In this document: positions 1 through 45,352 of the stretch, one piece after another | Numbering within the stretch: the stretch's first letter is position 1 | Layout: the number at the start of each line of letters is the position of its first letter | Origin: a virus | Length of the DNA stretch: 45,352 nucleotides | Reading direction: 5' to 3' (one strand) | IMG/VR virus record: IMGVR_UViG_3300043410_000355 | Coordinates: 1 to 45,352 of that record | Program-made: the position numbers and the translations under genes | Notes under the pieces: generated by a model | Told to the model about the DNA's origin: nothing | What the model saw: the letters and a program-made list of their open reading frames with translations, nothing else | Database searches by the model: none

Positions 1-74
1 TCACTGAATAGTCTTCCGAAAGCTACGATACTCTTTCGGATAATCCCGTGGTAGTAAATACTTCCATTAAGCAC
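1..74 (-). CDS. 15: Tail sheath stabiliser/terminator gp15, N-terminal fragment
   Basis: Only the first 24 codons are in the window. Reading from a GTG at 74, the protein begins MLNGSIYYHGIIRKSIVAFG and is open to the window edge. T4 gp15 starts similarly (FYNSSFRRYATLMGDLFSN in T4), and gene 15 follows 14 and 13 in T4, as here. The GTG lies inside the last codons of gene 14, with GGAG about 9 bases upstream. The family caps the tail tube and sheath at the neck and joins tail to head. A competing ATG at 67 gives only 14 codons and is not used. The identity rests on a short stretch plus gene order. Confidence 0.6.
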   Translation of the reverse strand, partial: MLNGSIYYHGIIRKSIVAFGRLFS

Positions 75-978
75 GGTTTATTTCTCCAAATGGGTTGCTC
101 TCGTCGAAGTTAATAACAGTAGTTGATTCTTCTTTGAACTTGTTGTTGTCGCCGAATGAAGAAGGTTTGTCGATATCGACATCTAGAACTGCTGTTGCAA
201 TTGCGCCATCACCACCGCCACCTACAAACGAAATTGCTGGTGGTGTCTTATAACCTGTGCCACCGTTATTGACTTCAACTGAAACGATCTGTCCGTTTTC
301 TATTGTAGCAGTAGCGTTAGCGCCGTAACCAGAACCAGAAAGGATAACTACTTCTGGAGCAGATGTATAACCAGATCCATGGCTGTCAACCGTAATACCT
401 TTTAGATATCCGAAATTAGAACGAGTAGTATTTGTATTGAATGTCTTCAATGATTCGAAAGCATCGACAGCAGCGATACCTGTATCAATATTCTCGGAAG
501 CGTATTGGAACAGTTCAATCTGTAGCTTGTAAACGTATAGCTTACCTAGCTGATAGAACGGGTCTTGGTGTTGGACGAACTTGATTTCAAACAAACCCTT
601 AGATAGTGGAAAGTAAATCAGATCGCCTTCGTTTGGTCTGTTCGGTAGAGTAGTTGCGCCGTAACGACCAACCATCTGTTCCCAACGACGACGAGCAACA
701 ACCAACGTAGCTGATTGTTCCATCATTAGACCGAACTTCTGAATGAATGCACCCTGTCCACCGAAAGAGTCTACGTTCTCAAAGTACATCTCGATCGGGA
801 ATGAAGACTTAAACTGGCTTAGACGATCTTCGCCAAGAATCTCGTCTTTAGAAACTAATGTTCTTGGAATGTACATGACCTCCTGACCATAGATTCTTAG
901 CGATTCAATGATCAGGTCTTCCATAAGGTACTGCTCGTTTCGAGTACCCTGACTGAAGTAAACATTAGTTGTTGACAT
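67..978 (-). CDS. 14: Neck protein gp14 with inserted glycine-rich repeats
   Basis: 303 aa, against about 256 in T4 gp14. The body (residues 1-190) has the family look: it opens with the typical YFSQGTRNEQYLMEDLIIES segment and has an FPIEMYFEN region. Gp14 and gp13 form the collar that closes the filled head and receives the tail. The extra length is an insertion at about 193-266 made of two copies of a Gly-rich unit (GSGYTSAPEVVI...GYGANATATI, then GGTGYKTPPAISFVGGGGDG). The same unit occurs in gp8 and gp53 in this window. The ATG is 1 base after the gp13 stop, so translation is probably coupled. The 3' end overlaps the gp15 start. Confidence 0.88.
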   Translation of the reverse strand: MSTTNVYFSQGTRNEQYLMEDLIIESLRIYGQEVMYIPRTLVSKDEILGEDRLSQFKSSFPIEMYFENVDSFGGQGAFIQKFGLMMEQSATLVVARRRWEQMVGRYGATTLPNRPNEGDLIYFPLSKGLFEIKFVQHQDPFYQLGKLYVYKLQIELFQYASENIDTGIAAVDAFESLKTFNTNTTRSNFGYLKGITVDSHGSGYTSAPEVVILSGSGYGANATATIENGQIVSVEVNNGGTGYKTPPAISFVGGGGDGAIATAVLDVDIDKPSSFGDNNKFKEESTTVINFDESNPFGEINRA

Positions 979-979
979 C

Positions 980-1978
980 TTAGCCCATCATAAAGTTTAG
1001 TGGAGCAGACTTAGTAGACAAGTCATCTCTTAGTGTAGAGATTTCGGTCATCGCTTCTTGATACATTGTATCGCCATCCAGAGTGACACCACCTGGAAGT
1101 TGGATACCTTTGAACTTCTTAATGTTGATAGCCCACTGACGCTTGAATAGAGCGATAGTGTATTCTTTCAACCAAGTCTCGTTCCAAACCTTACCCCAAG
1201 TAGTTGGGTCTAGTGCACGATACGCTTTAACTAGAACGTAGTCGCCTAGAATGACGTTTTGTCTCCAGTTGACATCTAGGTATAGACGGTTCTGCATACG
1301 GTTGTAGCGGAATGAATCCTTGCCGTTAAGAGTCCAGTCTAGAAGGTCTAGGTGGTTCATAACAGTTTGATAGTAGATGATAGACGTAGAAGTCAAATCA
1401 TACAAGTCGTTCAAACGTAGCTGGTATTGTAGGTCAAAGATGTTCTTAGAAGAAGATGCCTGACCGATAGAAAGAACGTCAGTCACACCCCAAACATAGT
1501 CAGGGATATCGATGTACTTTAGATCGTACTCGCGCAGAGTTACTGCGTTTGTATCTAGCGTAGCCATAACTGGTGTGCTAGTTTTAGAGATACCAGTAAT
1601 AGTCTCACCATCAACGAATGTTCCAACAACATCTCTAATTAGAAGGTTATTGCCAGAAGATAGGTTGTCTTGGTGTACGTATGTTGTAGATGCTTCTTCA
1701 CCCGCAACTGTAGCCTTAGCTCCAGAAGTTGCGCCAGTAACAACAGTAGCAATACCGAAGTCTGTCGCATTGTTAGTTGTTAGTGTTAAGCTAGAAGCGC
1801 GGATGCGCTGCTTTAGATACATCTCTTCAATACCATCATAGTGGTACTGACGCCAATAATCTAGAGCCTCGTCTAGACGATCTTCTAGTTGATCGTCATC
1901 GACGTTAATTTCTAAAACAGGAGCGCCAAGTGCTCTTAGCGCATACTGTTTTAACTGTTCTCTTGAGCTAATCGCCAC
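980..1978 (-). CDS. 13: Neck protein gp13
   Basis: 332 aa (T4 gp13 is 309). The N-terminus (REQLKQYALRALGAPVLEIN followed by VDDDQLEDRLDEALDYW) and the C-terminus (KKFKGIQLPGGVTLDGDTMY then EAMTEISTLRDDL) are hallmarks of the T4 gp13 family. It forms the head-tail connector ring with gp14. Residues about 63-147 (FGIATVVTGATSGAKATVAG onward, with GTFVDGETITGIS) look like an inserted beta-rich accessory module not needed for the neck fold. The start is a GTG at 1978 with GGAG upstream. An ATG two bases earlier is out of frame. It follows the stop of the large fibre gene directly. Confidence 0.88.
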   Translation of the reverse strand: MAISSREQLKQYALRALGAPVLEINVDDDQLEDRLDEALDYWRQYHYDGIEEMYLKQRIRASSLTLTTNNATDFGIATVVTGATSGAKATVAGEEASTTYVHQDNLSSGNNLLIRDVVGTFVDGETITGISKTSTPVMATLDTNAVTLREYDLKYIDIPDYVWGVTDVLSIGQASSSKNIFDLQYQLRLNDLYDLTSTSIIYYQTVMNHLDLLDWTLNGKDSFRYNRMQNRLYLDVNWRQNVILGDYVLVKAYRALDPTTWGKVWNETWLKEYTIALFKRQWAINIKKFKGIQLPGGVTLDGDTMYQEAMTEISTLRDDLSTKSAPLNFMMG

Positions 1979-1979
1979 A

Positions 1980-4900
1980 TTACTCTCCTAGCTTAGATTT
2001 TAGTGTATCGACTTCGTTCTTCAACTCTTGGACAGCCTTAATTAGAACAGAAACCATTTGTGAGTAGTTGACAGACTTAGTACCTTCTTCATCGGCAGAA
2101 GTGAAGACGAACTCTGGGATAACGTTCTCAACTTCTTGAGCGATCAAACCAACGTCGTGTTTTCCATCAGCTTTCTTATCGTACTCTACAGAACGTAGTT
2201 TCATAACGTCTGCTAATCCATATTTAGAGTCAACGATATTTTCTTTAGCACGAACGTCAGAAACTTGCTGGAATGCGTTAGCCAAGACACCAGCGCTGTT
2301 ATATGTTTGTACCCAGCCAGTTTGTGTAGCGTATAGACCAACAGAATATGTAGCGCTATACCAACCTGCCTGACCATTACTTCTGAACCAACCGTCAGTA
2401 CCGTTAGTATAAGCATCTGCGCCTTGTAGGTACTTAGAGTAGTAAGTAGATGGGCTGTAACCAAGAGCAGTAGTAACGTCGCCAGATGTCAATGTAACAG
2501 CGTTCGCGCGACCGTTGAACGTGGTAACCATCGCGTTACCAAGATATGACCACTGAACGTCAGTACCGTTTGTAGTTAGAACGTATCCGTTCTGACCAGC
2601 AGACTGAGAAGGTAGTAGGTTAGTACGAGCACCCTGTGCAGTTGTTGCACCAGTACCACCAGAACTAATACCTAGTGCGCTTGATAATGTTAGAGAAGAT
2701 AGAGTTGTCGCACCAGCAGACAGAGTGCTGGATAGAGTAACTGCACCAGAAACACCTAGAGTAGAACCGAATGTAGATGCACCTGTATAGCTAGAAGTGC
2801 CAGTAACGGATAATGTGCCACCAACATTTGTATTACCACCAATACCAACACCACCAGTTACCACCAATGCACCAGTAGAAGTGTTAGAAGACGCAGTGTT
2901 GTTAGTGATAGATGTAGCACCAGTGACACCTAGTGTTCCACCAACAGTAGTATTAGAAGAAACTGCTAGAGTGCTGCTTAGAGTAGTCGCACCAGTTACG
3001 CCTAGTGTAGAACTTAAAGTAGTCGCACCAGTGACACCTACTGTTCCAGCGAAAGTAGCATTACCCGTATGGCTAGAAGTTCCTGTTACGTTTAGGTTAC
3101 CTGTAGCGTATAGAGTACCTAGACGCAATGTATCGTATGTTACAGTAGTAAAATCAATAACAGTTGTAGGTTCAGCAGTAACACCAGAGAATAGACGCCA
3201 TTCATTATTCGCTGCAGAACGAACGAAACCAGTGTGTTGATATGTTCCTGGGTTAATGTGACCAACGATACCAATATCTGAAGTATTACCGCTGTTACCA
3301 GTAGCCATATAGATCAATGGATCACTGATAGAAAGGTTAGTTGTGCTGATCTGTGTAGCAGTACCAGAGATGTTAAGGTTACCAGCAATATTTAAATCAC
3401 CGCCGACATAAGCTGTTCCACCAATACCAACACCACCAGTTACCACCAATGCACCAGAAGATGAATTAGTAGATGCAGTAGCATTAGAGATTGTAGTAAC
3501 ACCAGAAATACCAACTGTAGAACCGAATGTAGATGCACCAGTTACACCCAATGTACCAGAGAAAGTAGAGTTACCAGTATGGCTAGAAGTACCAGTTACC
3601 GCTAATGTGCCTGCAATAGCTACGTTGTTGTTAACAGTTGTAGTACCAGAAGAAGCACCGATACTCAAAGTAGTCGCAGCACCAGCAAAGTTAACTGTAG
3701 TAGCTACAGAGTTCCATAGGTTCTGTGTAGTATTAGAACCGACGACAGTTCCTGGGCGGATTGTAGCAGTAGCAGAAGTAGCGTTACCGAGTGTAAGTGT
3801 AGTTGCAGCACCGAATGCATTAACAGTTGTAGCTACAGTATCAAAAACTGACTGTGTAGTATTAGAACCGACAACAGTTCCTGGACGAACAGTTAATGTA
3901 GCAGAAGTAGCGTTACCTAAGTTAATCGCAGTTGCTGCACCGCCGATGTTTAGAGTAGTTGCTACTGTATTGTATAGGTTTTGAGTAGTTTGAGTACCGA
4001 CAACAGTTGGGTTACCGATAGTCAAAGTGCCGCTGTTTGCACCCATATTCAGAGTGGAAACATCGCCGAAGATGTTAGCAGTTGTAGCAGTAGTATTGAA
4101 TACTGTTACGTTAGTCTGGTTGGTTAGGATGTCACCGCCGTTGACAGAGATGTCACCGAAGATAGAGAATGTACCATCACAGACGATATTCTTAGCAACG
4201 CCGATACCGCCAGCGAAGATAACAGCACCATTGCTAGAAAGAGTTGAATCAGTGGTATTCGGGAATGTGGTAATACCAGTGAAAGTAGAAGTTCCACCAA
4301 CTGTTAGGTTATTTGTTACAGCGACTGTAGTGTTTCTTAGAGTCGCTGTACCAGAAGTAGCACCTAGAGTTAGAGCAGTAGCAGCACCGAAAGCATTAAC
4401 AGTAGTAGCTACAGTATTGAATACGTTCTGAGTAGCGTTAGAACCAACAACGGTAGCATTTCCTAAAGTTGTGATACCGATACCAGAAGAAGCGCCCAAG
4501 TTTATAGTGGAAGCAGAACCACCAACAGTAATCGTTGAACCACTATCAAGAACAGAGTTGATAGTTAGAACAGGAATATTATTGATTTTGTATGACTTGC
4601 CGCTAACTAGGTTGAAATATTCGGAAGAAGTCCAGTTAGTATTTGCACTATCCCAGTTAATAGTCTTATCTGTTGTGCCCTTTAGAGTAATACCACCACC
4701 GTCTGCAGTTGCATCAGTTGGAGTAGCAACCTTACCCATTTCAATGTTCTTATCTGCAACAACCAATGTTGTTGAGTTAATAGTCTCAGTTAGACCGTTA
4801 ACAGTTAGGTTACCAGTAACAACAACGTTATTATTAAGAGTGGTAGTACCAGATGTAGAACCGATTGAAAGAGCAGTTGCAGCACCGAATGCATTAACAG

Positions 4901-5693
4901 TCGTTGCATCAGTATTGAATACGTTTGCAGTAGTAGATGCAGTGATAATGTTACCAGTATCTACCGTAATGCTACCATTCAGGACTACGCTTTGTGCAGC
5001 AAAGTTACCGCTAGCATCTCGAGCAACAATGGTGCTATATGCATTATTCGGTGTAGAGTTTAGAGATAGTAGAGGGTTACCAGAAACACCATCACCGTTT
5101 GTTACAGAGATACCCTGTCCAGAAACAGTGATTGCTCTGCCAGTGTAAGTGCCCTTAGCAGTGCGAGTTAGTAAACCAGATACAGTGTTTTGAGCAACAC
5201 CGCGAAGTTCTACGCTACCCCATAGTTCGTATGTGATTGAGTCAACACCGATAGTAGTTGGAGCATCAGAAGTTTGACGCCACACAGTTTGCGCATTCGA
5301 TGTACCAGAAGCAACATAGATCAACTGATGTTTGTTCAGGTTATAGATCTTATCACTATCAAACGCTCTAGACCATGCAGTCATAGAAACGTTGTAGATA
5401 CCGTTCGCGTACTGAGAAGATTGTCCAATTACAAGGACACGGTCACCAACAGAAAGAGAGACACCATCAATGGTTTGTGTGCCATACAGAGTTAAGTTAG
5501 AAGTGGCTACAACCTTAACTGGGGTTCCCTTGTAAACAGAGTTACCCATAACCAATTCCATACCAGCTGGCGAAGAACCGTCGTGGATTCTAAGAACCAT
5601 ATTTGTGGTATCAAATGTTGGTTCTGCAATCGCACCAGTAAAGCTCTGGTGTTGGGTATATGTACCTCTTCTTAATTGAATTTGTGTTGGCAT
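1980..5693 (-). CDS. Long tail fibre with C-terminal S74 self-cleaving chaperone
   Basis: 1237 aa. The N-terminus (MPTQIQLRRGTYTQHQSFTG...EPTFDTTNMVLRIHDG) is a common virion-attachment start in marine fibres. Residues about 55-140 contain a domain (TIDGVSLSVGDRVLV...NGIYNV) also found in the 769-aa fibre. The shaft is highly repetitive, first with NVFNTVATTVNAFGAATALT-type units and then with STLGVTGATTLSSTLGVTGA-type units, as expected for trimeric beta-fibres. The last about 110 residues are an S74 intramolecular chaperone (SDVRAKENI...HDVGLIAQEVENVIPEF...VNYSQMVSVLIKAVQEL). In this family the domain trimerises the fibre and cleaves itself off at the Ser-Asp site, here around VSDVRAK. AAGGAA precedes the ATG. 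It probably determines receptor binding. Confidence 0.85.
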   Translation of the reverse strand: MPTQIQLRRGTYTQHQSFTGAIAEPTFDTTNMVLRIHDGSSPAGMELVMGNSVYKGTPVKVVATSNLTLYGTQTIDGVSLSVGDRVLVIGQSSQYANGIYNVSMTAWSRAFDSDKIYNLNKHQLIYVASGTSNAQTVWRQTSDAPTTIGVDSITYELWGSVELRGVAQNTVSGLLTRTAKGTYTGRAITVSGQGISVTNGDGVSGNPLLSLNSTPNNAYSTIVARDASGNFAAQSVVLNGSITVDTGNIITASTTANVFNTDATTVNAFGAATALSIGSTSGTTTLNNNVVVTGNLTVNGLTETINSTTLVVADKNIEMGKVATPTDATADGGGITLKGTTDKTINWDSANTNWTSSEYFNLVSGKSYKINNIPVLTINSVLDSGSTITVGGSASTINLGASSGIGITTLGNATVVGSNATQNVFNTVATTVNAFGAATALTLGATSGTATLRNTTVAVTNNLTVGGTSTFTGITTFPNTTDSTLSSNGAVIFAGGIGVAKNIVCDGTFSIFGDISVNGGDILTNQTNVTVFNTTATTANIFGDVSTLNMGANSGTLTIGNPTVVGTQTTQNLYNTVATTLNIGGAATAINLGNATSATLTVRPGTVVGSNTTQSVFDTVATTVNAFGAATTLTLGNATSATATIRPGTVVGSNTTQNLWNSVATTVNFAGAATTLSIGASSGTTTVNNNVAIAGTLAVTGTSSHTGNSTFSGTLGVTGASTFGSTVGISGVTTISNATASTNSSSGALVVTGGVGIGGTAYVGGDLNIAGNLNISGTATQISTTNLSISDPLIYMATGNSGNTSDIGIVGHINPGTYQHTGFVRSAANNEWRLFSGVTAEPTTVIDFTTVTYDTLRLGTLYATGNLNVTGTSSHTGNATFAGTVGVTGATTLSSTLGVTGATTLSSTLAVSSNTTVGGTLGVTGATSITNNTASSNTSTGALVVTGGVGIGGNTNVGGTLSVTGTSSYTGASTFGSTLGVSGAVTLSSTLSAGATTLSSLTLSSALGISSGGTGATTAQGARTNLLPSQSAGQNGYVLTTNGTDVQWSYLGNAMVTTFNGRANAVTLTSGDVTTALGYSPSTYYSKYLQGADAYTNGTDGWFRSNGQAGWYSATYSVGLYATQTGWVQTYNSAGVLANAFQQVSDVRAKENIVDSKYGLADVMKLRSVEYDKKADGKHDVGLIAQEVENVIPEFVFTSADEEGTKSVNYSQMVSVLIKAVQELKNEVDTLKSKLGE
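2969..2987 (-). repeat. Fibre shaft DNA repeat, copy 1 of 3
   Basis: The plus-strand 19-mer gagtgctgcttagagtagt encodes part of the shaft unit TTLSSTLxV. It recurs exactly at 6425-6443 and 7658-7676 inside the other large fibre gene. The surrounding 40-60 bases are also very similar. It is a plausible substrate for homologous recombination between the two fibre genes. Confidence 0.8.
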
Positions 5694-5702
5694 CGATATT
5701 CC

Positions 5703-6236
5703 TTAAGTCAATGATGATCCAAAATCTGCAGTTAAAAATATTCCGACGGGTGTCATATTGTCGTATGTGATAATAGGAACAATAGAAACACCGAAGGCGT
5801 CGTATGCGGCGACAGCGTCAAGACCGCCATAATCGCCTTTAGGATACGAACCTGAAGATGTCGCACCATCAGCGTATGCTTTAGTAACAGCATCGGTTGT
5901 TGTTACGGGTGCACCAAGCCCTGTGATTGTGTTGCCGTTCATCGATAACGGCACATTGAATGTTATCTGACCACCACCAAACGAGGCGATAGTCGTACCG
6001 CCTACTTTAAGGTTTAGAATGGGGTTGTTGTTAGCGTCCTTGTCGAACGTAACGGAACTGTTTGTTGCTGGTTGTGAAAAACCGCGAGAAGCGAATGCCT
6101 CGATTTCAGCATTCGTATTTTTGAAGTATAGATATCCGTCAGCGAAGTTGAGTGCCAGTTCGCCGTATTCTAAGTCAGTTACAAGCGGTTTCTTGCTAGT
6201 AACGGATGACTTCTTAAGAATAATTTTGTTTGTCAT
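5703..6236 (-). CDS. Short tail-fibre-like structural protein
   Basis: 177 aa. The N-terminus (MTNKIILKKSSVTSKKPLVT followed by DLEYGELALNFADGYLYFKN) is the classic phage fibre start, in which a basic strand is followed by a GELALN-DG-YFK motif that anchors fibres to the baseplate or one another. The middle has a MNGNTITGLGAP...TTDAVTKAYAD segment, typical of fibre shafts. The C-terminal about 50 residues (GLDAVAAYDAFGVSIVPIIT) have no family I recognise. No S74 chaperone is present, so this may be a short adaptor or a fibre whose tip is elsewhere. It lies between the two large repetitive fibre genes and has its own candidate late promoter. Confidence 0.7.
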   Translation of the reverse strand: MTNKIILKKSSVTSKKPLVTDLEYGELALNFADGYLYFKNTNAEIEAFASRGFSQPATNSSVTFDKDANNNPILNLKVGGTTIASFGGGQITFNVPLSMNGNTITGLGAPVTTTDAVTKAYADGATSSGSYPKGDYGGLDAVAAYDAFGVSIVPIITYDNMTPVGIFLTADFGSSLT

Positions 6237-6278
6237 ATCTATATTCTAAAAAGAATAGTAAGTGTAGTAAGAACTACT

Positions 6279-6300
6279 GGGTGGGTAAGAATACCCACCC
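6279..6300 (-). terminator. Strong hairpin between fibre genes
   Basis: A perfect 9-bp inverted repeat, GGGTGGGTA (6279-6287) and TACCCACCC (6292-6300), with loop AGAA. It follows the stop of the 769-aa fibre gene and precedes the 177-aa gene. There is no clear T-run on the minus strand after it, so it could be a weak terminator or a processing/stability hairpin. Confidence 0.5.
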
Positions 6301-6308
6301 TTCACATT

Positions 6309-6316
6309 TATTTAGT
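6309..6316 (-). promoter_or_regulatory. Candidate late promoter (ACTAAATA)
   Basis: The minus strand reads ACTAAATA, two changes from the T4 late box TATAAATA, and contains the CTAAATA core seen at other gene starts here. It would drive the 177-aa gene (ATG at 6236), but the transcript would begin near the hairpin at 6279-6300. Weak on its own. Confidence 0.35.
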
Positions 6317-6323
6317 TCAATAC

Positions 6324-8633
6324 TTAGTAAGTACCGCCATCGATTGTGAAACCATCGATAGTAGAAGTACCAGCACCAGCACCTGTCAAGTTAGCAGATA
6401 GAGTTACGTTACCAGTAACCCCTAGAGTGCTGCTTAGAGTAGTTGCACCAGATACTGCTAGAGTAGAAGTAAATGTTGCTGCACCGTTTGCGGCTAGAGT
6501 AGTGAACGCACCAGTAGAGCGAGTTGTCGCACCAATTGGTGTGTTATTAATTGTACCACCATTGATAGTTAGGGCATCATCGATGTAAGTATCGGCGATA
6601 ACAGAACCATTCCAAGTACCAGTAGTGATAGTACCTAGTGTAGTGATAGATGTTTGACCAGCGTATGTAGAAGCGATATCAACGCTATCTGCATTAACTG
6701 TGATACGGTTAGCAGTACCGACGATATCAAGAACACCAGAAGCGTAAGTCAAACCAGCGCCAGCTAGAGAAGACTTCAACTGTAGGTTGTCGCTGACGAT
6801 TTCAATACCACCAGAACCTGCAACGTTGACTTCTAGAGTGTAACCGTTCTTAGATAGACCGTTACCAGCGATTAGAGTGCCAGATGTTGAGAATAGTGTG
6901 AAAGAAAGTGCGCTAGTACCAAGAACGATCGGATCATTAGTTGTTAGAACGAAACCACAATCGCTATTGACAGAACCTTCTTCGATGAAACAGAACATAC
7001 CAGAAGTGACTTCACCACCTGGATTGTTATCTGCATCAGCAGAACGAGCCCATGCACCTGCCGCAACAACGTAGATACCGTTTTGAGAAGCAGTAGTTTG
7101 ATCTTTAACAAGGACACGGTCACCAGCTGCTAGAGAAACACCATCAATTACCTGTGTACCAGATAGAGTGATGTTACCAGTAGTTGCAACACGGGCAGAA
7201 CCCTTAATGTCTAGACCAGAGCGAGCAGCGTCAACATAGTACTTTGTTGCTGCGTCAGAGTCAGCAGTTGGCTCAGCAAGATTAGTAATCTTGTGAGCGT
7301 TCATATCGATAACGTTACCGAATGTCGCTACACCAGTTACACCTAGTGTACCACCAACGCTAGCATTACCTGTTACGGCTAGAGTAGAACTTAGAGTAGT
7401 AGCACCAGTTACGCTTAGAGTACCAGCAGATACGACGTTACCAGTAGCAGCAGAAACAGTGAACTTATTAGTGTTGACTGTTAGGTCGTTGGTTACGGCT
7501 AATGTTCCAGCTAGGGTAGTGTTACCTGTAACACCAAGAGTTCCACTTAGAGAAGTGTTACCAGAAACACCCAATGTTCCAGCGATAGTTGTGTTACCAG
7601 AAGTAGCAGCAACAGTGAACTTGTTAGTGTTTACAGCGAAATCACCAGCAACACCTAGAGTGCTGCTTAGAGTAGTCGCGCCAGTTACGCCAAGAGTACC
7701 ACCAACAGTAGCATTACCTGTTACACCTAGAGAGGCTAGACCAGTTAGGCTAGAAGTTGTAGAACCAAGAGTTAGTGTAGAAGAGCCAAGAGTAATTGTC
7801 TTAGCAGAAACAGCACCTGCAGTAACTGTGAAGTTATTGGTGTCGAAAGAAGCAACACCTTTAGTTGTAGTAGTTGCGTCCTTAGCAGAGATAGTAACAG
7901 TGTTGTCGGTGATCGTAGTATCGATCGGATCAGTACCAACAAAAGTTAGAGTGTCTGTTAGAAGGCTAACTGTATCTGTACCAGTATCACCAGCGATAGA
8001 AAGGTTAGTAGCGACTGATACAGAACCAGCTGCAGTCAAACGACCTTTAGTATCAACAGTGAATGTTGGGATAGATGTAGCAGAACCGTAAGAGCCTGCA
8101 GTTACACCAGTAGTCTTAAGAACGATGCTAGTAGTGCCAGCTGTATCATCGTATGTAGCATCAAGTTCTGCGCTATCAACGATCTGACCGCCAGTTACGT
8201 CTTGGATGTACTCTGCAAGGCTGGTAACTGCATCAGTATAAATGTTAGAAATAACAGTCTTACCAGTACCGTTTGGAGTGATACTGATATCACCGTTGGT
8301 GTTGGTAGAAGAAAGAGTGCTACCTGTTAATTGTAGGTTACCAACCAACCACTTGTCGATTGTACCTGTTGCAGAAAGTACTGGGACAGACTTAGCCGAA
8401 GTGTTAAGTGTACCGCCAGCGCCACCAGCATCTACTAGACCAGTGTAGTATTTACCACCGATAATTACGTGATTAACCGCATTACCTGAGGTTTCGGTAC
8501 CCATACCGATGTATAGGCGGTCACCACCGTTCGCGCCGTTATCTGCTAGTGCTGAATACGCTAACTCACCAGCACCAAGCGTACTTGGGTTGCCTGATGT
8601 GCTAGAACGTTTAATTCTAATGATTGAAGCCAT
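6324..8633 (-). CDS. Repetitive tail fibre protein, 769 aa
   Basis: 769 aa. The N-terminus (MASIIRIKRSSTSGNPSTLG followed by AGELAYSALADNGANGGDRLYIG) is a standard marine-phage fibre start. Residues about 270-455 are shaft repeats (LGVTGATTLSSTLGVTGN type) nearly identical in sequence to those of the 1237-aa fibre. At about 475-585 is the same GTQVIDGVSLAAGDRVLV domain found near the N-terminus of the larger fibre. The protein ends in a second short repeat block and FTIDGGTY, with no S74 chaperone. GGAGAA precedes the ATG. It probably forms part of the fibre network; which fibre carries the receptor-binding tip cannot be decided from sequence. Confidence 0.8.
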   Translation of the reverse strand: MASIIRIKRSSTSGNPSTLGAGELAYSALADNGANGGDRLYIGMGTETSGNAVNHVIIGGKYYTGLVDAGGAGGTLNTSAKSVPVLSATGTIDKWLVGNLQLTGSTLSSTNTNGDISITPNGTGKTVISNIYTDAVTSLAEYIQDVTGGQIVDSAELDATYDDTAGTTSIVLKTTGVTAGSYGSATSIPTFTVDTKGRLTAAGSVSVATNLSIAGDTGTDTVSLLTDTLTFVGTDPIDTTITDNTVTISAKDATTTTKGVASFDTNNFTVTAGAVSAKTITLGSSTLTLGSTTSSLTGLASLGVTGNATVGGTLGVTGATTLSSTLGVAGDFAVNTNKFTVAATSGNTTIAGTLGVSGNTSLSGTLGVTGNTTLAGTLAVTNDLTVNTNKFTVSAATGNVVSAGTLSVTGATTLSSTLAVTGNASVGGTLGVTGVATFGNVIDMNAHKITNLAEPTADSDAATKYYVDAARSGLDIKGSARVATTGNITLSGTQVIDGVSLAAGDRVLVKDQTTASQNGIYVVAAGAWARSADADNNPGGEVTSGMFCFIEEGSVNSDCGFVLTTNDPIVLGTSALSFTLFSTSGTLIAGNGLSKNGYTLEVNVAGSGGIEIVSDNLQLKSSLAGAGLTYASGVLDIVGTANRITVNADSVDIASTYAGQTSITTLGTITTGTWNGSVIADTYIDDALTINGGTINNTPIGATTRSTGAFTTLAANGAATFTSTLAVSGATTLSSTLGVTGNVTLSANLTGAGAGTSTIDGFTIDGGTY
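6425..6443 (-). repeat. Fibre shaft DNA repeat, copy 2 of 3
   Basis: Exact copy of the 19-mer at 2969-2987, here in the C-terminal repeat block of the 769-aa fibre. Confidence 0.8.
7658..7676 (-). repeat. Fibre shaft DNA repeat, copy 3 of 3
   Basis: Exact copy of the 19-mer at 2969-2987, here in the main shaft of the 769-aa fibre. Both neighbours continue into matching sequence (agtcgc-ccagttacgcc). Confidence 0.8.
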
Positions 8634-8645
8634 CTATGTTCTCCG

Positions 8646-8897
8646 TTAAAATTCGCCGCCTTCCATATCCTGCGCGTCTAGCGTAGTTGTGGAAGTCCAT
8701 CTATTTGTTATTGTTCTATAAACTAAAATCGACCCATCTACCTTACCGTTGGTGGTAACATCAACGTCAGCGATGCTGCTCATTGATTCTACTACTGCTG
8801 GGTTTGACACATCAGATGAAGCAAGTGTAAGAACACCTTCAGAGACAGCGACCTGAAGAGCTTCGTCAGTTTGTACAATAGCGATTGTATCGGACAT
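8646..8897 (-). CDS. Small virion-associated protein, unknown
   Basis: 83 aa, acidic, rich in Ser/Thr/Val (MSDTIAIVQTDEALQVAVSE, then SILVYRTITNRWTSTTTLDA). The phrase 'SILVYRTITNRWTST' resembles the short motif near fibre N-termini where a line of the virion mesh is described ('G.ILVYD..TNRWV'), so I read it as a small fibre-connector protein. No signal peptide or membrane segment. It sits 1 base after the 111-aa gene and 12 bases before the 769-aa fibre, so it is probably co-transcribed with them from the late promoter at 9265-9272. The function is inferred from context only. Confidence 0.6.
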   Translation of the reverse strand: MSDTIAIVQTDEALQVAVSEGVLTLASSDVSNPAVVESMSSIADVDVTTNGKVDGSILVYRTITNRWTSTTTLDAQDMEGGEF

Positions 8898-8898
8898 A

Positions 8899-9234
8899 TT
8901 AAATCTGGGTAATCTGTGGATTTACTGTTACGATTCCCTCGACCACTCTGGTCTTTGTTCCAGAAGGGGAGGTAATTTCAACATCATACAGCCATCTTCC
9001 TGCTGGAACCGCTGCAGACTGTTCTGGGGATAATTGTAGGCGCACCTTACCTGCTCCTGCATCGTAGATAGAGGCAGTGAAAGTGAAGGATTGGCTAGAC
9101 TGATAGGACTTTCTCATCTGAGAAGCCACAGAATAACCAGTTAGGTTTAGTGCCTGACCGTTGGTTGCAGCAACCGAAATGATGTTGCTATATGATGCAC
9201 CAGCGTCGACGAAAAGGTTGCTGACTGTCGCCAT
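8899..9234 (-). CDS. Small structural protein, beta-sandwich-like
   Basis: 111 aa. The pattern (FVDAGASYSNIISVAATNGQ, LNLTGYSVASQMRKSY, then GKVRLQLSPEQSAAVPAGRW and LYDVEITSPSGTKTRVVEG) is typical of small tail or baseplate-upper-protein N-terminal domains in marine phages: a beta-sandwich ending with a 'W.YDVE...G....V..G...V' signature. It is the first gene of the minus-strand fibre operon, directly behind a perfect TATAAATA late promoter. Precise role unknown; a fibre-attachment or adaptor protein is most likely. Confidence 0.65.
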   Translation of the reverse strand: MATVSNLFVDAGASYSNIISVAATNGQALNLTGYSVASQMRKSYQSSQSFTFTASIYDAGAGKVRLQLSPEQSAAVPAGRWLYDVEITSPSGTKTRVVEGIVTVNPQITQI

Positions 9235-9264
9235 CCAAAATCCCCAAATTATTCTTATACTTCT

Positions 9265-9272
9265 TATTTATA
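9265..9272 (-). promoter_or_regulatory. T4-type late promoter
   Basis: Perfect TATAAATA on the minus strand, 30 bases upstream of the ATG at 9234. This is the consensus box recognised by RNA polymerase carrying the phage sigma gp55, with gp33 and the sliding clamp as activators. A gp33 homologue lies at 44594-44809. It drives the fibre/neck operon leftward. Confidence 0.85.
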
Positions 9273-9299
9273 AGCAGGGGAATCTTCTAAATATGGACG

Positions 9300-9307
9300 T
9301 ATAAATA
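9300..9307 (+). promoter_or_regulatory. T4-type late promoter, divergent
   Basis: Perfect TATAAATA on the plus strand, with the ATG of the 226-aa gene at 9346 downstream. It is 27 bases from the opposite-facing box, forming a compact divergent late promoter pair. It shows that the plus-strand gene is meant to be made late, with the structural proteins. Confidence 0.85.
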
Positions 9308-9345
9308 CATTAGCTGTATAGCGAATTTAACTTTATGGAGATATT

Positions 9346-10026
9346 ATGGAAAACATCCAACCACCACAGAATGGCACAGTAACTGTGGCAGAACAAGCAG
9401 AAAACCTACCTTCGCCACTAATTGGAGACGCGAAGCCAGAAGAATATAACTTTGACTACTCTCCAGTCGAAGAAACGTTTAATCGTCACCTATTCCCAAC
9501 ACTATTTGCGAGCTATAAGTTCACTGACTGGGAAAAGATCGCGCAACCATTGATCGACCTATCTAACGGTTGGGATGGTCCAAATGCGGGTGGCGATATT
9601 ATGGAACTAGACCATCCAGCAGTTAACCGTCTAAAAGAAATCATCTACGAAATCTGTGAAAACGTCCAGCTTTCTAAGGATGATAACGGTCGTACTCCAG
9701 TTATTGTTGGCTCCAACGTTATTTTCCAACAGAAGGGTGAACACATCCCTCTACATAACTACGAGTTTTCTACTCTAGTTTTCACTTTCGTTGCTAACGT
9801 TGGTCAAACTCCACCGATGACTTACTTCGCAGACCCACGCGGTGGTGTCCAAGCGATCCGTAAGATGGCTGCACAGAACCTAGTTGGTACTAGCTTCGGT
9901 ATCAGCAGCCGTGTTGGTGAAATCTATGTTTCTCCAGGCTACGCTCAACGTTATGTTGAGACTAACCTAGAATCAGAAACCCATGTGCTCGTTAACGTTC
10001 GTGTAAACTTTTTGATGATCACTTAA
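9346..10026 (+). CDS. 2OG-Fe(II)-oxygenase-like protein with degenerate metal site
   Basis: 226 aa. The region 120-226 follows the double-stranded beta-helix pattern of phage 2OG-Fe(II) oxygenases (2OG-FeII_Oxy_5 type): a strand ending KGEHIPLHNYEFSTLVFTF, then MTYFADPRGG with the usual 'DPR', then VGEIYVSPGYAQRYVETN and a final strand LVNVRVNF. In active members the first motif is HxH or HxD and the second contains another His (FPsyl-H-V). Here the first His is kept (LHNY), but the second ligand appears to be Tyr, and the distal His is Gln/Arg (GYAQRY). It may thus be catalytically dead, or use different ligands. It is the only plus-strand gene between two minus-strand blocks, has its own late promoter, and its 3' end overlaps the PP-loop gene tail to tail. 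Confidence 0.6.
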   Translation: MENIQPPQNGTVTVAEQAENLPSPLIGDAKPEEYNFDYSPVEETFNRHLFPTLFASYKFTDWEKIAQPLIDLSNGWDGPNAGGDIMELDHPAVNRLKEIIYEICENVQLSKDDNGRTPVIVGSNVIFQQKGEHIPLHNYEFSTLVFTFVANVGQTPPMTYFADPRGGVQAIRKMAAQNLVGTSFGISSRVGEIYVSPGYAQRYVETNLESETHVLVNVRVNFLMIT

Positions 10027-11076
10027 AATATGCTTGTTAACGTAGTGGACTGAATAGTCCTCTAGTAAAAATAACCAAGACGCAAGGGGGTTTCCTAAAG
10101 AGGAGACCCCCTTTGGTTTATTCCAAGCGTAATAACTATCTCCACTATACTCTTCGATCAACTCTCTCATAACCCAACGGTGAGTTAGAGGTTTACCGAC
10201 ATCTTTCGTGAATGGCTCTTTAGTTGTGATAACATAGCGCTGAAAGTCGTCAGTGTTATAGAAGTGATATTGGTTATCTTGCTGGTTCGTCGCGATTCGA
10301 CTAGAATACTCTGCTGTATACCAATCATAGTTGAAGATCAACCACCAACGGAGATCTCGGAGAGTCTCAATCTTTTTAGGGCTAGCTTTAATAGATGGAA
10401 GCAAGAACTCGTGTAGTTCATCATCGATACACTTAGTGTAGTCGATCAACGGATCATCGTTATTGAATTGGTGATGGAAGAAGGATACAGAGGTTTTAAT
10501 CTTACCAGTGATAAAGTCGTCCACTGGACCAAATAGTTGGTTACCGTAGTATCCAGTGACGAAGATGCTGTTTGGATCTCCATCGTCGAAGTCTCTTGTA
10601 GAAGAAACTTTGAAATTATACTTAACGCCAGAATTCTTAATCTTGGTGTCGAATAGATTACCAGATTCTAGAATAGAACTGTATGTTCCATATACAGTAA
10701 TCTGACTCGGGTCATTGACGTGTTTTAGTAGTGCAAAGAGTGCGAGTGTGCTATCGATACCACCACTCCAAACTACGCTGATCGGTTTATCTAAAGCAAC
10801 CAATTCTTTACAACGATCATCAACACACTCCCTGAAAGACTTATTAAACCCAGCATCAATCTTTGGGATCTGCAATAGTCCAGGTTTGATATTCAGGAAG
10901 TGGGGAGTTTGTCCTGTTCTGTCATAGACAGCGTTCAGGTTCATCTTATGTTTCTCAAAGAAGTTATACAACTCCTTATGGTTTGGAGCCAAATATTCTT
11001 CGATTGGTTCTATCTTGTTATTGATTAGGTCTAAAGAACGGATCAAACCAATGTTGTAGTATAGCAGTTGCTTCAT
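9973..11076 (-). CDS. PP-loop ATPase, asparagine-synthase-like (possible amide ligase)
   Basis: 367 aa. Residues 101-117 carry the PP-loop VVWSGGIDSTLALFALL, which binds ATP pyrophosphate in adenine-nucleotide alpha-hydrolases (asparagine synthetase, GMP synthetase, QueC, TilS). A second segment at 172-183 (FVTGYYGNQLFG) matches the 'TGEGADELFGG' region of asparagine synthetase B, with the acidic residues replaced. There is no N-terminal Cys glutaminase; the first about 100 residues are a short unrelated domain. The family activates a carboxylate with ATP for amide formation; lasso-peptide cyclases and beta-lactam synthetases are relatives. The substrate here is unknown. The gene follows a terminator hairpin, has GAGGA before its ATG, and its last 54 bases overlap the 3' end of the plus-strand gene. 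Confidence 0.7.
   Translation of the reverse strand: MKQLLYYNIGLIRSLDLINNKIEPIEEYLAPNHKELYNFFEKHKMNLNAVYDRTGQTPHFLNIKPGLLQIPKIDAGFNKSFRECVDDRCKELVALDKPISVVWSGGIDSTLALFALLKHVNDPSQITVYGTYSSILESGNLFDTKIKNSGVKYNFKVSSTRDFDDGDPNSIFVTGYYGNQLFGPVDDFITGKIKTSVSFFHHQFNNDDPLIDYTKCIDDELHEFLLPSIKASPKKIETLRDLRWWLIFNYDWYTAEYSSRIATNQQDNQYHFYNTDDFQRYVITTKEPFTKDVGKPLTHRWVMRELIEEYSGDSYYAWNKPKGVSSLGNPLASWLFLLEDYSVHYVNKHILSDHQKVYTNVNEHMGF
10084..10113 (+). terminator. Strong hairpin downstream of the 226-aa gene, inside the PP-loop ORF
   Basis: Arms 10084-10096 and 10101-10113 pair over 13 positions (GGGGGTTTCCT against AGGAGACCCCC plus two A-T pairs, one G-T) around loop AAAG. The plus strand then reads TTTGGTTTATT. 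It is a likely terminator for the late plus-strand transcript that starts at 9300. It lies within the coding part of the minus-strand PP-loop gene (around KPKGVSSLGNP), so one sequence serves both. Confidence 0.6.
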
Positions 11077-11092
11077 AATATCCTCAAAATGA

Positions 11093-11116
11093 AAAAGGGA
11101 GCCGTAGCTCCCTTTT
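11093..11116 (-). terminator. Rho-independent terminator after the TRAP-like gene
   Basis: Ten-bp stem AAAAGGGAGC/GCTCCCTTTT with loop CGTA (11103-11106 on the plus strand). On the minus strand the hairpin runs into TTTTT, giving a textbook intrinsic terminator 18 bases after the stop at 11134. It separates the solute-binding gene from the PP-loop gene. Confidence 0.75.
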
Positions 11117-11123
11117 ATTTATC
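11116..11123 (-). promoter_or_regulatory. Candidate late promoter (GATAAATA)
   Basis: The minus strand reads GATAAATA, one change from TATAAATA, 40 bases upstream of the PP-loop gene ATG. It directly abuts the terminator stem, so transcription would start within or just past the hairpin. A terminator-plus-promoter arrangement is plausible but unproven. Confidence 0.4.
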
Positions 11124-11133
11124 ACTCAACTAA

Positions 11134-12081
11134 TTAGTGTAGTTGAATCTTCTGGACTAGACCAGGAGTGAAGTAGTCTGCAAACTTTTCGTAAACAGAA
11201 GCAGTAACTTCTTTGAACTTCTTCTGTTCTGTGTCGCTCATACGAACAACTTCAACACCCTTCTCTGCACATTCTGCTAGAATGTTTGGAATGTCAGCAA
11301 CAGATTCGCGACGCTCTGCGCGAGCAGCATTGAACGCTGCAGTAGCCATGATCTCACGAGTTTCTTCGTCGAACTGAGCCATGAAGTCTTTATTGACGAT
11401 GATAGAAGTCAAGAACAAGCTGTGAGCAGTATCGTTAACAACCTTGAAAGACTTGTACTGGTCAAGAGGGAAGATACGAACGTAAGTAGATTCGCCAGCA
11501 GAGATAACACCCTTGTCTGCGTACTCGTTCATTTCTTCTAGAGCGATGTGCTCTTTTGGCTCTGCGCCTAGTAGTTTGAATGTTTCAACAGCGACTGGAG
11601 AGCGAGATGTACGAACAGTCTGCCCCTTCCAAGAATCGACAGTGTCAGCACGGAAGTTCGCTGGAACAACACGGTAACCACCAGAGTAAGTGAAAGACAT
11701 AGCAGTGATATTGCTATTCTTAGAAACACCTGCTAGTAGTTCAGTACCAACTTCACCTTCCAAAACTGCGTCAGCGTGAGCGTGGTCGCGGAATAGGAAA
11801 GGTAGGTCTAGAGCGTGTAGATCTTTATTGTAGTCTGCAAGCCAAGTAGTGTAGATGTGGCTCATTTCGATCGCGCCAGTGTCGATCAATTGCATCAAGT
11901 CATTCTTGCTGACTTTCTTGCCAGCGTTATACTTGTTAGTGTAATCAGTCAAAGAAAGAACTTCGATGTCAAACTTGCCACCAGTTTTTTCGTTAACTTC
12001 TTTAGCGAAACGCTCGGCGACTTTTAGAAATAGACCGATTGGTTCGTGGGCGATGACCCATTTTACGTGTTTCTTTTCCAT
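11134..12081 (-). CDS. TRAP-transporter-type solute-binding protein (DctP family) without signal peptide
   Basis: 315 aa. Resembles DctP/TRAP periplasmic binding proteins along its length: KVAERFAKEVNEKTGGKFDI near the N-terminus, then SYSGGYRV-like 'TYSGGYRVVPANFRADTV', WKGQTVRTSRSPVAVETFKL with LGAEP (this segment holds the Arg that grips a carboxylate ligand in the family), and GVISAGESTYVRIFPL. Cellular members carry a signal peptide or lipobox and feed DctQ/DctM permeases. Here the protein starts MEKKHVKWVIAHEPIGLFLK with no hydrophobic leader, and no permease genes are nearby. It should stay in the cytoplasm or be packed with the virion. GGAG precedes the ATG; the 108-aa gene ends 12 bases upstream. 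It may be a free ligand-binding or scaffold protein. Confidence 0.8.
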   Translation of the reverse strand: MEKKHVKWVIAHEPIGLFLKVAERFAKEVNEKTGGKFDIEVLSLTDYTNKYNAGKKVSKNDLMQLIDTGAIEMSHIYTTWLADYNKDLHALDLPFLFRDHAHADAVLEGEVGTELLAGVSKNSNITAMSFTYSGGYRVVPANFRADTVDSWKGQTVRTSRSPVAVETFKLLGAEPKEHIALEEMNEYADKGVISAGESTYVRIFPLDQYKSFKVVNDTAHSLFLTSIIVNKDFMAQFDEETREIMATAAFNAARAERRESVADIPNILAECAEKGVEVVRMSDTEQKKFKEVTASVYEKFADYFTPGLVQKIQLH

Positions 12082-12093
12082 TTAGGATTCTCC

Positions 12094-12420
12094 TTATTTT
12101 CTTAAATACTTAAGATGTTCTGCACACTTAAGATCTAAACTCCACACCTCACCAGACTCTGTTACGTCTACTACAATAATCGGAAGTTTTAACCTTATGA
12201 TCCGTTCTTTATATTTATAAACAAACTCTTTTTGCTCCTGTGTTGCATTGAGCAAAAAATCTGGTATTTGGATGCTGACATTATTACTTTGGAACCCATT
12301 TTCCAGTGAGTTGTGCCAGAAAACATCAGCTAATGTTCTCTTATTTAGCTTCGAGTCGATTGAACCGTATCTAGGATAACGGTTCACATCCCAAATGTAA
12401 CAGTTTAGGAAAGGTTCCAT
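12094..12420 (-). CDS. Unknown 108-aa protein translationally coupled to the radical SAM gene
   Basis: 108 aa, starting MEPFLNCYIWDVNRYPRYGS. No family recognised. Its ATG overlaps the radical SAM stop as TAATG, so the two are almost certainly translated together and it is a candidate partner of the enzyme. The stretch WDVNRYPRYGSID...TLADVFWHNSLEN loosely recalls the non-cysteine parts of a SPASM domain (a residue pattern G-I-...-L-x-D-V-F/W-x-x-S), but it has only two cysteines, so it could not hold an iron-sulfur cluster by itself. The C-terminal half (LPIIVVDVTESGEVWSLDLK) looks like a beta-alpha-beta fold. A peptide-recognition role is possible but unsupported. Confidence 0.6.
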   Translation of the reverse strand: MEPFLNCYIWDVNRYPRYGSIDSKLNKRTLADVFWHNSLENGFQSNNVSIQIPDFLLNATQEQKEFVYKYKERIIRLKLPIIVVDVTESGEVWSLDLKCAEHLKYLRK

Positions 12421-13883
12421 TATCGAGGCTCTACTGGAACCTGTACGATAGGAATGTTAATTGGCTTGCGCACTTTCCAAGACTTAACGCCAGTCTTCAT
12501 ATACTCGATATCGATAACTGGGATGGAGGTAACACCGTCGAAACGGATACGTTCACCTTTGATCTCAGTCAATACTAGACCGTCTGTCATCTTAAACAGA
12601 GAAGCGCTAAGCATAGCTAGGTTATACCAGAAAAGGTTCTCACACGCCTGTTCCCAATACTGATCCTCTAGGAACAAACACGCACCCTGACACAACTGAA
12701 CGACTGGACAAGAAGGGCATTCCTTACGAGTAGACCAGTGGTAAGAGTTAGTTAAACGGATGTTGTCGAAATCCTCGATATTACCGATGTTATGTTTAGT
12801 TAGGGAAGACGTGTTCTGACAAGTGGTAACGTTACCCTTCATATCGATGGCAATGTTGTCTTCTCGATCCATACCACACTTCTGACCGACTGCTTCAGCA
12901 GGGCGTCCATAGACGATAGATTCAAAGAAAGACTTAACTTTCTGGTGAACCGTCCAGCTAAACTGATTCTTATTATCGATTGTTTCTTCGAACAATGAAT
13001 GAAGAATTTCCTTCTTCTCATCAGTTGTTTGAAGAGAGTGATTCATACCAGAGTCGTCATATGGAAGCATTAACTCTTCTGTAGTGACTTGAAGTTCGCG
13101 CTGGTCAACACCTGGATTCTCGAATCCCTGATGTGCCTTGTTTAGCTTCTTCTGGATGAAATCTCTAACTGCAGGGATTGAAACGTTCTCACGAGTCAAA
13201 ACGCAGTTGAATGTGAAGCGCATACTACCCATAGTCTTAAGGGCGTATACGATAGCATCTTTTGCAGTTGGTTCATCTAATGGGTCTGGACCACGATTTT
13301 GCGCATGGAGTGGACCATCGTGAGACATACCGATAGAAAAACCCATACGGTTGAACCAATCAACCTTATCCCTAGTCAATAGAGATCCGTTGGTAACCAT
13401 CATAAACTGAGCGTTAGGGTAAACCTTCTTAACCTTCTCAGCTAGTGGCTTTAGAGTTTTCCAGTAAACGAGTGGCTCTCCACCCCAGAACTCTAAACGG
13501 AATCGGTCATATGAATCGAACGCGAAGTTCTCTTTCATCTTGCGTACCAATTCCTCAGCGTCATCTGGACCGCCGACTGGATCGTGTGGTTGGTGGGCTT
13601 GATTGCAGTAAGAACACGCGTAGTTACACTTAAGACCCATCGTGATCTTAAGTGTAACAGGTTTCTTTGATTTCTTGCCGTGTAAGGCTGGGTCGTGTGG
13701 GTTGGTAATGTTTGCAGGTTCCCACACCTTAGCGTTCATTTGATATTGGAGACCCTTACTGATAAGATCAAGCGAGGGTCTCTCGTGGTTATGTTCCCAA
13801 TACATCTCAGATGTCATTGGGTCATAAACCATATTCAACGTCACATCATTAGCCCCTTGCAGGACTAGTGTAAATTTACTCAT
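12420..13883 (-). CDS. Radical SAM/SPASM protein (anSME-like maturase)
   Basis: 487 aa from the ATG at 13883, which has AAGGAT upstream; a TTG two codons earlier is less likely. The radical SAM motif is C86-NYA-C90-SY-C93 (CX3CX2C), which binds the [4Fe-4S] cluster that cleaves S-adenosylmethionine. WGGEP (133-137) and TNGS (164-167) are further core motifs. The C-terminal part is a complete SPASM domain: C336-X13-G-X4-C355, then C389-X2-C392-X5-C398-X3-C402 and C414, enough for two auxiliary clusters. This layout is that of peptide/protein maturases (sulfatase maturase anSME, sactipeptide and ranthipeptide enzymes, PqqE). Such enzymes modify Cys, Ser or neighbouring residues of a polypeptide. 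The likeliest substrate here is the Cys-rich protein two genes upstream (inference). Confidence 0.9.
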   Translation of the reverse strand: MSKFTLVLQGANDVTLNMVYDPMTSEMYWEHNHERPSLDLISKGLQYQMNAKVWEPANITNPHDPALHGKKSKKPVTLKITMGLKCNYACSYCNQAHQPHDPVGGPDDAEELVRKMKENFAFDSYDRFRLEFWGGEPLVYWKTLKPLAEKVKKVYPNAQFMMVTNGSLLTRDKVDWFNRMGFSIGMSHDGPLHAQNRGPDPLDEPTAKDAIVYALKTMGSMRFTFNCVLTRENVSIPAVRDFIQKKLNKAHQGFENPGVDQRELQVTTEELMLPYDDSGMNHSLQTTDEKKEILHSLFEETIDNKNQFSWTVHQKVKSFFESIVYGRPAEAVGQKCGMDREDNIAIDMKGNVTTCQNTSSLTKHNIGNIEDFDNIRLTNSYHWSTRKECPSCPVVQLCQGACLFLEDQYWEQACENLFWYNLAMLSASLFKMTDGLVLTEIKGERIRFDGVTSIPVIDIEYMKTGVKSWKVRKPINIPIVQVPVEPR

Positions 13884-13914
13884 TAACAATCCTTATAATA
13901 TAGAACAGATAATG

Positions 13915-13921
13915 TATTTAG
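13915..13921 (-). promoter_or_regulatory. Candidate late promoter (CTAAATA)
   Basis: The minus strand reads CTAAATA, 31 bases before the radical SAM ATG and overlapping the end of the 382-aa gene. The distance matches the perfect TATAAATA boxes at 9265 and 37381, so late expression of the radical SAM gene with the structural genes is plausible. Confidence 0.45.
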
Positions 13922-13922
13922 G

Positions 13923-15071
13923 TTACTCGATCTCGACCCATAGTTCAGCCCAAGAAGTGAACTCACCAAGATTCAATTTCAACTTGAAGTATTCACCAGA
14001 AATTAGACCGATAGTATTGACAATGACGCCTTCCACGCCACCAAAACCTTGAGCCATCTTATCAGCTGGGTGGTTGTGGTTTGCGATGAACTCTTGAACA
14101 TATACGTTAGGGTTCTGTGGATCATATTCGTTTGTTAGTCTAGTCTTAGAAGCGACACCGTTGACGCACTCTACATCGAATGTAACGAATGGTCTGCTAT
14201 TGATGATGTTGTGGATTCTAGAACCGAACATAACACGAAGAATGTGTTGGTCAGAAGCTGGTAGTTTAACATAAAAACGGTTACCGCTCATCTGAGTAGA
14301 TTGAGCGACTTGTAGTTCTGGGTTAATACCAGCAGTATTGACTGGTTGCTTCTGAGTTAGCTGTCTGAAGTTTTCTGCCTTAGCAGTTGGCTTAACTGTT
14401 GGATATGCAGAAGATACGATCTTACCATTAGCATCTAGGACTTCGAACGTCACCATAACTCTAACGTAAGTATTACACCAGAATTCATATTCTTTTGGTG
14501 TAACTGCAGTGACCTGTTGATTACCGACTTCTAGAACAGTGTCCATCAAGTCGAATTGATAGTCTTCAACAAAAAACTGAAGAGTAGATCCTTCGAACCC
14601 GAGAGACTTAAAGAAACTATCAATGACAAATAGTGGAGACAACGGAGTATTTGCGTTATAACGATACTCGTTCAAGTTATAGTAGATCTTTTCGTGAGAG
14701 TTGCTACCATCAACATATTGTTTAGAGACTTCATATACGTCGATAGGATCGCTGATGGTCTTGGTATCATCATTGTACTCGATAATCCACTTGTAGTTAT
14801 CAGTCTTTTGAACGAAGTCTGCTTCTGTGAATTCACGAGTAGCAACAACCTTTAGATCACCAGTTGTGTGTGGATCTCTTAGGATAGTATCTGTGCCTTC
14901 TGGAAGAGATTCATCTAGATCTGGGTTTGGTGGAATGACTTCTTCTACTTTAACGCTGATAGTTTTAGTATCAGCGTTAAAACCCATAGTTACACGGTGA
15001 CCTGTATCGTGCCCGTAGGTATCTTCAGTACCTTCGTTACCTTTAATTACAGTCTTAAATAATTTTAACAT
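13923..15071 (-). CDS. Unknown 382-aa virion-like protein in the modification cassette
   Basis: 382 aa; begins MLKLFKTVIKGNEGTEDTYG. I recognise no family. The composition is soluble and beta-rich with many short strands (RVTMGFNADTKTISVKVEEV, MSGNRFYVKLPASDQHILRV), no membrane segment or signal peptide, and a C-terminus GEYFKLKLNLGEFTSWAELW that resembles lectin- or jelly-roll-type virion decoration proteins. It contains two cysteines only. It stands between the Cys-rich gene (17 bases upstream) and the radical SAM gene (39 bases downstream), with GAGGATCC before its ATG. It could be a structural carrier of the Cys-rich protein or an independent decoration protein. Confidence 0.65.
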   Translation of the reverse strand: MLKLFKTVIKGNEGTEDTYGHDTGHRVTMGFNADTKTISVKVEEVIPPNPDLDESLPEGTDTILRDPHTTGDLKVVATREFTEADFVQKTDNYKWIIEYNDDTKTISDPIDVYEVSKQYVDGSNSHEKIYYNLNEYRYNANTPLSPLFVIDSFFKSLGFEGSTLQFFVEDYQFDLMDTVLEVGNQQVTAVTPKEYEFWCNTYVRVMVTFEVLDANGKIVSSAYPTVKPTAKAENFRQLTQKQPVNTAGINPELQVAQSTQMSGNRFYVKLPASDQHILRVMFGSRIHNIINSRPFVTFDVECVNGVASKTRLTNEYDPQNPNVYVQEFIANHNHPADKMAQGFGGVEGVIVNTIGLISGEYFKLKLNLGEFTSWAELWVEIE

Positions 15072-15088
15072 TTATAGGATCCTCAGGA

Positions 15089-15475
15089 TTAGCAGTTACA
15101 GTTACATGCGCAGTTACAGTTACATGCGCAGTTACAGTTACAGTTAGTTCTATACCATTGGAAACCACCCATTGTGTTATCTTGGTTATCGTGACGGATA
15201 CCGTCTGTAGAACCAGAAACTGCAGCACCGATAGAAGTGTTACGGAAGATGTTAATACGTCTATCAGTAGTTGCACCCCAACCTAAGTCGGCAGCATCAC
15301 AGTTACCGCAGGCACAGTTACAGTTACCGTTACATGCGTTACATGCGCAGTTCCATCCGCAGTTAGCGTTTGGTTCGGTATAGCCTCTGTTACCTGCATC
15401 GTAGTAGTTCCAGAATAAGTTTACAACGTCTGTACCGTCAGAACGTCTAAAACCTGTTGCACCGTAATATGCCAT
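15089..15475 (-). CDS. Cysteine-repeat protein, candidate substrate of the radical SAM enzyme
   Basis: 128 aa with 17 cysteines in two clusters. Residues 1-37 (MAYYGATGFRRSDGTDVVNL then FWNYYDAGNRGYTEPNA) form a cysteine-free head. Cluster 1 (39-59) reads NCGWNCACNACNGNCNCACG with a final NC. Residues 60-110 are again cysteine-free, and cluster 2 (111-128) is the C-terminus NCNCNCACNCNCACNCNC. Every cysteine is preceded by Asn or Ala. There is no signal peptide. It lies between an S74 fibre gene (2 bases upstream) and the 382-aa gene, with GGAGA before its ATG, so it is expressed with virion proteins. Possible roles: substrate for thioether or other radical SAM chemistry, a metal-binding tip, or a disulfide-locked beta stack. 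Confidence 0.8.
   Translation of the reverse strand: MAYYGATGFRRSDGTDVVNLFWNYYDAGNRGYTEPNANCGWNCACNACNGNCNCACGNCDAADLGWGATTDRRINIFRNTSIGAAVSGSTDGIRHDNQDNTMGGFQWYRTNCNCNCACNCNCACNCNC
15092..15145 (-). repeat. 18-bp tandem repeat encoding the Asn/Ala-Cys tail
   Basis: On the minus strand, after one leading AACTGT, the unit AACTGTAACTGCGCATGT is repeated 2.67 times without a mismatch up to the stop codon. It encodes the NC/AC tail of the Cys-rich protein. Perfect identity at the DNA level suggests recent expansion by slippage. Confidence 0.9.
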
Positions 15476-15477
15476 GT

Positions 15478-16656
15478 TTAATTCTCCAGTTTAATTAGTC
15501 GAGCGTTTAGCTCTTCAATAGTCTTTTGTTGTTCCTTAATCGCTTCAACTAACAAACCGACCATGTTAGAGTAAGAAACGGTCTTATAACCAGTCTCAGT
15601 AGTTCCAACGACCTGCGGTAGAACAAGTTCAACTTCCTGAGCGATTAAACCGATTTCATCGTGTCCATCTCTGGTATATGAAACGCCTCTTAGACCATTA
15701 ACGACGCCCACAGCATTATTTAGTGTTTGGACGTTTGCCTTTAATCTTGCATCAGAAGACTGAGTGAATGTATCAGCAACAACAGCTTTGAATGTGTTTG
15801 TTGTACCAGTCCAAGTGTTATTACCACTTAGAGATGGGACATCAGATCCTAGATCGATAGTTGGATTACCAGCAACTGCATCACCGTTAGTGATAACAAC
15901 GCGAGTTGATGTTCCAACTAGAGAACGAATAACCGCAGTACCATCACCAGTTCTAGTGTATAAACCCTTATCGGTCGTTCCAGTAAGACCAGAGATAGCA
16001 GTTAGGTTAGCGTTATATGCTTGTACGTCTGTACCGATCGCTAGACCGAGTGTAGTTCTTGCGTTAGAAGCAGCTGCAGAAGCAGCCAAACCGCGCATAT
16101 AAGAACTAACAGTATAAGTAGCAGCAGTGCCGTCACCAGTAAAATATGGTGCTGCATCTGCGGCAGATGTCACAGTAGCTAGAGCAGCTAGTTCCTTATC
16201 ATAAGCCTGTACGTCTGTACCAATAACTAGACCTAGAGTCGAGCGAGCACCAGCAGCAGTAGTTGCGCCAGTACCACCAGAACCGATGGCTAGGGAAGTA
16301 GTTAGTGTGATAGAACCGCTAGTGATAGCGGCAACACCAGAGAACGTACCAGAAAATGTAGCTGCAGTAATATTGTTAGCTGCAAAGTTACCAGAACCGT
16401 CACGGCGAACGATAGTGTTAATCGTGTTTGCAGTGTCTTGATTGTAACCGTCTAACAGGTCAGCATCTAATCCAGAGCCAGAACCATCGACAGTGATAAG
16501 TTTAGCTAGAACGTCGGCTGCAGTGTAAGAAGCTGCAGTCAAACCAGTTTGGAGTGCAGTACTGATATTACTAAAGTTAGCATCAACTTCGGCATTCGTT
16601 AAAGGGCTACCTTTGGTAGCTCTTAACGTGATTGAAGGTGCTGAAATGTTTGCCAT
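15478..16656 (-). CDS. Tail fibre with C-terminal S74 self-cleaving chaperone
   Basis: 392 aa. The N-terminus (MANISAPSITLRATKGSPLT followed by NAEVDANFSNIS) is a widespread fibre-attachment motif. The shaft is weakly repetitive (two copies of ARSTLGLVIGTDVQAYDKEL-like units at about 135 and 198). The last about 95 residues form an S74 chaperone (SSDARLKANVQTL...HDEIGLIAQEVELVLPQVVG...VSYSNMVGLLVEAIKEQ), paralogous to that of the 1237-aa fibre. In the family this domain trimerises the fibre, then cleaves itself off at Ser-Asp. AAAGGATCC precedes the ATG. It sits between the DUF4815 tail protein and the Cys-rich gene, and it may be the fibre that carries the Cys-rich protein (inference from adjacency). 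Confidence 0.85.
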   Translation of the reverse strand: MANISAPSITLRATKGSPLTNAEVDANFSNISTALQTGLTAASYTAADVLAKLITVDGSGSGLDADLLDGYNQDTANTINTIVRRDGSGNFAANNITAATFSGTFSGVAAITSGSITLTTSLAIGSGGTGATTAAGARSTLGLVIGTDVQAYDKELAALATVTSAADAAPYFTGDGTAATYTVSSYMRGLAASAAASNARTTLGLAIGTDVQAYNANLTAISGLTGTTDKGLYTRTGDGTAVIRSLVGTSTRVVITNGDAVAGNPTIDLGSDVPSLSGNNTWTGTTNTFKAVVADTFTQSSDARLKANVQTLNNAVGVVNGLRGVSYTRDGHDEIGLIAQEVELVLPQVVGTTETGYKTVSYSNMVGLLVEAIKEQQKTIEELNARLIKLEN

Positions 16657-16670
16657 TTAGGATCCTTTTT

Positions 16671-16895
16671 TCAACCTTTATTAACGAGTTTTAGGAGAAG
16701 GGTCTTAATATCCTGCAACTCATTCTTTATATTATTTATCTCAGCCGTGTGTTGAGAAATTAGACTATCCTTTTCTTCGGCTAATCTAACCCTCTCCATG
16801 TACTCATCATATTCTGTTCGGTTCGTATTGATGATGGCTCCGCTAGATTTTTCTCTAACTAAGCCATCGTGTCCTTGAACTCTCAAATATTCCAT
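16671..16895 (-). CDS. Small coiled-coil protein, unknown
   Basis: 74 aa from the ATG at 16895 (MEYLRVQGHDGLVREKSSGA). The ATG overlaps the stop of the 2089-aa gene as TAATG; a TTG three codons earlier is less likely. The N-terminal half has a 'G..GLvRdk.sgaiiN.n..ey..Y' signature that I recognise from small phage structural-region proteins with no assigned function. The C-terminal half (ISQHTAEINNIKNELQDIKT then LLLKLVNKG) is a clear coiled coil. Possibly a chaperone or connector for the fibre encoded next. Confidence 0.65.
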   Translation of the reverse strand: MEYLRVQGHDGLVREKSSGAIINTNRTEYDEYMERVRLAEEKDSLISQHTAEINNIKNELQDIKTLLLKLVNKG

Positions 16896-19800
16896 TACGG
16901 GCAAGCGATAATTCTTAAATCTTTGATTAACGGAACAGCAGCGCTGTTTGTGGATTTCATAACAATCTTAACGACGATACTATCAAAAGCTGGCATGCCA
17001 GTTAGAGTATAGTTCGCGTCAGAGAACGCTGTGTTTCCTAGGTCTACCTTAACTAAAGTAGAATCTGGATTCAACAGAGTATATTTAGTGGTCGCCAATT
17101 GCTTGCTATCACCGCTGCAAACCTTGTAGTAGACTTGAACATCAGCCTCAGAAGGGATATTTGCAGCAAACTTAACACGTAGGTAAGTAGATGGGTTTGC
17201 AAACTTAACAGGTGTAGTCACGTACTTGCTGATTGTAGAACTACCTTCTGGAGCGATCTCGTCGAAGAACTGCTCGCGAACCGCTACAGTAGTACCAGTA
17301 ACAGCAGCTTCGGCTGTACCAGTGAATGTAGAGTTTAGAGTAACAGTTGCTGTAGTACCATCATCTGTGAAACCAGTGACTAGGTAAGTACCGCTATTAC
17401 CCGCTGTCGTAGAACCAGCGATTGTTACATAACGACCGATTCCGATACCAGCCATCGCTGCACGAACTGTAGCGTTGGTAGAGTAGAAACCAGTAGTAGA
17501 GAAGCTAAACGCACCAGTTGCGCCAGAGAACAATTGTTTCTGGTCTAGAGCCGCAATGTTAGTATTGGACTCAGTTGGAGAGTTTAGTTTGTTAGAAACT
17601 GCAACCAAACTTGTACGAGCAGTATCAATTACTGGAGATACAGAGTCGTTAGTTGTAGAAATCTGAGCAGAGAAAGTAACAGACTTGTTACCACCCATAG
17701 AGTTGTTTTCGTTAATCTCAGAAGCAATAACACGAGGAGACTGGAACACATTATTTTGCTTAATTAGGCAAGGTGTCCAAGTTGTATCGATGTTGTATGC
17801 AGTTTGAGAACCATCGATAGACTTACCAGAAGTAGTCTTAACAGAGAAGCTAGACTTAGTGTCTGAGAAAGACTGCATCTGAACAGATGGGTTCACTAGA
17901 TCGAACGTAACGTTTCTAGTAGCGTAAACAGAAGATCCACCACCGTAACCGCTAGAAGTAGCGTTAGTTGTAGTAGTGAATGTGTAGCTATTAGCGTCCA
18001 TTTCGACGATAACGTGTTCACCATTCAACTCATCAGCAGGAATACCATTAACTGCAGAAGCAATACCCTTGATGTTTACTCGAGAGTTCTTGTACATACC
18101 GTGAGCGTAGTGCCACACACGGACAGTGTTAGTTCCAGTAACAGTTTGAACTGGATCAACCTCGATGTTATCGTATGGTAGAACGTCGTTGACGAATTCG
18201 ATGTTACCAACAACACTAGTATCGAACATAGCGCGGTAGATAGTGAACTTAATGTCTTGGTTCTGGTCTGGAGTCCAAGTAGAAGCGTTCTGAGACTTGA
18301 ACATAACACCAGCGTAAGGCTGTTGAGAGATTGTTCGTCCAGAAGTTCCTGGAATTTCATCACCAACTTGAGAGATCCAAACTTTGTAGTTGTTAGAGTC
18401 AGACTGTAGGACGAAGCAATATTCAGAGTTATCCTGAACATAAACTGGAGTCTTAAAGTTGAAACGAGTTGGAGTATCGTAAGAAGGGTAGATTGAACCA
18501 GAACCATCAGTCATAGTGACTGAGTTTGTAGATAGGTTAACCTGAGTTGGGTCTAGAGATACACGGCTGAATGGAAGAACGTTCTTACCTGGAGAACCGT
18601 TAACCATTTCGCGGATTTCTAGAGTGACAGGAATACGGTCATCCTTAGTAGCGAAGAAGATGTCAACGCCAGTTAGGAATGCACCACCCTTTTGCTGGAT
18701 CAAGAAAGATTGAGCAAGAGGATCGTACCAACCAGTATCAGAAACAACACGCTCTGAAGTTTGGTAAATTGTTTGACGAGCAGCTGGATCATCGTTTGGA
18801 CCAACAACTTCTTTAACGACGTCTGCGTTACGAACTGCGTTAACAGTCGCCTGTTTAGTCTCAAGGATACCCTCTGCGCGGTAGATACCGCGACCGCGAG
18901 AAGTCCACTGACCAGTAGAAGTAGATGTGTCGATTAGCTTCAACTCACGAGCACCAGTACGGAAACGAACAGCTTCAGTGTTTGGGATGAAGAACAAGAA
19001 GTTCAATTGACCTTGCTTGTTAGTTACTAGAGTAGTTGGAGTTGTAACAGAAACTACAGTACCAGTTGCACCAGAGATAGAACCGATGAAACCTTGACCG
19101 TTAGTGAATGTACCGATAACGTTTGCTAGGTCTAGAGTCAACGCTCCAGTATCTGGGTCGATAGACTTACCAATAACAACTGCAGAACCAGAGTTGTTTG
19201 TAGTAGTGATAACGTCACCACGATTCAAACAGACTTGAGAGTCGCCATTAACGCGACGCTTAGTTTCAGATGCAGAACCACCAGAGTTAGTGTCAATATC
19301 AAAGCTACCTGCGCCTGCAGTGTAGACTAGCTTAACTGCTGGAGTGATGTATGAGTTAACATCGATGTCATCGAAGTAACCGTAGAAACGAGTTTGTGGC
19401 TTCAGTCCCTTAACTTGGACTAGAACGTTTCTAGAGCGCATGTAAGGAATAACTGCAGTAGAAACTGTACGATCAGAAACCTGTTCGTAGTCAGTCTTAG
19501 TTTGCAGAGTAGAACGAAGACCAGTACGTGATTGACCAACTGCAGTTGCATAGACTTCAGTTGTAACGACACGGTGAGCCCAACCTGGAGCATCTGGTCC
19601 AAGACCGAAGGCTGCGTCTAGAGCAGCACCACCATCACCAGAACGGCGATCTGCTTCGTAGCGGTTAGAACCAACAGAGACTGGTTTACCAATCCATTCA
19701 GTTTCCCATGGGTTCCAAACAGTACCGAAACCACCTTCACCGATGATACCAGAGCGAATTGCTAGGTCACGGATCAAGCTGTAGTTACCTTCAACCTGTT

Positions 19801-22800
19801 GAACGATATCTGGTAGACGGTTAGTCTCGAACCAGTCATCGCTAGGTGGGTTAATGTCAACGTTGCCTAGGAAAGTGAAGATTGCAAATGGGTTGATGTT
19901 CTCTAAGCGAGAAGCGAAGTCTTGCTTAACTAGAACTGGAGTATCAATGATTGGAAGAGTGATAATATCACCATTCAATTGATACTTGGATGCAGAACGT
20001 TGAGAATCGTTAGAGTTCTTCTCGATCAGGTTGACGTTGTGCATCGTGTAATATGGACGAAGTTGGTTGTTCTCCATATCGATAGCACAGAAATAGTCAA
20101 CAGACTTAGAGTTACCGATGTTGTTACCGCTGAAGTTATCAACGATGAAACCGTTCTTCATTCTATCCAGACCCTTAGAGTCTGTAATCTTCATAGATTG
20201 AGTTTCTTGTTCTAGAAGAGATAGAGAAGTGTAGTACTCTAGGTTATTGATACGAGACTCTAGCTTACCAATGTCGCGCATTGTGTAACGCTTGTTCTCG
20301 ATCTTAGAGACTGATACAGAACCTGTAGAGTAAGTGTATGGCTCTAGAGATAAAGTGTAAAGAACCATACCTAGCGCTGGATCTTGTGGTTCTCCAGGAG
20401 CAGTAGATGGAACACCCTTGATATCGAAGAACTTACCGTTGAAGTCAACAGCGATTTTGTCCTTACGAGATAGGTAGTAGCTGTAGTCAGAAGATACGTT
20501 CTCACCACGCTTTGGAATGCTAGAAACAGAAGAACCAGTACCAACGAAGTTCTTAGTAGAGCTAGAAGACTTGTTAGCGACACGTGGACGGAAGTCTAGG
20601 GAGTCACGTAGAACAGCTGGAATCTGGTTGTAGTTGATGCTACTGTAAGAGTTTACGTCGAAGTAGTCACCAACGCTGTGTTCGAAATACTCATAAGTCA
20701 CCAACACTGGGTTAGATGGTAGAGTATAAGATGGCTTAACATTCAAACGACCCCAGTCGTAGTGGCTAGAGCGTTGACCGTTATCGAAATCATAACGGTC
20801 AGAAATGTCAAGAGTAAACAGGTTAGTTGCTAGGTTTGTGTTGGATGCTTGGAAAGCAGTACCAGCAGCCATCTTGATGCTTGTGATGCGGAATACGTCA
20901 GCTTTATCAAGAATTAGAGTAGCCTGTTGAGCCAGAGTAGCAGTGTTGAACTGTTCAGTAACAGTTACAAGTGTCTTGTTCTTCTCGTAACCAGAACCAG
21001 TACGCTGAACCGCTGCAATAACAGTCATAGAGTGACCAGACTGAGCAGATGGTAGAGTGATAGTTACTGTAGAGTTTAGAGGAGCGATGCTTACTGGTTG
21101 GATAACTGCACCACCAGTAACGATATCGTTATCTACGACGATGTAGTTTGTCAAACCAGAGGCTGGCATGAATGTACCAGAAGTGCTTAGGGACAGAGAT
21201 GTGCCAGAAGCGTTTTGGGTAAATTTCTGGTAGCAGACGTATGTAGTGTTGTTAACACCGCTACTACCTGCAGAACGGTTAGAACGAACAGCATAGTCTG
21301 GTAGAGAAAATACCAAGCTGGTGTTTTGAGTCTCGAACAACTGAGTTGTTACAAGAGAGAATGCCTTACCAGTAAAGTTGCTACTTGTGGCACTCAAGCT
21401 ATTTTGACTTGCGATAGAAGAAACGCGAATTAGTGCGCCTTCTACGTTGATGTAGTCACCAGCAACAAGGTCTGTCTGGAATGAAGTGCCAACACCAGTA
21501 ATAGTGTTAGAAGCAGCAGAAATAGAACCAATCAATGCAGTAGAGATTGGGTTAATGTCAGCTTCGAACGAAAGGTTAGCATCACCAGAAACATTATAGA
21601 AGAAAGACTTAACGTTACGGTTGAAGTCCTTACCGCTGGTCATCTGGATGTCAAATAGACCTAGTTTATAGATTGCACCAGCACCATAAGAAGAACCACC
21701 ATGCCACTCCATGAAGCGAACACGTGCAGTACCGATCTGGCTACCTGCTGCAGTTCCTGGAGCACCCGAACCTGCGACTTGATCACGTAGAGAAATTGTC
21801 TCTAGTGTATCTAGCGGAGGTAGGTTATTAACGTTAGTGACCAATACATAGTTACCAACAGTAGGTTGAATAATAGAGCCTGTTTGTTGGTCATAATCGC
21901 GAGCCTTTTCAACAGTAACATAAGTTGTTGAATCTTTTTGGATTTCGTAACCGCGAACGTAAGCCTTTCCTGGCTCCATACCAATAGCGAGTTTGGTTTC
22001 ATCACCACCCTGCTCTGGTTTGTAAATACCGCGATTGTACACTGGGCTATCTGTCCACTCCCACTTGATACCAGTAGAACCTGGACCGTCGTAAGAAGAA
22101 CCAGTAGTATGAACTGGAGCGATTGTAACAGAAGTACCAGAGTTCTTAGCAACGTAAGTAATACCTGCGTTTGTTACGACATCGCCGAATAGATATGCAG
22201 TGTTTTGAACCCATTGACCGCGATTATTGTTACGGTGTTCACGGATATCGATAGCGAAATCGCGAACAGTGTAATCTCCAGATTCATCGTATGTACGACG
22301 AGCTAGTTCGTCGCCAAGAAGAGAGTATTCAGTCTTGTCAACGATAGTCTTAATTCTACCATCAACAACACGGATAAGTTCGATGAAGTTTAGGTCAGAA
22401 GTTGAATCAACGTCTAACTTAGAAAGAGTTAGATCAATGTAGTAACGGTGCGCACCTGGAGCAGCGAAGTTATAGCTGTTCTGTGCGTTATCTAGTAGGG
22501 TTTCATCTTCTTCTGGAGTAACAACACCCTCAGAAACAGTTAGACCGATACGGTAAGATGGAGTGTTAGTGTACTTATCAAGAACGATAGTCTGTTCTTC
22601 GACCAAGCAGAAGTGTTCGTTGATGTAGTAAACACCACGTTGGATAGTCGCCAAAGAACCCTTACCCGTAGCGTCAGTAGAAGCAGCTTGGAAAGAGTAG
22701 ATACCGTCTTCGGTATGGATAACTTCGTTATTAGCGAATACCTTAGTTACGTTATCAGTACCTGAAGTGACGTAACGAACGTATAGAGTTGTAGGTTCAG

Positions 22801-23164
22801 TTCCTTCTGCATCTTGTGTCTTAACGACTTGCGCTTGAACACCGCTAGATCCAATGATCGTAGCGCCTTCTAGGGAAGTTAGGAAAGTCTGAACTGCGAT
22901 ACCGTTGTAGCTAACCTGTAGCTTAACGTAATCGGAACCCTTGTTTGGTTGTGTGAGAGTTTCTACAGAACACTGTCCTGGAATAACCATCGCACCTTGT
23001 TTGAAAACAGCAGATCCGTGACGAGAAATCTGCTTCTGCAGAATAGTCTGCATTTGAGTAAGTTCACGAGCCTGTACAGCGAACGAAGGACGATACAGGA
23101 TACGGTAGAATTTCTTATTCTCGTCGTAGTCGTCGTTATACGGTTCTGTGTTGAAATCGATCAT
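16895..23164 (-). CDS. Giant tail/baseplate protein with DUF4815 N-terminal domain
   Basis: 2089 aa. The start (NDDYDENKKFYRILYRPSFA then VQARELTQMQTILQKQISRH) is characteristic of DUF4815, found in very large structural proteins of marine myoviruses. Residues about 316-371 (GQWVQNTAYLFGDVVTNAGI...IAPVHTTGSS) form a carbohydrate-binding-like module also present twice in gp8. The centre has conserved DINPPSDDWFETNRLPDIVQ and MRSRNVLVQVKGLKPQTRFY segments. A later part (GWYDPLAQSFLIQQKGGAFL onward) looks like a beta-sandwich that recurs in tail fibre and baseplate proteins. No membrane segment. The gene has an AATAAATA box upstream and is the largest in the window. It is probably a peripheral baseplate protein that replaces the gp9-gp12 fibre attachment complex of T4, none of which was found here. 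Confidence 0.8.
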   Translation of the reverse strand: MIDFNTEPYNDDYDENKKFYRILYRPSFAVQARELTQMQTILQKQISRHGSAVFKQGAMVIPGQCSVETLTQPNKGSDYVKLQVSYNGIAVQTFLTSLEGATIIGSSGVQAQVVKTQDAEGTEPTTLYVRYVTSGTDNVTKVFANNEVIHTEDGIYSFQAASTDATGKGSLATIQRGVYYINEHFCLVEEQTIVLDKYTNTPSYRIGLTVSEGVVTPEEDETLLDNAQNSYNFAAPGAHRYYIDLTLSKLDVDSTSDLNFIELIRVVDGRIKTIVDKTEYSLLGDELARRTYDESGDYTVRDFAIDIREHRNNNRGQWVQNTAYLFGDVVTNAGITYVAKNSGTSVTIAPVHTTGSSYDGPGSTGIKWEWTDSPVYNRGIYKPEQGGDETKLAIGMEPGKAYVRGYEIQKDSTTYVTVEKARDYDQQTGSIIQPTVGNYVLVTNVNNLPPLDTLETISLRDQVAGSGAPGTAAGSQIGTARVRFMEWHGGSSYGAGAIYKLGLFDIQMTSGKDFNRNVKSFFYNVSGDANLSFEADINPISTALIGSISAASNTITGVGTSFQTDLVAGDYINVEGALIRVSSIASQNSLSATSSNFTGKAFSLVTTQLFETQNTSLVFSLPDYAVRSNRSAGSSGVNNTTYVCYQKFTQNASGTSLSLSTSGTFMPASGLTNYIVVDNDIVTGGAVIQPVSIAPLNSTVTITLPSAQSGHSMTVIAAVQRTGSGYEKNKTLVTVTEQFNTATLAQQATLILDKADVFRITSIKMAAGTAFQASNTNLATNLFTLDISDRYDFDNGQRSSHYDWGRLNVKPSYTLPSNPVLVTYEYFEHSVGDYFDVNSYSSINYNQIPAVLRDSLDFRPRVANKSSSSTKNFVGTGSSVSSIPKRGENVSSDYSYYLSRKDKIAVDFNGKFFDIKGVPSTAPGEPQDPALGMVLYTLSLEPYTYSTGSVSVSKIENKRYTMRDIGKLESRINNLEYYTSLSLLEQETQSMKITDSKGLDRMKNGFIVDNFSGNNIGNSKSVDYFCAIDMENNQLRPYYTMHNVNLIEKNSNDSQRSASKYQLNGDIITLPIIDTPVLVKQDFASRLENINPFAIFTFLGNVDINPPSDDWFETNRLPDIVQQVEGNYSLIRDLAIRSGIIGEGGFGTVWNPWETEWIGKPVSVGSNRYEADRRSGDGGAALDAAFGLGPDAPGWAHRVVTTEVYATAVGQSRTGLRSTLQTKTDYEQVSDRTVSTAVIPYMRSRNVLVQVKGLKPQTRFYGYFDDIDVNSYITPAVKLVYTAGAGSFDIDTNSGGSASETKRRVNGDSQVCLNRGDVITTTNNSGSAVVIGKSIDPDTGALTLDLANVIGTFTNGQGFIGSISGATGTVVSVTTPTTLVTNKQGQLNFLFFIPNTEAVRFRTGARELKLIDTSTSTGQWTSRGRGIYRAEGILETKQATVNAVRNADVVKEVVGPNDDPAARQTIYQTSERVVSDTGWYDPLAQSFLIQQKGGAFLTGVDIFFATKDDRIPVTLEIREMVNGSPGKNVLPFSRVSLDPTQVNLSTNSVTMTDGSGSIYPSYDTPTRFNFKTPVYVQDNSEYCFVLQSDSNNYKVWISQVGDEIPGTSGRTISQQPYAGVMFKSQNASTWTPDQNQDIKFTIYRAMFDTSVVGNIEFVNDVLPYDNIEVDPVQTVTGTNTVRVWHYAHGMYKNSRVNIKGIASAVNGIPADELNGEHVIVEMDANSYTFTTTTNATSSGYGGGSSVYATRNVTFDLVNPSVQMQSFSDTKSSFSVKTTSGKSIDGSQTAYNIDTTWTPCLIKQNNVFQSPRVIASEINENNSMGGNKSVTFSAQISTTNDSVSPVIDTARTSLVAVSNKLNSPTESNTNIAALDQKQLFSGATGAFSFSTTGFYSTNATVRAAMAGIGIGRYVTIAGSTTAGNSGTYLVTGFTDDGTTATVTLNSTFTGTAEAAVTGTTVAVREQFFDEIAPEGSSTISKYVTTPVKFANPSTYLRVKFAANIPSEADVQVYYKVCSGDSKQLATTKYTLLNPDSTLVKVDLGNTAFSDANYTLTGMPAFDSIVVKIVMKSTNSAAVPLIKDLRIIACP
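22052..22219 (-). other. Carbohydrate-binding-like module in the DUF4815 protein
   Basis: Encodes residues about 316-371: W, then NTAYLFGDVVTNAGITYVAK, then APVHTTGSS and a final WEW. The spacing W-x5-Y-x2-G-x2-V-x5-Y matches CBM5/12-like chitin-binding folds and is the same as in the two gp8 copies (24229-24390 and 24640-24801). Confidence 0.55.
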
Positions 23165-23190
23165 TCTTCTACTCTTCTAATGTTATTTCT

Positions 23191-23198
23191 TATTTATT
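23191..23198 (-). promoter_or_regulatory. Candidate late promoter (AATAAATA)
   Basis: The minus strand reads AATAAATA, one change from the T4 late box, 26 bases before the ATG of the 2089-aa gene. It overlaps the last bases of gene 8. Spacing equals that of the perfect boxes in this window. Confidence 0.5.
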
Positions 23199-25773
23199 AG
23201 AACTTAATGACAGTTCTAAGTGTAACTGTCTGGTCTGCAGTTGGAGTGAATGCCTGCTTGTTGTCGATAAACAGAAGCTGACCAGAGTATTTATCTGCTG
23301 TCGGTGGAGTTACACCAGATGCAGAGAATGTGACTGAATTTGGATTTAGGAAGATATCACCAACCTGTGGAACAGCGTTATCTAGAGACTGTACCAACAT
23401 ACCAGTCGTTGTCATTGAAACGATACGGAATCTTGGACCTTCTGCATCACCCTGACGGATCAACATATCTTGAGCGAAAGCTCCAGTTACGTTACCGATT
23501 AGAACGTAGCAGGCAGATGCCAGCGCATTCTTAAGGTTACCATAAGAACCGAACTGACGAGGGTTCTTGATAATACCTAGTTGACGGAAGTCGTTATTAA
23601 CGTCGAATCCTTGGTTTGTGTCCTTAGAGATGTTTGTGTAGAACATCAGTGTATGAGAGAACATACCGACGATAGGATCTTTACCATGACCGCCATACGG
23701 AGCAGCGATGCCGCGAATTTGAGCGCCAGAGCCAGATCCACCGACTGTAACGTTACACCAGCGGTATCCAGATCCATAGTTATCAACCACGATTTTCTTA
23801 ATTGCACCGCTAGAAACGATCGCATGGGCTGCAGCACCAGTACCATCACCTTCGATAGTAATCGTTGGGTCTGAACCATAACCAAAACCACCAGAGATAA
23901 CTGGGTAAGCCATAATACGACCATCAATAGTCAACAACTCAGTATTGGCTTGTAGCGTGTTGATATCTCCTGGAGAAAGGTCAGCGCGAACAGAAGCGCT
24001 GGTACCATCACCAGTGACAGTCAAGTTAGCGTAGGTATAACCAACACCACCATCATCGATCTGAACGCCAACGATTTGACCGTTAGAGATAACTGGTACT
24101 AGCTTAGCTTCAGATTTAATACCAACGAAGTATGCCTTAGCGCCAGAACCGCCAGAAACTGGTTGAATTGTGATCGCTGGAAGGATAGAATAACCTGATC
24201 CATACTTCAATGAAACGCTACCTGTGGCTGGAGTGCCGACATATGTCAAAGTTGCAGTTCCGTTAGAAGCAGAACCTGTAACGTGGGTTGGGGCAGTAGT
24301 GTTAGTAGTACCCGCTGTTGTTACTGTGTATAGACGGTTAGAATAGAAAATCTGTTGACCGACTGTGTAAGCAGTTGAAGCAGTCCACTGAGAACCAAAA
24401 GTGACGTTTGGAACACTAGTGTATGCGTCACCAGAATCTAGAACAGTTACTTTAGCTACACCAGTACCGCGCATGACAGATGCGCCAACGAAACCAGAGC
24501 CACCGCCACCAGTGATGTTAACAGATGGTGCAGAAGTATAACCAGATCCTGGGTTTGCTAAAATAATTTCTAGAACAGAACCGTTTAGAGTGATACCTGT
24601 GACCTGTCCACCGCTAGTAACAACAGTGCCAGTTGCACGTGTACCGATATACTTTAGAGCAGCAGTACCGTTAGAAACGATACCAGACTTGTGGGTTGGT
24701 GCAGGAGAAGCCATTGTACCTGATGTAGTGGCTTCGTACATATTGTTATTGTACTCTACTTTCTGACCAACTAGAATCGCTACGTTGTTCGTCCACACGT
24801 TAGCGCCAGCGAATGGTGCTTCGATATTACAAGTGGCACCAGAAGTGTAACCAGTTCCAGGAACGCTAATTTGAACGTTCTGTAGAATTAGAGGGTCAGA
24901 TGCACGATATCCATCACCAGCAACAGCGATGTTAGCGTAAGTATAGTTCTGTCCATTGTTTTCTAGAACAACGTTCAGAATCTCTCCACCAGAGTAAAAC
25001 TGTGAACGAAGAGAGTTGACGACAGGCATGTAAACGTCTGTCAAGAATTTGTTGCGCAGAGCGATAGGAATACTGTACAAGTATTTCCACATGTAACCGT
25101 CTGGCATGATAACTGGATCTACAACAGTACCGATTGGTTTGTATGTAGAGATTGCATTGTTATTGTTGTCAAGACACTTGTAGACGTTGTATTCGTCGGT
25201 CATTACAACACAGTTAATATCCTCTAGTCTCTGAGCGCCAGAGTATGCAATATTAACTACAGCTTTAGCAACTACACCTTCACCACCACCGCCAGTTATT
25301 GTAACTGTTGGAGTAGAAGTATAGCCTCTACCTCTATTAACCATATTGATCGCAGTGACAACACCGTCTGTAAGTACTGGAACAGCAACTGCGCCTGTTC
25401 CACCACCGCCAGTAATAGAGATAGATGGAGGATCTGAATAACCGTATCCACCAGAGATAAGGTTAATGCCTTGGACTTCATCACTATACTGATCGTCATA
25501 CATATCCCAGATCTGTCCAGTGACCCAGTCGACACGTCTAGTGACGAAAGAAACGTCAGTGGATTTGATTTCCTTTAGGGTGATGATCTCGTTACGAGTC
25601 TTTAGCTCGTAATCGAAACTATCAATAGGATAGGGTGGTAATGAGTCATCTTCCCAAGTCAGAGTGCGACCTAGGAAGTAATAGTATCTCGCATTTCTAT
25701 TCTGAATCTCGTCGTATAACGCCTGAGCAATAGAATTGTGAAGCGGAGACTTCAGTAGAGATGAAGTTGCCAT
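23197..25773 (-). CDS. 8: Baseplate wedge gp8 enlarged by repeat modules
   Basis: 858 aa, against 334 in T4 gp8. The gp8 framework is split: the N-terminus (YYYFLGRTLTWEDDSLPPYP then IDSFDYELKTRNEI) and GQIWDMYDDQYSDE, a middle segment at about 195-250 (VYKCLDNNNN...MPDGYMWKYLYSIPIALRNK) and the C-terminus ending GQLLFIDNKQAFTPTADQTV. The inserts at about 105-170 and 255-695 contain at least six Gly-rich units of the form GxGYtsaPxVtItGGGGxGA, and two carbohydrate-binding-like modules at 325-378 and 462-515. Gp8 joins the wedge core to the periphery in T4. The inserts probably project from the baseplate and may touch surface sugars or other virion parts. Confidence 0.85.
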   Translation of the reverse strand: MATSSLLKSPLHNSIAQALYDEIQNRNARYYYFLGRTLTWEDDSLPPYPIDSFDYELKTRNEIITLKEIKSTDVSFVTRRVDWVTGQIWDMYDDQYSDEVQGINLISGGYGYSDPPSISITGGGGTGAVAVPVLTDGVVTAINMVNRGRGYTSTPTVTITGGGGEGVVAKAVVNIAYSGAQRLEDINCVVMTDEYNVYKCLDNNNNAISTYKPIGTVVDPVIMPDGYMWKYLYSIPIALRNKFLTDVYMPVVNSLRSQFYSGGEILNVVLENNGQNYTYANIAVAGDGYRASDPLILQNVQISVPGTGYTSGATCNIEAPFAGANVWTNNVAILVGQKVEYNNNMYEATTSGTMASPAPTHKSGIVSNGTAALKYIGTRATGTVVTSGGQVTGITLNGSVLEIILANPGSGYTSAPSVNITGGGGSGFVGASVMRGTGVAKVTVLDSGDAYTSVPNVTFGSQWTASTAYTVGQQIFYSNRLYTVTTAGTTNTTAPTHVTGSASNGTATLTYVGTPATGSVSLKYGSGYSILPAITIQPVSGGSGAKAYFVGIKSEAKLVPVISNGQIVGVQIDDGGVGYTYANLTVTGDGTSASVRADLSPGDINTLQANTELLTIDGRIMAYPVISGGFGYGSDPTITIEGDGTGAAAHAIVSSGAIKKIVVDNYGSGYRWCNVTVGGSGSGAQIRGIAAPYGGHGKDPIVGMFSHTLMFYTNISKDTNQGFDVNNDFRQLGIIKNPRQFGSYGNLKNALASACYVLIGNVTGAFAQDMLIRQGDAEGPRFRIVSMTTTGMLVQSLDNAVPQVGDIFLNPNSVTFSASGVTPPTADKYSGQLLFIDNKQAFTPTADQTVTLRTVIKF
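24229..24390 (-). other. Carbohydrate-binding-like module 2 in gp8
   Basis: Residues about 462-515 (QWTASTAYTVGQQIFYSNRL then YTVTTAGTTNTTAPTHVTGS, ending TLTYVGT). Tandem paralogue of module 1; same pattern W-x5-Y-x2-G-x2-V/I-x-Y-x3-Y. Confidence 0.6.
24640..24801 (-). other. Carbohydrate-binding-like module 1 in gp8
   Basis: Residues about 325-378 (ANVWTNNVAILVGQKVEYNN then NMYEATTSGTMASPAPTHKS, ending ALKYIGT). Closely related to module 2 of the same protein and to residues 316-371 of the 2089-aa protein. Confidence 0.6.
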
Positions 25774-25788
25774 TTAGAAGCCCGTTGA

Positions 25789-26250
25789 TTAACTTACAGT
25801 GATAACCCAAGTAACAGCGATAGAGTCGCCAGCAGCCTTGTTAACGACTGGGAAAGTGGTACGACATAGCATGTTACCACCAGAGTTGCCAGCAGTAGCT
25901 GGGTTGAAGATACCTGCTTCAGTGATAGCGCCAGTACCTGTACCTGCTGGGAAAGTAGCAGTTGCAGTAACTTGGTTGCCAGAAGAAGAGAAAGAAGCAA
26001 GCGCAACGCGACCAGCTTCAATACCTAGAGTTGTGTTACCAACAGCTGGTGTAGCAGAGCTAGTACCGATAGCCATAGTATTCATAACACCTTGTACGCT
26101 GTTAGACTGCATGCGGTTAGCGATGTAAGTCTTACCAACAGTAACAACTAGGTTCTTAATTTGACGTTCTTCAACTAGAGCGCCAGATGCATCAAATCGT
26201 TGAACGTTGACGTCACCGATCATCTTAATTCCGAAATCTTGTAATTCCAT
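25789..26250 (-). CDS. Small tail structural protein
   Basis: 153 aa. The pattern (VQRFDASGALVEERQIKNLV then VTVGKTYIANRM, MAIGTSSATPAVGNTTLG, GTGTGAITEAGIFN, LCRTTFPVVNKAAGDSIAVT) is that of a common small phage protein in fibre regions whose strands end with 'l.v.WvItvs'. Its role is not assigned experimentally as far as I know; the fold is expected to be a beta-sandwich of the fibre or baseplate periphery. AGGAGA precedes the ATG. It lies between the 749-aa protein and gp8, so it is probably part of the wedge periphery. Confidence 0.7.
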   Translation of the reverse strand: MELQDFGIKMIGDVNVQRFDASGALVEERQIKNLVVTVGKTYIANRMQSNSVQGVMNTMAIGTSSATPAVGNTTLGIEAGRVALASFSSSGNQVTATATFPAGTGTGAITEAGIFNPATAGNSGGNMLCRTTFPVVNKAAGDSIAVTWVITVS

Positions 26251-26275
26251 AAAATTCTCCTATATTGAGTAAATT

Positions 26276-28525
26276 TTAACCCGTGAAATCGATAGGGTTT
26301 CCAACAAATAAACCGCCATCGTTCAAGAACCACCCAGCTTCGGCATATGGGTTTAAGTCCATAGTGCCTCCACTGTCTGTGGCAGTGGCGATGTTGGTGT
26401 CAGGTGTAACTCCATCGTTAAGCACCGTACCAAATGTTGTGGTTAAAGAAAATGCGGGCGTCGTTCTATTTAGGTCAGATGCGCTAGAAGCATCAGTATC
26501 AGATGCGATAACACCTTCTGAATCAGCAGTTACGTTATCATTGATAAGGTGACCTGCAGTTAGAGTCTTCATCATTTCGAAAACATCGAAACCAGTTCTA
26601 ACTAGACCACCATAACCATAGCCGATAGCGTTTTCGACTAGAGAGATCGTATTGCCGTCATAGACACCATCATAATTTAGGTGAGTATTAACACCGTCTA
26701 CGTAACCTAGAGTTTTAGACTGGTCGAAATACGGCATAGTTCTAGAGCCGTTAGAACCGACTGTATCGGTCATAAGAACAGCTTCAGTATCTACTGTAGT
26801 ATTATCGTTGATAACGTGGTTGAAGTCTAGCTGCTTGTATGTTGTCCAGTACGGCATAGTTCTGGTCAAATCAGTAACATCTCCACCGTCAGTTAGAGAT
26901 ATAGACTGAGGTTCAGCTACGCCATCAAAGTTTAGGTTGGTACCATCGATAGGCTTGTTTAGCACTAGGTATGGCATAGTTCTGGTATTATCCAGAGCCA
27001 CGCCAATTTCCTGCATAGTTACGTAGTTACCTTCAACGAACAGATCTCCGTTTAGAGACTGGTCATCGAAATACTTCTGGATATCCAGATATGGCATAGT
27101 TCTTGTCAAATCAAGAGCCAGACCATTTTCTTTGATCGCTACTGTATCCTTAGCATTGATGTTTAGAATCTTAATTAGAGACTCTAGAGATTCGCTGATA
27201 TCAAATTCGTTACGAATGTCGTACTCACCGAAGATCGCCATACCCGCTGGGTGGATAAGGTTCTTAACTGCGGTCTTGTAAGAGTCAAGAGCCTCGTCGA
27301 TCTTAACAACATAAGAGTACGCTTGGTAGTAACGGCTGTCTTGAATGAAGATCGCATCATCTAGGAAACCGTCGTTGTTGACGTAGTAACCTGGATACTT
27401 AGCAAGAGGTCCAAGAGAACACTTGATGATCGCTGGTTCGATAGTAACTGCAGCAGCATCAACGTTACTGATACCAAATTCACGCATGACCAGACCAGCA
27501 TATGCGCCATCGGCATATGTTGATGACCAGTAGTCAGCAGTGTTGATCGTACCAGATTCTGAGAAGCCATCCATTCTATCGTTGATAGAAATGTTTGTTA
27601 GGATACTTCCATCTACCTGTGGGACATCGATACGTTGAATCGTTGTGCCAGCTGTACCACCTGCATCCTGTCCACCTTTAGATGAAATGGTTGTAGTAAA
27701 GTCAGTAGTGTAACCGATACCGTACTTAATTAGTTGAGCCTGAAGGATACCACCACCGCTGTCAACACGAACGATCTTCATAATGGAACCGTATCCATCG
27801 AAGTTCTTAATGTTGTATAGGTCGCCTACCTTAAATCCTGCACCCTTCTTCTGAACCTCAAGGGTAGAAGTGGTAGCCATAATTTCAGCAGTAAAGTAGA
27901 TACCCTTGATATCGTCGCGGTAACGAATTCTATCACCAACGCTAATATTACCGAAGAAACGGCGATCGATGAAGTATTCATAAACGTTGTCAGAGACTTT
28001 GACCACACGGTCAACTTCAATCTCAACGTATTGGTGTCTATCAACTAGAACACGAATGATTTTGTTCGGTGTGACAACATCAACAATCTTACCGATAGGA
28101 TCGTTCGGGTTACCAGATAGAATCTTACAGAAGATGGAAACGTCTTGGTTCCACTTACCGTCAGAAGCACGAAGCATCTGCTTTGCTGGGTAATCAATCG
28201 AAACTTCCTTGCCGAATAGGATACGGAATAGAAGTTTGTAAGAAGACTCAGAACCTTTAGCGCCGTAGTGTTCCTTGATATGTTCCATCAAGAAACGCTG
28301 ATCAACCGTAGAGTATGGTAGCTTAGAAGCTAGTTCGTCTTTGAAGTAACGGATGAAAGAGTCTAGAGTCTTGTCAAGATCTCGTAGATCTTCAAGATTC
28401 TGTTGTGTAGTCTCTAGGTACTCATAGTACGCTTCTAAGAATGCGACGAAACTCTGGTAGTCAGAGCGTACGAACTCTGGTACCTGAGATGCGACTAAAG
28501 ACGACAGCTTTGGTTTGGTAATCAT
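26276..28525 (-). CDS. Large baseplate-region protein with 40-residue repeats
   Basis: 749 aa. The N-terminus (PEFVRSDYQSFVAFLEAYYE then YLETTQQNLEDLRDLDKTLD, HIKEHYGAKGSESSYKLLFR) is a conserved helical region known from marine T4-like structural proteins. It is located where T4 has gene 7, but I see no clear gp7 similarity. Residues about 226-290 contain the Gly-rich repeat-like segment (KKGAGFKVGDLYNI...YGIGYTTDFTTTI). From 475 on, RTMPY recurs at 475, 515, 555 and 595, exactly every 40 residues, followed by two degenerate units (RTGFD at 643, RTTPAF at 687). The ATG overlaps the gp6 stop (TAATG). Probably a wedge or peripheral baseplate component. Confidence 0.7.
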   Translation of the reverse strand: MITKPKLSSLVASQVPEFVRSDYQSFVAFLEAYYEYLETTQQNLEDLRDLDKTLDSFIRYFKDELASKLPYSTVDQRFLMEHIKEHYGAKGSESSYKLLFRILFGKEVSIDYPAKQMLRASDGKWNQDVSIFCKILSGNPNDPIGKIVDVVTPNKIIRVLVDRHQYVEIEVDRVVKVSDNVYEYFIDRRFFGNISVGDRIRYRDDIKGIYFTAEIMATTSTLEVQKKGAGFKVGDLYNIKNFDGYGSIMKIVRVDSGGGILQAQLIKYGIGYTTDFTTTISSKGGQDAGGTAGTTIQRIDVPQVDGSILTNISINDRMDGFSESGTINTADYWSSTYADGAYAGLVMREFGISNVDAAAVTIEPAIIKCSLGPLAKYPGYYVNNDGFLDDAIFIQDSRYYQAYSYVVKIDEALDSYKTAVKNLIHPAGMAIFGEYDIRNEFDISESLESLIKILNINAKDTVAIKENGLALDLTRTMPYLDIQKYFDDQSLNGDLFVEGNYVTMQEIGVALDNTRTMPYLVLNKPIDGTNLNFDGVAEPQSISLTDGGDVTDLTRTMPYWTTYKQLDFNHVINDNTTVDTEAVLMTDTVGSNGSRTMPYFDQSKTLGYVDGVNTHLNYDGVYDGNTISLVENAIGYGYGGLVRTGFDVFEMMKTLTAGHLINDNVTADSEGVIASDTDASSASDLNRTTPAFSLTTTFGTVLNDGVTPDTNIATATDSGGTMDLNPYAEAGWFLNDGGLFVGNPIDFTG
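26600..27103 (-). repeat. 40-residue repeats with RTMPY signature
   Basis: Encodes residues 475-642 of the 749-aa protein. Units begin at R475, R515, R555 and R595, each RTMPY, exactly 120 bases apart in the DNA; the fourth unit is longer (48 residues). Between signatures the sequence is diverged but keeps patterns such as LN/HV-x-D-G/N and a second half with alternating hydrophobics (VTMQEIGVALDNT, ISLTDGGDVTDLT, VLMTDTVGSNGS). Confidence 0.85.
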
Positions 28526-30363
28526 TATGATCTGCTAGAAGAGAATACGAAGTTATATCCGCCACGTAGGTCGCCAGATGCTGTCTTATCTGCGATAGCA
28601 TTAACCTTCAAGTGGTCAACTGCGATCTGCGCGATCTGTGTCAAAGCGGAGACTACGTCATAAGATTGTGGAGCAATAGAGATTTCAAAGTCAACGTCCG
28701 CCAAACCAGTAATGTTCAGGTTACGGATATCAACGATACCCTTAGCGTAGTCGATTATACCTAGTTGGTCATCAACGTAGATACGTGTTGCGTTTGCGCC
28801 ATACTTGTACAGACGAATATATTTAACACCATCGTCGTCAAGGTAATGAATGTCTGGAGAACCAGCGATATAGAATCCAGTGCTAGAGAATGACTCTTCA
28901 GCAACACCAGAGTAGTAGATCGGGTTGATTAGGTTCAACATATACTGAGCAGAAACGTTGTAACGTGGTTGAAGGTTACGACGCAGTAGAACGTTAGTGA
29001 TGTTGCTAACGATGGCGGGATCGGTTTCGTCGATAAGTTTACTCAACTTAGAGAAACGGAAGATACCATCAAATTTTTGCAAATCAGAATCGTTGTAAGC
29101 AAGAATAGTCTGACGAACTAAAGTAGCGATCTCAGAAGCAGTCTTAGTTGTTTCTTGTTCGTTGTAGTAAACATTAACTTCCAACGCGATGTTGATATAT
29201 TCAGGATCAACGATCTCTGGAATAACAGAAACAACGTTACGGTTAGTCAAAACTGTAGAGATGATGTTAGCCTTCTCAACAGTAGTTAGCTTAGGAGCAT
29301 TCTTAGGCTTGATGCATAGGTATGTCTTACCGTAGACTGGAGGATTGTTATCCTCACCACCCCAAACAGAAACAGAGTATGCTTCTGGAACATTAGCGTA
29401 GATCAGAGCTTTGTAGTCGTCTGGAGTAACTGCTCGGTTTTGAGCAGCATAGAATTTTGGAGCATTGAAACGAATGCTATCGTTTGATTCTGGAACATCA
29501 CCGTTAGACGCTGCAGAAGTAGTAGTGACAGATACCTGTGCGCCTGATAGTAGGGTTGCGCCGTTGTATGTGAACTGAGTTGCACCATTAGCTGCATCTA
29601 GGCTAGAAACGAAGTAGTCGAAGTGGACGACGTTACCGTTATCTAATGCGCGACCAACGTTACCGTCGCCGAAGTTTACTTCATAAAGACCGTTATCGAT
29701 CTCTTTAACCCAATAAGCCTTAGTCTTAGAATCTGCATTAACAACGCTATCAGAACGAGACCAAGCCTCGTATACAGAAGAAGAAGCTGATTGTTGAACG
29801 CGAACTTTCAACGTATTGATGTCAACGTTTGAGTTAGGGATTAGGTAACGCACACCATCCGCAACGGTGTAGTTATATGATAGCGGGGAACCTTCTGTTA
29901 ACTCAACGCCAGCGAAAACGAAGTTTCCAGATGTAGTTGAACGGTTTACTGTGACAGAACCAGTATTGAAGAAGTTATACTGCTTACCATCGATAAGAGT
30001 AGTAAACGTTGAGTATGATGGAAGTGTTAGGTTAGAAGGTGCAGCGTTTCCACCAGTAACGTTGACAGTTACAATAGCCTTCGCGCAGGTAGCAGAACGT
30101 GGTGTATAACCTAGCATCTTAGCCAGAGAAACGATATTGTTACGCTTTCTAGCAGAGTCCAAGAACATCTCATTGATCGCCATATTGTTGTATAGCGCAT
30201 TATAGTGAGTGTTATAAGCTAGGACGTCTAGAAGGACAGACATCGCAGAACCTTCGAAGTCATAGTCTTGGAACTCAGACTGACCTTGTAGGAACGTTTT
30301 TAGGTTAGCTTTGATGTTATCAAAGTCTAGTTCTGTTACGTTAATCTTTCTATTATTTGCCAT
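28525..30363 (-). CDS. 6: Baseplate wedge gp6
   Basis: 612 aa (T4 gp6 is 660). The N-terminus (DFDNIKANLKTFLQGQSEFQ then DYDFEGSAMSVLLDVLAYNT and HYNALYNNMAINEMFLDSAR) is the most recognisable part of gp6 in T4 relatives and is related to gpJ of simpler contractile phages. Gp6 dimers form the continuous ring of the baseplate that opens during contraction. A later block (AQNRAVTPDDYKALIYANVP, GGEDNNPPVYGKTYLCIKPK) also matches the family. The ATG overlaps the gp25 stop as TAATG, and its stop overlaps the next start, so the three are coupled. Confidence 0.9.
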   Translation of the reverse strand: MANNRKINVTELDFDNIKANLKTFLQGQSEFQDYDFEGSAMSVLLDVLAYNTHYNALYNNMAINEMFLDSARKRNNIVSLAKMLGYTPRSATCAKAIVTVNVTGGNAAPSNLTLPSYSTFTTLIDGKQYNFFNTGSVTVNRSTTSGNFVFAGVELTEGSPLSYNYTVADGVRYLIPNSNVDINTLKVRVQQSASSSVYEAWSRSDSVVNADSKTKAYWVKEIDNGLYEVNFGDGNVGRALDNGNVVHFDYFVSSLDAANGATQFTYNGATLLSGAQVSVTTTSAASNGDVPESNDSIRFNAPKFYAAQNRAVTPDDYKALIYANVPEAYSVSVWGGEDNNPPVYGKTYLCIKPKNAPKLTTVEKANIISTVLTNRNVVSVIPEIVDPEYINIALEVNVYYNEQETTKTASEIATLVRQTILAYNDSDLQKFDGIFRFSKLSKLIDETDPAIVSNITNVLLRRNLQPRYNVSAQYMLNLINPIYYSGVAEESFSSTGFYIAGSPDIHYLDDDGVKYIRLYKYGANATRIYVDDQLGIIDYAKGIVDIRNLNITGLADVDFEISIAPQSYDVVSALTQIAQIAVDHLKVNAIADKTASGDLRGGYNFVFSSSRS

Positions 30364-30755
30364 TATCGTGTTCTCTCTAGAGTTAAATCAAGAGTGAGTG
30401 GTGCGGTTGTATTTACAATTTGGAATTCGATAGTGACGTAAACCTCATAGGTATCTTCACTAACAACAACATCCACGTTTAGTAGCTCGACTCTTGGCTC
30501 GAAGTTGTGTACTGTATCGGAAATTGCTCGCTCGAGCATTACCTGCAACATAGGAGTTGCTGGTTCGAACAGTAGTCGCTTGATAGGGCTTCCGATTTCA
30601 CTATGGAATGGTCTCTCATAGTTGGAAGTTAAAATTAGGTTTTTCAGAGAGTTTTTAATAGCACTCTCGTCAAATCGGCGTACAATGTCCCCAGTCACAG
30701 GATGTGCTGTGAAATTGAAGTCTAGGTCTGAGAACGTTCTTGTATTTCTTGCCAT
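30363..30755 (-). CDS. 25: Baseplate wedge gp25 (lysozyme-like fold)
   Basis: 130 aa (T4 gp25 is 132). The GPW/gp25 family pattern is evident: DLDFNFTAHPVTGDIVRRFD then ESAIKNSLKNLILTSNYERP, with FHSEIGSPIKRLLFEP and the terminal strands EVYVTIEFQIVNTTAPLTLD. The EIG motif nucleates sheath polymerisation in T6SS and phage homologues. It is the inner wedge subunit that forms the core bundle with gp6 and gp53. Coupled to gp6 by TAATG. Confidence 0.92.
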   Translation of the reverse strand: MARNTRTFSDLDFNFTAHPVTGDIVRRFDESAIKNSLKNLILTSNYERPFHSEIGSPIKRLLFEPATPMLQVMLERAISDTVHNFEPRVELLNVDVVVSEDTYEVYVTIEFQIVNTTAPLTLDLTLERTR

Positions 30756-30769
30756 ATTAGTTATTTAGG

Positions 30770-31069
30770 TTATCCTACTTTAGTTTTTGCATCGCCTTCG
30801 CCGACAGCATCACCATCAGAAATTGGGTCACCTGTTCTGGCAGCAGCAAACCCTTCAAAGAATGTCTTGGTTGAACCACTGACGATCTCTCTAAGACCAT
30901 CTTGGTGGACTGTTCTACCGACTGTATGAGCCTCGAATTGATCACCGACAACACCAACAACGCCACCAGAAAGGAATGTCTTAGTGCACTGAAGTTTGTG
31001 GGTTAGAGGAGTTGGTGGACCACCATCCTGCCCCTTACTCATAATTCCTCGATACGCTAAGCTACCCAT
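30770..31069 (-). CDS. 5.4: PAAR-domain spike tip protein (gp5.4-like)
   Basis: 99 aa. Gly- and Asp-rich with the PAAR layout: GGPPTPLTHKLQCTKTF, a middle GVVGDQFEAHTV...GREIVSGS-like segment (LREIVSGSTKTFFEGFAAAR) and the end TGDPISDGDAVGEGDAKTKV. PAAR proteins cap the gp5 beta-helix needle as a metal-bound point. The likely metal ligands are His24, Cys28, His48 and His54. The first ATG (31069) overlaps the gp5 stop as TAATG. A second ATG at 31042 has a better ribosome site (GAGGAATT) and may be the true start (90 aa). Confidence 0.85.
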   Translation of the reverse strand: MGSLAYRGIMSKGQDGGPPTPLTHKLQCTKTFLSGGVVGVVGDQFEAHTVGRTVHQDGLREIVSGSTKTFFEGFAAARTGDPISDGDAVGEGDAKTKVG

Positions 31070-34000
31070 TATACTTTCTTAGCCTTTGGAGGGATTGGAT
31101 CTACCAAGAAGAAGCCAGCTGGCATACCCTTAGCGTCTCTCTTATAAGTTGAATCGTTGACCATGGTGAAAGCCATTGAACGATTACCAGTTGGCTTATA
31201 ACCAGTATGGATCCAAACAGACTCTGGGAATCTGTATTCTAGAATGATCTGGTCATACTTAACGATCTTTTCACACTGTTGGACAAGTGCGTATGTCTTA
31301 TTGATACGGTCTGGCAACATCAAAGCGATATCGAAACAGTGACCCTTACAGTGGTCAGAGAACGGAGACTCAGTTGGTACAACACCCTTTAGGCGATAGC
31401 CAGAAGAAATCTTCCACTGTTTGTTGTAACCACTAATACCACCTGGAAGAACGTCTAGGTATGGCTCTAGAATGTTCTGAGCAGACATAGCTAGGTTACA
31501 TACGATCTCTTGAACAGTGAAGACGCGCTCTGCTGAATTTGGCGATTCCTTAAGAATCTGATCAACCAACTTATGCTTACCATTCACGCCACCATCAATC
31601 AACATACCAAGAGAGAAGTTCTTGGAGATTGTGTAGTCGTTCGTGAAGTTCTTAGTAGTGTAAATGATCTTACAATCTACGGGAACCTGCTTACCTGCAA
31701 TACCACCTGTAGCTGTAGCTTCTTCAGATGCTACTGGTGCTGGAGCACCTGGAACACCATTTATCTCTTGTTCTTTAGAAGCGCGACGACCTTCTGGAGT
31801 ATTGTAGTCATCAGGAGTTTCGTTCGCAGCCATCTCTTCAGTCTGTCTTTCTGGAGGAATCAAGAAAGGAACGACTGGGTTTTGTGGGTCTCCAGCAGCA
31901 GGTGGTGTCAACTCAAGCGCAGAAACATCTGTGGCTCCAGCAGCACCGTTACCGAATTGACCTTCAGAGTAATCTGCAGAGAATGTTCCACCAGCAAGAA
32001 GATCCATTGATCCAGCTGACTCTACATTTACTGTGTCACCCTTCATACTAACAGCGCCAGTACCTTGCATTGTTAGGTCAGCATCTGCCAGAACAGAAAC
32101 GTCATTAGCCTGAACCTTAAAGGTTCCACCAGCTTTCACTAAGAAGTCACCGCCAGTAGCGACATACATATCGTTGGCTACGCCAAGATCAACGTTGTTT
32201 CCAACTCGAATGTTAGCGTTCTGAGAAACTTCGATGTTTGCGTCAGTGCGAGCGAAGATATTCGTATTACCTTCGACTGTGATGTTACATTCACCAGCCA
32301 CGTGGATACAACCATTACGCTCCATCAATGTGAAGTTATCACCAACGATGTAATTTACCTGAGTGCCATTAGCGTCAATCTCGGTGTAAGTGCCAGAGCG
32401 GTGGTAAGTATGGATACGCTCTTGTCCAGGAGTATCATCGAATTCTTGTACGTGTCCAGATTCAGTTTCGTATACTTTGTTGAAAGGATACTTGGCACCG
32501 AAAGCTGGCATTGGTTGATCCCAAGAACCGCTATCGTAAGCCTTAGGGATACCTGTCTTGACGTTGGCGTCCTTCTTCTCAACGATAGTACCATCGATAA
32601 TACCACGAGCCAAACGGTTAGTGTCTGGTTCGTTGATGTAATCTTGTAGCGGATACTTGTTGTTTGGATCTCTGAACCCTGTATTGTCAGTACCACGCTT
32701 AATAGATTCAGCAGATGGTCCAGGAGTGCCGTCGAAGTTTGCTGGAGGTGCAGCAGGTGGTGCACCTGCGTCTTTATCTACAGAACCAGTCGCCTGTGTT
32801 CCATAGAAGTATTCGTAGTACTGGAGTTTCTTAGCGGCAATGTCAGGTGAGTTTACACCAACAGCTTTCTTAGCTGAGTAGAAATATCCAGGATGGTCAG
32901 TCGGTTTTGTTCCAGCTGGTACACGATCTTTGATATAAAGAGCCGCGACAAGAGCAGAAACGTTGATGTCGTTATCAAGAGAATCTGGGTTATTGACAAG
33001 GTCTAGGTTCAAACCTAGCTTGTTAGCCATATCTTGGTATCGTTTGTAGTTAGCCTTACCAGTCAACTGGATGAATCCGCGACCGTAGTACTTACCACCA
33101 TCTTCATCTGTTTGGTTTCCAAGGAAGCCTTTACCGCGCTTTGTTGGACCATAGATGACTGAGAAGAATTCTGAACGACTAATACCCTTCTTGGAAGCGT
33201 CTGAATACTTCTCTGCTTCTTCATCTGTTAGGAATGAGAAGATCTGTTTGATACGAGACTTGGAATAGCTGTATGATTCGTTCTGTGGAATCCAACGAGA
33301 TTCACCACCAGCAATACCTAGAAGTGCACACTTCTGTTCTTTAGTAGTCAATCCAACCTTATCACAGGCAGCGATAAGAGCCTTGATACCTTCAGAAGAT
33401 TTAGAAGAGTTCGGTGACTCTTTCGCTGGAGGGATGGTCGGGATAGATGTGTTTGTCTCGTTCTGTACTGGAGTTGCAGCAGTAGTTGGTGATGCTGGAG
33501 CAGTCTCTTGTTTGACTGGAGTTCCGCTGCCATCTAGTATTGGCTTACCGTTAGAGTCTGTTAAGACGCCTCTTAGTTTGCTTTCAGTTACGGCTTGGAT
33601 GTTAGTCGGAACAGCCTTAAAGGTGATGATGTTCTCACCGTAACCAGTGACTAATTCACTGATTGTGATTTGGGTAGGGCTATCAATACTTACAATGAAG
33701 CAACCGTCGGTCAATCCAAAACCAACGACCTTCATATTGGCTTTTAGACCGTGTGTAAGATTAGTCTTACCGTTCTCTGGATCGTAGAATGTTAGTTGCT
33801 TACCTGTTACTGGTCCAACGATTGTTCGTAGTACGATGTCCTTTAGACGAGGCTCACCATCAATTGGCAGAACGCTATCGTCATCGTCAATAGCCTTAGG
33901 TGCAGAAGGAATACCACCGAATGTGCCAAGAATAACTGGGATCTGTTGATCGTGATCCATAAAGGAGACGAGAACAGTAGTACCTTCAACTGGACCAATT

Positions 34001-34179
34001 GGAGTCTGTCCAATACCGTTCATCGCAGCAGAACTAATCGCCTGCAATGGAGTAGCCCATGGGAGTTGCTCAGTAGGCAACTGCGCTTTATCGTGGGTAT
34101 GTAAACCTACGATACGAACTTGGCAACGACCAAGTTGTAGCGGATCCTGTCTGTTTTCAACTACGCCTGTGTATAACAT
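31069..34179 (-). CDS. 5: Hub spike gp5 carrying GH19-type and M15-type lytic domains
   Basis: 1036 aa (T4 gp5 is 575). Order: OB-fold N-terminus (1-95, ENRQDPLQLGRCQVRIVGLH); linker; glycoside hydrolase 19-type domain (about 262-460) with the catalytic Glu candidate E293 in AGGESRW and YYGRGFIQLTGKANYKRY at 364-381; triple-stranded beta-helix needle (about 575-745, ITVEGNTNIFARTDANIEVS and DLTMQGTGAVSMKGDTVNVE); Pro-rich linker; M15-type D,D-peptidase-like domain (about 835-1036) with SDHCKGHCFD (H943, D950), E981 and H991 in VWIHTGY. T4 gp5 has a single T4-lysozyme-type domain. Here the cell-wall cutting domain is replaced and a second enzyme added after the needle. Coupled by TAATG to gp27 and PAAR. 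Confidence 0.88.
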   Translation of the reverse strand: MLYTGVVENRQDPLQLGRCQVRIVGLHTHDKAQLPTEQLPWATPLQAISSAAMNGIGQTPIGPVEGTTVLVSFMDHDQQIPVILGTFGGIPSAPKAIDDDDSVLPIDGEPRLKDIVLRTIVGPVTGKQLTFYDPENGKTNLTHGLKANMKVVGFGLTDGCFIVSIDSPTQITISELVTGYGENIITFKAVPTNIQAVTESKLRGVLTDSNGKPILDGSGTPVKQETAPASPTTAATPVQNETNTSIPTIPPAKESPNSSKSSEGIKALIAACDKVGLTTKEQKCALLGIAGGESRWIPQNESYSYSKSRIKQIFSFLTDEEAEKYSDASKKGISRSEFFSVIYGPTKRGKGFLGNQTDEDGGKYYGRGFIQLTGKANYKRYQDMANKLGLNLDLVNNPDSLDNDINVSALVAALYIKDRVPAGTKPTDHPGYFYSAKKAVGVNSPDIAAKKLQYYEYFYGTQATGSVDKDAGAPPAAPPANFDGTPGPSAESIKRGTDNTGFRDPNNKYPLQDYINEPDTNRLARGIIDGTIVEKKDANVKTGIPKAYDSGSWDQPMPAFGAKYPFNKVYETESGHVQEFDDTPGQERIHTYHRSGTYTEIDANGTQVNYIVGDNFTLMERNGCIHVAGECNITVEGNTNIFARTDANIEVSQNANIRVGNNVDLGVANDMYVATGGDFLVKAGGTFKVQANDVSVLADADLTMQGTGAVSMKGDTVNVESAGSMDLLAGGTFSADYSEGQFGNGAAGATDVSALELTPPAAGDPQNPVVPFLIPPERQTEEMAANETPDDYNTPEGRRASKEQEINGVPGAPAPVASEEATATGGIAGKQVPVDCKIIYTTKNFTNDYTISKNFSLGMLIDGGVNGKHKLVDQILKESPNSAERVFTVQEIVCNLAMSAQNILEPYLDVLPGGISGYNKQWKISSGYRLKGVVPTESPFSDHCKGHCFDIALMLPDRINKTYALVQQCEKIVKYDQIILEYRFPESVWIHTGYKPTGNRSMAFTMVNDSTYKRDAKGMPAGFFLVDPIPPKAKKV

Positions 34180-35450
34180 TAGTCAACTTTCATAATTAGT
34201 GAGTCTTTGATCAGTTCCATATTACATTCGTGGCGTTCGCGGTTAATGTAATGGTTAACTGCGGCAACCAAGTAGTTGCCTGACAACATCTTGTCTAGAT
34301 TATCTGTATCTGTTTTAGAAAGTGGCTCAACCTTGTAAAGTCTAACGTTCACTTTCTGACCAACTGTATAATCGCAACGTCCTGGAACGACGATCTGGAG
34401 TTTGTTGGCTTCTGCGCTCTTCATTAGAGAGATGCGCTTTTGTTCATTTCTGTAGTTAGTAGCATCACCATAACCACTGAATGTAGAGTTCGCTCTTGGA
34501 TAATCAATCACCATTGAGTTCGTTCTGAAGATAGCCTTATCAGAAGAGACATTGAATTCGTTAAGGTGTTTAGCGCCAGCGAAGTTATCAAACAGAGTGT
34601 ATGGTTTAACGTTGTATTGCTTCTTAGTCATATCGTAAGAAAGCATCTTAGAAGAGAACATACCGTTTCGGATTCTATCAAGATAGTCAACGACGACTGG
34701 TACGCTAACGCTATCGATACGTTTGTAGTCTTCGCCAACGTTCTTAATATCAGAACCATCCTTGCGGTTATCACGAGTGTACTTGTCGTAAGTAAACTCT
34801 TGATATACGTTGCTAGAATAAAGTGACTCTAGAGAAACGAAGTTGAAACCGTCGCGGTTCTCGAAGAACACGTAGCTTGGTGAATTGTTCTGGTTCACTG
34901 CACCGCTAGTGGCATAGTGAATAGATTTAATCGGTGACCAGAAGTTGGAAATGAATTTGATGTGTCGGTTTGACTCTTCAAACTTCAGAGACTTCTTTGA
35001 TTGTAGACCATTGATATCATCACGAACTAGGTAGTCAACGATAGTCTCTGGTTTGTCACCGAAGACACGACTAACCTTCTTGTTGATATCGATGATAGCT
35101 TCTGGAGAGATGAAGTGTAGTTGATACACAACGCTCTTTTCGCCCAACAGTTCTCTGTCGGTCATCTTATAGATGTAGAACGTACCCTTAATGTTACCCT
35201 TCTCCAATGACGGAGTAGATACTTCCAGTTCAAGCTGTTCTTCACCAGCAAATGGGAAGATGTTTAATAAGTCCAGAGATTCTCTAAGAATAAGGGAGCC
35301 AGAGATGAATGGAGAGAAGAGATCTTCAAACAACTGAATGGCGATAACCTGAGCAGTGACATCCTGCCCAAGTCCACTTCTGGTTGTAATCTTGACTTTG
35401 TCAATAGATACATCACCAGCGAATCTAACTGACTTTTGAGATGATTCCAT
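34179..35450 (-). CDS. 27: Baseplate hub gp27
   Basis: 423 aa (T4 gp27 is 391). The order of segments fits gp27: TAQVIAIQLFEDLFSPFISG then SLILRESLDLLNIFPFAGEE, a KMTDRELLGEKSVVYQLHFI strand, SPIKSIHYATSGAVNQNNSP with YVFFENRDGFNFVSLESLYS, and a terminal QKVNVRLYKVEPLSKTD and GNYLVAAVNHYINRERHECN. Gp27 trimers form the torus that holds the gp5 spike and starts the tail tube. Gene order 27-5-PAAR and TAATG overlaps on both sides support the call. Confidence 0.85.
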   Translation of the reverse strand: MESSQKSVRFAGDVSIDKVKITTRSGLGQDVTAQVIAIQLFEDLFSPFISGSLILRESLDLLNIFPFAGEEQLELEVSTPSLEKGNIKGTFYIYKMTDRELLGEKSVVYQLHFISPEAIIDINKKVSRVFGDKPETIVDYLVRDDINGLQSKKSLKFEESNRHIKFISNFWSPIKSIHYATSGAVNQNNSPSYVFFENRDGFNFVSLESLYSSNVYQEFTYDKYTRDNRKDGSDIKNVGEDYKRIDSVSVPVVVDYLDRIRNGMFSSKMLSYDMTKKQYNVKPYTLFDNFAGAKHLNEFNVSSDKAIFRTNSMVIDYPRANSTFSGYGDATNYRNEQKRISLMKSAEANKLQIVVPGRCDYTVGQKVNVRLYKVEPLSKTDTDNLDKMLSGNYLVAAVNHYINRERHECNMELIKDSLIMKVD

Positions 35451-36205
35451 TATAACTGGTCTTTGAAGTTCTTAAGAACTATAGAAATTAGGTCTTTAGA
35501 AATAATCTTAATTCTGCGTTTACCTTCGTTGATCTGCTCTTCGTACTGTCTGTTGGAGACTGGTACTGCACCGCTAACATCTGGCATAACAACTAAATTA
35601 TTTTCATCAACGTAATAGCGAGTTGCGTCAGCGTCATCTCCATACTTATCAACTACATATTTCTCTAGTTGTAGTTGAGTCAACGGGAAGTCTGATCTAT
35701 AATCATAGATGTCGTTGGCAAGCATAATGATCCAGTGATACTCTGCGTTACCATAAACTTTCTCAGCAACAATCTCAGGAGTCTCACCATCAACGATATC
35801 GTATGCGTCGTATGATGTGATGTTCGCAAGAACTTCTTTTCTAAAGCGGATGTTGCGAGTAATGTCTGTAACGGCGTATGCTTTGTTCTCTGAACGTAGG
35901 TTACCGTAGGGTGGGGTGATAACAACAGTCGGCGCTCTCAGATATCCACCACCAGCATTCTTCATAATGACCTTAGTGATCGTTCCATTCTCGATAACTG
36001 CATAAGCAGAAGCAGTGACACCAGTGTTTTCTGGCTCAGAGAATGTGATAGAAGCTGTCGTGTAACCAGAACCTCCGTTGGTGATAGTTACTGATCCAAC
36101 GCCATCTGCAGAAAGGCTGGCATATCCAGTAGCCTGGATACCAGCAATTCTCTTCGTGTTGACGTCGAAATCGTATAGTACTCTAGGGAAATCTTTGAAG
36201 TACAT
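35450..36205 (-). CDS. 53: Baseplate wedge gp53 with glycine-rich insert
   Basis: 251 aa (T4 gp53 is 196). The C-terminal half matches gp53: IVAEKVYGNAEYHWIIMLAN then DIYDYRSDFPLTQLQLEKYV and the end RRIKIISKDLISIVLKNFKD. The N-terminal MYFKDFPRVLYDFD is also typical. Between them, about residues 28-112 hold two copies of the Gly-rich unit found in gp14 and gp8 (GGSGYTTASITF, then GGGYLRAPTVVITPPYG). Gp53 pins neighbouring wedges around the hub. Coupled to gp27 by TAATG. Confidence 0.85.
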   Translation of the reverse strand: MYFKDFPRVLYDFDVNTKRIAGIQATGYASLSADGVGSVTITNGGSGYTTASITFSEPENTGVTASAYAVIENGTITKVIMKNAGGGYLRAPTVVITPPYGNLRSENKAYAVTDITRNIRFRKEVLANITSYDAYDIVDGETPEIVAEKVYGNAEYHWIIMLANDIYDYRSDFPLTQLQLEKYVVDKYGDDADATRYYVDENNLVVMPDVSGAVPVSNRQYEEQINEGKRRIKIISKDLISIVLKNFKDQL

Positions 36206-36206
36206 T

Positions 36207-37358
36207 TTATAGACCGTCCTTGACTTTGTCCTTCGTCAACAGTGCAAGTTCTCTGAAGTTCAATGTCATATTGATCTGAGTCGGCATACCGTTAGCGAAT
36301 GTGCTATAAACACCGTTTGGTGTATAGTTGATATTCATATCAGTTAGAACACAAGATGTGTGGCGGTGGAGGTTCTTATTTTCCTTACCATTAGCGAAGT
36401 ACATAATGTCGAATTCAGAAGGATAGATGTAAACGAAATTGTTTGAACCTTCTTTAAATTCTGGGTGCATGTGGTACTTAAATTCTTCGATGATTCGAAG
36501 AACGTTATTCGCTTCATCAACGTCTCTTGGGAAGAACTGATAATCGAAGCTGAATGTTCTGAAATCAACACCCTTGAACACCTGTTCCTTTTTAGGGTTT
36601 GCTGCTAGACCCAGTGCAGCAGATACACCACCTGCCTGTGGACCTTTGGATAAAGCGATGTTAGCAATAATCTCAGCACCAACGCCAGTGACATCAGACT
36701 TCTTATCACCCATCAAGGCTTTCATAATTTCAGTACCACCAGCGTTTGCCATTGCTAGAACGCTAGTATCTTCGTCAGACCACTGAACACCGTAACGAAC
36801 AGATAGTTGGTTCGGGATATGTAGAGCAATAGCAGTCTTTAGACGTTTCTGTGGACGATTAGCTGCGGGAGCCAGAGTAGATGTCACACCAACACCAACT
36901 GCAGCAACGCCACCACCAACTACGCCAGCACCAAGACCTTTAACACCTGCAGCTAGACCACCAGCTGCTGCAGCTTCAATGGCAGTTGCAGCACCAACAG
37001 AAGCGGTCAAACCCTCTTTGGACATATTCATACCGATAAGGTCGCCTCTGTCGCGTGGAGCGTAATCATCAACAGTAGCTACCTTGTGCTTGGTTACTAG
37101 CTTAGATTCCGTAGATACGTTGATGTAGAAAATAGCGTAGTTGCCACCATAACGCATATCAGATGCCATTAGATCATTCGGATAAGAATGATTCTTGATG
37201 TCGTACTTGCCGTCATCAAGTGCAGAATTCCTACCTCTAGGTGTCCAGAGGTTCGGAGCGTTTGGTGTTTTTACGCTATTTGTGACGTTGTCGATACTCT
37301 TATTAACCGCGCTTTTAGCGCTAGAGTATGCTGAAGATAGATCGTCGAATAGTCCCAT
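36207..37358 (-). CDS. 48: Tail tube cap/initiator gp48
   Basis: 383 aa (T4 gp48 is 364). The C-terminal half is diagnostic: FKGVDFRTFSFDYQFFPRDV, DEANNVLRIIEEFKYHMHPE, and SCVLTDMNINYTPNGVYSTF then ANGMPTQINMTLNFRELALL. Gp48 with gp54 forms the platform at the top of the hub from which the gp19 tube grows. A Gly/Ala-rich stretch at about 113-158 (ATAIEAAAAGGLAAGVKGLG) is a low-complexity, possibly hydrophobic insert. It is the first gene of the minus-strand baseplate operon, 22 bases after a perfect late promoter. Confidence 0.85.
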   Translation of the reverse strand: MGLFDDLSSAYSSAKSAVNKSIDNVTNSVKTPNAPNLWTPRGRNSALDDGKYDIKNHSYPNDLMASDMRYGGNYAIFYINVSTESKLVTKHKVATVDDYAPRDRGDLIGMNMSKEGLTASVGAATAIEAAAAGGLAAGVKGLGAGVVGGGVAAVGVGVTSTLAPAANRPQKRLKTAIALHIPNQLSVRYGVQWSDEDTSVLAMANAGGTEIMKALMGDKKSDVTGVGAEIIANIALSKGPQAGGVSAALGLAANPKKEQVFKGVDFRTFSFDYQFFPRDVDEANNVLRIIEEFKYHMHPEFKEGSNNFVYIYPSEFDIMYFANGKENKNLHRHTSCVLTDMNINYTPNGVYSTFANGMPTQINMTLNFRELALLTKDKVKDGL

Positions 37359-37364
37359 GTTTTC

Positions 37365-37372
37365 TCTAAATA
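37365..37372 (+). promoter_or_regulatory. Candidate late promoter (TCTAAATA), divergent
   Basis: Plus strand TCTAAATA, one change from TATAAATA, with the gp4 ATG at 37406 downstream at the usual distance. It faces away from the minus-strand box at 37381-37388, and the two boxes are only 8 bases apart. Confidence 0.55.
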
Positions 37373-37380
37373 ATGGTGGT

Positions 37381-37388
37381 TATTTATA
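37381..37388 (-). promoter_or_regulatory. T4-type late promoter
   Basis: Perfect TATAAATA on the minus strand, 22 bases upstream of the gp48 ATG at 37358. It should drive the gp48-gp53-gp27-gp5-PAAR operon leftward. Confidence 0.85.
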
Positions 37389-37405
37389 CTTCCAATTACT
37401 TATTT

Positions 37406-37840
37406 ATGTTCCACAAAAGAAAGTTTGTTCCAGTTTTCCCTGAAAAGTACACAGGAGACCCGTCTAATATCATTATGCGGTCTTCGTGGGAGACTCAATT
37501 CGCAAACTGGTGCGATAAGAATCCTTCCATCGTAAAGTGGAGTTCAGAGGAAACTGTTATCCCGTATCGCTGTCCAACGGATGATCGAATTCACCGTTAC
37601 TTCGTCGACTTCAAAATAATGACGGCGAATGGTAAAACCTATCTGGTCGAGGTGAAACCACATAAGCAAACAGAACCTCCCGTCTTCCCTGGAAAGCGAA
37701 CTAAACGCTACCTCACAGAATCCTATACGTACATCAAAAATCAGGCAAAGTGGGCTGCTGCTCGAGAATATTGTAAGGATCGTCGCTGGGAATTCAAGAT
37801 CGTCACTGAGTATGAACTTGGACTCAAGCAGCCTAAATAA
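37406..37840 (+). CDS. 4: Head completion protein gp4 (TnsA-like nuclease fold)
   Basis: 144 aa from the ATG at 37406 (MFHKRKFVPVFPEKYTGDPS). T4 gp4 is 150 aa, and its start is similar. Core motifs: IIMRSSWETQFANWCDKNPS, VKWSSEETVIPYRCP, HRYFVDFKIMTANGKTYLVE then VKPHKQTEPP. The E...(V)DF...(V)E(V)KP pattern is that of a TnsA/PD-(D/E)XK nuclease-like fold. Gp4 acts after DNA packaging to finish the head before tail joining. An upstream ATG at 37373 would overlap the promoter region and lacks homology. The first gene of the plus-strand block. Confidence 0.88.
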   Translation: MFHKRKFVPVFPEKYTGDPSNIIMRSSWETQFANWCDKNPSIVKWSSEETVIPYRCPTDDRIHRYFVDFKIMTANGKTYLVEVKPHKQTEPPVFPGKRTKRYLTESYTYIKNQAKWAAAREYCKDRRWEFKIVTEYELGLKQPK

Positions 37841-37845
37841 CTAAT

Positions 37846-38448
37846 ATGGCTAAAAAACCGACATTACAAGACGTTTTCGAACGAAACCAGTACGATCTAG
37901 CGACAGCTGTTAAGAGATCTAGAGGTTGGTTCGACTATCAGGTTACTCTGTTAACCAAGCAGCAACTCACCCCGCAAAAGGTGCTTGCTGGAAACCCAGA
38001 CCAACTAACAACTACGTTGATGCCTGGATACCTGTATATGTACGGCTACGATCCTAAGTTGAAGAAAGAACTTCCGTACTACGACCGTTTCCCTCTCGTC
38101 TTTCCGTTCCGTAAGACCTCAGATGGTTTCATCGGGCTGAATATGCACTACCTACCATATCAGCTACGTATCATGCTTCTAGACCGACTTATGGTTTTCA
38201 AAACAAACAATAGAATGGACGAAACAACTCGCCTAAAGTACTCTTGGGCGACTATTGATGGTATCGCTAAATTCCAAGCAGCTGCGCCTTGCGTGAAACA
38301 GTATCTAAACTCTCACGTGAAAACACAGTTCAGAAAGGTTGATTCTGACGACTGGGCTACAGCAATGCTTCTTCCAGTTGAACGTTTCGTGGGTGCATCC
38401 AAACAAGAAGTCTGGCAAGATTCCAGAAACAAAATGAGAAGAGCATAA
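37846..38448 (+). CDS. Conserved 200-aa phage protein, function unknown
   Basis: 200 aa. Basic N-terminus (MAKKPTLQDVFERNQYDLAT then AVKRSRGWFDYQVTLLTKQQ). The centre has PGYLYMYGYDPKLKKELPYY then DRFPLVFPFRKTSDGFIGLN and MHYLPYQLRIMLLDRLM. I recognise this YGYDPK...YYDRFPLVFPF...GLNMHYLP signature from other T4-like marine phages, where it stands among tail and packaging genes without a function assigned. No membrane segment or signal. It lies 5 bases after gp4 and 1 base before gp54, suggesting a structural or assembly role. Aromatic-rich, probably a compact globular protein. Confidence 0.7.
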   Translation: MAKKPTLQDVFERNQYDLATAVKRSRGWFDYQVTLLTKQQLTPQKVLAGNPDQLTTTLMPGYLYMYGYDPKLKKELPYYDRFPLVFPFRKTSDGFIGLNMHYLPYQLRIMLLDRLMVFKTNNRMDETTRLKYSWATIDGIAKFQAAAPCVKQYLNSHVKTQFRKVDSDDWATAMLLPVERFVGASKQEVWQDSRNKMRRA

Positions 38449-38449
38449 A

Positions 38450-39178
38450 ATGGATATCACAAACCTACCATTCGTTGGCGGTAACTTGGATAAGAAGGCT
38501 GCAAACCAGCCTGTTAGAAAGAACCCAATCAAAGACTTCGTCTCTCAGGTAAAGACTGGTGGACTGGCTCGTTCTAACCGTTATGCGGTTATTATGACTA
38601 TGCCGTTCGTCTTCAACAACGACGTCACCAAGAAGGCTCTGATGTTCTGTGATCAGGTCCAACTTCCTGGAACAAACTTCTCTACTGCTCAGAATAGATC
38701 ATTCGGTGAATTCAGAGAGACTCCGTACGAAAAGTTGTACGAGCATATCAACCTATCTTTCTATGTAGATAGAGAGATGCTAATTAAAGATATGTTCGAT
38801 CAGTGGCAAAATTCTATCTACGATCCGCAGACTAGAGTTTTCAACTACTATAATAATTATGTTACTGATATGACTATTGAGGTGCAGGACAACAAAGATG
38901 CACCACATTACTACGTTACTCTACACGAATGCTATCCGAAAAGTGTAGGCGCTGTGCAACTAGATTATGCTTCTAAAGATGTTATGAAGTTATCTGTTTC
39001 TATAGCATACAAGTGGTTTGAGGCAAAAGCTGAAGTCCCTGATATGGGTGAATTCAGTAGTGTTCGTAAGAACCCTGTCGCAGACAAGTTAATGAATTTC
39101 GCAATCGGTTCAGCAGGAAGCTGGGCTGTGACTAAGATTCCTTCTTTGACATCTAAACTACCAAAGATTAGATTTTAA
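38450..39178 (+). CDS. 54: Baseplate tail-tube initiator gp54 (tube-like fold)
   Basis: 242 aa (T4 gp54 is 320). It resembles the gp54/gp19 tube fold: GLARSNRYAVIMTMPFVFNN, ALMFCDQVQLPGTNFSTAQN, LYEHINLSFYVDREMLIKDM then FDQWQNSIYDPQTRVFNYYN, MTIEVQDNKDAPHYYVTLHE and CYPKSVGAVQLDYASKDVMK. The order of strands, the 'DQ..LPG' turn and 'L.E.YP..vg...L...s.....v.V.f.Y' ending are shared by tail tube proteins, tube initiators and T6SS Hcp-like proteins. I choose gp54 because gp48 is encoded directly opposite and because of its length; a second tube protein is possible. Confidence 0.7.
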   Translation: MDITNLPFVGGNLDKKAANQPVRKNPIKDFVSQVKTGGLARSNRYAVIMTMPFVFNNDVTKKALMFCDQVQLPGTNFSTAQNRSFGEFRETPYEKLYEHINLSFYVDREMLIKDMFDQWQNSIYDPQTRVFNYYNNYVTDMTIEVQDNKDAPHYYVTLHECYPKSVGAVQLDYASKDVMKLSVSIAYKWFEAKAEVPDMGEFSSVRKNPVADKLMNFAIGSAGSWAVTKIPSLTSKLPKIRF

Positions 39179-39187
39179 GGAATAAAA

Positions 39188-39652
39188 ATGGCTGCAGAAG
39201 AATACGAAAAAATGAGCGCAAGTGAGAAGAAAAAAGAAGATTGGATGAACTCCAAGTGGCGTCCGATGATGGGCTGGGTCTATATGGGCACCTGCTTCGT
39301 CGACTTCGTTCTATTCCCAATTCTTTGGAGTTTACTACAAGCTGTTCTTAAGCAGCCTGTCACCCAGTGGCAACCTCTAACCCTACAAGGTGCTGGTCTT
39401 TACCACATCGCTATGGGTGCTGTTCTAGGTATCGCTGCTATGGGTAGAACTCAAGAGAAACTAGCTGGCGCAAACAACGGTGGTGCAGCTACTGCTACTC
39501 CAACTCCTTCGCCAATGGGTATGCCACCAGCTATTAAGCCACCAACTCCAGTAGTGGCTCCAGCACCAATTCCTAAACCAGTTACTGCAAGTCCTCTAGC
39601 TGATGATCTTCATCCAGATGACCCACCAGTACGAAACACAAGAAACGACTAA
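39188..39652 (+). CDS. Membrane protein, possible holin (GTA_holin_3TM type)
   Basis: 154 aa. The N-terminus is charged (MAAEEYEKMSASEKKKEDWM). The segment NSKWRPMMGWVYMGTCFVDF is a familiar start of the 3TM phage holin family, followed by hydrophobic VLFPILWSLLQAVL (about 38-52) and GAGLYHIAMGAVLGIAAMGR (about 70-90). The C-terminal about 50 residues are Pro/Ala/Thr-rich (PTPSPMGMPPAIKPPTPVVA) and probably disordered. Holins time lysis by permeabilising the inner membrane. Position among tail genes is unusual for a holin, so another membrane role is possible. AAGGAAT precedes the ATG. Confidence 0.6.
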   Translation: MAAEEYEKMSASEKKKEDWMNSKWRPMMGWVYMGTCFVDFVLFPILWSLLQAVLKQPVTQWQPLTLQGAGLYHIAMGAVLGIAAMGRTQEKLAGANNGGAATATPTPSPMGMPPAIKPPTPVVAPAPIPKPVTASPLADDLHPDDPPVRNTRND

Positions 39653-39654
39653 TA

Positions 39655-40074
39655 ATGAAAGTTGATGATTCTTTATCAAAGGTTTTCGATGTGGAGACTA
39701 TTCCACAGCAAGCCACTGAAGTGATTACACAGGACGGGGAGATTATCACTCCACCGTCCCAAAAGATTGAAAGCGACTACGACGTTGCTCGAAACAACTT
39801 GCGTGAACTCCTAACTACAGGACAGGCTGCACTAATGCATGCTCTAGAAGTAGCTAAGCAGTCTGAACACCCAAGAGCATTTGAAGTCGTAGGAAACTTG
39901 GTGAAACAACTCGCTGATGTGAACCAACAATTGATGGACATCCACCAGCAAAAACAGAAGTTAGATGGAACTACAGGTAAGGCTGCAGACAAGCAGGTTA
40001 CCAATAATAATGCGATCTTCGTTGGAAGTACTGAAGATTTGAGTAAAATGATTTCGAAAATGAACAAAGGATAA
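39655..40074 (+). CDS. 16: Small terminase subunit gp16
   Basis: 139 aa (T4 gp16 is 164). It matches T4 gp16 in order and content: ESDYDVARNNLRELLTTGQA then ALMHALEVAKQSEHPRAFEV and VGNLVKQLADVNQQLMDIHQ in the central coiled coil, and NNNAIFVGSTEDLSKMISKM at the end (T4: NATVFMGSPTELMDEI). The protein forms rings that regulate the gp17 packaging motor. Gene 17 is not in the window, whereas in T4 16 and 17 are adjacent, so the order has been rearranged. The gene starts 2 bases after the holin-like gene. Confidence 0.9.
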   Translation: MKVDDSLSKVFDVETIPQQATEVITQDGEIITPPSQKIESDYDVARNNLRELLTTGQAALMHALEVAKQSEHPRAFEVVGNLVKQLADVNQQLMDIHQQKQKLDGTTGKAADKQVTNNNAIFVGSTEDLSKMISKMNKG

Positions 40075-40077
40075 ATT

Positions 40078-40800
40078 ATGTCTTTACCTATGATGGCTAC
40101 GCCAACCTATAAGTTGACTGTACCTTCCACTAAAAAAGAAGTTAAATATCGTCCATTCCTTGTTAAGGAAGAGAAGGCTCTGTTGATCGCTCAACAGTCA
40201 GAAGACATCAACGTAATGGTTGAAAGTCTAAAGCAGGTTATTCGCGGTTGTGTCTTAGATAAGATTGAAGTTGATAAACTAGCACCGTTCGATATCGAGT
40301 ACATCTTTACTCAGATTCGTGCAAAATCAGTTGGTGAAATCGTTGAACTTCTATTCCCATGCGATGAAGACCATGGAGAAGATCAAGACAAAGCCAAGCT
40401 AAAAATTTCTATCGACCTGACCAATCTTCAGGTTGAATTCCCACCAGACCACACAGCTAAAATCCCTCTGTTCGGAGAGTGTGGGGTGGTCATGCGTTAC
40501 CCTTCTTTCGACGTAATGTCCAAGATGGAAAAGTTAGATACGTCTAACGTAGAAGGAATTTTTGACATCATCGCTGAATGTATTGACTACATCTACGATG
40601 GTGACCAGTTATACTATGCTGAGGAACAAAGCAAGGAAGAACTCCTTGAGTTTCTGAACAACTTAACCAATGAACAATTTTCTAACCTACAAAAGTTCTT
40701 CATGTCGATGCCTAAAATCTCGAAAGTGATCGAGTATAATTGCCCACTATGCGGCAAGCATCACAAGGTGACTTTGGAGGGAATGCAAAGTTTTTTTTGA
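40078..40800 (+). CDS. 26: Baseplate hub assembly chaperone gp26
   Basis: 240 aa (T4 gp26 is 208). The T4 baseplate/gp26 family signature is clear: TKKEVKYRPFLVKEEKALLI then AQQSEDINVMVESLKQVIRG and CVLDKIEVDKLAPFDIEYIF with TQIRAKSVGEIVEL. Near the C-terminus is a partial zinc-ribbon-like CPLCGKHHKVTLEG. Gp26 is needed to assemble the hub around the tape measure. The reading frame ends with SFF-TGA at a T TTT TTT slippery run (40791-40797); a -1 shift there extends the protein by 62 residues. It is directly upstream of the tape measure, as the frameshifting chaperone is in many tailed phages. AAAGGA precedes the ATG. Confidence 0.85.
   Translation: MSLPMMATPTYKLTVPSTKKEVKYRPFLVKEEKALLIAQQSEDINVMVESLKQVIRGCVLDKIEVDKLAPFDIEYIFTQIRAKSVGEIVELLFPCDEDHGEDQDKAKLKISIDLTNLQVEFPPDHTAKIPLFGECGVVMRYPSFDVMSKMEKLDTSNVEGIFDIIAECIDYIYDGDQLYYAEEQSKEELLEFLNNLTNEQFSNLQKFFMSMPKISKVIEYNCPLCGKHHKVTLEGMQSFF
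40776..40800 (+). promoter_or_regulatory. Probable -1 programmed ribosomal frameshift signal
   Basis: Elements in order: GGAGGG (40776-40781), an anti-Shine-Dalgarno match not placed to start any gene; 9 bases; T TTT TTT (40791-40797), a perfect X-XXY-YYZ heptamer in the gp26 frame; and a TGA stop in the next codon. An internal Shine-Dalgarno about 10 bases upstream of the slip site is the arrangement that stimulates -1 shifting in E. coli dnaX. A strong downstream stem-loop was not seen. Confidence 0.75.
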
Positions 40801-40985
40801 TAAATCTGTGTCACGAGAGTTTGGCGAACTACTATAAAATGAATTTCGCTTTGATGCAGTATCACAAATACTCTCTTACGGAATTAGAAGAAATGATTCC
40901 GTTCGAACGAGAAGTGTATGTACATATGTTGATTCAGTACTTGGAAGAAGAAAAACAACGATTAGAATCTAAGAAGAGAATGTAA
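40797..40985 (+). CDS. Frameshift extension of gp26 (gp51-like chaperone tail)
   Basis: Read in the -1 frame from the slip site: LINLCHESLANYYKMNFALM then QYHKYSLTELEEMIPFEREV and YVHMLIQYLEEEKQRLESKK, giving a fused product of 302 residues. The pattern 'yY.mnFalmqhHkyslteleeMiPfEReiYv.mL..yleEe' is found at the ends of tail-assembly chaperones, both the lambda G-T type and relatives near gp51 of T4. The frame has no good independent start: the available TTG (40740) and ATG (40749, 40839) lack ribosome sites, and the similarity begins right after the slip. It ends 1 base before the tape-measure gene. Confidence 0.72.
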   Translation: MINLCHESLANYYKMNFALMQYHKYSLTELEEMIPFEREVYVHMLIQYLEEEKQRLESKKRM

Positions 40986-40986
40986 G

Positions 40987-42621
40987 ATGCCAAAAAGAAC
41001 CAGTAATAGCTCAGTTAATTCTAGCATTCGTCAACAGACTAAGTCTAACGACGAAGGGTTGAGTTCACTCCTAGAAGCGCAACAAGCGTCACTGGGGCAG
41101 TTGACTTCTATTCGTCAGCTTCTAGAGTTATCCAAAGAAAACCAGAAAAACCAAGCAGAGGCTGCTAAAGGCTCTGCTGTTGAGACTCAGCTTATCCTAG
41201 ATGAGTTGAGAGATATGGGTAAGACTGGTAAACGTCACATGAAGGATGACGAAGAACGTTTCAAGATCGACCAAGCTGGCTGGGACGCTGAAGCTAAGAA
41301 ACTAGCTGAACTGGCTAAGACAATGAACACAACTGGAAATATGTTCCAGGAGATGGGTAAGTCTTTCAAAGAAAAAGTTCAGAACGTTAAAGAGAAGACC
41401 AGCATTAAAGATGGTGGTCTAAAGCGCACTGTTCTTGGTGCATTGAACGTTGGTGGTGTCTTCAATAAGGCTATCGCTAAGTCTGAGTGGACTTCTCAAC
41501 AGAAGGCTATGGGGTTCAACCCATCTAAGGCTGATGCTGAAGGTGCATACAACGCCAGCAAAGATATGAAGTCTCACGAGGCTGAAATCGCTAAGTGGCA
41601 GAAGAAGACTGGTATCACTGACGAAGAAGGTATGCGTCGTACACCAGCTGGAGCTAAACTACTAGACAAACGTATTGCTCTTGGTGAACAAATGACCAAG
41701 TTTGATATGGGCGCGCAACGTTTCGACCCAACAGTTAAGGGTATGGTTAATCCTGATGCTGTTAAGAAAACTCCAACTGAAACTGCAGCTGAGAATACTC
41801 AGAATGAAGAAATGCAGATGGAAGGTGCTAAGACTCAAGAACACATGTCTGAGTTACTGGCTAAGATCGAAGAAAACACCCGCAAAGATGGCGCAGGTAG
41901 TGCAAAACCAGAGAAGGTTAAAGAAAAGGGATTTGGTGAAGGTCTAATGGACATGATCACTGGATTCTTGGGCGAAGGGTTTATGAGTGCTATTAAGTCT
42001 CTCTTCAGCCCTAAGACTATCCTAAAGTCTCTCGGTAAGGTATTCGCTATCGGTATGATCGTTGGTGCTTTGTTCGAAGGTATTACTGATGGTTTCGATG
42101 AGTTTATGAAGACTGGTGATATTGGTAAGGCTCTTGTTGCTGGTCTTGCAGGTATCGTAGACTTCTTAACATTCGGTCTATTTGACAAAGAAAAGATCAA
42201 AGAAGTAATTGGTGATATGGCTGGGTGGATCAATGATCATATCGTTAAACCATACGTAGACTTTATCACTGGAATCAAAGATAGTTTCTTAGCACTAATT
42301 TCTAATATTGGTATCCCAGAAATCAAATTCAAGATTCCTGTTATTGGTAAAGAAGTTGCTATTGGTCCATTCTATCCATTCAAGAGCGAAGGTGGTGGTT
42401 CTAAAACACCAGAAGCACCTGCTCCAACTTCTGCCAATGCAGTTGATCAGAAATCTGCTGATAATGCTGCAGCTGCGATTCCAGATGCTACTGGTGGTAA
42501 TAAAACTAACGTTGTTAATGCACCAGTCACTAACAACACTACACAGAATCAGATTATTCGAGCACCGATTCGAAATCAGGATTCTTCTGTCAATACGTAT
42601 ACGCGAACACGATACGCATAA
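40987..42621 (+). CDS. 29: Tail tape measure/hub protein gp29
   Basis: 544 aa (T4 gp29 is 590). Architecture: N-terminal about 300 residues largely helical and charged (LLEAQQASLGQLTSIRQLLE, LAKTMNTTGNMFQEMGKSFK), a central hydrophobic, Gly-rich block at about 315-400 (GFGEGLMDMITGFLGEGFMS, VFAIGMIVGALFEGITDGFD) that could form transmembrane or core helices, and a C-terminal disordered and Asn/Thr-rich tail (NKTNVVNAPVTNNTTQNQII). These features and the position after a frameshifting chaperone fit a tape measure, which sets tail length and enters the cell with DNA. Similarity to T4 gp29 is limited. It is the last gene of the plus-strand block. Confidence 0.75.
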   Translation: MPKRTSNSSVNSSIRQQTKSNDEGLSSLLEAQQASLGQLTSIRQLLELSKENQKNQAEAAKGSAVETQLILDELRDMGKTGKRHMKDDEERFKIDQAGWDAEAKKLAELAKTMNTTGNMFQEMGKSFKEKVQNVKEKTSIKDGGLKRTVLGALNVGGVFNKAIAKSEWTSQQKAMGFNPSKADAEGAYNASKDMKSHEAEIAKWQKKTGITDEEGMRRTPAGAKLLDKRIALGEQMTKFDMGAQRFDPTVKGMVNPDAVKKTPTETAAENTQNEEMQMEGAKTQEHMSELLAKIEENTRKDGAGSAKPEKVKEKGFGEGLMDMITGFLGEGFMSAIKSLFSPKTILKSLGKVFAIGMIVGALFEGITDGFDEFMKTGDIGKALVAGLAGIVDFLTFGLFDKEKIKEVIGDMAGWINDHIVKPYVDFITGIKDSFLALISNIGIPEIKFKIPVIGKEVAIGPFYPFKSEGGGSKTPEAPAPTSANAVDQKSADNAAAAIPDATGGNKTNVVNAPVTNNTTQNQIIRAPIRNQDSSVNTYTRTRYA

Positions 42622-42626
42622 TAAGA

Positions 42627-42648
42627 AAGGGGACTTTTCAGTCCCCTT
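42627..42648. terminator. Bidirectional terminator between convergent blocks
   Basis: A perfect 9-bp stem AAGGGGACT/AGTCCCCTT with loop TTTC. The plus strand continues TTAATTTTT, and the minus strand runs into CTTTCTTATT, so it can end the tape-measure transcript and the gene 32 transcript. Confidence 0.8.
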
Positions 42649-42653
42649 AATTT

Positions 42654-43565
42654 TTAGTCTTCCTTAGCGATCTTTTGGAAGTAAGACAACACGTCGTCAT
42701 CGTCGTCGTTGCTTACTGTTTTACCAACAGGAGCAGGTTTAGACTTTGGTTCTGGTGCTGCAGCAGATACTGGCTCATCTTCATCTGCCATTTGAGCAGC
42801 AGAGCGAGCAGCAAAAGCGTCACCAGAAAGGACGTCATTCAGCTTGCGCTTCAATTCGTCGTATGTCTTGAAGTTCTTGCGATCCAAGAATTCAGACAGC
42901 TTGTGCTGGGCGTTTGCAATGCTCAACAGGCGATCATCGTCTTCAGTGATAGCTGCAGGTTCCATGAACGCAGATTCGTCATAGTTCGCATAGCCATCCT
43001 TCTTACGCATACGCAGTTTGAAGTTTGCACCTTCCCAGAAGTCAAACACGTTGACTGGCTTTTCATCCTCGAAAGTAGGACGAGCCTTATCCATAATCTT
43101 GTCAAAGATCTTCTTACCGAACTTGAACAAGAATACCTTACCCTCATTCTCTGGGTGCTTAGGATCAGAAACAACCAAGATGTTGCAGACGAACGCCAGC
43201 TTACGCTTTTGTTTACGTGCAATTTCTTTGTTGGCTTCAGAACCAGAGTTCCACAGCTGAGTATTCAGTTCACCGACAGGGTCATTCTCACCAAGAGTGG
43301 TCAGAGAGTTTTCGATGTACCATTTACCAGTTGGACCTTGGAATCCGTGAGAGAAGATACGTACCCATGGTAGTTCGTCTTCAGGATGCTTAGGGAGAAA
43401 GCGAATCGTTGCAGTGCCGTTGCCAGCCTTGTCACCTTCAAGACGCCACATACGGTCGTCATTGTATGACTTAGATTCGGTTTGAGGATTTGCGATCTTT
43501 TCGAATGCATTAGAAATTGCACCGAAGTCAGAGTTGCGCATTTTACGTAGTGTTTGAATATCCAT
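42654..43565 (-). CDS. 32: Single-stranded DNA-binding protein gp32, without zinc-binding cysteines
   Basis: 303 aa (T4 gp32 is 301). Start at the ATG at 43565 with AAGGAAA upstream (MDIQTLRKMRNSDFGAISNA); an earlier ATG at 43619 overlaps the previous gene and lacks homology. Core: WRLEGDKAGNGTATIRFLPK, KWYIENSLTTLGENDPVGEL, VCNILVVSDPKHPENEGKVF then LFKFGKKIFDKIM, and FWEGANFKLRMRKKDGYANY with DESAF. The C-terminus is acidic (NDDDDDVLSYFQKIAKED), the arm that contacts other replication proteins. T4 gp32 holds zinc with His64 and Cys77, 87 and 90. The equivalent loop here (NSLTTLGENDPVGELNTQLW) has no cysteine, so the zinc module is lost. Confidence 0.92.
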   Translation of the reverse strand: MDIQTLRKMRNSDFGAISNAFEKIANPQTESKSYNDDRMWRLEGDKAGNGTATIRFLPKHPEDELPWVRIFSHGFQGPTGKWYIENSLTTLGENDPVGELNTQLWNSGSEANKEIARKQKRKLAFVCNILVVSDPKHPENEGKVFLFKFGKKIFDKIMDKARPTFEDEKPVNVFDFWEGANFKLRMRKKDGYANYDESAFMEPAAITEDDDRLLSIANAQHKLSEFLDRKNFKTYDELKRKLNDVLSGDAFAARSAAQMADEDEPVSAAAPEPKSKPAPVGKTVSNDDDDDVLSYFQKIAKED

Positions 43566-43575
43566 TTTATTTTCC

Positions 43576-43809
43576 TTATTGCGTAGTATTGTTACGTTGT
43601 ATTGAGATGTTTGTATCATCTAGTTCAATCTCATCATCGAACGAATCGTCGTTCAAATCAAAGTCATCATAATCTTCTTCAACATAACTATTTAGCGTTC
43701 TCATTCCGCCACTTTTTCGATTATTCGAATGGTTTGCGTGTTTCCCCGAACGACCAGAGGGAGTGTCATCGTCGTAACGACGAGAATTCTTTTGGTAAGT
43801 CTTACCCAT
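43576..43809 (-). CDS. Small acidic/basic bipolar protein between 59 and 32
   Basis: 77 aa. The N-terminal third is basic and polar (MGKTYQKNSRRYDDDTPSGR then SGKHANHSNNRKSGGMRTLN), and the C-terminal half is strongly acidic (YVEEDYDDFDLNDDSFDDEI). It looks largely disordered. No family recognised. The position between gp59 and gp32 suggests a role in replication, perhaps competing with or bridging DNA-binding proteins, but this is inferred only. The end is 10 bases before the gp32 ATG. Confidence 0.6.
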   Translation of the reverse strand: MGKTYQKNSRRYDDDTPSGRSGKHANHSNNRKSGGMRTLNSYVEEDYDDFDLNDDSFDDEIELDDTNISIQRNNTTQ

Positions 43810-43814
43810 GATAC

Positions 43815-44417
43815 TTAAATTGTGAGTTCTTCTGTAAAGTGCTTGAAGATTTTACTAATCTTGATTCTATCGTATTTAACGAATCCTGTCAACTTTTTAA
43901 TTCGCAACATCTCGTCAGCCCAAACGTAATGGATGGTTGGGTTAGTAGCCCATTTATCCAAGAATGGAGAGATGTCGTCAATTATTCGTAATGTCTCAAT
44001 CTTAACCTTACCACCCATATAAAGTTGGAGTAAGGCAGGATGTTTATCATTCTCGAATTCGAAAACAGAACCCTTATTGGTTTCGATGTAATTTAATATA
44101 GTTGCAAGATCGTCAATAAAGATTTGAGTGATACTCTGCTTGCGTTTGTTCCAAGTCAGAAAATTTTCCTCAGCTTCTCTACCTTCATAAATTGCAGTAT
44201 CACCATTGTATGCAAAGTTGGCTACAAAGAACTGGATGATTTCTCTATCCGAGTCATACTTGGTTGCTAACTTTTCAAAAATGTATCTGTCATTCCTAGA
44301 GTTAAATGTATCACGTGTACCTTTAACATTTCCTCGGTTTTCGAAGACGTTAAATTTTTCAGTGGTAAAATGTAACTTTATTGCTAGGTAATAACGGTAT
44401 GCTTTATACCCGTCCAC
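43815..44417 (-). CDS. 59: DNA helicase loader gp59
   Basis: 200 aa (T4 gp59 is 217). Matches T4 gp59 at the N-terminus (DGYKAYRYYLAIKLHFTTEK; T4 SVYKLYLMIKQHMNGKYDV), in the central NSRNDRYIFEKLATKYDSDR then EIIQFFVANFAYNGDTAIYE, and near the end (WADEMLRIKKLTGFVKYDRI). The protein loads the gp41 helicase onto gp32-coated DNA at forks. The start is GTG at 44417 with AGGAAAC upstream, overlapping the previous gene by 14 bases. In T4 the order 33-59-32 is the same, with small genes inserted here. Confidence 0.88.
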   Translation of the reverse strand: MDGYKAYRYYLAIKLHFTTEKFNVFENRGNVKGTRDTFNSRNDRYIFEKLATKYDSDREIIQFFVANFAYNGDTAIYEGREAEENFLTWNKRKQSITQIFIDDLATILNYIETNKGSVFEFENDKHPALLQLYMGGKVKIETLRIIDDISPFLDKWATNPTIHYVWADEMLRIKKLTGFVKYDRIKISKIFKHFTEELTI

Positions 44418-44601
44418 TTCGCTGTTTCCTACAAAGTTCTTTGGCTTCTATTGGAAAATCTGGAGAAATCTCTGCAAGAGAACAATTATAGTAAGTGCCT
44501 TTACCATCACCCTTAAATGTAATTGCTACAATAAGGTAAAGATAAAAACAGGCACATGCTATCATTGCCAATGTCTGCAGATAAGGAGAAATCTTAGACA
44601 T
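44404..44601 (-). CDS. Small membrane protein between 33 and 59
   Basis: 65 aa. One hydrophobic segment, residues about 7-28 (YLQTLAMIACACFYLYLIVA), and a short hydrophilic tail with two Cys (NCSLAEISPDFPIEAKELCR) that could form a disulfide. I recognise no family. It overlaps gp33 by 8 bases and gp59 by 14 bases, so it is translated with them. Possibly involved in membrane attachment of late or replication complexes, or in host takeover; unsupported. Confidence 0.55.
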   Translation of the reverse strand: MSKISPYLQTLAMIACACFYLYLIVAITFKGDGKGTYYNCSLAEISPDFPIEAKELCRKQRSGRV

Positions 44602-44809
44602 CCAATTTAGCCTGTTTTGGGAGATAATTTAGTTCACGGAAATCCATCTCAATTTTGTCTTTGAGGGATTTATTGATGAGAGATGAGACATCAGCTGGCT
44701 CGAGAAAGTTTTCTTTGCAATAATCAAGAACAGCGTCCATATAATTCAGACGTTTCTCTTTTACAATTTTCTCAATGTGGAGGGAGAATTCGTTGGCGGT
44801 CTTAAACAC
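44594..44809 (-). CDS. 33: Late-transcription co-activator gp33 (short form)
   Basis: 71 aa (T4 gp33 is 112). Matches the C-terminal part of T4 gp33: NEFSLHIEKIVKEKRLNYMD then AVLDYCKENFLEPADVSSLI and NKSLKDKIEMDFRELN (T4: NGFIIEKMVEEFGMSYLEAT...ENSIPE..., EKIQSEAIDENLL). Gp33 bridges the host RNA polymerase flap and the sliding clamp and so activates late promoters. The about 30-40 N-terminal residues of T4 are absent. The T4 clamp-binding tail (hydrophobic FLL end) is not evident; the protein ends QAKLDV. Starts with GTG, with AAGGAAT upstream. Confidence 0.8.
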   Translation of the reverse strand: MFKTANEFSLHIEKIVKEKRLNYMDAVLDYCKENFLEPADVSSLINKSLKDKIEMDFRELNYLPKQAKLDV

Positions 44810-45020
44810 GGGATTCCTTAGCGATCCAATAATCAGTATTGCGAATTTCCTGATTGATAGCGTAATATTCTTTTACCTTAGCGCGATAGAGTTTCCAGAT
44901 AGGGGTATTGGGTTTTTCTGGATCTAGTTTCTTATCAAATTTATCCAAAAACATATTGAAGAATTTATCCATCTTCATACGTTCAACAATAAGACTATTA
45001 CGTTTTTCAATCAGGGTCAT
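44802..45020 (-). CDS. Unknown 72-aa protein upstream of gp33
   Basis: 72 aa, charged and helical (MTLIEKRNSLIVERMKMDKF then FNMFLDKFDKKLDPEKPNTP, IWKLYRAKVKEYYAINQEIR). No family recognised. T4 has dsbA in this place, but I see no similarity. It overlaps gp33 by 8 bases, suggesting coupled translation. The arrangement is consistent with a small DNA- or polymerase-binding adaptor, but nothing in the sequence proves it. Confidence 0.6.
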   Translation of the reverse strand: MTLIEKRNSLIVERMKMDKFFNMFLDKFDKKLDPEKPNTPIWKLYRAKVKEYYAINQEIRNTDYWIAKESRV

Positions 45021-45026
45021 TATAAA

Positions 45027-45032
45027 ATTATA
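45027..45032 (-). promoter_or_regulatory. Possible sigma-70 promoter -10 box
   Basis: The minus strand has a perfect TATAAT with TTGTCT 17 bases upstream (4 of 6 matches to TTGACA). Transcription would begin very close to the ATG of the 72-aa gene at 45020, which is awkward unless translation begins at an internal Met or the message is leaderless. Could serve the 33-59-32 group as an early or middle promoter. Confidence 0.3.
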
Positions 45033-45055
45033 CCTTATTAATAGTTACAAGACAA

Positions 45056-45322
45056 TTACTTACTACGAATATGAGCAATAACGCTCTTAGCCTCTGAATA
45101 ATTGGAATAATTCAAGGCTTCTTCGATAATCATTTCTTTTAGATCGTCCAAAACTGCGTACTCTCGCAATTTCTTCTCGCGTTGCATTTTATAAATGTTA
45201 GCGAGGTCTTGTGGAGATGTTTGGTAGAATTCTTGGTCAACAGAACCGTCAGTGTAAACGTGTTCCCAAGTTCCGTCCTTACGTAAACGGATTTTCAATA
45301 GTTGCTTTTTATCATCATTCAT
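45056..45322 (-). CDS. Unknown 88-aa protein
   Basis: 88 aa (MNDDKKQLLKIRLRKDGTWE then HVYTDGSVDQEFYQTSPQDL). AGGTGA precedes the ATG. A basic N-terminal strand is followed by a helical region (IYKMQREKKLREYAVLDDLK then EMIIEEALNYSNYSEAKSVI). No family recognised. The gene stands 35 bases upstream of the 72-aa gene at the window edge. The preceding bases could be the end of another gene, but the visible part is too short to call. Confidence 0.6.
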   Translation of the reverse strand: MNDDKKQLLKIRLRKDGTWEHVYTDGSVDQEFYQTSPQDLANIYKMQREKKLREYAVLDDLKEMIIEEALNYSNYSEAKSVIAHIRSK

Positions 45323-45352
45323 AATTCACCTACGCATTCTGGCAATATCAAT

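Follow-up and report, generated by a model that had tools for sequence, protein, structure and literature searches.

The locus analysed here raises the question of whether a phage chemically modifies its own tail, and with which of its genes. The window, by which we mean the whole 45,352-nucleotide stretch of the virus record IMGVR_UViG_3300043410_000355, contains seven adjacent genes at 9346–15475, all of them real open reading frames in our check of the window. The initial annotation read them as a candidate cassette with which the phage would decorate or harden its own adhesion structure, counting but not naming the 382-aa member. The fibre flanks that it described are indeed there, in the form of a Peptidase_S74 fibre and of L-shaped-fibre-assembly and fibre families, and the Cys-rich candidate precursor (CYS) does lie together with a radical SAM/SPASM enzyme (rSAM) in this tail-fibre region. 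The features are collected in the table.

Features of the locus, in window coordinates
Feature	Position	Strand	Basis or detail
OXY (2OG-oxygenase-like)	9346–10026	+	PHROG_81 match, alignment
PPL (PP-loop enzyme)	9973–11076	-	alignment, fold comparison
PP-loop SGGIDS motif of PPL	10750–10767	-	S104, G105, G106, D108, S109 invariant
TRAP/DctP-type solute-binding protein	11134–12081	-	Pfam PF03480
P108, 108-aa partner of PPL	12094–12420	-	AF2 model, comparison of loci
Radical SAM/SPASM enzyme (rSAM), phrog_1802	12420–13889	-	Pfam PF04055, motifs, profile matches
Seven-Cys SPASM region of rSAM	12642–12878	-	C338, C357, C391, C394, C400, C404, C416
CX3CX2C radical SAM cluster motif of rSAM	13605–13628	-	C88, C92, C95 invariant
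G382, 382-aa protein between CYS and rSAM	13923–15071	-	ORF
CYS, 128-aa protein of the tail region with 17 Cys, probable substrate of rSAM	15089–15475	-	homologs keep tract
(XC)9 tract NCNCNCACNCNCACNCNC of CYS	15092–15145	-	alignment of homologs; last residue of protein
Internal Cys cluster NCGWNCACNACNGNCNCACGNC of CYS	15299–15364	-	N or A before nearly every Cys
Fibre with Peptidase_S74 end	15478–16656	-	family matches

We first consider the two genes that form the core. CYS has no match in the family libraries searched, and tblastn against cultured phages, in which such repeats are masked by BLAST, returned nothing. Its homologs in related loci conserve the tract, which also occurs on unrelated tail proteins of 71–711 aa, many of them fibre-like. 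The tract ends at, or within 12 aa of, the C-terminus in 124 of 136 distinct proteins, while the other 12 include five Hint fusions and five resembling off-frame ORFs; the tract occupies either the extreme C-terminus or the position directly before a Hint domain. In many loci it forms the end of large fibre or collagen-like tail proteins, and homologs of the Peptidase_S74 fibre next to CYS themselves carry an NC tract elsewhere. The residue before Cys is Asn in about 73% of cases. Within the tract the preceding residues are N (71%), A (15%) and D (8%), the Asn share being biased by the choice of tracts with at least two NC; Gly is found at 0 of 594 such positions, and N also precedes 74% of scattered cysteines.

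Bacterial natural products and the maturation of enzymes are the settings in which radical SAM peptide maturases are known. The families nearest to rSAM, by profiles and by PDB comparison (8vpo, 4k36, 5wgg and 4k37), among them PapB, CcpM, SCIFF and anSME, mature peptides or proteins. The enzyme, which more likely starts at the ATG at 13883 than at the TTG at 13889, keeps CX3CX2C and all seven SPASM cysteines invariant in 23 diverse homologs, and matches TIGR04085 (SPASM) with 37.6 bits against a cut-off of 27. It falls well below every curated cut-off of the named NCBIfam maturases PapB, DynA, QhpD, SCIFF, CcpM and anSME, PapB giving the best score (78 bits against 340). Furthermore, the NC rule fits no characterised recognition motif among those tested, CXPXR and CX3D/E. 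CXPXR is absent from CYS, and C/S-x-P-x-R occurs in just 3 of the 124 tract proteins; on the absence of the motif from the tract we reject sulfatase maturation. CX3D/E is missing from the terminal tract of CYS, occurring there only as CGNCD/CDAAD in the internal cluster (any CX3D/E is seen in 48 of 124 tract proteins), and on this ground we reject a ranthipeptide CX3D core of the PapB type. No leader was identified, and the RRE/PqqD family gave no match in Pfam or among the NCBIfam matches listed.

What ties the two genes together is their co-occurrence. When the starting point is ORFs that carry a C-terminal (NC)4 tract and are followed by 4.5 kb or more of sequence, an rSAM of this family is found nearby in 46 of 47 viral loci, the sole miss being a spurious 64-aa ORF, as against 0 of 120 viral (NG)4 loci and 0 of 117 bacterial (NC)4 loci. 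Starting instead from rSAM, in viral loci with enough upstream sequence, a tract lies upstream on the same strand in 55 of 56. One exception, L287, has the enzyme and 8 kb of upstream sequence in which no tract is recognisable; two apparent exceptions, L330 and L331, were due to an over-strict pattern, their fibres ending in NCNCVCNC. In a Rhodospirillales MAG, rSAM was predicted from the tract and then found 0.65 kb away, and a blind test in bacterial genomes from the order of this MAG recovered the pair in all 10 informative genomes. One locus of this set, L628, has a Cys tract devoid of Asn, YCSYCSYCTCACSDCSC, and shows that Asn is not strictly required. Among 13 whole records with TRAP/PPL, a strong rSAM and the NC pattern each occur just once, in the same record. 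Conversely, Lumi and Seuss, relatives of phage JWF, gave no match in the rSAM searches of phage records, and the tail region examined lacks the tract. The pairing spans myophages, siphophages and bacterial loci that resemble prophages. A single virus collection contains no fewer than 533 loci with related enzymes, and the rSAMs beside tracts are as little as 30–45% identical to that of the window; the cultured Achromobacter siphophages JWF and 2-1 both carry the pair. The pairing of tract and rSAM is near-obligate. This gene-neighbourhood link shows that the two proteins work together; the choice of chemistry lies outside it.

Since the tract almost always stands beside an rSAM of the peptide-remodelling type, phages with this pair probably modify their own tail tip, and the comparative linkage thus favours the modification that had been proposed. 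In our reading the locus probably encodes a maturation system of two components that acts on a phage tail protein and to which optional extras are added. The first component would be a structural protein of the tail region with an alternating [Asn/Ala/Asp]-Cys tract as its end, represented here by CYS and in relatives by the terminus of a fibre or collagen-like protein, or by a tract directly before a Hint domain; the second would be the dedicated radical SAM/SPASM enzyme. In the infected cell, rSAM would act along the tract: it would take a hydrogen from the residue that precedes each Cys, or from one nearby, and join this residue to the Cys sulfur, giving a rigid multi-thioether tip that would then be built into the tail and meet the host surface. 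The parts of this scheme are not equally secure. The enzyme family makes it very probable that the tract is the substrate, and gene context makes incorporation of the tract protein into the virion likely; a thioether product, again suggested by the enzyme family, is plausible but held with slightly less than even confidence.

The alternative that survives best, although we regard it as unlikely, is that the alternating cysteines run along the axis of a trimeric fibre tip as ligands of metal or of a cluster, with rSAM aiding maturation or modifying residues around the metal. CxC is a common metal ligand pattern. In addition, T4 gp37, P2 gpV and pyocin fibres hold iron through HxH motifs, at sites built by three chains (PMC6116203), and the tract is terminal and alternates in the same manner as these sites. 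However, the known fibre metal sites require no dedicated rSAM, so that the tight pairing would need an extra reason, and Asn and Asp form beta-strands poorly.

A second alternative, the one closest to the initial annotation, is that all seven genes constitute one pathway, in which rSAM forms thioethers, PPL an amide or lactam and OXY a hydroxyl group, with the TRAP-type protein as carrier. Gene order is conserved in the window's clade, being kept in all 13 loci long enough to show it (out of 16 related viral loci). The P108 start codon overlaps the rSAM stop (TAATG). PPL (367 aa) adopts the asparagine-synthetase/beta-lactam-synthetase fold (Z 14.3 over 192 residues, rmsd 2.9), its best fold matches beginning at about residue 64–67 and aligning with the C-terminal synthetase domain; the fold comparison revealed no N-terminal Ntn (glutaminase-type) domain, and there is no sequence-family assignment. 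The TRAP protein matches PF03480 across nearly its whole length (2.5e-43), begins directly at the mature domain with no apparent signal peptide, and is very conserved (62–89% identity to aligned homologs); DctQ/DctM membrane subunits gave no match among the genes scanned. Searches of cultured phage records turned up no close relative of either TRAP or PPL. P108 is modelled by AF2 with a pLDDT of 88 and has no PDB match above Z 3.2 (Foldseek, VIA-align), an absence that is not decisive against an RRE.

The distribution of these genes nevertheless speaks against a single pathway. The P108-TRAP-PPL block, which in the window sits between rSAM and OXY, has joined rSAM lineages more than once, but it is missing from most lineages of the rSAM tree, including the window's sister lineages L128, L265 and L299, and it also exists in large virus records that have neither rSAM nor tract. 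P108, PPL and TRAP have been gained or lost independently of rSAM, with 5–7 changes on the rSAM tree. Judging from these comparisons, the block is an independently acquired accessory, an optional add-on to the two-gene core. The expectation that the cassette genes come and go together thus holds for the CYS tract with rSAM and fails for P108, PPL and TRAP, and independent occurrence in relatives, which the initial annotation had said would count against it, undoes the cassette as a whole and leaves its two-gene core intact. A hydroxylation step by OXY is likewise in doubt for this locus, since other residues stand at the distal His and HxD/H positions. The assignment of OXY as a 2OG oxygenase comes from PHROG_81 only (1.6e-9), and in 11 of 11 members of the window's clade the alignment has HxY, Arg for the distal His and the first His alone kept, so the window's OXY has by this alignment lost conserved iron-ligand positions; apparently intact 2OG oxygenases recur in other tract-rSAM loci. 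On the independent occurrence of P108, TRAP and PPL we reject the seven-gene pathway as highly improbable. The remaining gene, G382, possibly encodes a tail protein. It has no family match in the profile libraries, evolves fast (26–66% identity among close relatives), and its slot between CYS and rSAM is filled by different genes in other loci.

Still less probable is that CYS is not part of the virion but a secreted RiPP-like peptide serving as toxin or signal. A small Cys-rich protein does adjoin an rSAM resembling peptide maturases, but the same tract terminates large tail proteins in many loci, the tail-fibre neighbourhood is constant, and no exporter or protease family was matched among the seven genes. 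Finally, a low-complexity artefact, associated with rSAM by chance or through shared ancestry of one locus, has a negligible probability: bacterial genomes do contain (AAYTGY)n microsatellites, but the tracts of viral rSAM loci are not microsatellites because their codons are mixed (homogeneous in 6%, against 78% of the bacterial repeats) and they pair with rSAM as bacterial (NC)4 loci do not, and the reciprocal and blind counts, with tracts on unrelated proteins beside such divergent enzymes, refute chance.

Should the tract prove to be modified, phages would be using radical chemistry to make tips that are covalently hardened or carry metal, which would bear on adsorption, stability and the design of materials. 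More tentatively, rSAMs may turn [Asn/Ala/Asp]-Cys tracts at exposed C-terminal tips of tail proteins into new cross-linked or metal-filled material, sometimes after unmasking by a Hint domain, by chemistry unlike that of known RiPPs; this would be a class of maturation of viral structural proteins that is widespread and so far undescribed. In the open-licence papers searched, we found no description of such a system under phage RiPPs, phage radical SAM or Asn-Cys repeats, nor of an rSAM peptide maturase acting on virion parts. The question of modification is directly testable, since the predicted substrate is defined at the level of single residues and the cultured phages JWF and 2-1 carry the pair.

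We now compare the locus with known systems. The rSAM/SPASM maturases of RiPPs (PapB, CcpM, SCIFF maturase, QhpD) share the CX3CX2C and SPASM architecture, provide the best profile and PDB matches and likewise have a Cys-rich substrate candidate encoded beside the enzyme. Here, however, the candidate belongs to the phage tail, ends in an [N/A/D]C tract and has no CX3D core in that tract, and in place of a short precursor with leader, protease and exporter there are carriers of very different sizes. Anaerobic sulfatase-maturating enzyme, the name given to the JWF homolog of rSAM, has the same two domains (PDB 4k36/4k37), whereas CYS lacks its CXPXR motif and no sulfatase is seen beside rSAM. 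Among the accessory proteins, PPL has the PP-loop SGGxDS and fold of asparagine and beta-lactam synthetases but not the Ntn domain, and TRAP has the PF03480 domain of DctP receptors but neither their signal peptide nor, among the seven genes, their membrane subunits. Finally, the HxH iron sites of T4 gp37, P2 gpV and pyocin fibres resemble the tract as alternating motifs of a fibre or spike (PMC6116203); the tract, on the other hand, uses Cys rather than His, is longer, is terminal and is paired with rSAM.

The 45,352-bp record is a myophage tail region by its baseplate wedge, hub and fibre families, and the positions initially annotated for the seven genes were borne out by our ORF check. In profile searches, the solute-binding protein TRAP matched DctP (2.5e-43), the radical SAM/SPASM enzyme (rSAM) matched radical SAM (1.5e-10) and phrog_1802 (7e-66), and the oxygenase-like OXY matched PHROG_81 2OG oxygenase (1.6e-9); the asparagine-synthetase-like PPL gave weak PP-loop matches only, and the 108-aa P108, the 382-aa G382 and the Cys-rich CYS gave no convincing family match. 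CYS, the candidate substrate of rSAM, contains 17 Cys, found in a cluster inside the protein and in a terminal NCNCNCACNCNCACNCNC running to the final residue. An rSAM scan found 16 viral loci at 71-93% identity, of which 13 span the entire stretch in the order S74 fibre, CYS, G382, rSAM, P108, TRAP, PPL, OXY (opposite strand) and next fibre genes, the other three ending early at a contig end. Both Cys regions of CYS are kept across 11 distinct sequences, and G382 is the least conserved of the genes (26-66%).

Coordinates of features in the window and in other loci
Feature	Record or locus	Position	Strand
OXY	window	9346..10026	+
rSAM	window	12420..13889	-
CYS	window	15089..15475	-
544-aa ORF without PHROG match	window	40987-42621	+
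Strong rSAM	record of L572	129045-130421	
NC pattern	record of L572	131290	
Asn-free tract and tandem rSAMs	L628	4823-5869	
Desaturase-like gene	L120	5308-6042	
Metabolic-looking cluster	L472	1-12945	

Among cultured phages, a close rSAM relative occurs only in the Achromobacter phages JWF (37%) and 2-1 (32%), in which a fibre-like protein with QNCNCDCNCNCSCFPAG... carries an alternating Asn-Cys (NC) tract immediately N-terminal to a Hint domain. The region examined in these phages holds no homologs of TRAP, PPL, P108 or OXY, which suggests that the unit is the NC tract plus rSAM. Lumi and Seuss, relatives of JWF not matched by the rSAM searches, have no tract in the tail regions examined.

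First of all, a DNA pattern for NCNCNCNC, searched in viral contigs with the enzyme ignored, gave at least 120 loci; the tract lies in an open frame in 108 of the 120 listed, and rSAM is also present in 78 of these, mostly at 1e-90 or better. Where the tract is C-terminal and at least 4.5 kb follows downstream, rSAM occurs in 46 of 47 loci among the matches listed, the sole miss being a spurious 64-aa frame. For 19 tract loci without rSAM in the initial flank, the enzyme lies elsewhere in the genome or record in 11; the eight that lack it are all fragments, none longer than 24 kb. Control loci had no rSAM, whether viral (NG)4 (0/120) or bacterial (NC)4 (0/117), and the latter tracts, 78% of which consist of a single repeated hexamer versus 6% in viral rSAM loci, are mostly microsatellites. 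Second, a 23-sequence rSAM alignment (A2) retrieved at least 533 relatives from viral contigs, and the best 80 of these at least 533 loci were kept. In 56 newly fetched loci that reach 2.5 kb or more upstream, a strict rule places a same-strand tract upstream in 53, and proteins ending in NCNCVCNC bring the count to 55/56, with L287 as the lone exception; these loci are not all independent phages, because some overlap the 16-locus set. Third, the only plausible bacterial tract, in a Rhodospirillales MAG, has rSAM 0.65 kb downstream, first missed because the initial flank was too short. Among 199 genomes of that order, rSAM occurs in 12, the MAG counted, and a Cys-tract protein lies upstream of it in all 10 others with sufficient upstream sequence (the blind set); the tract immediately precedes a Hint domain in five of the ten and in the MAG. 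These bacterial loci look prophage-like. One blind-set locus (L628) has a Cys tract without Asn, YCSYCSYCTCACSDCSC, ahead of two tandem rSAMs, and has the ATGFKIASGTDL motif in common with CYS. Finally, a whole-record search of 13 TRAP/PPL records with no adjacent rSAM found a strong rSAM in only one, and the NC pattern in that record alone.

Among 136 distinct tract proteins, the tract forms the C-terminal end in 77 and lies at most 12 residues from it in 47; the remaining 12 include five Hint fusions, five that appear off-frame and one (L031) with another domain. In L031 and L134 an ICTELY/ICTKLF domain, not Hint, follows the NC tract. The carriers are unrelated proteins, namely S74-family fibres, collagen-like fibres and small proteins; in the window a tractless fibre is followed by CYS, and in three loci (L046, L059, L061) the fibre itself bears the tract and no CYS gene was seen. 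In two further loci (L026, L067), three to four rSAM-like ORFs follow a protein of 71-82 aa whose C-terminus is ACNCNCNCNC(T/S)RGIL. The main rival explanation is that the tract may be a metal site, by analogy with the HxH iron sites that occur in fibres and spikes (PMC6116203). For the reading that we prefer, modification of the tract by rSAM, the residue before each Cys of the tract is informative: it is N in 71%, A in 15% and D in 8%, the Asn share being biased by the selection rule, and Gly, whose absence is unbiased, is found in 0/594 against a 12.8% background; N also precedes 74% of scattered Cys. The preference is thus for residues that carry a hydrogen on the beta-carbon, and this suggests chemistry at that carbon.

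PF13759/PHROG_81-type 2OG oxygenases occur in 45/76 and 35/74 rSAM loci versus 2/120 controls, a rate somewhat inflated because the model's seeds came from such loci. Second rSAMs likewise recur, and a desaturase occurs once; at L120, a fatty-acid-desaturase-like gene lies immediately upstream of rSAM, in the slot held elsewhere by the 2OG oxygenase. The window's OXY clade has Tyr and Arg at aligned iron-ligand positions; judged from sequence, this OXY may be a non-catalytic or altered member and its clade possibly a repurposed oxygenase fold. The conserved distal His is Arg (GYxxRYxETN) in 11/11 members.

The initial annotation asked whether the cassette genes travel together, which holds for tract and rSAM and for P108 and PPL, a tight pair in locus scans, and fails in that P108, PPL and the more loosely associated TRAP each also occur at rSAM-free sites. 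On a 77-row rSAM tree (quick method), P108 needs six changes, TRAP five and PPL seven. In lineages adjoining the window's clade (L128, L265, L299), OXY directly follows rSAM, and the P108-TRAP-PPL block thus appears to have been inserted between them in the window's clade. The predicted PPL model (pLDDT 84) aligns over 192 residues (Z 14.3, rmsd 2.9) with beta-lactam and asparagine synthetases, GMP synthetases scoring Z 11.3 and lower, and it lacks the Ntn domain; the confident P108 model (pLDDT 88) had no PDB match in structure searches. TRAP, a DctP protein (top PDB match 4p47, 5.9e-26), has no signal peptide and is remarkably conserved. In a 206,751-bp virus record (L472), TRAP-/TctC-like solute-binding proteins and a PPL-like gene lie amid SDR and BKACE without rSAM, where cytoplasmic binding proteins may have been re-employed in phage metabolic clusters. 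It is a guess, and an improbable one, that the TRAP-type protein holds a small acid which PPL joins to the tail.

The CX3CX2C motif and seven SPASM Cys of rSAM are invariant, and most alignment rows are just 30-46% identical to the window's enzyme. Its closest named families are PapB, DynA, CcpM, anSME and QhpD, at scores far below their cut-offs, and its PDB matches are 8vpo, 4k36 (anSME) and 5wgg. Thioether formation is common among these relatives, and a thioether is thus the preferred, though unproved, product. NCBIfam and PHROGs name the parts in generic terms only, and our searches of open-licence papers found no description of the tract-rSAM pairing. The candidate system would be a radical SAM/SPASM maturation, known as a kind, but with a phage tail protein's end as its target.

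Follow-up and report, generated by a model that had tools for sequence, protein, structure and literature searches.

A predicted stand-alone ligase of the asparagine synthetase class that accompanies carboxylate-binding proteins across phages

The window, meaning the whole 45,352-nucleotide stretch analysed, is a 45-kb IMG/VR virus record from a marine virus of bacteria, which in our judgement looks like a T4-like myovirus from its fibre, baseplate-like and neck-like neighbours. The gene of interest, designated ASN, is preceded on its own strand by genes for, in order, an S74 fibre protein, a Cys/Asn-rich protein, u382, a radical SAM enzyme, u108 and DctP. On its other side, a 2OG-Fe(II)-oxygenase-like gene is convergent with ASN, with a tail-to-tail overlap of 54 nt. 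The features of the locus are as follows.

9346-10026, (+) strand: 2OG-Fe(II)-oxygenase-like protein (phrog_81), conserved in the window clade
9973-11076, (-) strand: ASN, predicted stand-alone PP-loop ligase of the asparagine synthetase class, 367 residues, from motifs, homologue alignment and predicted fold
11093-11122, (-) strand: late-promoter-like GATAAATA box overlapping an intrinsic-terminator-like hairpin, between DctP and ASN, from consensus matches only
11134-12081, (-) strand: DctP-like TRAP solute-binding protein, 315 residues (Pfam PF03480, E = 2.5e-43)
12094-12420, (-) strand: u108, small alpha/beta protein by predicted fold, the most frequent direct partner of ASN
12420-13889, (-) strand: radical SAM/SPASM enzyme with CNYACSYC (CX3CX2C), from family models and homologues; probable start at ATG 13883, by comparison with homologues
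13923-15071, (-) strand: u382, conserved but without an assigned function, lying between the genes of the Cys/Asn-rich protein and the radical SAM enzyme, from locus comparison
15089-15475, (-) strand: Cys/Asn-rich protein, 128 residues, with an internal NCGWNCACNACNGNCNCACGNC cluster at about 15299-15364
15478-16656, (-) strand: tail-fibre-like protein with a Peptidase_S74 chaperone domain, from a domain match

The hairpin between DctP and ASN occupies 11093-11116, and the 7-mer ATAAATA of the GATAAATA box lies at 11116-11122. A similar box, hairpin or both occurs in most loci related to the window; given this common arrangement, ASN may be transcribed late as a separate unit. Boxes with ATAAATA, 20-50 nt ahead of gene starts, were seen at 9265-9271 (-), 9301-9307 (+), 11116-11122 (-), 23191-23197 (-) and 37381-37407 (-). 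They resemble T4-type late promoters, with a total in the window that is not above chance and a placement that is suggestive only.

The reading frame of ASN is intact and under strong purifying selection (dN/dS of about 0.03 against close relatives), and the same gene order, with ASN at 66-91% identity, was found in seven IMG/VR phage loci. A profile scan confirmed at least 421 relatives, and 80 viral loci were kept, including relatives down to 26-30% identity. The two motifs on which the earlier note had based its assignment lie at residues 104-110 (the P-loop SGGIDST, within WSGGIDST at 103-110) and 174-183 (TGYYGNQLFG). The protein starts with MKQLLYYN and has about 95 residues ahead of the P-loop; the N-terminal catalytic Cys of an Ntn-type glutaminase, reported missing in that note, is indeed absent from ASN, which matched no GATase model. 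Across 48 diverse homologues SGGIDST is invariant or nearly so, as are, without exception, D52, R53, S134, E137, G175 and K320, the last forming a Lys pair with K322 (44 of 48). Where AsnB has GEGSDE, the family reads G-x-x-(G/S)-(N/D)-(Q/N/H) and the window protein GYYGNQ. The second acidic position, an aspartate in AsnB, is Asn in 35 and Asp in 13 of the 48, which bears out the earlier statement that the acidic residues of this motif are changed. No Cys is invariant or even 90% conserved in the same set. ASN belongs to a large phage protein family without a described function; a literature search found no article that treats AsnB-like ligases of phages together with radical SAM or TRAP genes, although absence of this kind is not proof.

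For the enzyme class of ASN, an AlphaFold2 model built from the 48 homologues (mean pLDDT 89.5, pTM 0.89) was compared with known structures. Structural alignment (VIA-align) placed the hydroxyamidotransferase TsnB9, beta-lactam synthetase, human ASNS, E. coli AsnB and carbapenam synthetase at Z 12.2-14.0 over 183-257 residues, with GMP synthetase, LarE, NAD synthetase and TilS lower at Z 9-11, and the best Foldseek matches were ASNS and the carbapenam and beta-lactam synthetases. Against predicted viral structures, phage proteins matched at E 1e-12 to 1e-17 (4e-17 to 2.5e-12 within the family of ASN itself), three of the close matches being named asparagine synthase. By sequence, similarity to AsnB and PDB chains was limited to the P-loop, a Pfam search of ASN gave no match up to E 0.1, and distant members match PF00733 only below its cut-off. 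Because these links reached the P-loop alone, the predicted fold is the basis for placing ASN in its class.

With the C-terminal synthetase domain of AsnB/ASNS, the ASN model has in common the SGGxDS PP-loop, a fold shared over some 195-200 residues (Z of about 12-13) and a lysine motif near the domain end. The alignment with 1ct9 ends at model residue 321 and chain residue 448, and K320-P-K322 maps, approximately, near the RQK of AsnB (Lys 450 counting Met, 449 in the mature protein). AsnB differs in having an N-terminal Cys glutaminase and GEGSDE, whereas ASN has no glutaminase, carries GYYGNQ and has Asn in place of the second metal-binding acid. TIGR01536 scored 15.6 bits against a cut-off of 267; as it lacks the glutaminase and the GEGSDE motif and falls short of the family score, ASN is not an asparagine synthetase. 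The best structural matches (Z 12-14), beta-lactam synthetase, carbapenam synthetase and TsnB9, are AsnB relatives repurposed for amide or hydroxamate bonds. Beta-lactam and carbapenam synthetases retain a glutaminase-like N-terminal domain; ASN has only its roughly 95 residues there. On its predicted structure, then, ASN is a member of the AsnB/beta-lactam-synthetase structural class that stands alone without a glutaminase, as had been proposed from the letters of the sequence.

The gene found most often directly beside ASN is u108, present in 45 of 79 non-redundant ASN clusters; here and below, locus frequencies come from loci fetched by patterns and are no census, many of the records being fragmentary. 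The structure of u108 was predicted with confidence (pLDDT 91.8), and a PDB fold search with it returned no match better than E 2. Loci that lack radical SAM have u108 too, one of them (L058) with four tandem copies of ASN. Where u108 is missing, a protein of 210-285 residues and of unknown family recurs upstream of ASN in 16 loci (among them L191, L193, L194, L195 and L219-L227) and is a possible functional replacement. Pairwise distances in the window clade (11 loci) were strongly correlated for ASN and u108 (r = 0.93), ASN and radical SAM (0.76) and u108 and radical SAM (0.79; Mantel p 0.0005 each), against 0.13 for ASN and the baseplate gene and 0.02 for ASN and DctP. The three proteins therefore travel together, in keeping with the earlier suggestion that ASN belongs with the radical SAM gene, and a specific, long-standing protein contact between ASN and DctP is not indicated. 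In the sister clade (16 loci) the corresponding correlations were weaker (0.49, 0.54 and 0.26).

The radical SAM gene and the Cys/Asn-rich protein, both of which the earlier note had pointed out nearby, proved to be real. The CX3CX2C and SPASM cysteines are invariant in 13 radical SAM homologues, and the SPASM model scores above its cut-off. The nearest named maturase models (PapB, DynA and Cys-rich peptide maturases) all fall far below their cut-offs, the best NCBIfam match being PapB at 78.1 bits against an equivalog cut-off of 340. PapB forms Cys-to-Asp/Glu thioethers (PMC9413430). The PapB-type ranthipeptide maturases and the phage enzyme have the radical SAM/SPASM architecture and a Cys-rich substrate in common, but PapB acts on a leader peptide, whereas the phage enzyme would instead act on the (Asn-Cys)n end of a tail protein. 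The Cys/Asn-rich protein, with its C-terminal NCNCNCACNCNCACNCNC at 15092-15145, is the probable substrate, and a Cys-Asn analogue of the PapB thioether might be formed in the window phage.

Among the fetched viral loci, 136 ORFs contain four or more X-Cys repeats. Of these, 127 lie in loci with the radical SAM family and share its strand without exception; 121 end no more than 3.5 kb upstream of it. Often a tail-fibre-like protein has the repeat at its very C-terminal end, whether or not ASN is in the locus, and in the sister clade the tail-fibre-like S74 protein itself ends in an (NC)n tail. Tail-fibre-like proteins with an (Asn-Cys)n end lie upstream of radical SAM in nearly all phages examined; in the isolate JWF, an Achromobacter phage, gp028 (fibre) bears the repeat and gp030 is the radical SAM gene. 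Pairs of phrog_1802-like radical SAM and (Asn/Ala/Asp-Cys)n fibre proteins were observed in the window (12420-15475, (-) strand) and at L009 5679-9200, with more in L273, L275, L276, L283, L291, L304, L313, L318, L327 and L337. Radical SAM and repeat proteins together look like a phage-wide, thioether-type tail modification system.

The earlier note had proposed that ASN forms an amide or lactam on the Cys/Asn-rich protein. In its wider form, this reading has ASN activate a side-chain carboxylate, located on the Cys/Asn-rich protein, on u382 or on the S74 fibre, and form an amide, isopeptide or lactam bond in the manner of lasso cyclases, working with the radical SAM enzyme. The gene neighbourhood is identical in all window-clade loci, ASN, u108 and radical SAM are inherited together independently of the baseplate gene, and ASN relatives stand by tail genes in two further settings. 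In Pseudomonas phage Cygsa01 (an isolate, L008) they lie beside tail genes, with no radical SAM in the stretch read, and in Xanthomonas (L135, with a near relative in L141) one occupies the place of a tail-fibre gene downstream of Baseplate_J and GP46, which points to a prophage or tailocin. Against these points, about half of the radical SAM/(NC)n clusters lack ASN. The proposal of an Asn-rich substrate concerns the (NC)n tail of the ORF at 15089-15475, which tracks radical SAM and not ASN, and amide or lactam formation on the Cys/Asn-rich protein is not supported as the leading reading. Conversely, records of 173 and 98 kb carry ASN and DctP with no match to the radical SAM family of the window, a 250-kb record carries both with a family match of only 15 bits, and the ASN genes of L058 and L059 sit among replication genes. 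Together, the whole-record searches and the radical SAM/(NC)n loci without ASN weaken the view that ASN acts mainly with radical SAM.

A precedent for a peptide substrate would be the lasso peptide cyclase (McjC type), an AsnB-class ligase able to act on a ribosomal peptide. Of the comparisons proposed earlier, the match to the AsnB class stood and the lasso cyclase did not: its model NF033535 was touched by one of the 48 ASN members, at E 0.054, which is no meaningful similarity. No precursor-peptidase pair of lasso type was seen adjoining ASN, and u108 has the predicted strand/helix order bbb-a-bb-a, which may differ from that of the RiPP recognition element of lasso systems, with no PDB match. 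Modification of a tail-module protein as the function of ASN is, on balance, unlikely, if still to be reckoned with.

What recurs beside ASN in loci of otherwise different make-up is a carboxylate-binding protein or transporter, a link absent from the earlier note. In the window this is DctP, in which R157, the conserved ligand Arg of the family, is invariant and a KxRTxxSPVA-type motif aligns with KIRTLQSPV of 4p47. Inspection of N-termini by eye revealed no Sec signal peptide in the window protein (start KHVKWVIAHEP) or its close relatives. DctP lies between u108 and ASN, yet has a phylogenetic history separate from both, with a median identity in 27 loci of 77% as against 50% for ASN. The 65 DctP proteins of the fetched ASN loci include a signal-peptide-less phage form that is strikingly conserved and decoupled from its neighbours. 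Where loci were fetched with phage DctP, ASN was found within about 9 kb in 62 of 76 (in 24 of the 34 that lack radical SAM) and, after removal of redundancy, in 36 of 44.

Radical SAM loci fetched regardless of ASN served as an internal control. DctP or TctC was present in 11 of 12 such loci with ASN and in 1 of 64 without (Fisher p 2.5e-11); after clustering at 70%, the counts for a solute-binding protein were 10 of 11 and 0 of 28. In ten whole records whose radical SAM locus lacks ASN, phage DctP was likewise not found, and whole records chosen with ASN do contain it. Other ASN loci have TctC, an NMT1-like protein, DctQ plus DctM, or TctA as companion instead, all non-homologous replacements, and a sodium:solute symporter (SSF) lies near ASN in four MAG contigs with bacterial-type relatives. 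Across phages, the ASN family tracks solute-binding proteins or transporters of carboxylates. No solute-binding protein was found in the stretch read of the tandem loci L058 and L059 or of isolate Cygsa01. TctC was rejected as a general partner of ASN, as 29 of 36 exported-TctC phage loci lacked ASN in the control scan.

Several further arrangements were observed. Three to five tandem, diverged ASN copies occur at L069 6422-14106, L083 1732-9114 and L058 719-5394, followed in L069 and L083 by DctQ and DctM; L083 also has two DctP, one exported and one not. In L051 a class-I glutaminase that has Cys-His-Glu is found close to ASN, and a compact set of u108, ASN, class-I glutaminase and exported TctC is found at L051 8661-12301, in L054 and in L056, with an extra 2OG oxygenase in L051 and TctA in L054. 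The small membrane protein DUF2061 recurs beside ASN/DctP loci (L023, L026, L027, L033, L065, L191 and L200), in L026, L027 and L033 together with genes that by eye are IscU- and HesB-like Fe-S genes. Cupin-domain proteins adjoin ASN relatives on phage and bacterial contigs (L067 9809, L086 630, L112 6817). Bacterial relatives, mostly at 23-32% identity, are in some cases found beside cupins, symporters or phage baseplate genes, and no u108, radical SAM or DctP was seen next to them.

A reading in which ASN and the solute-binding protein gather independently as cargo in the same variable phage islands, with no common pathway, would fit the separate history of DctP and the occurrence of phage TctC mostly without ASN. 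We regard this as improbable: DctP tracks ASN strongly within otherwise comparable tail loci, unrelated transporter families recur beside ASN, and DctP of the phage type hardly occurs among 50,697 isolate phage records.

Weakest is the proposal that ASN is a nucleic-acid-modifying PP-loop enzyme of the deazaguanine, tRNA thiolation or lysidine type, which we hold to be very improbable: the best PHROG match of ASN is named QueC-like and some members touch LarE and TilS models, but all these matches are confined to the P-loop (residues 97-128 in the PHROG case), as are those to PDB QueC. QueC requires a zinc Cys cluster and the thiolases a catalytic Cys. With no conserved Cys among the 48 homologues, ASN has neither the cluster of QueC nor the catalytic Cys of tRNA thiolation enzymes (MnmA, TtuA, ThiI), and these readings fail for that reason. 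The ATP-binding P-loop is the sole likeness; the AsnB class is ahead in structural match, and viral QueC models reached only E 0.4-0.7 against the values given above for the phage family of ASN. QueC is missing from the listed VIA-align matches, which by itself excludes nothing. Close kinship to QueC or to sulfur-transfer enzymes of tRNA, for which the earlier note had allowed, was thus not found.

The reading we favour, at a probability of roughly 0.45, is that ASN is an ATP-dependent, amide-forming ligase of the asparagine/beta-lactam synthetase class that uses a small carboxylate. ATP would be bound at SGGIDST and, by analogy with the class, the carboxylate would be adenylated with release of pyrophosphate, after which attack by an amine would give the amide. 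The carboxylate may be one of the small organic acids that TRAP/TTT solute-binding proteins bind, and the unexported DctP could hold it in the cytosol; u108 may be a partner of ASN or a subunit binding the acceptor. For relatives with a separate class-I glutaminase, found near ASN in one clade, this neighbour suggests ammonia as the amine. For the window clade, the amine might also be one carried by a protein of the tail-fibre module, given that ASN and u108 share their inheritance with radical SAM, which would probably crosslink the (Asn-Cys)n tail. A fuller and so far undescribed scheme, in which cytosolic DctP supplies a scavenged acid that ASN and u108 attach as an amide to the crosslinked tail protein, would amount to a two-enzyme virion modification; this we consider a rather long shot. 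Points against the favoured reading of ASN as a carboxylate-using ligase are the uncorrelated distances of ASN and DctP in the window clade, the Asn in place of the second metal-binding acid, the ASN loci read without a solute-binding protein, the usual occurrence of exported phage TctC without ASN, and the terminator-like hairpin that separates DctP and ASN in the window.

Genes of phages that are usually termed metabolic speed up host metabolism. If the favoured reading of ASN is true, a family of phage amide ligases is coupled to the capture of carboxylates, and its genes would be neither usual metabolic genes of this kind nor DNA-modification genes. In the window clade, ASN would join radical SAM in altering tail proteins, and post-translational chemistry now annotated as asparagine synthase could underlie receptor binding or the stability of the tail. 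The pairing of radical SAM with (Asn-Cys)n proteins may be more remarkable than ASN itself. The favoured reading of ASN also opens to experiment the odd fact that a TRAP binding protein lacking a signal peptide is encoded by so many environmental phages.

Follow-up and report, generated by a model that had tools for sequence, protein, structure and literature searches.

The closest described relatives of the protein studied here are the DctP-type binding proteins of TRAP transporters (PF03480), such as SiaP and the galacturonate- and glucuronate-binding proteins, with which it shares the full-length fold, the carboxylate-binding arginine and a high structural similarity. In SiaP this residue is Arg-147, which is common to 96.8% of the family and selects for carboxylates (PMC4646407). 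The phage protein differs from these relatives in that it is leaderless, is mostly found without a permease partner and is encoded by a phage-borne late gene; moreover, its pocket carries the signature EST..R plus NDTxHS instead of the usual (Q/A)EN of TRAP binding proteins. The PstS proteins of cyanophages retain their leader and serve a host transporter, whereas the phage DctP described here has no leader. PstS is a case of a solute-binding protein gene carried by a phage and used as a nutrient gene (PMC6359870). Homologous viral sequences are already present in databases, namely phrog_31178 and the short entries A0A6J7WI33 and A0A6J7WKL0 (159-162 aa, named 'TRAP transporter solute receptor DctP/TeaA'). 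In the open-licence full-text literature we found no study of leader loss, regulation or genomic context for viral DctP or leaderless TRAP proteins.

The window protein and its missing leader

The window is the whole 45,352-nt stretch of viral DNA that was analysed. The DctP gene is read on the minus strand from an ATG at 12081 to a stop at 11134, exactly as in the preliminary description, and is preceded by the following signals:

11134-12081, minus strand: leaderless DctP-type solute-binding protein, 315 aa (PF03480 profile, AF2 model and structure match)
12082-12084, minus strand: in-frame stop codon TAA right before the ATG (upstream in-frame reading of the sequence)
12090-12094, minus strand: Shine-Dalgarno box AGGAG of the DctP gene (from the sequence)

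The similarity to DctP had been described as extending along the whole protein, and a profile search agreed, with PF03480 covering residues 20-301 (E=2.5e-43; 148.9 bits, cut-off 23.4). An AF2 model built from 33 family members had the two-lobed DctP fold at a mean pLDDT of 95.7; an initial single-sequence model, with a pLDDT of 37.9, was set aside. The model matched structure 4xeq with a Z score of 35.7 and an rmsd of 1.9 over 297 residues, and the best 50 structure entries listed were all TRAP or TRAP-type binding proteins (Z 32.7-35.7). A fold other than DctP is ruled out by the confidence of this model and its Z score of 35.7 to TRAP binding proteins.

The first strand of the model starts at residue 4, that is, the N-terminus lies where a mature exported DctP would begin. 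No leader is possible, since the stop codon immediately precedes the ATG. A missed upstream start, which according to the preliminary description could have hidden a leader, is ruled out by the in-frame TAA together with the AGGAG box. The window protein is leaderless and, as judged from its sequence, is not exported by Sec. Furthermore, no DctQ or DctM gene was found in the window neighbourhood or in 13 phage records of 106-250 kb. The protein is a DctP by profile, fold and arginine but, lacking a leader and mostly also a permease encoded in the same genome, it is not the usual TRAP transport receptor.

The carboxylate-binding arginine region pointed out earlier is indeed present: R157, in WKGQTVRTSRSP, aligns with the canonical TRAP residue equivalent to SiaP Arg-147. 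Among the 69 distinct viral-type proteins examined, a count that includes related sequences, R157 is found in 68, and H12, E13, Y132, G134, G135, R202, T218 and H220 are invariant (69 of 69). Carboxylate binding by the leaderless protein is predicted from the conservation of the pocket, and the alignment suggests that the pocket positions other than R157 may also contact the ligand.

The leaderless family and its leadered kin

The DctP family is carried by many uncultured T4-like water phages. An alignment-based scan yielded 146 confirmed viral stretches, of which 80 were kept, and a scan of viral contigs with the window protein alone gave 48 loci. Identity to the window protein ranges from 91% down to about 47%. 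In all complete members the start lies a few residues ahead of the motif [KR]WVIAHEP, or of what corresponds to it, and only shortly ahead of the first strand, so the proposed check of whether homologues in other phages also lack leaders gave a uniform answer. The search motifs lie within the mature part, and leadered members would therefore have been found too. By computation, the family is shown to be under purifying selection, with few amino-acid-changing differences (pN/pS 0.11-0.19). A second, divergent leaderless DctP was seen in the same phage in two cases (L115:13989-14930 and L091:7980-8999; 35% and 29% identical to the window protein), and the L115 copy adjoins a leadered TctC protein of its own.

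No cultured phage with this family was present in the collection searched. Twelve GenBank matches considered as possible cultured relatives are 20-26% identical, look like bacterial DctP and come from short unannotated records plus one large Salmonella record. The nearest baseplate relatives of the window phage belong to Pelagibacter and Methylophilales phages (about 41%).

Cellular members were rare in the genomes scanned. In a single scan, 84,980 species genomes of bacteria and archaea gave only four close matches, all leaderless and 43-49% identical. Among 398 sampled Pseudomonadota genomes the family occurs only in the source genome of L127 (479 bits; next best 135), and the ordinary DctPs of these genomes have leader-like N-termini wherever the start could be judged. 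A recent import from a host is unlikely, because the family is deep and has a single carrier among the 398 genomes.

Leadered kin do exist in the Bacteriovoracia. In a quick tree, in which the divergent viral copies of L091 and L115 sit on long branches, DctPs with clear leaders from two Bacteriovoracia chromosomes form a joint clade with the viral proteins (support 96); they share 46-47% identity with the window protein and as much as 50% with other members of the viral clade. A search of 129 Bacteriovoracia genomes added further leadered relatives. These orphan proteins (L130/L170, L132/L171, L188, L189 and L190) belong to the same clade at 46-50% identity and keep a Sec-type leader, in contrast to the viral family, and no DctQ or DctM was present among the neighbouring genes listed for them. 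Their pocket nevertheless carries the viral signature: EST..R occurs in 86 of 87 viral proteins and NDTxHS in 75 of 87, and both are found in the leadered relatives except in one of the five, which has the second half only. None of the other cellular DctPs compared has the signature. Since the nearest leadered kin share this pocket, the simplest reading of the sequences would be a loss of the leader with retention of the binding site. At L171:1572-2945, about 4 kb from a leadered DctP of this clade, lies a Bacteriovoracia radical SAM/SPASM gene whose product is 34% identical over its full length to the radical SAM protein of the window.

Expression signals and the surrounding gene block

In window-type loci the gene order is S74 fibre, adhesin-like genes, radical SAM, p108, DctP, PP-loop and fibre genes. 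The features around DctP are:

9346-10026, plus strand, opposite to DctP: 2OG-Fe(II) oxygenase-like protein (phrog_81, E=1.6e-9)
9973-11076, minus strand: PP-loop ATP-pyrophosphatase-like protein, with an SGGIDS motif and weak likeness to asparagine synthase/QueC
11093-11116, minus strand: intrinsic terminator-like hairpin right after DctP (hairpin search)
12094-12420, minus strand: p108, a 108-aa protein with no family assigned, no further than 4.5 kb from DctP at 37 of the 69 distinct loci
12212-12219, minus strand: T4-type late promoter motif TATAAATA, within p108 and upstream of DctP (motif search)
12420-13889, minus strand: radical SAM/SPASM protein, with CxxxCxxC at C88, C92 and C95, closest to peptide-maturase profiles
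15089-15475, minus strand: Cys/Asn-rich protein with NCNCAC runs, two genes upstream of radical SAM

The DctP gene had been placed in one transcript with the radical SAM gene. Read-through is possible, since only 12 nt separate p108 from DctP, but a late promoter motif of its own also precedes DctP at 12212-12219. Four copies of TATAAATA in the whole window are not unusual on their own. Across the family, with related sequences included in all promoter and terminator counts, the motif precedes DctP at 33 of 66 distinct loci, where 2.5 were expected and none of 200 shuffles gave more than 7, compared with 3 of 38 for radical SAM, 0 of 36 for p108, 2 of 61 for PP-loop, 0 of 14 for C382, 0 of 13 for the Cys-rich gene and 0 of 23 for p284, a range of 0-3 per gene in which the adhesin-like genes are included. 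In five loci with quite different surroundings (L041, L084, L088, L091 and L113) it lies 55-72 nt upstream of the DctP start region. Two divergent copies are also found between a 111-aa gene and the 2OG-like gene (9265-9272, minus strand, and 9300-9307, plus strand), with counterparts in 19 of 31 and 7 of 15 relatives, respectively.

The terminator noted after DctP was recovered as well. A terminator-like hairpin follows the gene in 51 of 68 loci against 0.2 expected; such hairpins are rare after radical SAM, p108, PP-loop and S74, and frequent after p284 (12 of 22). In addition, codon adaptation was scored against each phage's own major capsid (gp23) and sheath genes. DctP ranked first of 12-23 locus ORFs in seven of eight phages and third in the remaining one, with values of 0.60-0.75, gp23 itself scoring 0.72-0.82 against sheath. 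This suggests that DctP forms a separate late unit whose product would be made late and in bulk, high abundance being predicted from the codon usage and the regulatory signals. A stoichiometric role is favoured, and the pure cytoplasmic ligand sensor considered earlier becomes less likely, because of this separate late unit and the near-capsid codon adaptation.

The assignment of the PP-loop protein comes from its motif and weak profile matches (E=0.006 and 7.5e-4); SGGxDS is kept in 77 of 78 homologues. At 54 of 69 distinct loci a PP-loop gene is found no more than 4.5 kb from DctP, a figure that stands without a matched background for such phages, and at some DctP loci both PP-loop and oxygenase genes are missing from the vicinity. 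The Cys/Asn-rich gene occurs in 14 of the 69 distinct loci, and its product is a possible substrate or partner of the radical SAM protein in this sub-lineage only.

Inheritance of the block was assessed with the downstream gene at 8899-9234 as anchor, in order to avoid selecting loci by DctP. Among the 45 loci with enough upstream sequence, 21 had radical SAM, p108, DctP and PP-loop together, 21 had none of them and three had radical SAM without DctP (Fisher p=6.7e-10 for the co-occurrence of DctP and radical SAM, a value that ignores shared descent and counts related sequences). This distribution indicates an accessory block whose genes travel almost as one. The earlier suggestion that DctP feeds a carboxylate to a modification cassette gains support from such near all-or-none inheritance, the delivery itself being inferred. 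Asparagine-synthetase-type PP-loop enzymes activate carboxylates with ATP, by adenylation, and by analogy such an activity would fit a carboxylate-binding neighbour such as DctP. The late unit, the near-unit inheritance of the block at a syntenic tail-fibre site and the importers beside relatives are findings that go beyond the preliminary description.

Elsewhere the family occurs in other contexts. In L123 (5542-8761) the leaderless gene lies between the tail tube and gp20 portal genes, within the core structural operon. By eye, genes resembling acyl-CoA synthetase, short-chain reductase and DUF849/BKACE were seen near DctP in L068 (83-3064), L077 (7409-10343) and L086, and two P-loop proteins resembling sulfotransferases beside it in L078 (4644-5273 and 5917-6582), for which no profile matched.

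Importers were found beside several relatives. On the T4-like phage contig L041 (5058-8948), DctQ (E=2.1e-20), DctM (1.3e-54) and a leadered DctP (2e-30) come directly before the leaderless DctP, and a late promoter motif immediately precedes each of the two DctP genes; the best structure matches of the leadered protein are binding proteins for ketoacids and lactate (2hzk and 7ug8, about 3e-45; 2zzv, 4e-26). The statement that no DctQ/DctM lies nearby thus stands for the window neighbourhood and the 13 phage records, but not for L041, whose group alone has the permease and where a full TRAP operon adjoins the leaderless gene. TctC-type proteins are neighbours at ten distinct loci, most with clear Sec-type leaders, and because these keep classical leaders, phages do not generally discard them. 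In bacterial MAGs of Bacteriovoracaceae and a gammaproteobacterium (L129:5162-7948, L127:358-3272 and probably L126:3-2117, in which the MFS gene is partial at the contig end), a chromosomal leaderless DctP, 43-49% identical to the window protein, follows an oxalate/formate-type (OxlT) MFS gene and a gene named c45; no phage genes were among the neighbours listed for these three-gene clusters. The L129 MFS protein scores 344 bits with TIGR04259 (cut-off 335) and 274, below the cut-off, with the L-lactate transporter model. The c45 protein had no profile match in Pfam, PHROGs or NCBIfam, and is a candidate 2OG oxygenase by an HxD...H pattern alone. A suggestive common thread in these relatives is a carboxylate importer next to a cytosolic binder, which concerns a minority of loci and no window-type locus.

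Possible roles of a non-exported binder

The reading that we tentatively prefer is that the leaderless DctP acts as a non-exported, stoichiometric binder or buffer of small carboxylates. Its computed basis consists of the fold, the absence of a leader, the invariance of the pocket, purifying selection, the regulatory signals, codon bias and linkage to a PP-loop gene and, in the lineage of the window phage, to radical SAM and p108; from these we infer a cytosolic location, the class of ligand and delivery to the PP-loop enzyme. Late in infection the protein would close on a small organic acid within the host cytoplasm, and this acid would be supplied by host importers or by phage-encoded ones, such as the TRAP, TctC and OxlT-type systems of relatives. 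First guesses for the ligand would be 2-oxo, 2-hydroxy or oxalate-like acids. DctP may then buffer this acid or present it to the linked PP-loop enzyme, which might use it to modify phage or host products in bulk at a late stage. A more specific version is doubtful, namely that a periplasmic binder has moved to the cytoplasm with its ligand unchanged, serving at near-capsid level as an organic-acid reservoir for late modification by an enzyme system of the PP-loop protein, with radical SAM or 2OG proteins. One objection is that a carrier working catalytically would not require codon usage at capsid level, and this gives a role in the virion some probability.

It is rather unlikely that DctP is a virion component, its fold being packaged in the particle or displayed on it (in the interior of the head, at the tail or as a fibre accessory) and possibly still bearing ligand. 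The expression signature (late promoter, terminator and capsid-like codon usage) is the strongest argument for such a role, and the position of the gene among tail-fibre genes, or between tail tube and portal genes in L123, points the same way. However, purely structural reuse would not need an invariant pocket, the block is missing from about half of the related phages, DctP is more conserved than the S74 fibre gene, and bacterial chromosomes also have leaderless members, which share an operon with an OxlT-type MFS gene.

Phages are known to use sponge proteins against nucleotide signals, and on this model an abundant cytosolic DctP could sequester a carboxylate signal or effector and so disturb host regulation or defence. 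The lack of export, the high predicted expression, the high-affinity fold and the invariant pocket would all suit a sponge; we consider it improbable nonetheless, as a late promoter is late for counter-defence and the genes linked to DctP (PP-loop, radical SAM and importers) speak for supply and not for removal. Less probable still is an enzyme evolved from the binding protein, with H12-E13, E197, R202 and H220, all invariant, as a possible active site. Precedents for enzymes derived from solute-binding proteins are described (PMC7683729), but leadered, exported relatives that resemble ordinary binding proteins have this pocket signature too, and capsid-like codon usage is unusual for an enzyme. 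Finally, it is hardly credible that DctP is an ordinary auxiliary transport gene whose product reaches the periplasm by another route to serve a host TRAP permease: the complete TRAP operon directly upstream in L041 would favour this, yet that operon already has its own leadered DctP, and the family-wide lack of a leader, the absence of DctQ/DctM from the 13 large phage records and the classical leaders of the TctC neighbours all speak against it.

Solute-binding proteins are normally defined by their work outside the cytoplasmic membrane, and the leaderless viral DctP family breaks this rule. Infected cells are accordingly predicted to contain an organic-acid binder, either in the cytosol or borne by virions. 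The protein moreover links genes of the PP-loop, radical SAM and oxygenase kinds, all common yet unexplained in T4-like phages, and its ligand could reveal the function of this module. If the more specific reservoir version is true, a solute-binding protein would here serve as an intracellular metabolite store instead of a transport receptor.

Follow-up and report, generated by a model that had tools for sequence, protein, structure and literature searches.

The locus described here raises the question of why a small phage protein should end in a strict alternation of cysteine with asparagine or alanine, and which gene product might act on such a sequence. The window, i.e. the whole stretch of DNA analyzed (45,352 nucleotides), is a 45-kb IMG/VR fragment of a marine phage with a T4-type neck gene. 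Its counterpart in marine T4-like phages is the cluster described there as responsible for host recognition, situated ahead of the neck gene gp14 (PMC7029224).

A cysteine-alternating tail at the probable fibre terminus

The ORF at 15089..15475 on the minus strand encodes a protein of 128 amino acids (aa) with 17 cysteines, located at residues 39, 43, 45, 48, 52, 54, 56 and 59 and at alternate residues from 112 to 128. An N-terminal part is followed by the central cluster (C39-C59), a linker and a C-terminal tail of nine (N/A)C units ending in NCNCNCACNCNCACNCNC (NC tail). A preliminary description of the sequence had reported this size and cysteine count, with Asn or Ala before every Cys and no exception, and a reading of the ORF bears this out for the window protein. 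The rule is looser among relatives, where the residue preceding Cys in 122 distinct repeats is N (75%), A (14%) or D (6%), and rarely Q, V, T, S or R. The regularity is nevertheless well above chance, as isolated Cys in ORFs of related loci are preceded by N in about 7.8% and by A in about 9.4% of cases. The repeat stops exactly at the C-terminus in 56 of the 122.

Relatives of the NC-tail protein were found in 22 IMG/VR loci in the viral scan, and all keep the pattern. Across 17 aligned homologues the nine tail cysteines are invariant, as are most of the central ones, with the preceding residue varying among N, A and rarely D. The repeat codons differ synonymously among homologues (AAC/AAT, TGT/TGC, GCA/GCT/GCG) with a constant protein pattern, and selection therefore acts at the protein level. 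No match to the protein was found among Pfam, NCBIfam or PHROG families or by tblastn against INPHARED. An AlphaFold model based on the 17-sequence alignment had a pLDDT of 35 and was discarded.

The NC-tail ORF begins 2 bp past the stop codon of a tail fibre gene (15478..16656, minus strand; 392 aa, with PHROG tail fibre matches). The preliminary description had called this neighbour a self-cleaving fibre, in agreement with a C-terminal Peptidase_S74 self-cleaving chaperone domain (44.7 bits vs. a cut-off of 22), and had regarded the NC-tail protein as tail- or fibre-borne. The latter view gains support from homologous fibres at the same locus (including L080, L065, L405, L376, L412 and L414) that lack S74 and end in an NC tail of their own; over residues 1-279 the window fibre shares 55-72% identity with these. 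In a set of contigs anchored on the fibre, and among those with enough DNA, 22 have a fibre that ends in its own NC tail, endings such as NCQCNC (L457) and NCRCNC (L494) included, and 7 have an S74 fibre with the gene for the NC protein immediately after it; no fibre of this set combines S74 with a fused NC tail. Since relatives fuse window-type fibre residues 1-279 directly to an NC tail, homology and arrangement place the NC tail at the end of a tail fibre.

A further arrangement is seen in the cultured Achromobacter phage JWF (L037:6679-8127), whose tail fibre (PJWF_00028) has NCNCDCNCNCS immediately ahead of the Hint-type sequence CFPAGT, and in six other loci (L150, L295, L298, L302, L401 and L423) where the repeat likewise directly precedes Hint-like sequence. 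Because the repeat abuts Hint, self-cleavage would leave it as the C-terminus. In seven loci (L050, L395, L404, L409, L413, L428 and L435) another conserved C-terminal domain, IC.KL...AD..YG, comes after the NC motif and may likewise be removable or act as a chaperone; L404 and L413 have degenerate NC motifs ahead of a CTKLF domain. Elsewhere in the window, a second S74 domain is found in a fibre of 1237 aa encoded at positions 1980-5693, which also has an Mtd_N (major tropism determinant N-terminal) domain.

The radical SAM enzyme and its linkage to the repeat

Two genes downstream of the NC ORF lies a gene for a radical SAM (rSAM)/SPASM enzyme of 489 aa (12420..13889, minus strand; listed start TTG, with an ATG two codons in). 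It has a CX3CX2C motif (C88/C92/C95) and the seven-cysteine SPASM signature CX9-15GX4C - CX2CX5CX3C - C (C338, G352, C357, C391, C394, C400, C404, C416); the CX3CX2C motif and all seven SPASM cysteines are invariant in 42 of 42 diverse rSAM sequences. Pfam Radical_SAM is matched at 41.9 bits (cut-off 29.5) and TIGR04085 at 37.6 bits (cut-off 27). The best NCBIfam relatives are maturases of peptides or proteins, namely PapB (78.1 bits), DynA (69), CcpM (65) and anSME (62.9), all scoring below the curated equivalog cut-offs, e.g. 340 for PapB and 349.45 for anSME. The AlphaFold2 model (pLDDT 90.8, pTM 0.90), which includes an N-terminal three-strand region, the N-terminal 80 residues being a possible RRE, is closest in the PDB to the thioether-forming CteB (5why/5wgg), followed by TigE, anSMEcpe, ChlB and SuiB. 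By sequence, the order among proteins of known structure is TigE (8vpo), anSME and CteB. By sequence and predicted fold the enzyme is thus classed as a SPASM-type peptide maturase, and because the curated cut-offs are not reached we place the system among rSAM/SPASM maturation systems without assigning it to a named family.

In all window-family loci that are long enough the gene order is the same: S74 fibre, NC protein, p13923, rSAM, p12094, DctP and PP-loop protein. The p13923 protein (13923..15071, minus strand; 382 aa) occupies a conserved position, termed f1, between the NC protein and the rSAM, and its C-terminal part is related to family f1 (hhalign probability 78, E 1.8e-5). Accessory genes downstream of the rSAM, all on the minus strand, encode p12094 (12094..12420; 108 aa), a solute-binding protein of DctP/TRAP type in which no signal peptide is evident (11134..12081; 148.9 bits, 75-91% identity among phage relatives) and a PP-loop (SGGIDS) protein with weak similarity to QueC/asparagine synthase (9973..11076). 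A 2OG-Fe(II) oxygenase (phrog_81; 9346..10026), a possible accessory modifier, is encoded on the opposite, plus strand.

A DNA scan for NCNCNCNC gave at least 120 viral loci, and the repeat ends an ORF in 90 of those listed. With an HMM built from the window rSAM family and that of phage JWF, the enzyme was detected at 74 of 120 NC-pattern loci among the matches listed and at none of 120 control loci obtained with NGNGNGNG (Fisher 5e-30). For C-terminal repeats, again among the matches listed, an rSAM gene was present at the locus in 71 of 90 cases and in the full record in 12 more, three of these being weaker finds (E 1e-44 to 1e-54). The other seven records are fragments of 7.7-23.7 kb, and the full-record search found no rSAM in 50 control records.

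To take relatedness into account, an unrelated neighbour gene (8646-8897) served as a neutral anchor for 43 loci having 8 kb or more upstream. Of these, 28 have both NC tail and rSAM, 14 have neither and one (L583) has the rSAM only (Fisher p 2e-10 with L583 counted as an exception), some of the contigs being near-identical viruses, so that independent events are fewer than loci. The L583 fibre ends in ...FINCRNCNC, itself a short NC tail. In the fibre-anchored set the rSAM is present in all NC-bearing contigs and absent from the two without NC (L476, L485). The preliminary description had proposed beforehand that NC repeats be searched for a nearby radical SAM gene, and the association it anticipated emerged in both designs (83 of 90 records among the matches listed vs. 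none of 120 controls; 28 concordant positive and 14 concordant negative loci), homologues not being regularly found without such a neighbour.

In the reverse direction, a scan from the rSAM alignment found (N/D/A/S/G/H)C repeats in 58 of 80 bacterial-genome loci and 55 of 77 viral loci vs. 3 of 120 controls; NC repeat and rSAM occur together in more than 100 phage and prophage loci. The coupling recurs in siphophage-like and prophage loci whose rSAMs are only about 30-46% identical to the window enzyme, which supports a real connection between repeat and enzyme; the rSAM of JWF shares 37% identity with that of the window. Two loci (L449, L444) have an NC protein that the repeat pattern missed. 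Counting against the explanation we favour below, four of five inspected Bacteriovorax-type rSAM loci are without an xC-repeat ORF. The rSAMs of Campylobacter phages are distant partial matches.

The commonest neighbours in 87 non-redundant rSAM loci are the NC-tailed fibre family, f1 (at 55 of the 87 loci, with none at 120 controls) and 2OG-type oxygenases (at 43 of the 87, with 4 at the 120 controls), the last class pooling four families of which f2 alone matches a 2OG family (PF13759, phrog_81), while f4, f27 and f28 were assigned by eye from HxD...H-like patterns and may be wrong. All 28 neutral-anchor loci with NC tail and rSAM have f1/p13923, while the 14 with neither lack it; the DctP, p12094 and PP-loop genes co-occur in 19 of the 28 and none of the 14, and the 2OG-type families are found in 7 of the 28 only. 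The core of the module is the NC protein, f1/p13923 and the rSAM; the other genes are accessory. In five loci (L147, L384, L139, L447 and L449) genes for fatty-acid-desaturase-like and HxD-type oxygenase-like proteins lie between f1 and the rSAM.

Proposed modification of the tip and competing readings

The preliminary description had proposed that the tails are crosslinked or otherwise modified after translation. On balance we favour an explanation of this kind, in which the NC protein is a fibre tip modified by the nearby rSAM, most likely through thioether crosslinks. The 128-aa protein would form the distal part of the tail fibre, or a tip protein sitting on the fibre, and its (Asn/Ala)Cys repeats would be the substrate of the rSAM/SPASM enzyme. 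That the enzyme acts on the repeat is highly probable. It most likely links Cys sulfurs to carbons of the adjacent Asn, Ala or Asp, giving thioethers of sactionine or ranthionine type; the alternating, 1:1 supply of sulfur donors and carbon acceptors would then yield a rigid, non-reducible tip. Asn and Ala are thioether acceptors in sactipeptides, e.g. thurincin H and ruminococcin C. This product is favoured because CteB is the closest fold, Cys is paired 1:1 with N, A or D and sactipeptides use Asn and Ala as acceptors, but we give thioethers themselves about an even chance, and the usual substrates of rSAM thioether enzymes are small peptides with a leader, which counts against them. We infer that the NC-tail protein is present in virions; the modified tip would be assembled into the particle and contact the host surface, and a role in host adsorption is reasonably likely. 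The f1/p13923 protein is linked to the enzyme as tightly as the NC protein and might act as another partner, beside the NC protein or in its place.

The most serious competitor shares the substrate and differs in the chemistry. The rSAM may modify the NC repeats without crosslinking them, by formylglycine formation as in anSME, by epimerisation of alternate residues or by another C-H change, possibly with hydroxylation of Asn by the 2OG oxygenases. Anaerobic sulfatase maturases convert Cys to formylglycine, and D/L-epimerised peptides, too, show a strictly alternating pattern. Consistent with such chemistry, anSMEcpe is among the best relatives in sequence and fold, the JWF enzyme carries a sulfatase maturase annotation and 2OG-type oxygenases are frequent at rSAM loci, as given above. 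However, the anSME model score falls far below its cut-off, the CxPxR/CxAxR sulfatase motif is absent from the window NC protein on inspection, the closest fold is CteB rather than anSME or the epimerase EpeE, and the 2OG-type families are sparse in the neutral-anchor set. We consider non-crosslinking chemistry rather unlikely, if worth keeping in mind.

Another reading makes the tail a metal-thiolate or Fe-S column running axially through a trimeric tip of the fibre, with the rSAM being an accessory or serving another protein. Thiolate ligands are classically arranged as CxC. In the needle of T4 gp37, His residues bind seven colinear irons (PMC6957217), and alternate-residue Cys would align like these iron-binding His if the tip were a trimeric beta structure. 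Such a column would nonetheless leave the near-perfect rSAM linkage and the conserved non-ligand N/A position unexplained, and HxH is not enriched near the tails (2/122 vs. a background of 3.5%) and does not occur in the window NC protein; we regard this reading as improbable.

Still less probable is that f1/p13923 or another fibre protein is the true rSAM substrate, the NC tail forming ordinary disulfides. The presence of f1/p13923 in every NC-tailed locus of the neutral-anchor set, and in none of the 14 others, is compatible with this. Yet the f1 sequences inspected are without a repeated or Cys-rich motif, p13923-type proteins have diverged far more (26-66% identity to the window protein, compared with 71-93% for the rSAM), and a disulfide net does not require N or A before every Cys. 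Finally, although the last 54 coding bases are close to a hexamer repeat prone to slippage, a functionless low-complexity artefact beside a coincidental rSAM gene can be dismissed: coincidence is refuted by the linkage statistics and recurrence in diverse phages with concordant rSAMs, and slippage by codons that vary synonymously while the protein pattern stays the same, as well as by the same N/A rule in the non-repetitive central cluster.

Relation to known systems and wider occurrence

The thioether systems of CteB/SCIFF and PapB (ranthipeptides, sactipeptides) resemble the window system in the CX3CX2C and seven-Cys SPASM motifs of the enzyme, in its CteB-like predicted fold and best NCBIfam match to PapB, and in a Cys-rich candidate substrate encoded nearby. 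The candidate substrate here, however, is an (N/A)C repeat of a phage fibre tip instead of a small secreted peptide that carries a leader, and the enzyme has an f1 partner and fibre genes as neighbours; with respect to small precursors of PapB/SCIFF type, the candidate is the tail of a 128-aa protein without an NCBIfam match. As for anSME, the window rSAM is related to it in sequence and fold and the JWF homologue is annotated as such, but the score (62.9 bits vs. 349) and the lack of CxPxR/CxAxR in the candidate substrate set the two apart.

Among fibre tips, the nearest structural analogy for an ordered tip is the needle of T4 gp37, in which the irons are colinear (PMC6957217). This needle and the gp38 tip adhesins of the T4 superfamily likewise present an ordered distal fibre C-terminus or a protein encoded right after the fibre gene, whereas the window protein has Cys instead of His, no HxH and an rSAM partner, and no sequence relation to either was found. 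Self-cleaving S74 and Hint C-termini are shared with the window fibre (S74) and with JWF and six further loci (Hint-like sequence after the NC repeat), but these are chaperone or processing domains that are removed, and the NC tail apparently stays in place as the end. The host-recognition cluster of pelagimyophages is a locus of the same kind, a fibre region ahead of gp14, and the paper describing it mentions "radical SAM cassettes" in passing; the word cysteine is absent from its main text, which does not tie the rSAM to NC-tail proteins (PMC7029224).

A search of the open-access literature found no account of NC tails or of rSAM-modified fibres. To our knowledge, modification of a virion protein by a radical SAM enzyme has not been described, and the open-access literature searched contained no such case. 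The parts of the system are of known kinds; their combination and the substrate class appear to be new. It is thus conceivable, at somewhat less than even likelihood, that tailed phages and prophages of many lineages share an undescribed module that places a thioether ladder on the C-terminal tips of fibres, consisting of an NC-tailed fibre or tip protein, f1 and an rSAM/SPASM enzyme, often with 2OG oxygenases or the DctP/PP-loop trio. Chemistry of the RiPP kind would then build part of a virion rather than a peptide natural product. If so, chemically altered fibre tips would be a new layer of host recognition, and tail, Hint or S74 domain and maturase would form a modular route to crosslinked protein tips. 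The large family now annotated just as "radical SAM" (phrog_1802 and relatives) would gain a substrate signature, with C-terminal (N/D/A)C repeats predicting an rSAM gene nearby as a search rule.

Some loci depart from the window arrangement. In L081, L096, L103, L135 and L152 one rSAM gene lies downstream of three successive genes for small proteins, which are about 92-167 aa long and have an NC repeat each at the end. More than one rSAM-like gene per cluster is found in L045, L086 and L110, where an HTH...DDY motif precedes the NC-tail protein and the rSAMs form a divergent subgroup. Discrete PqqD-like proteins were found in non-phage relatives alone, with matches above the Pfam cut-off in L346 and L335 and just under it in L324. 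In L324 (9348-9962) the PqqD-like protein is followed by a 62-aa peptide ending in SAGACACACGGPCY, beside a non-phage rSAM relative; this looks like a bacterial RiPP cluster that has yet to be described, with an AC repeat as its core.
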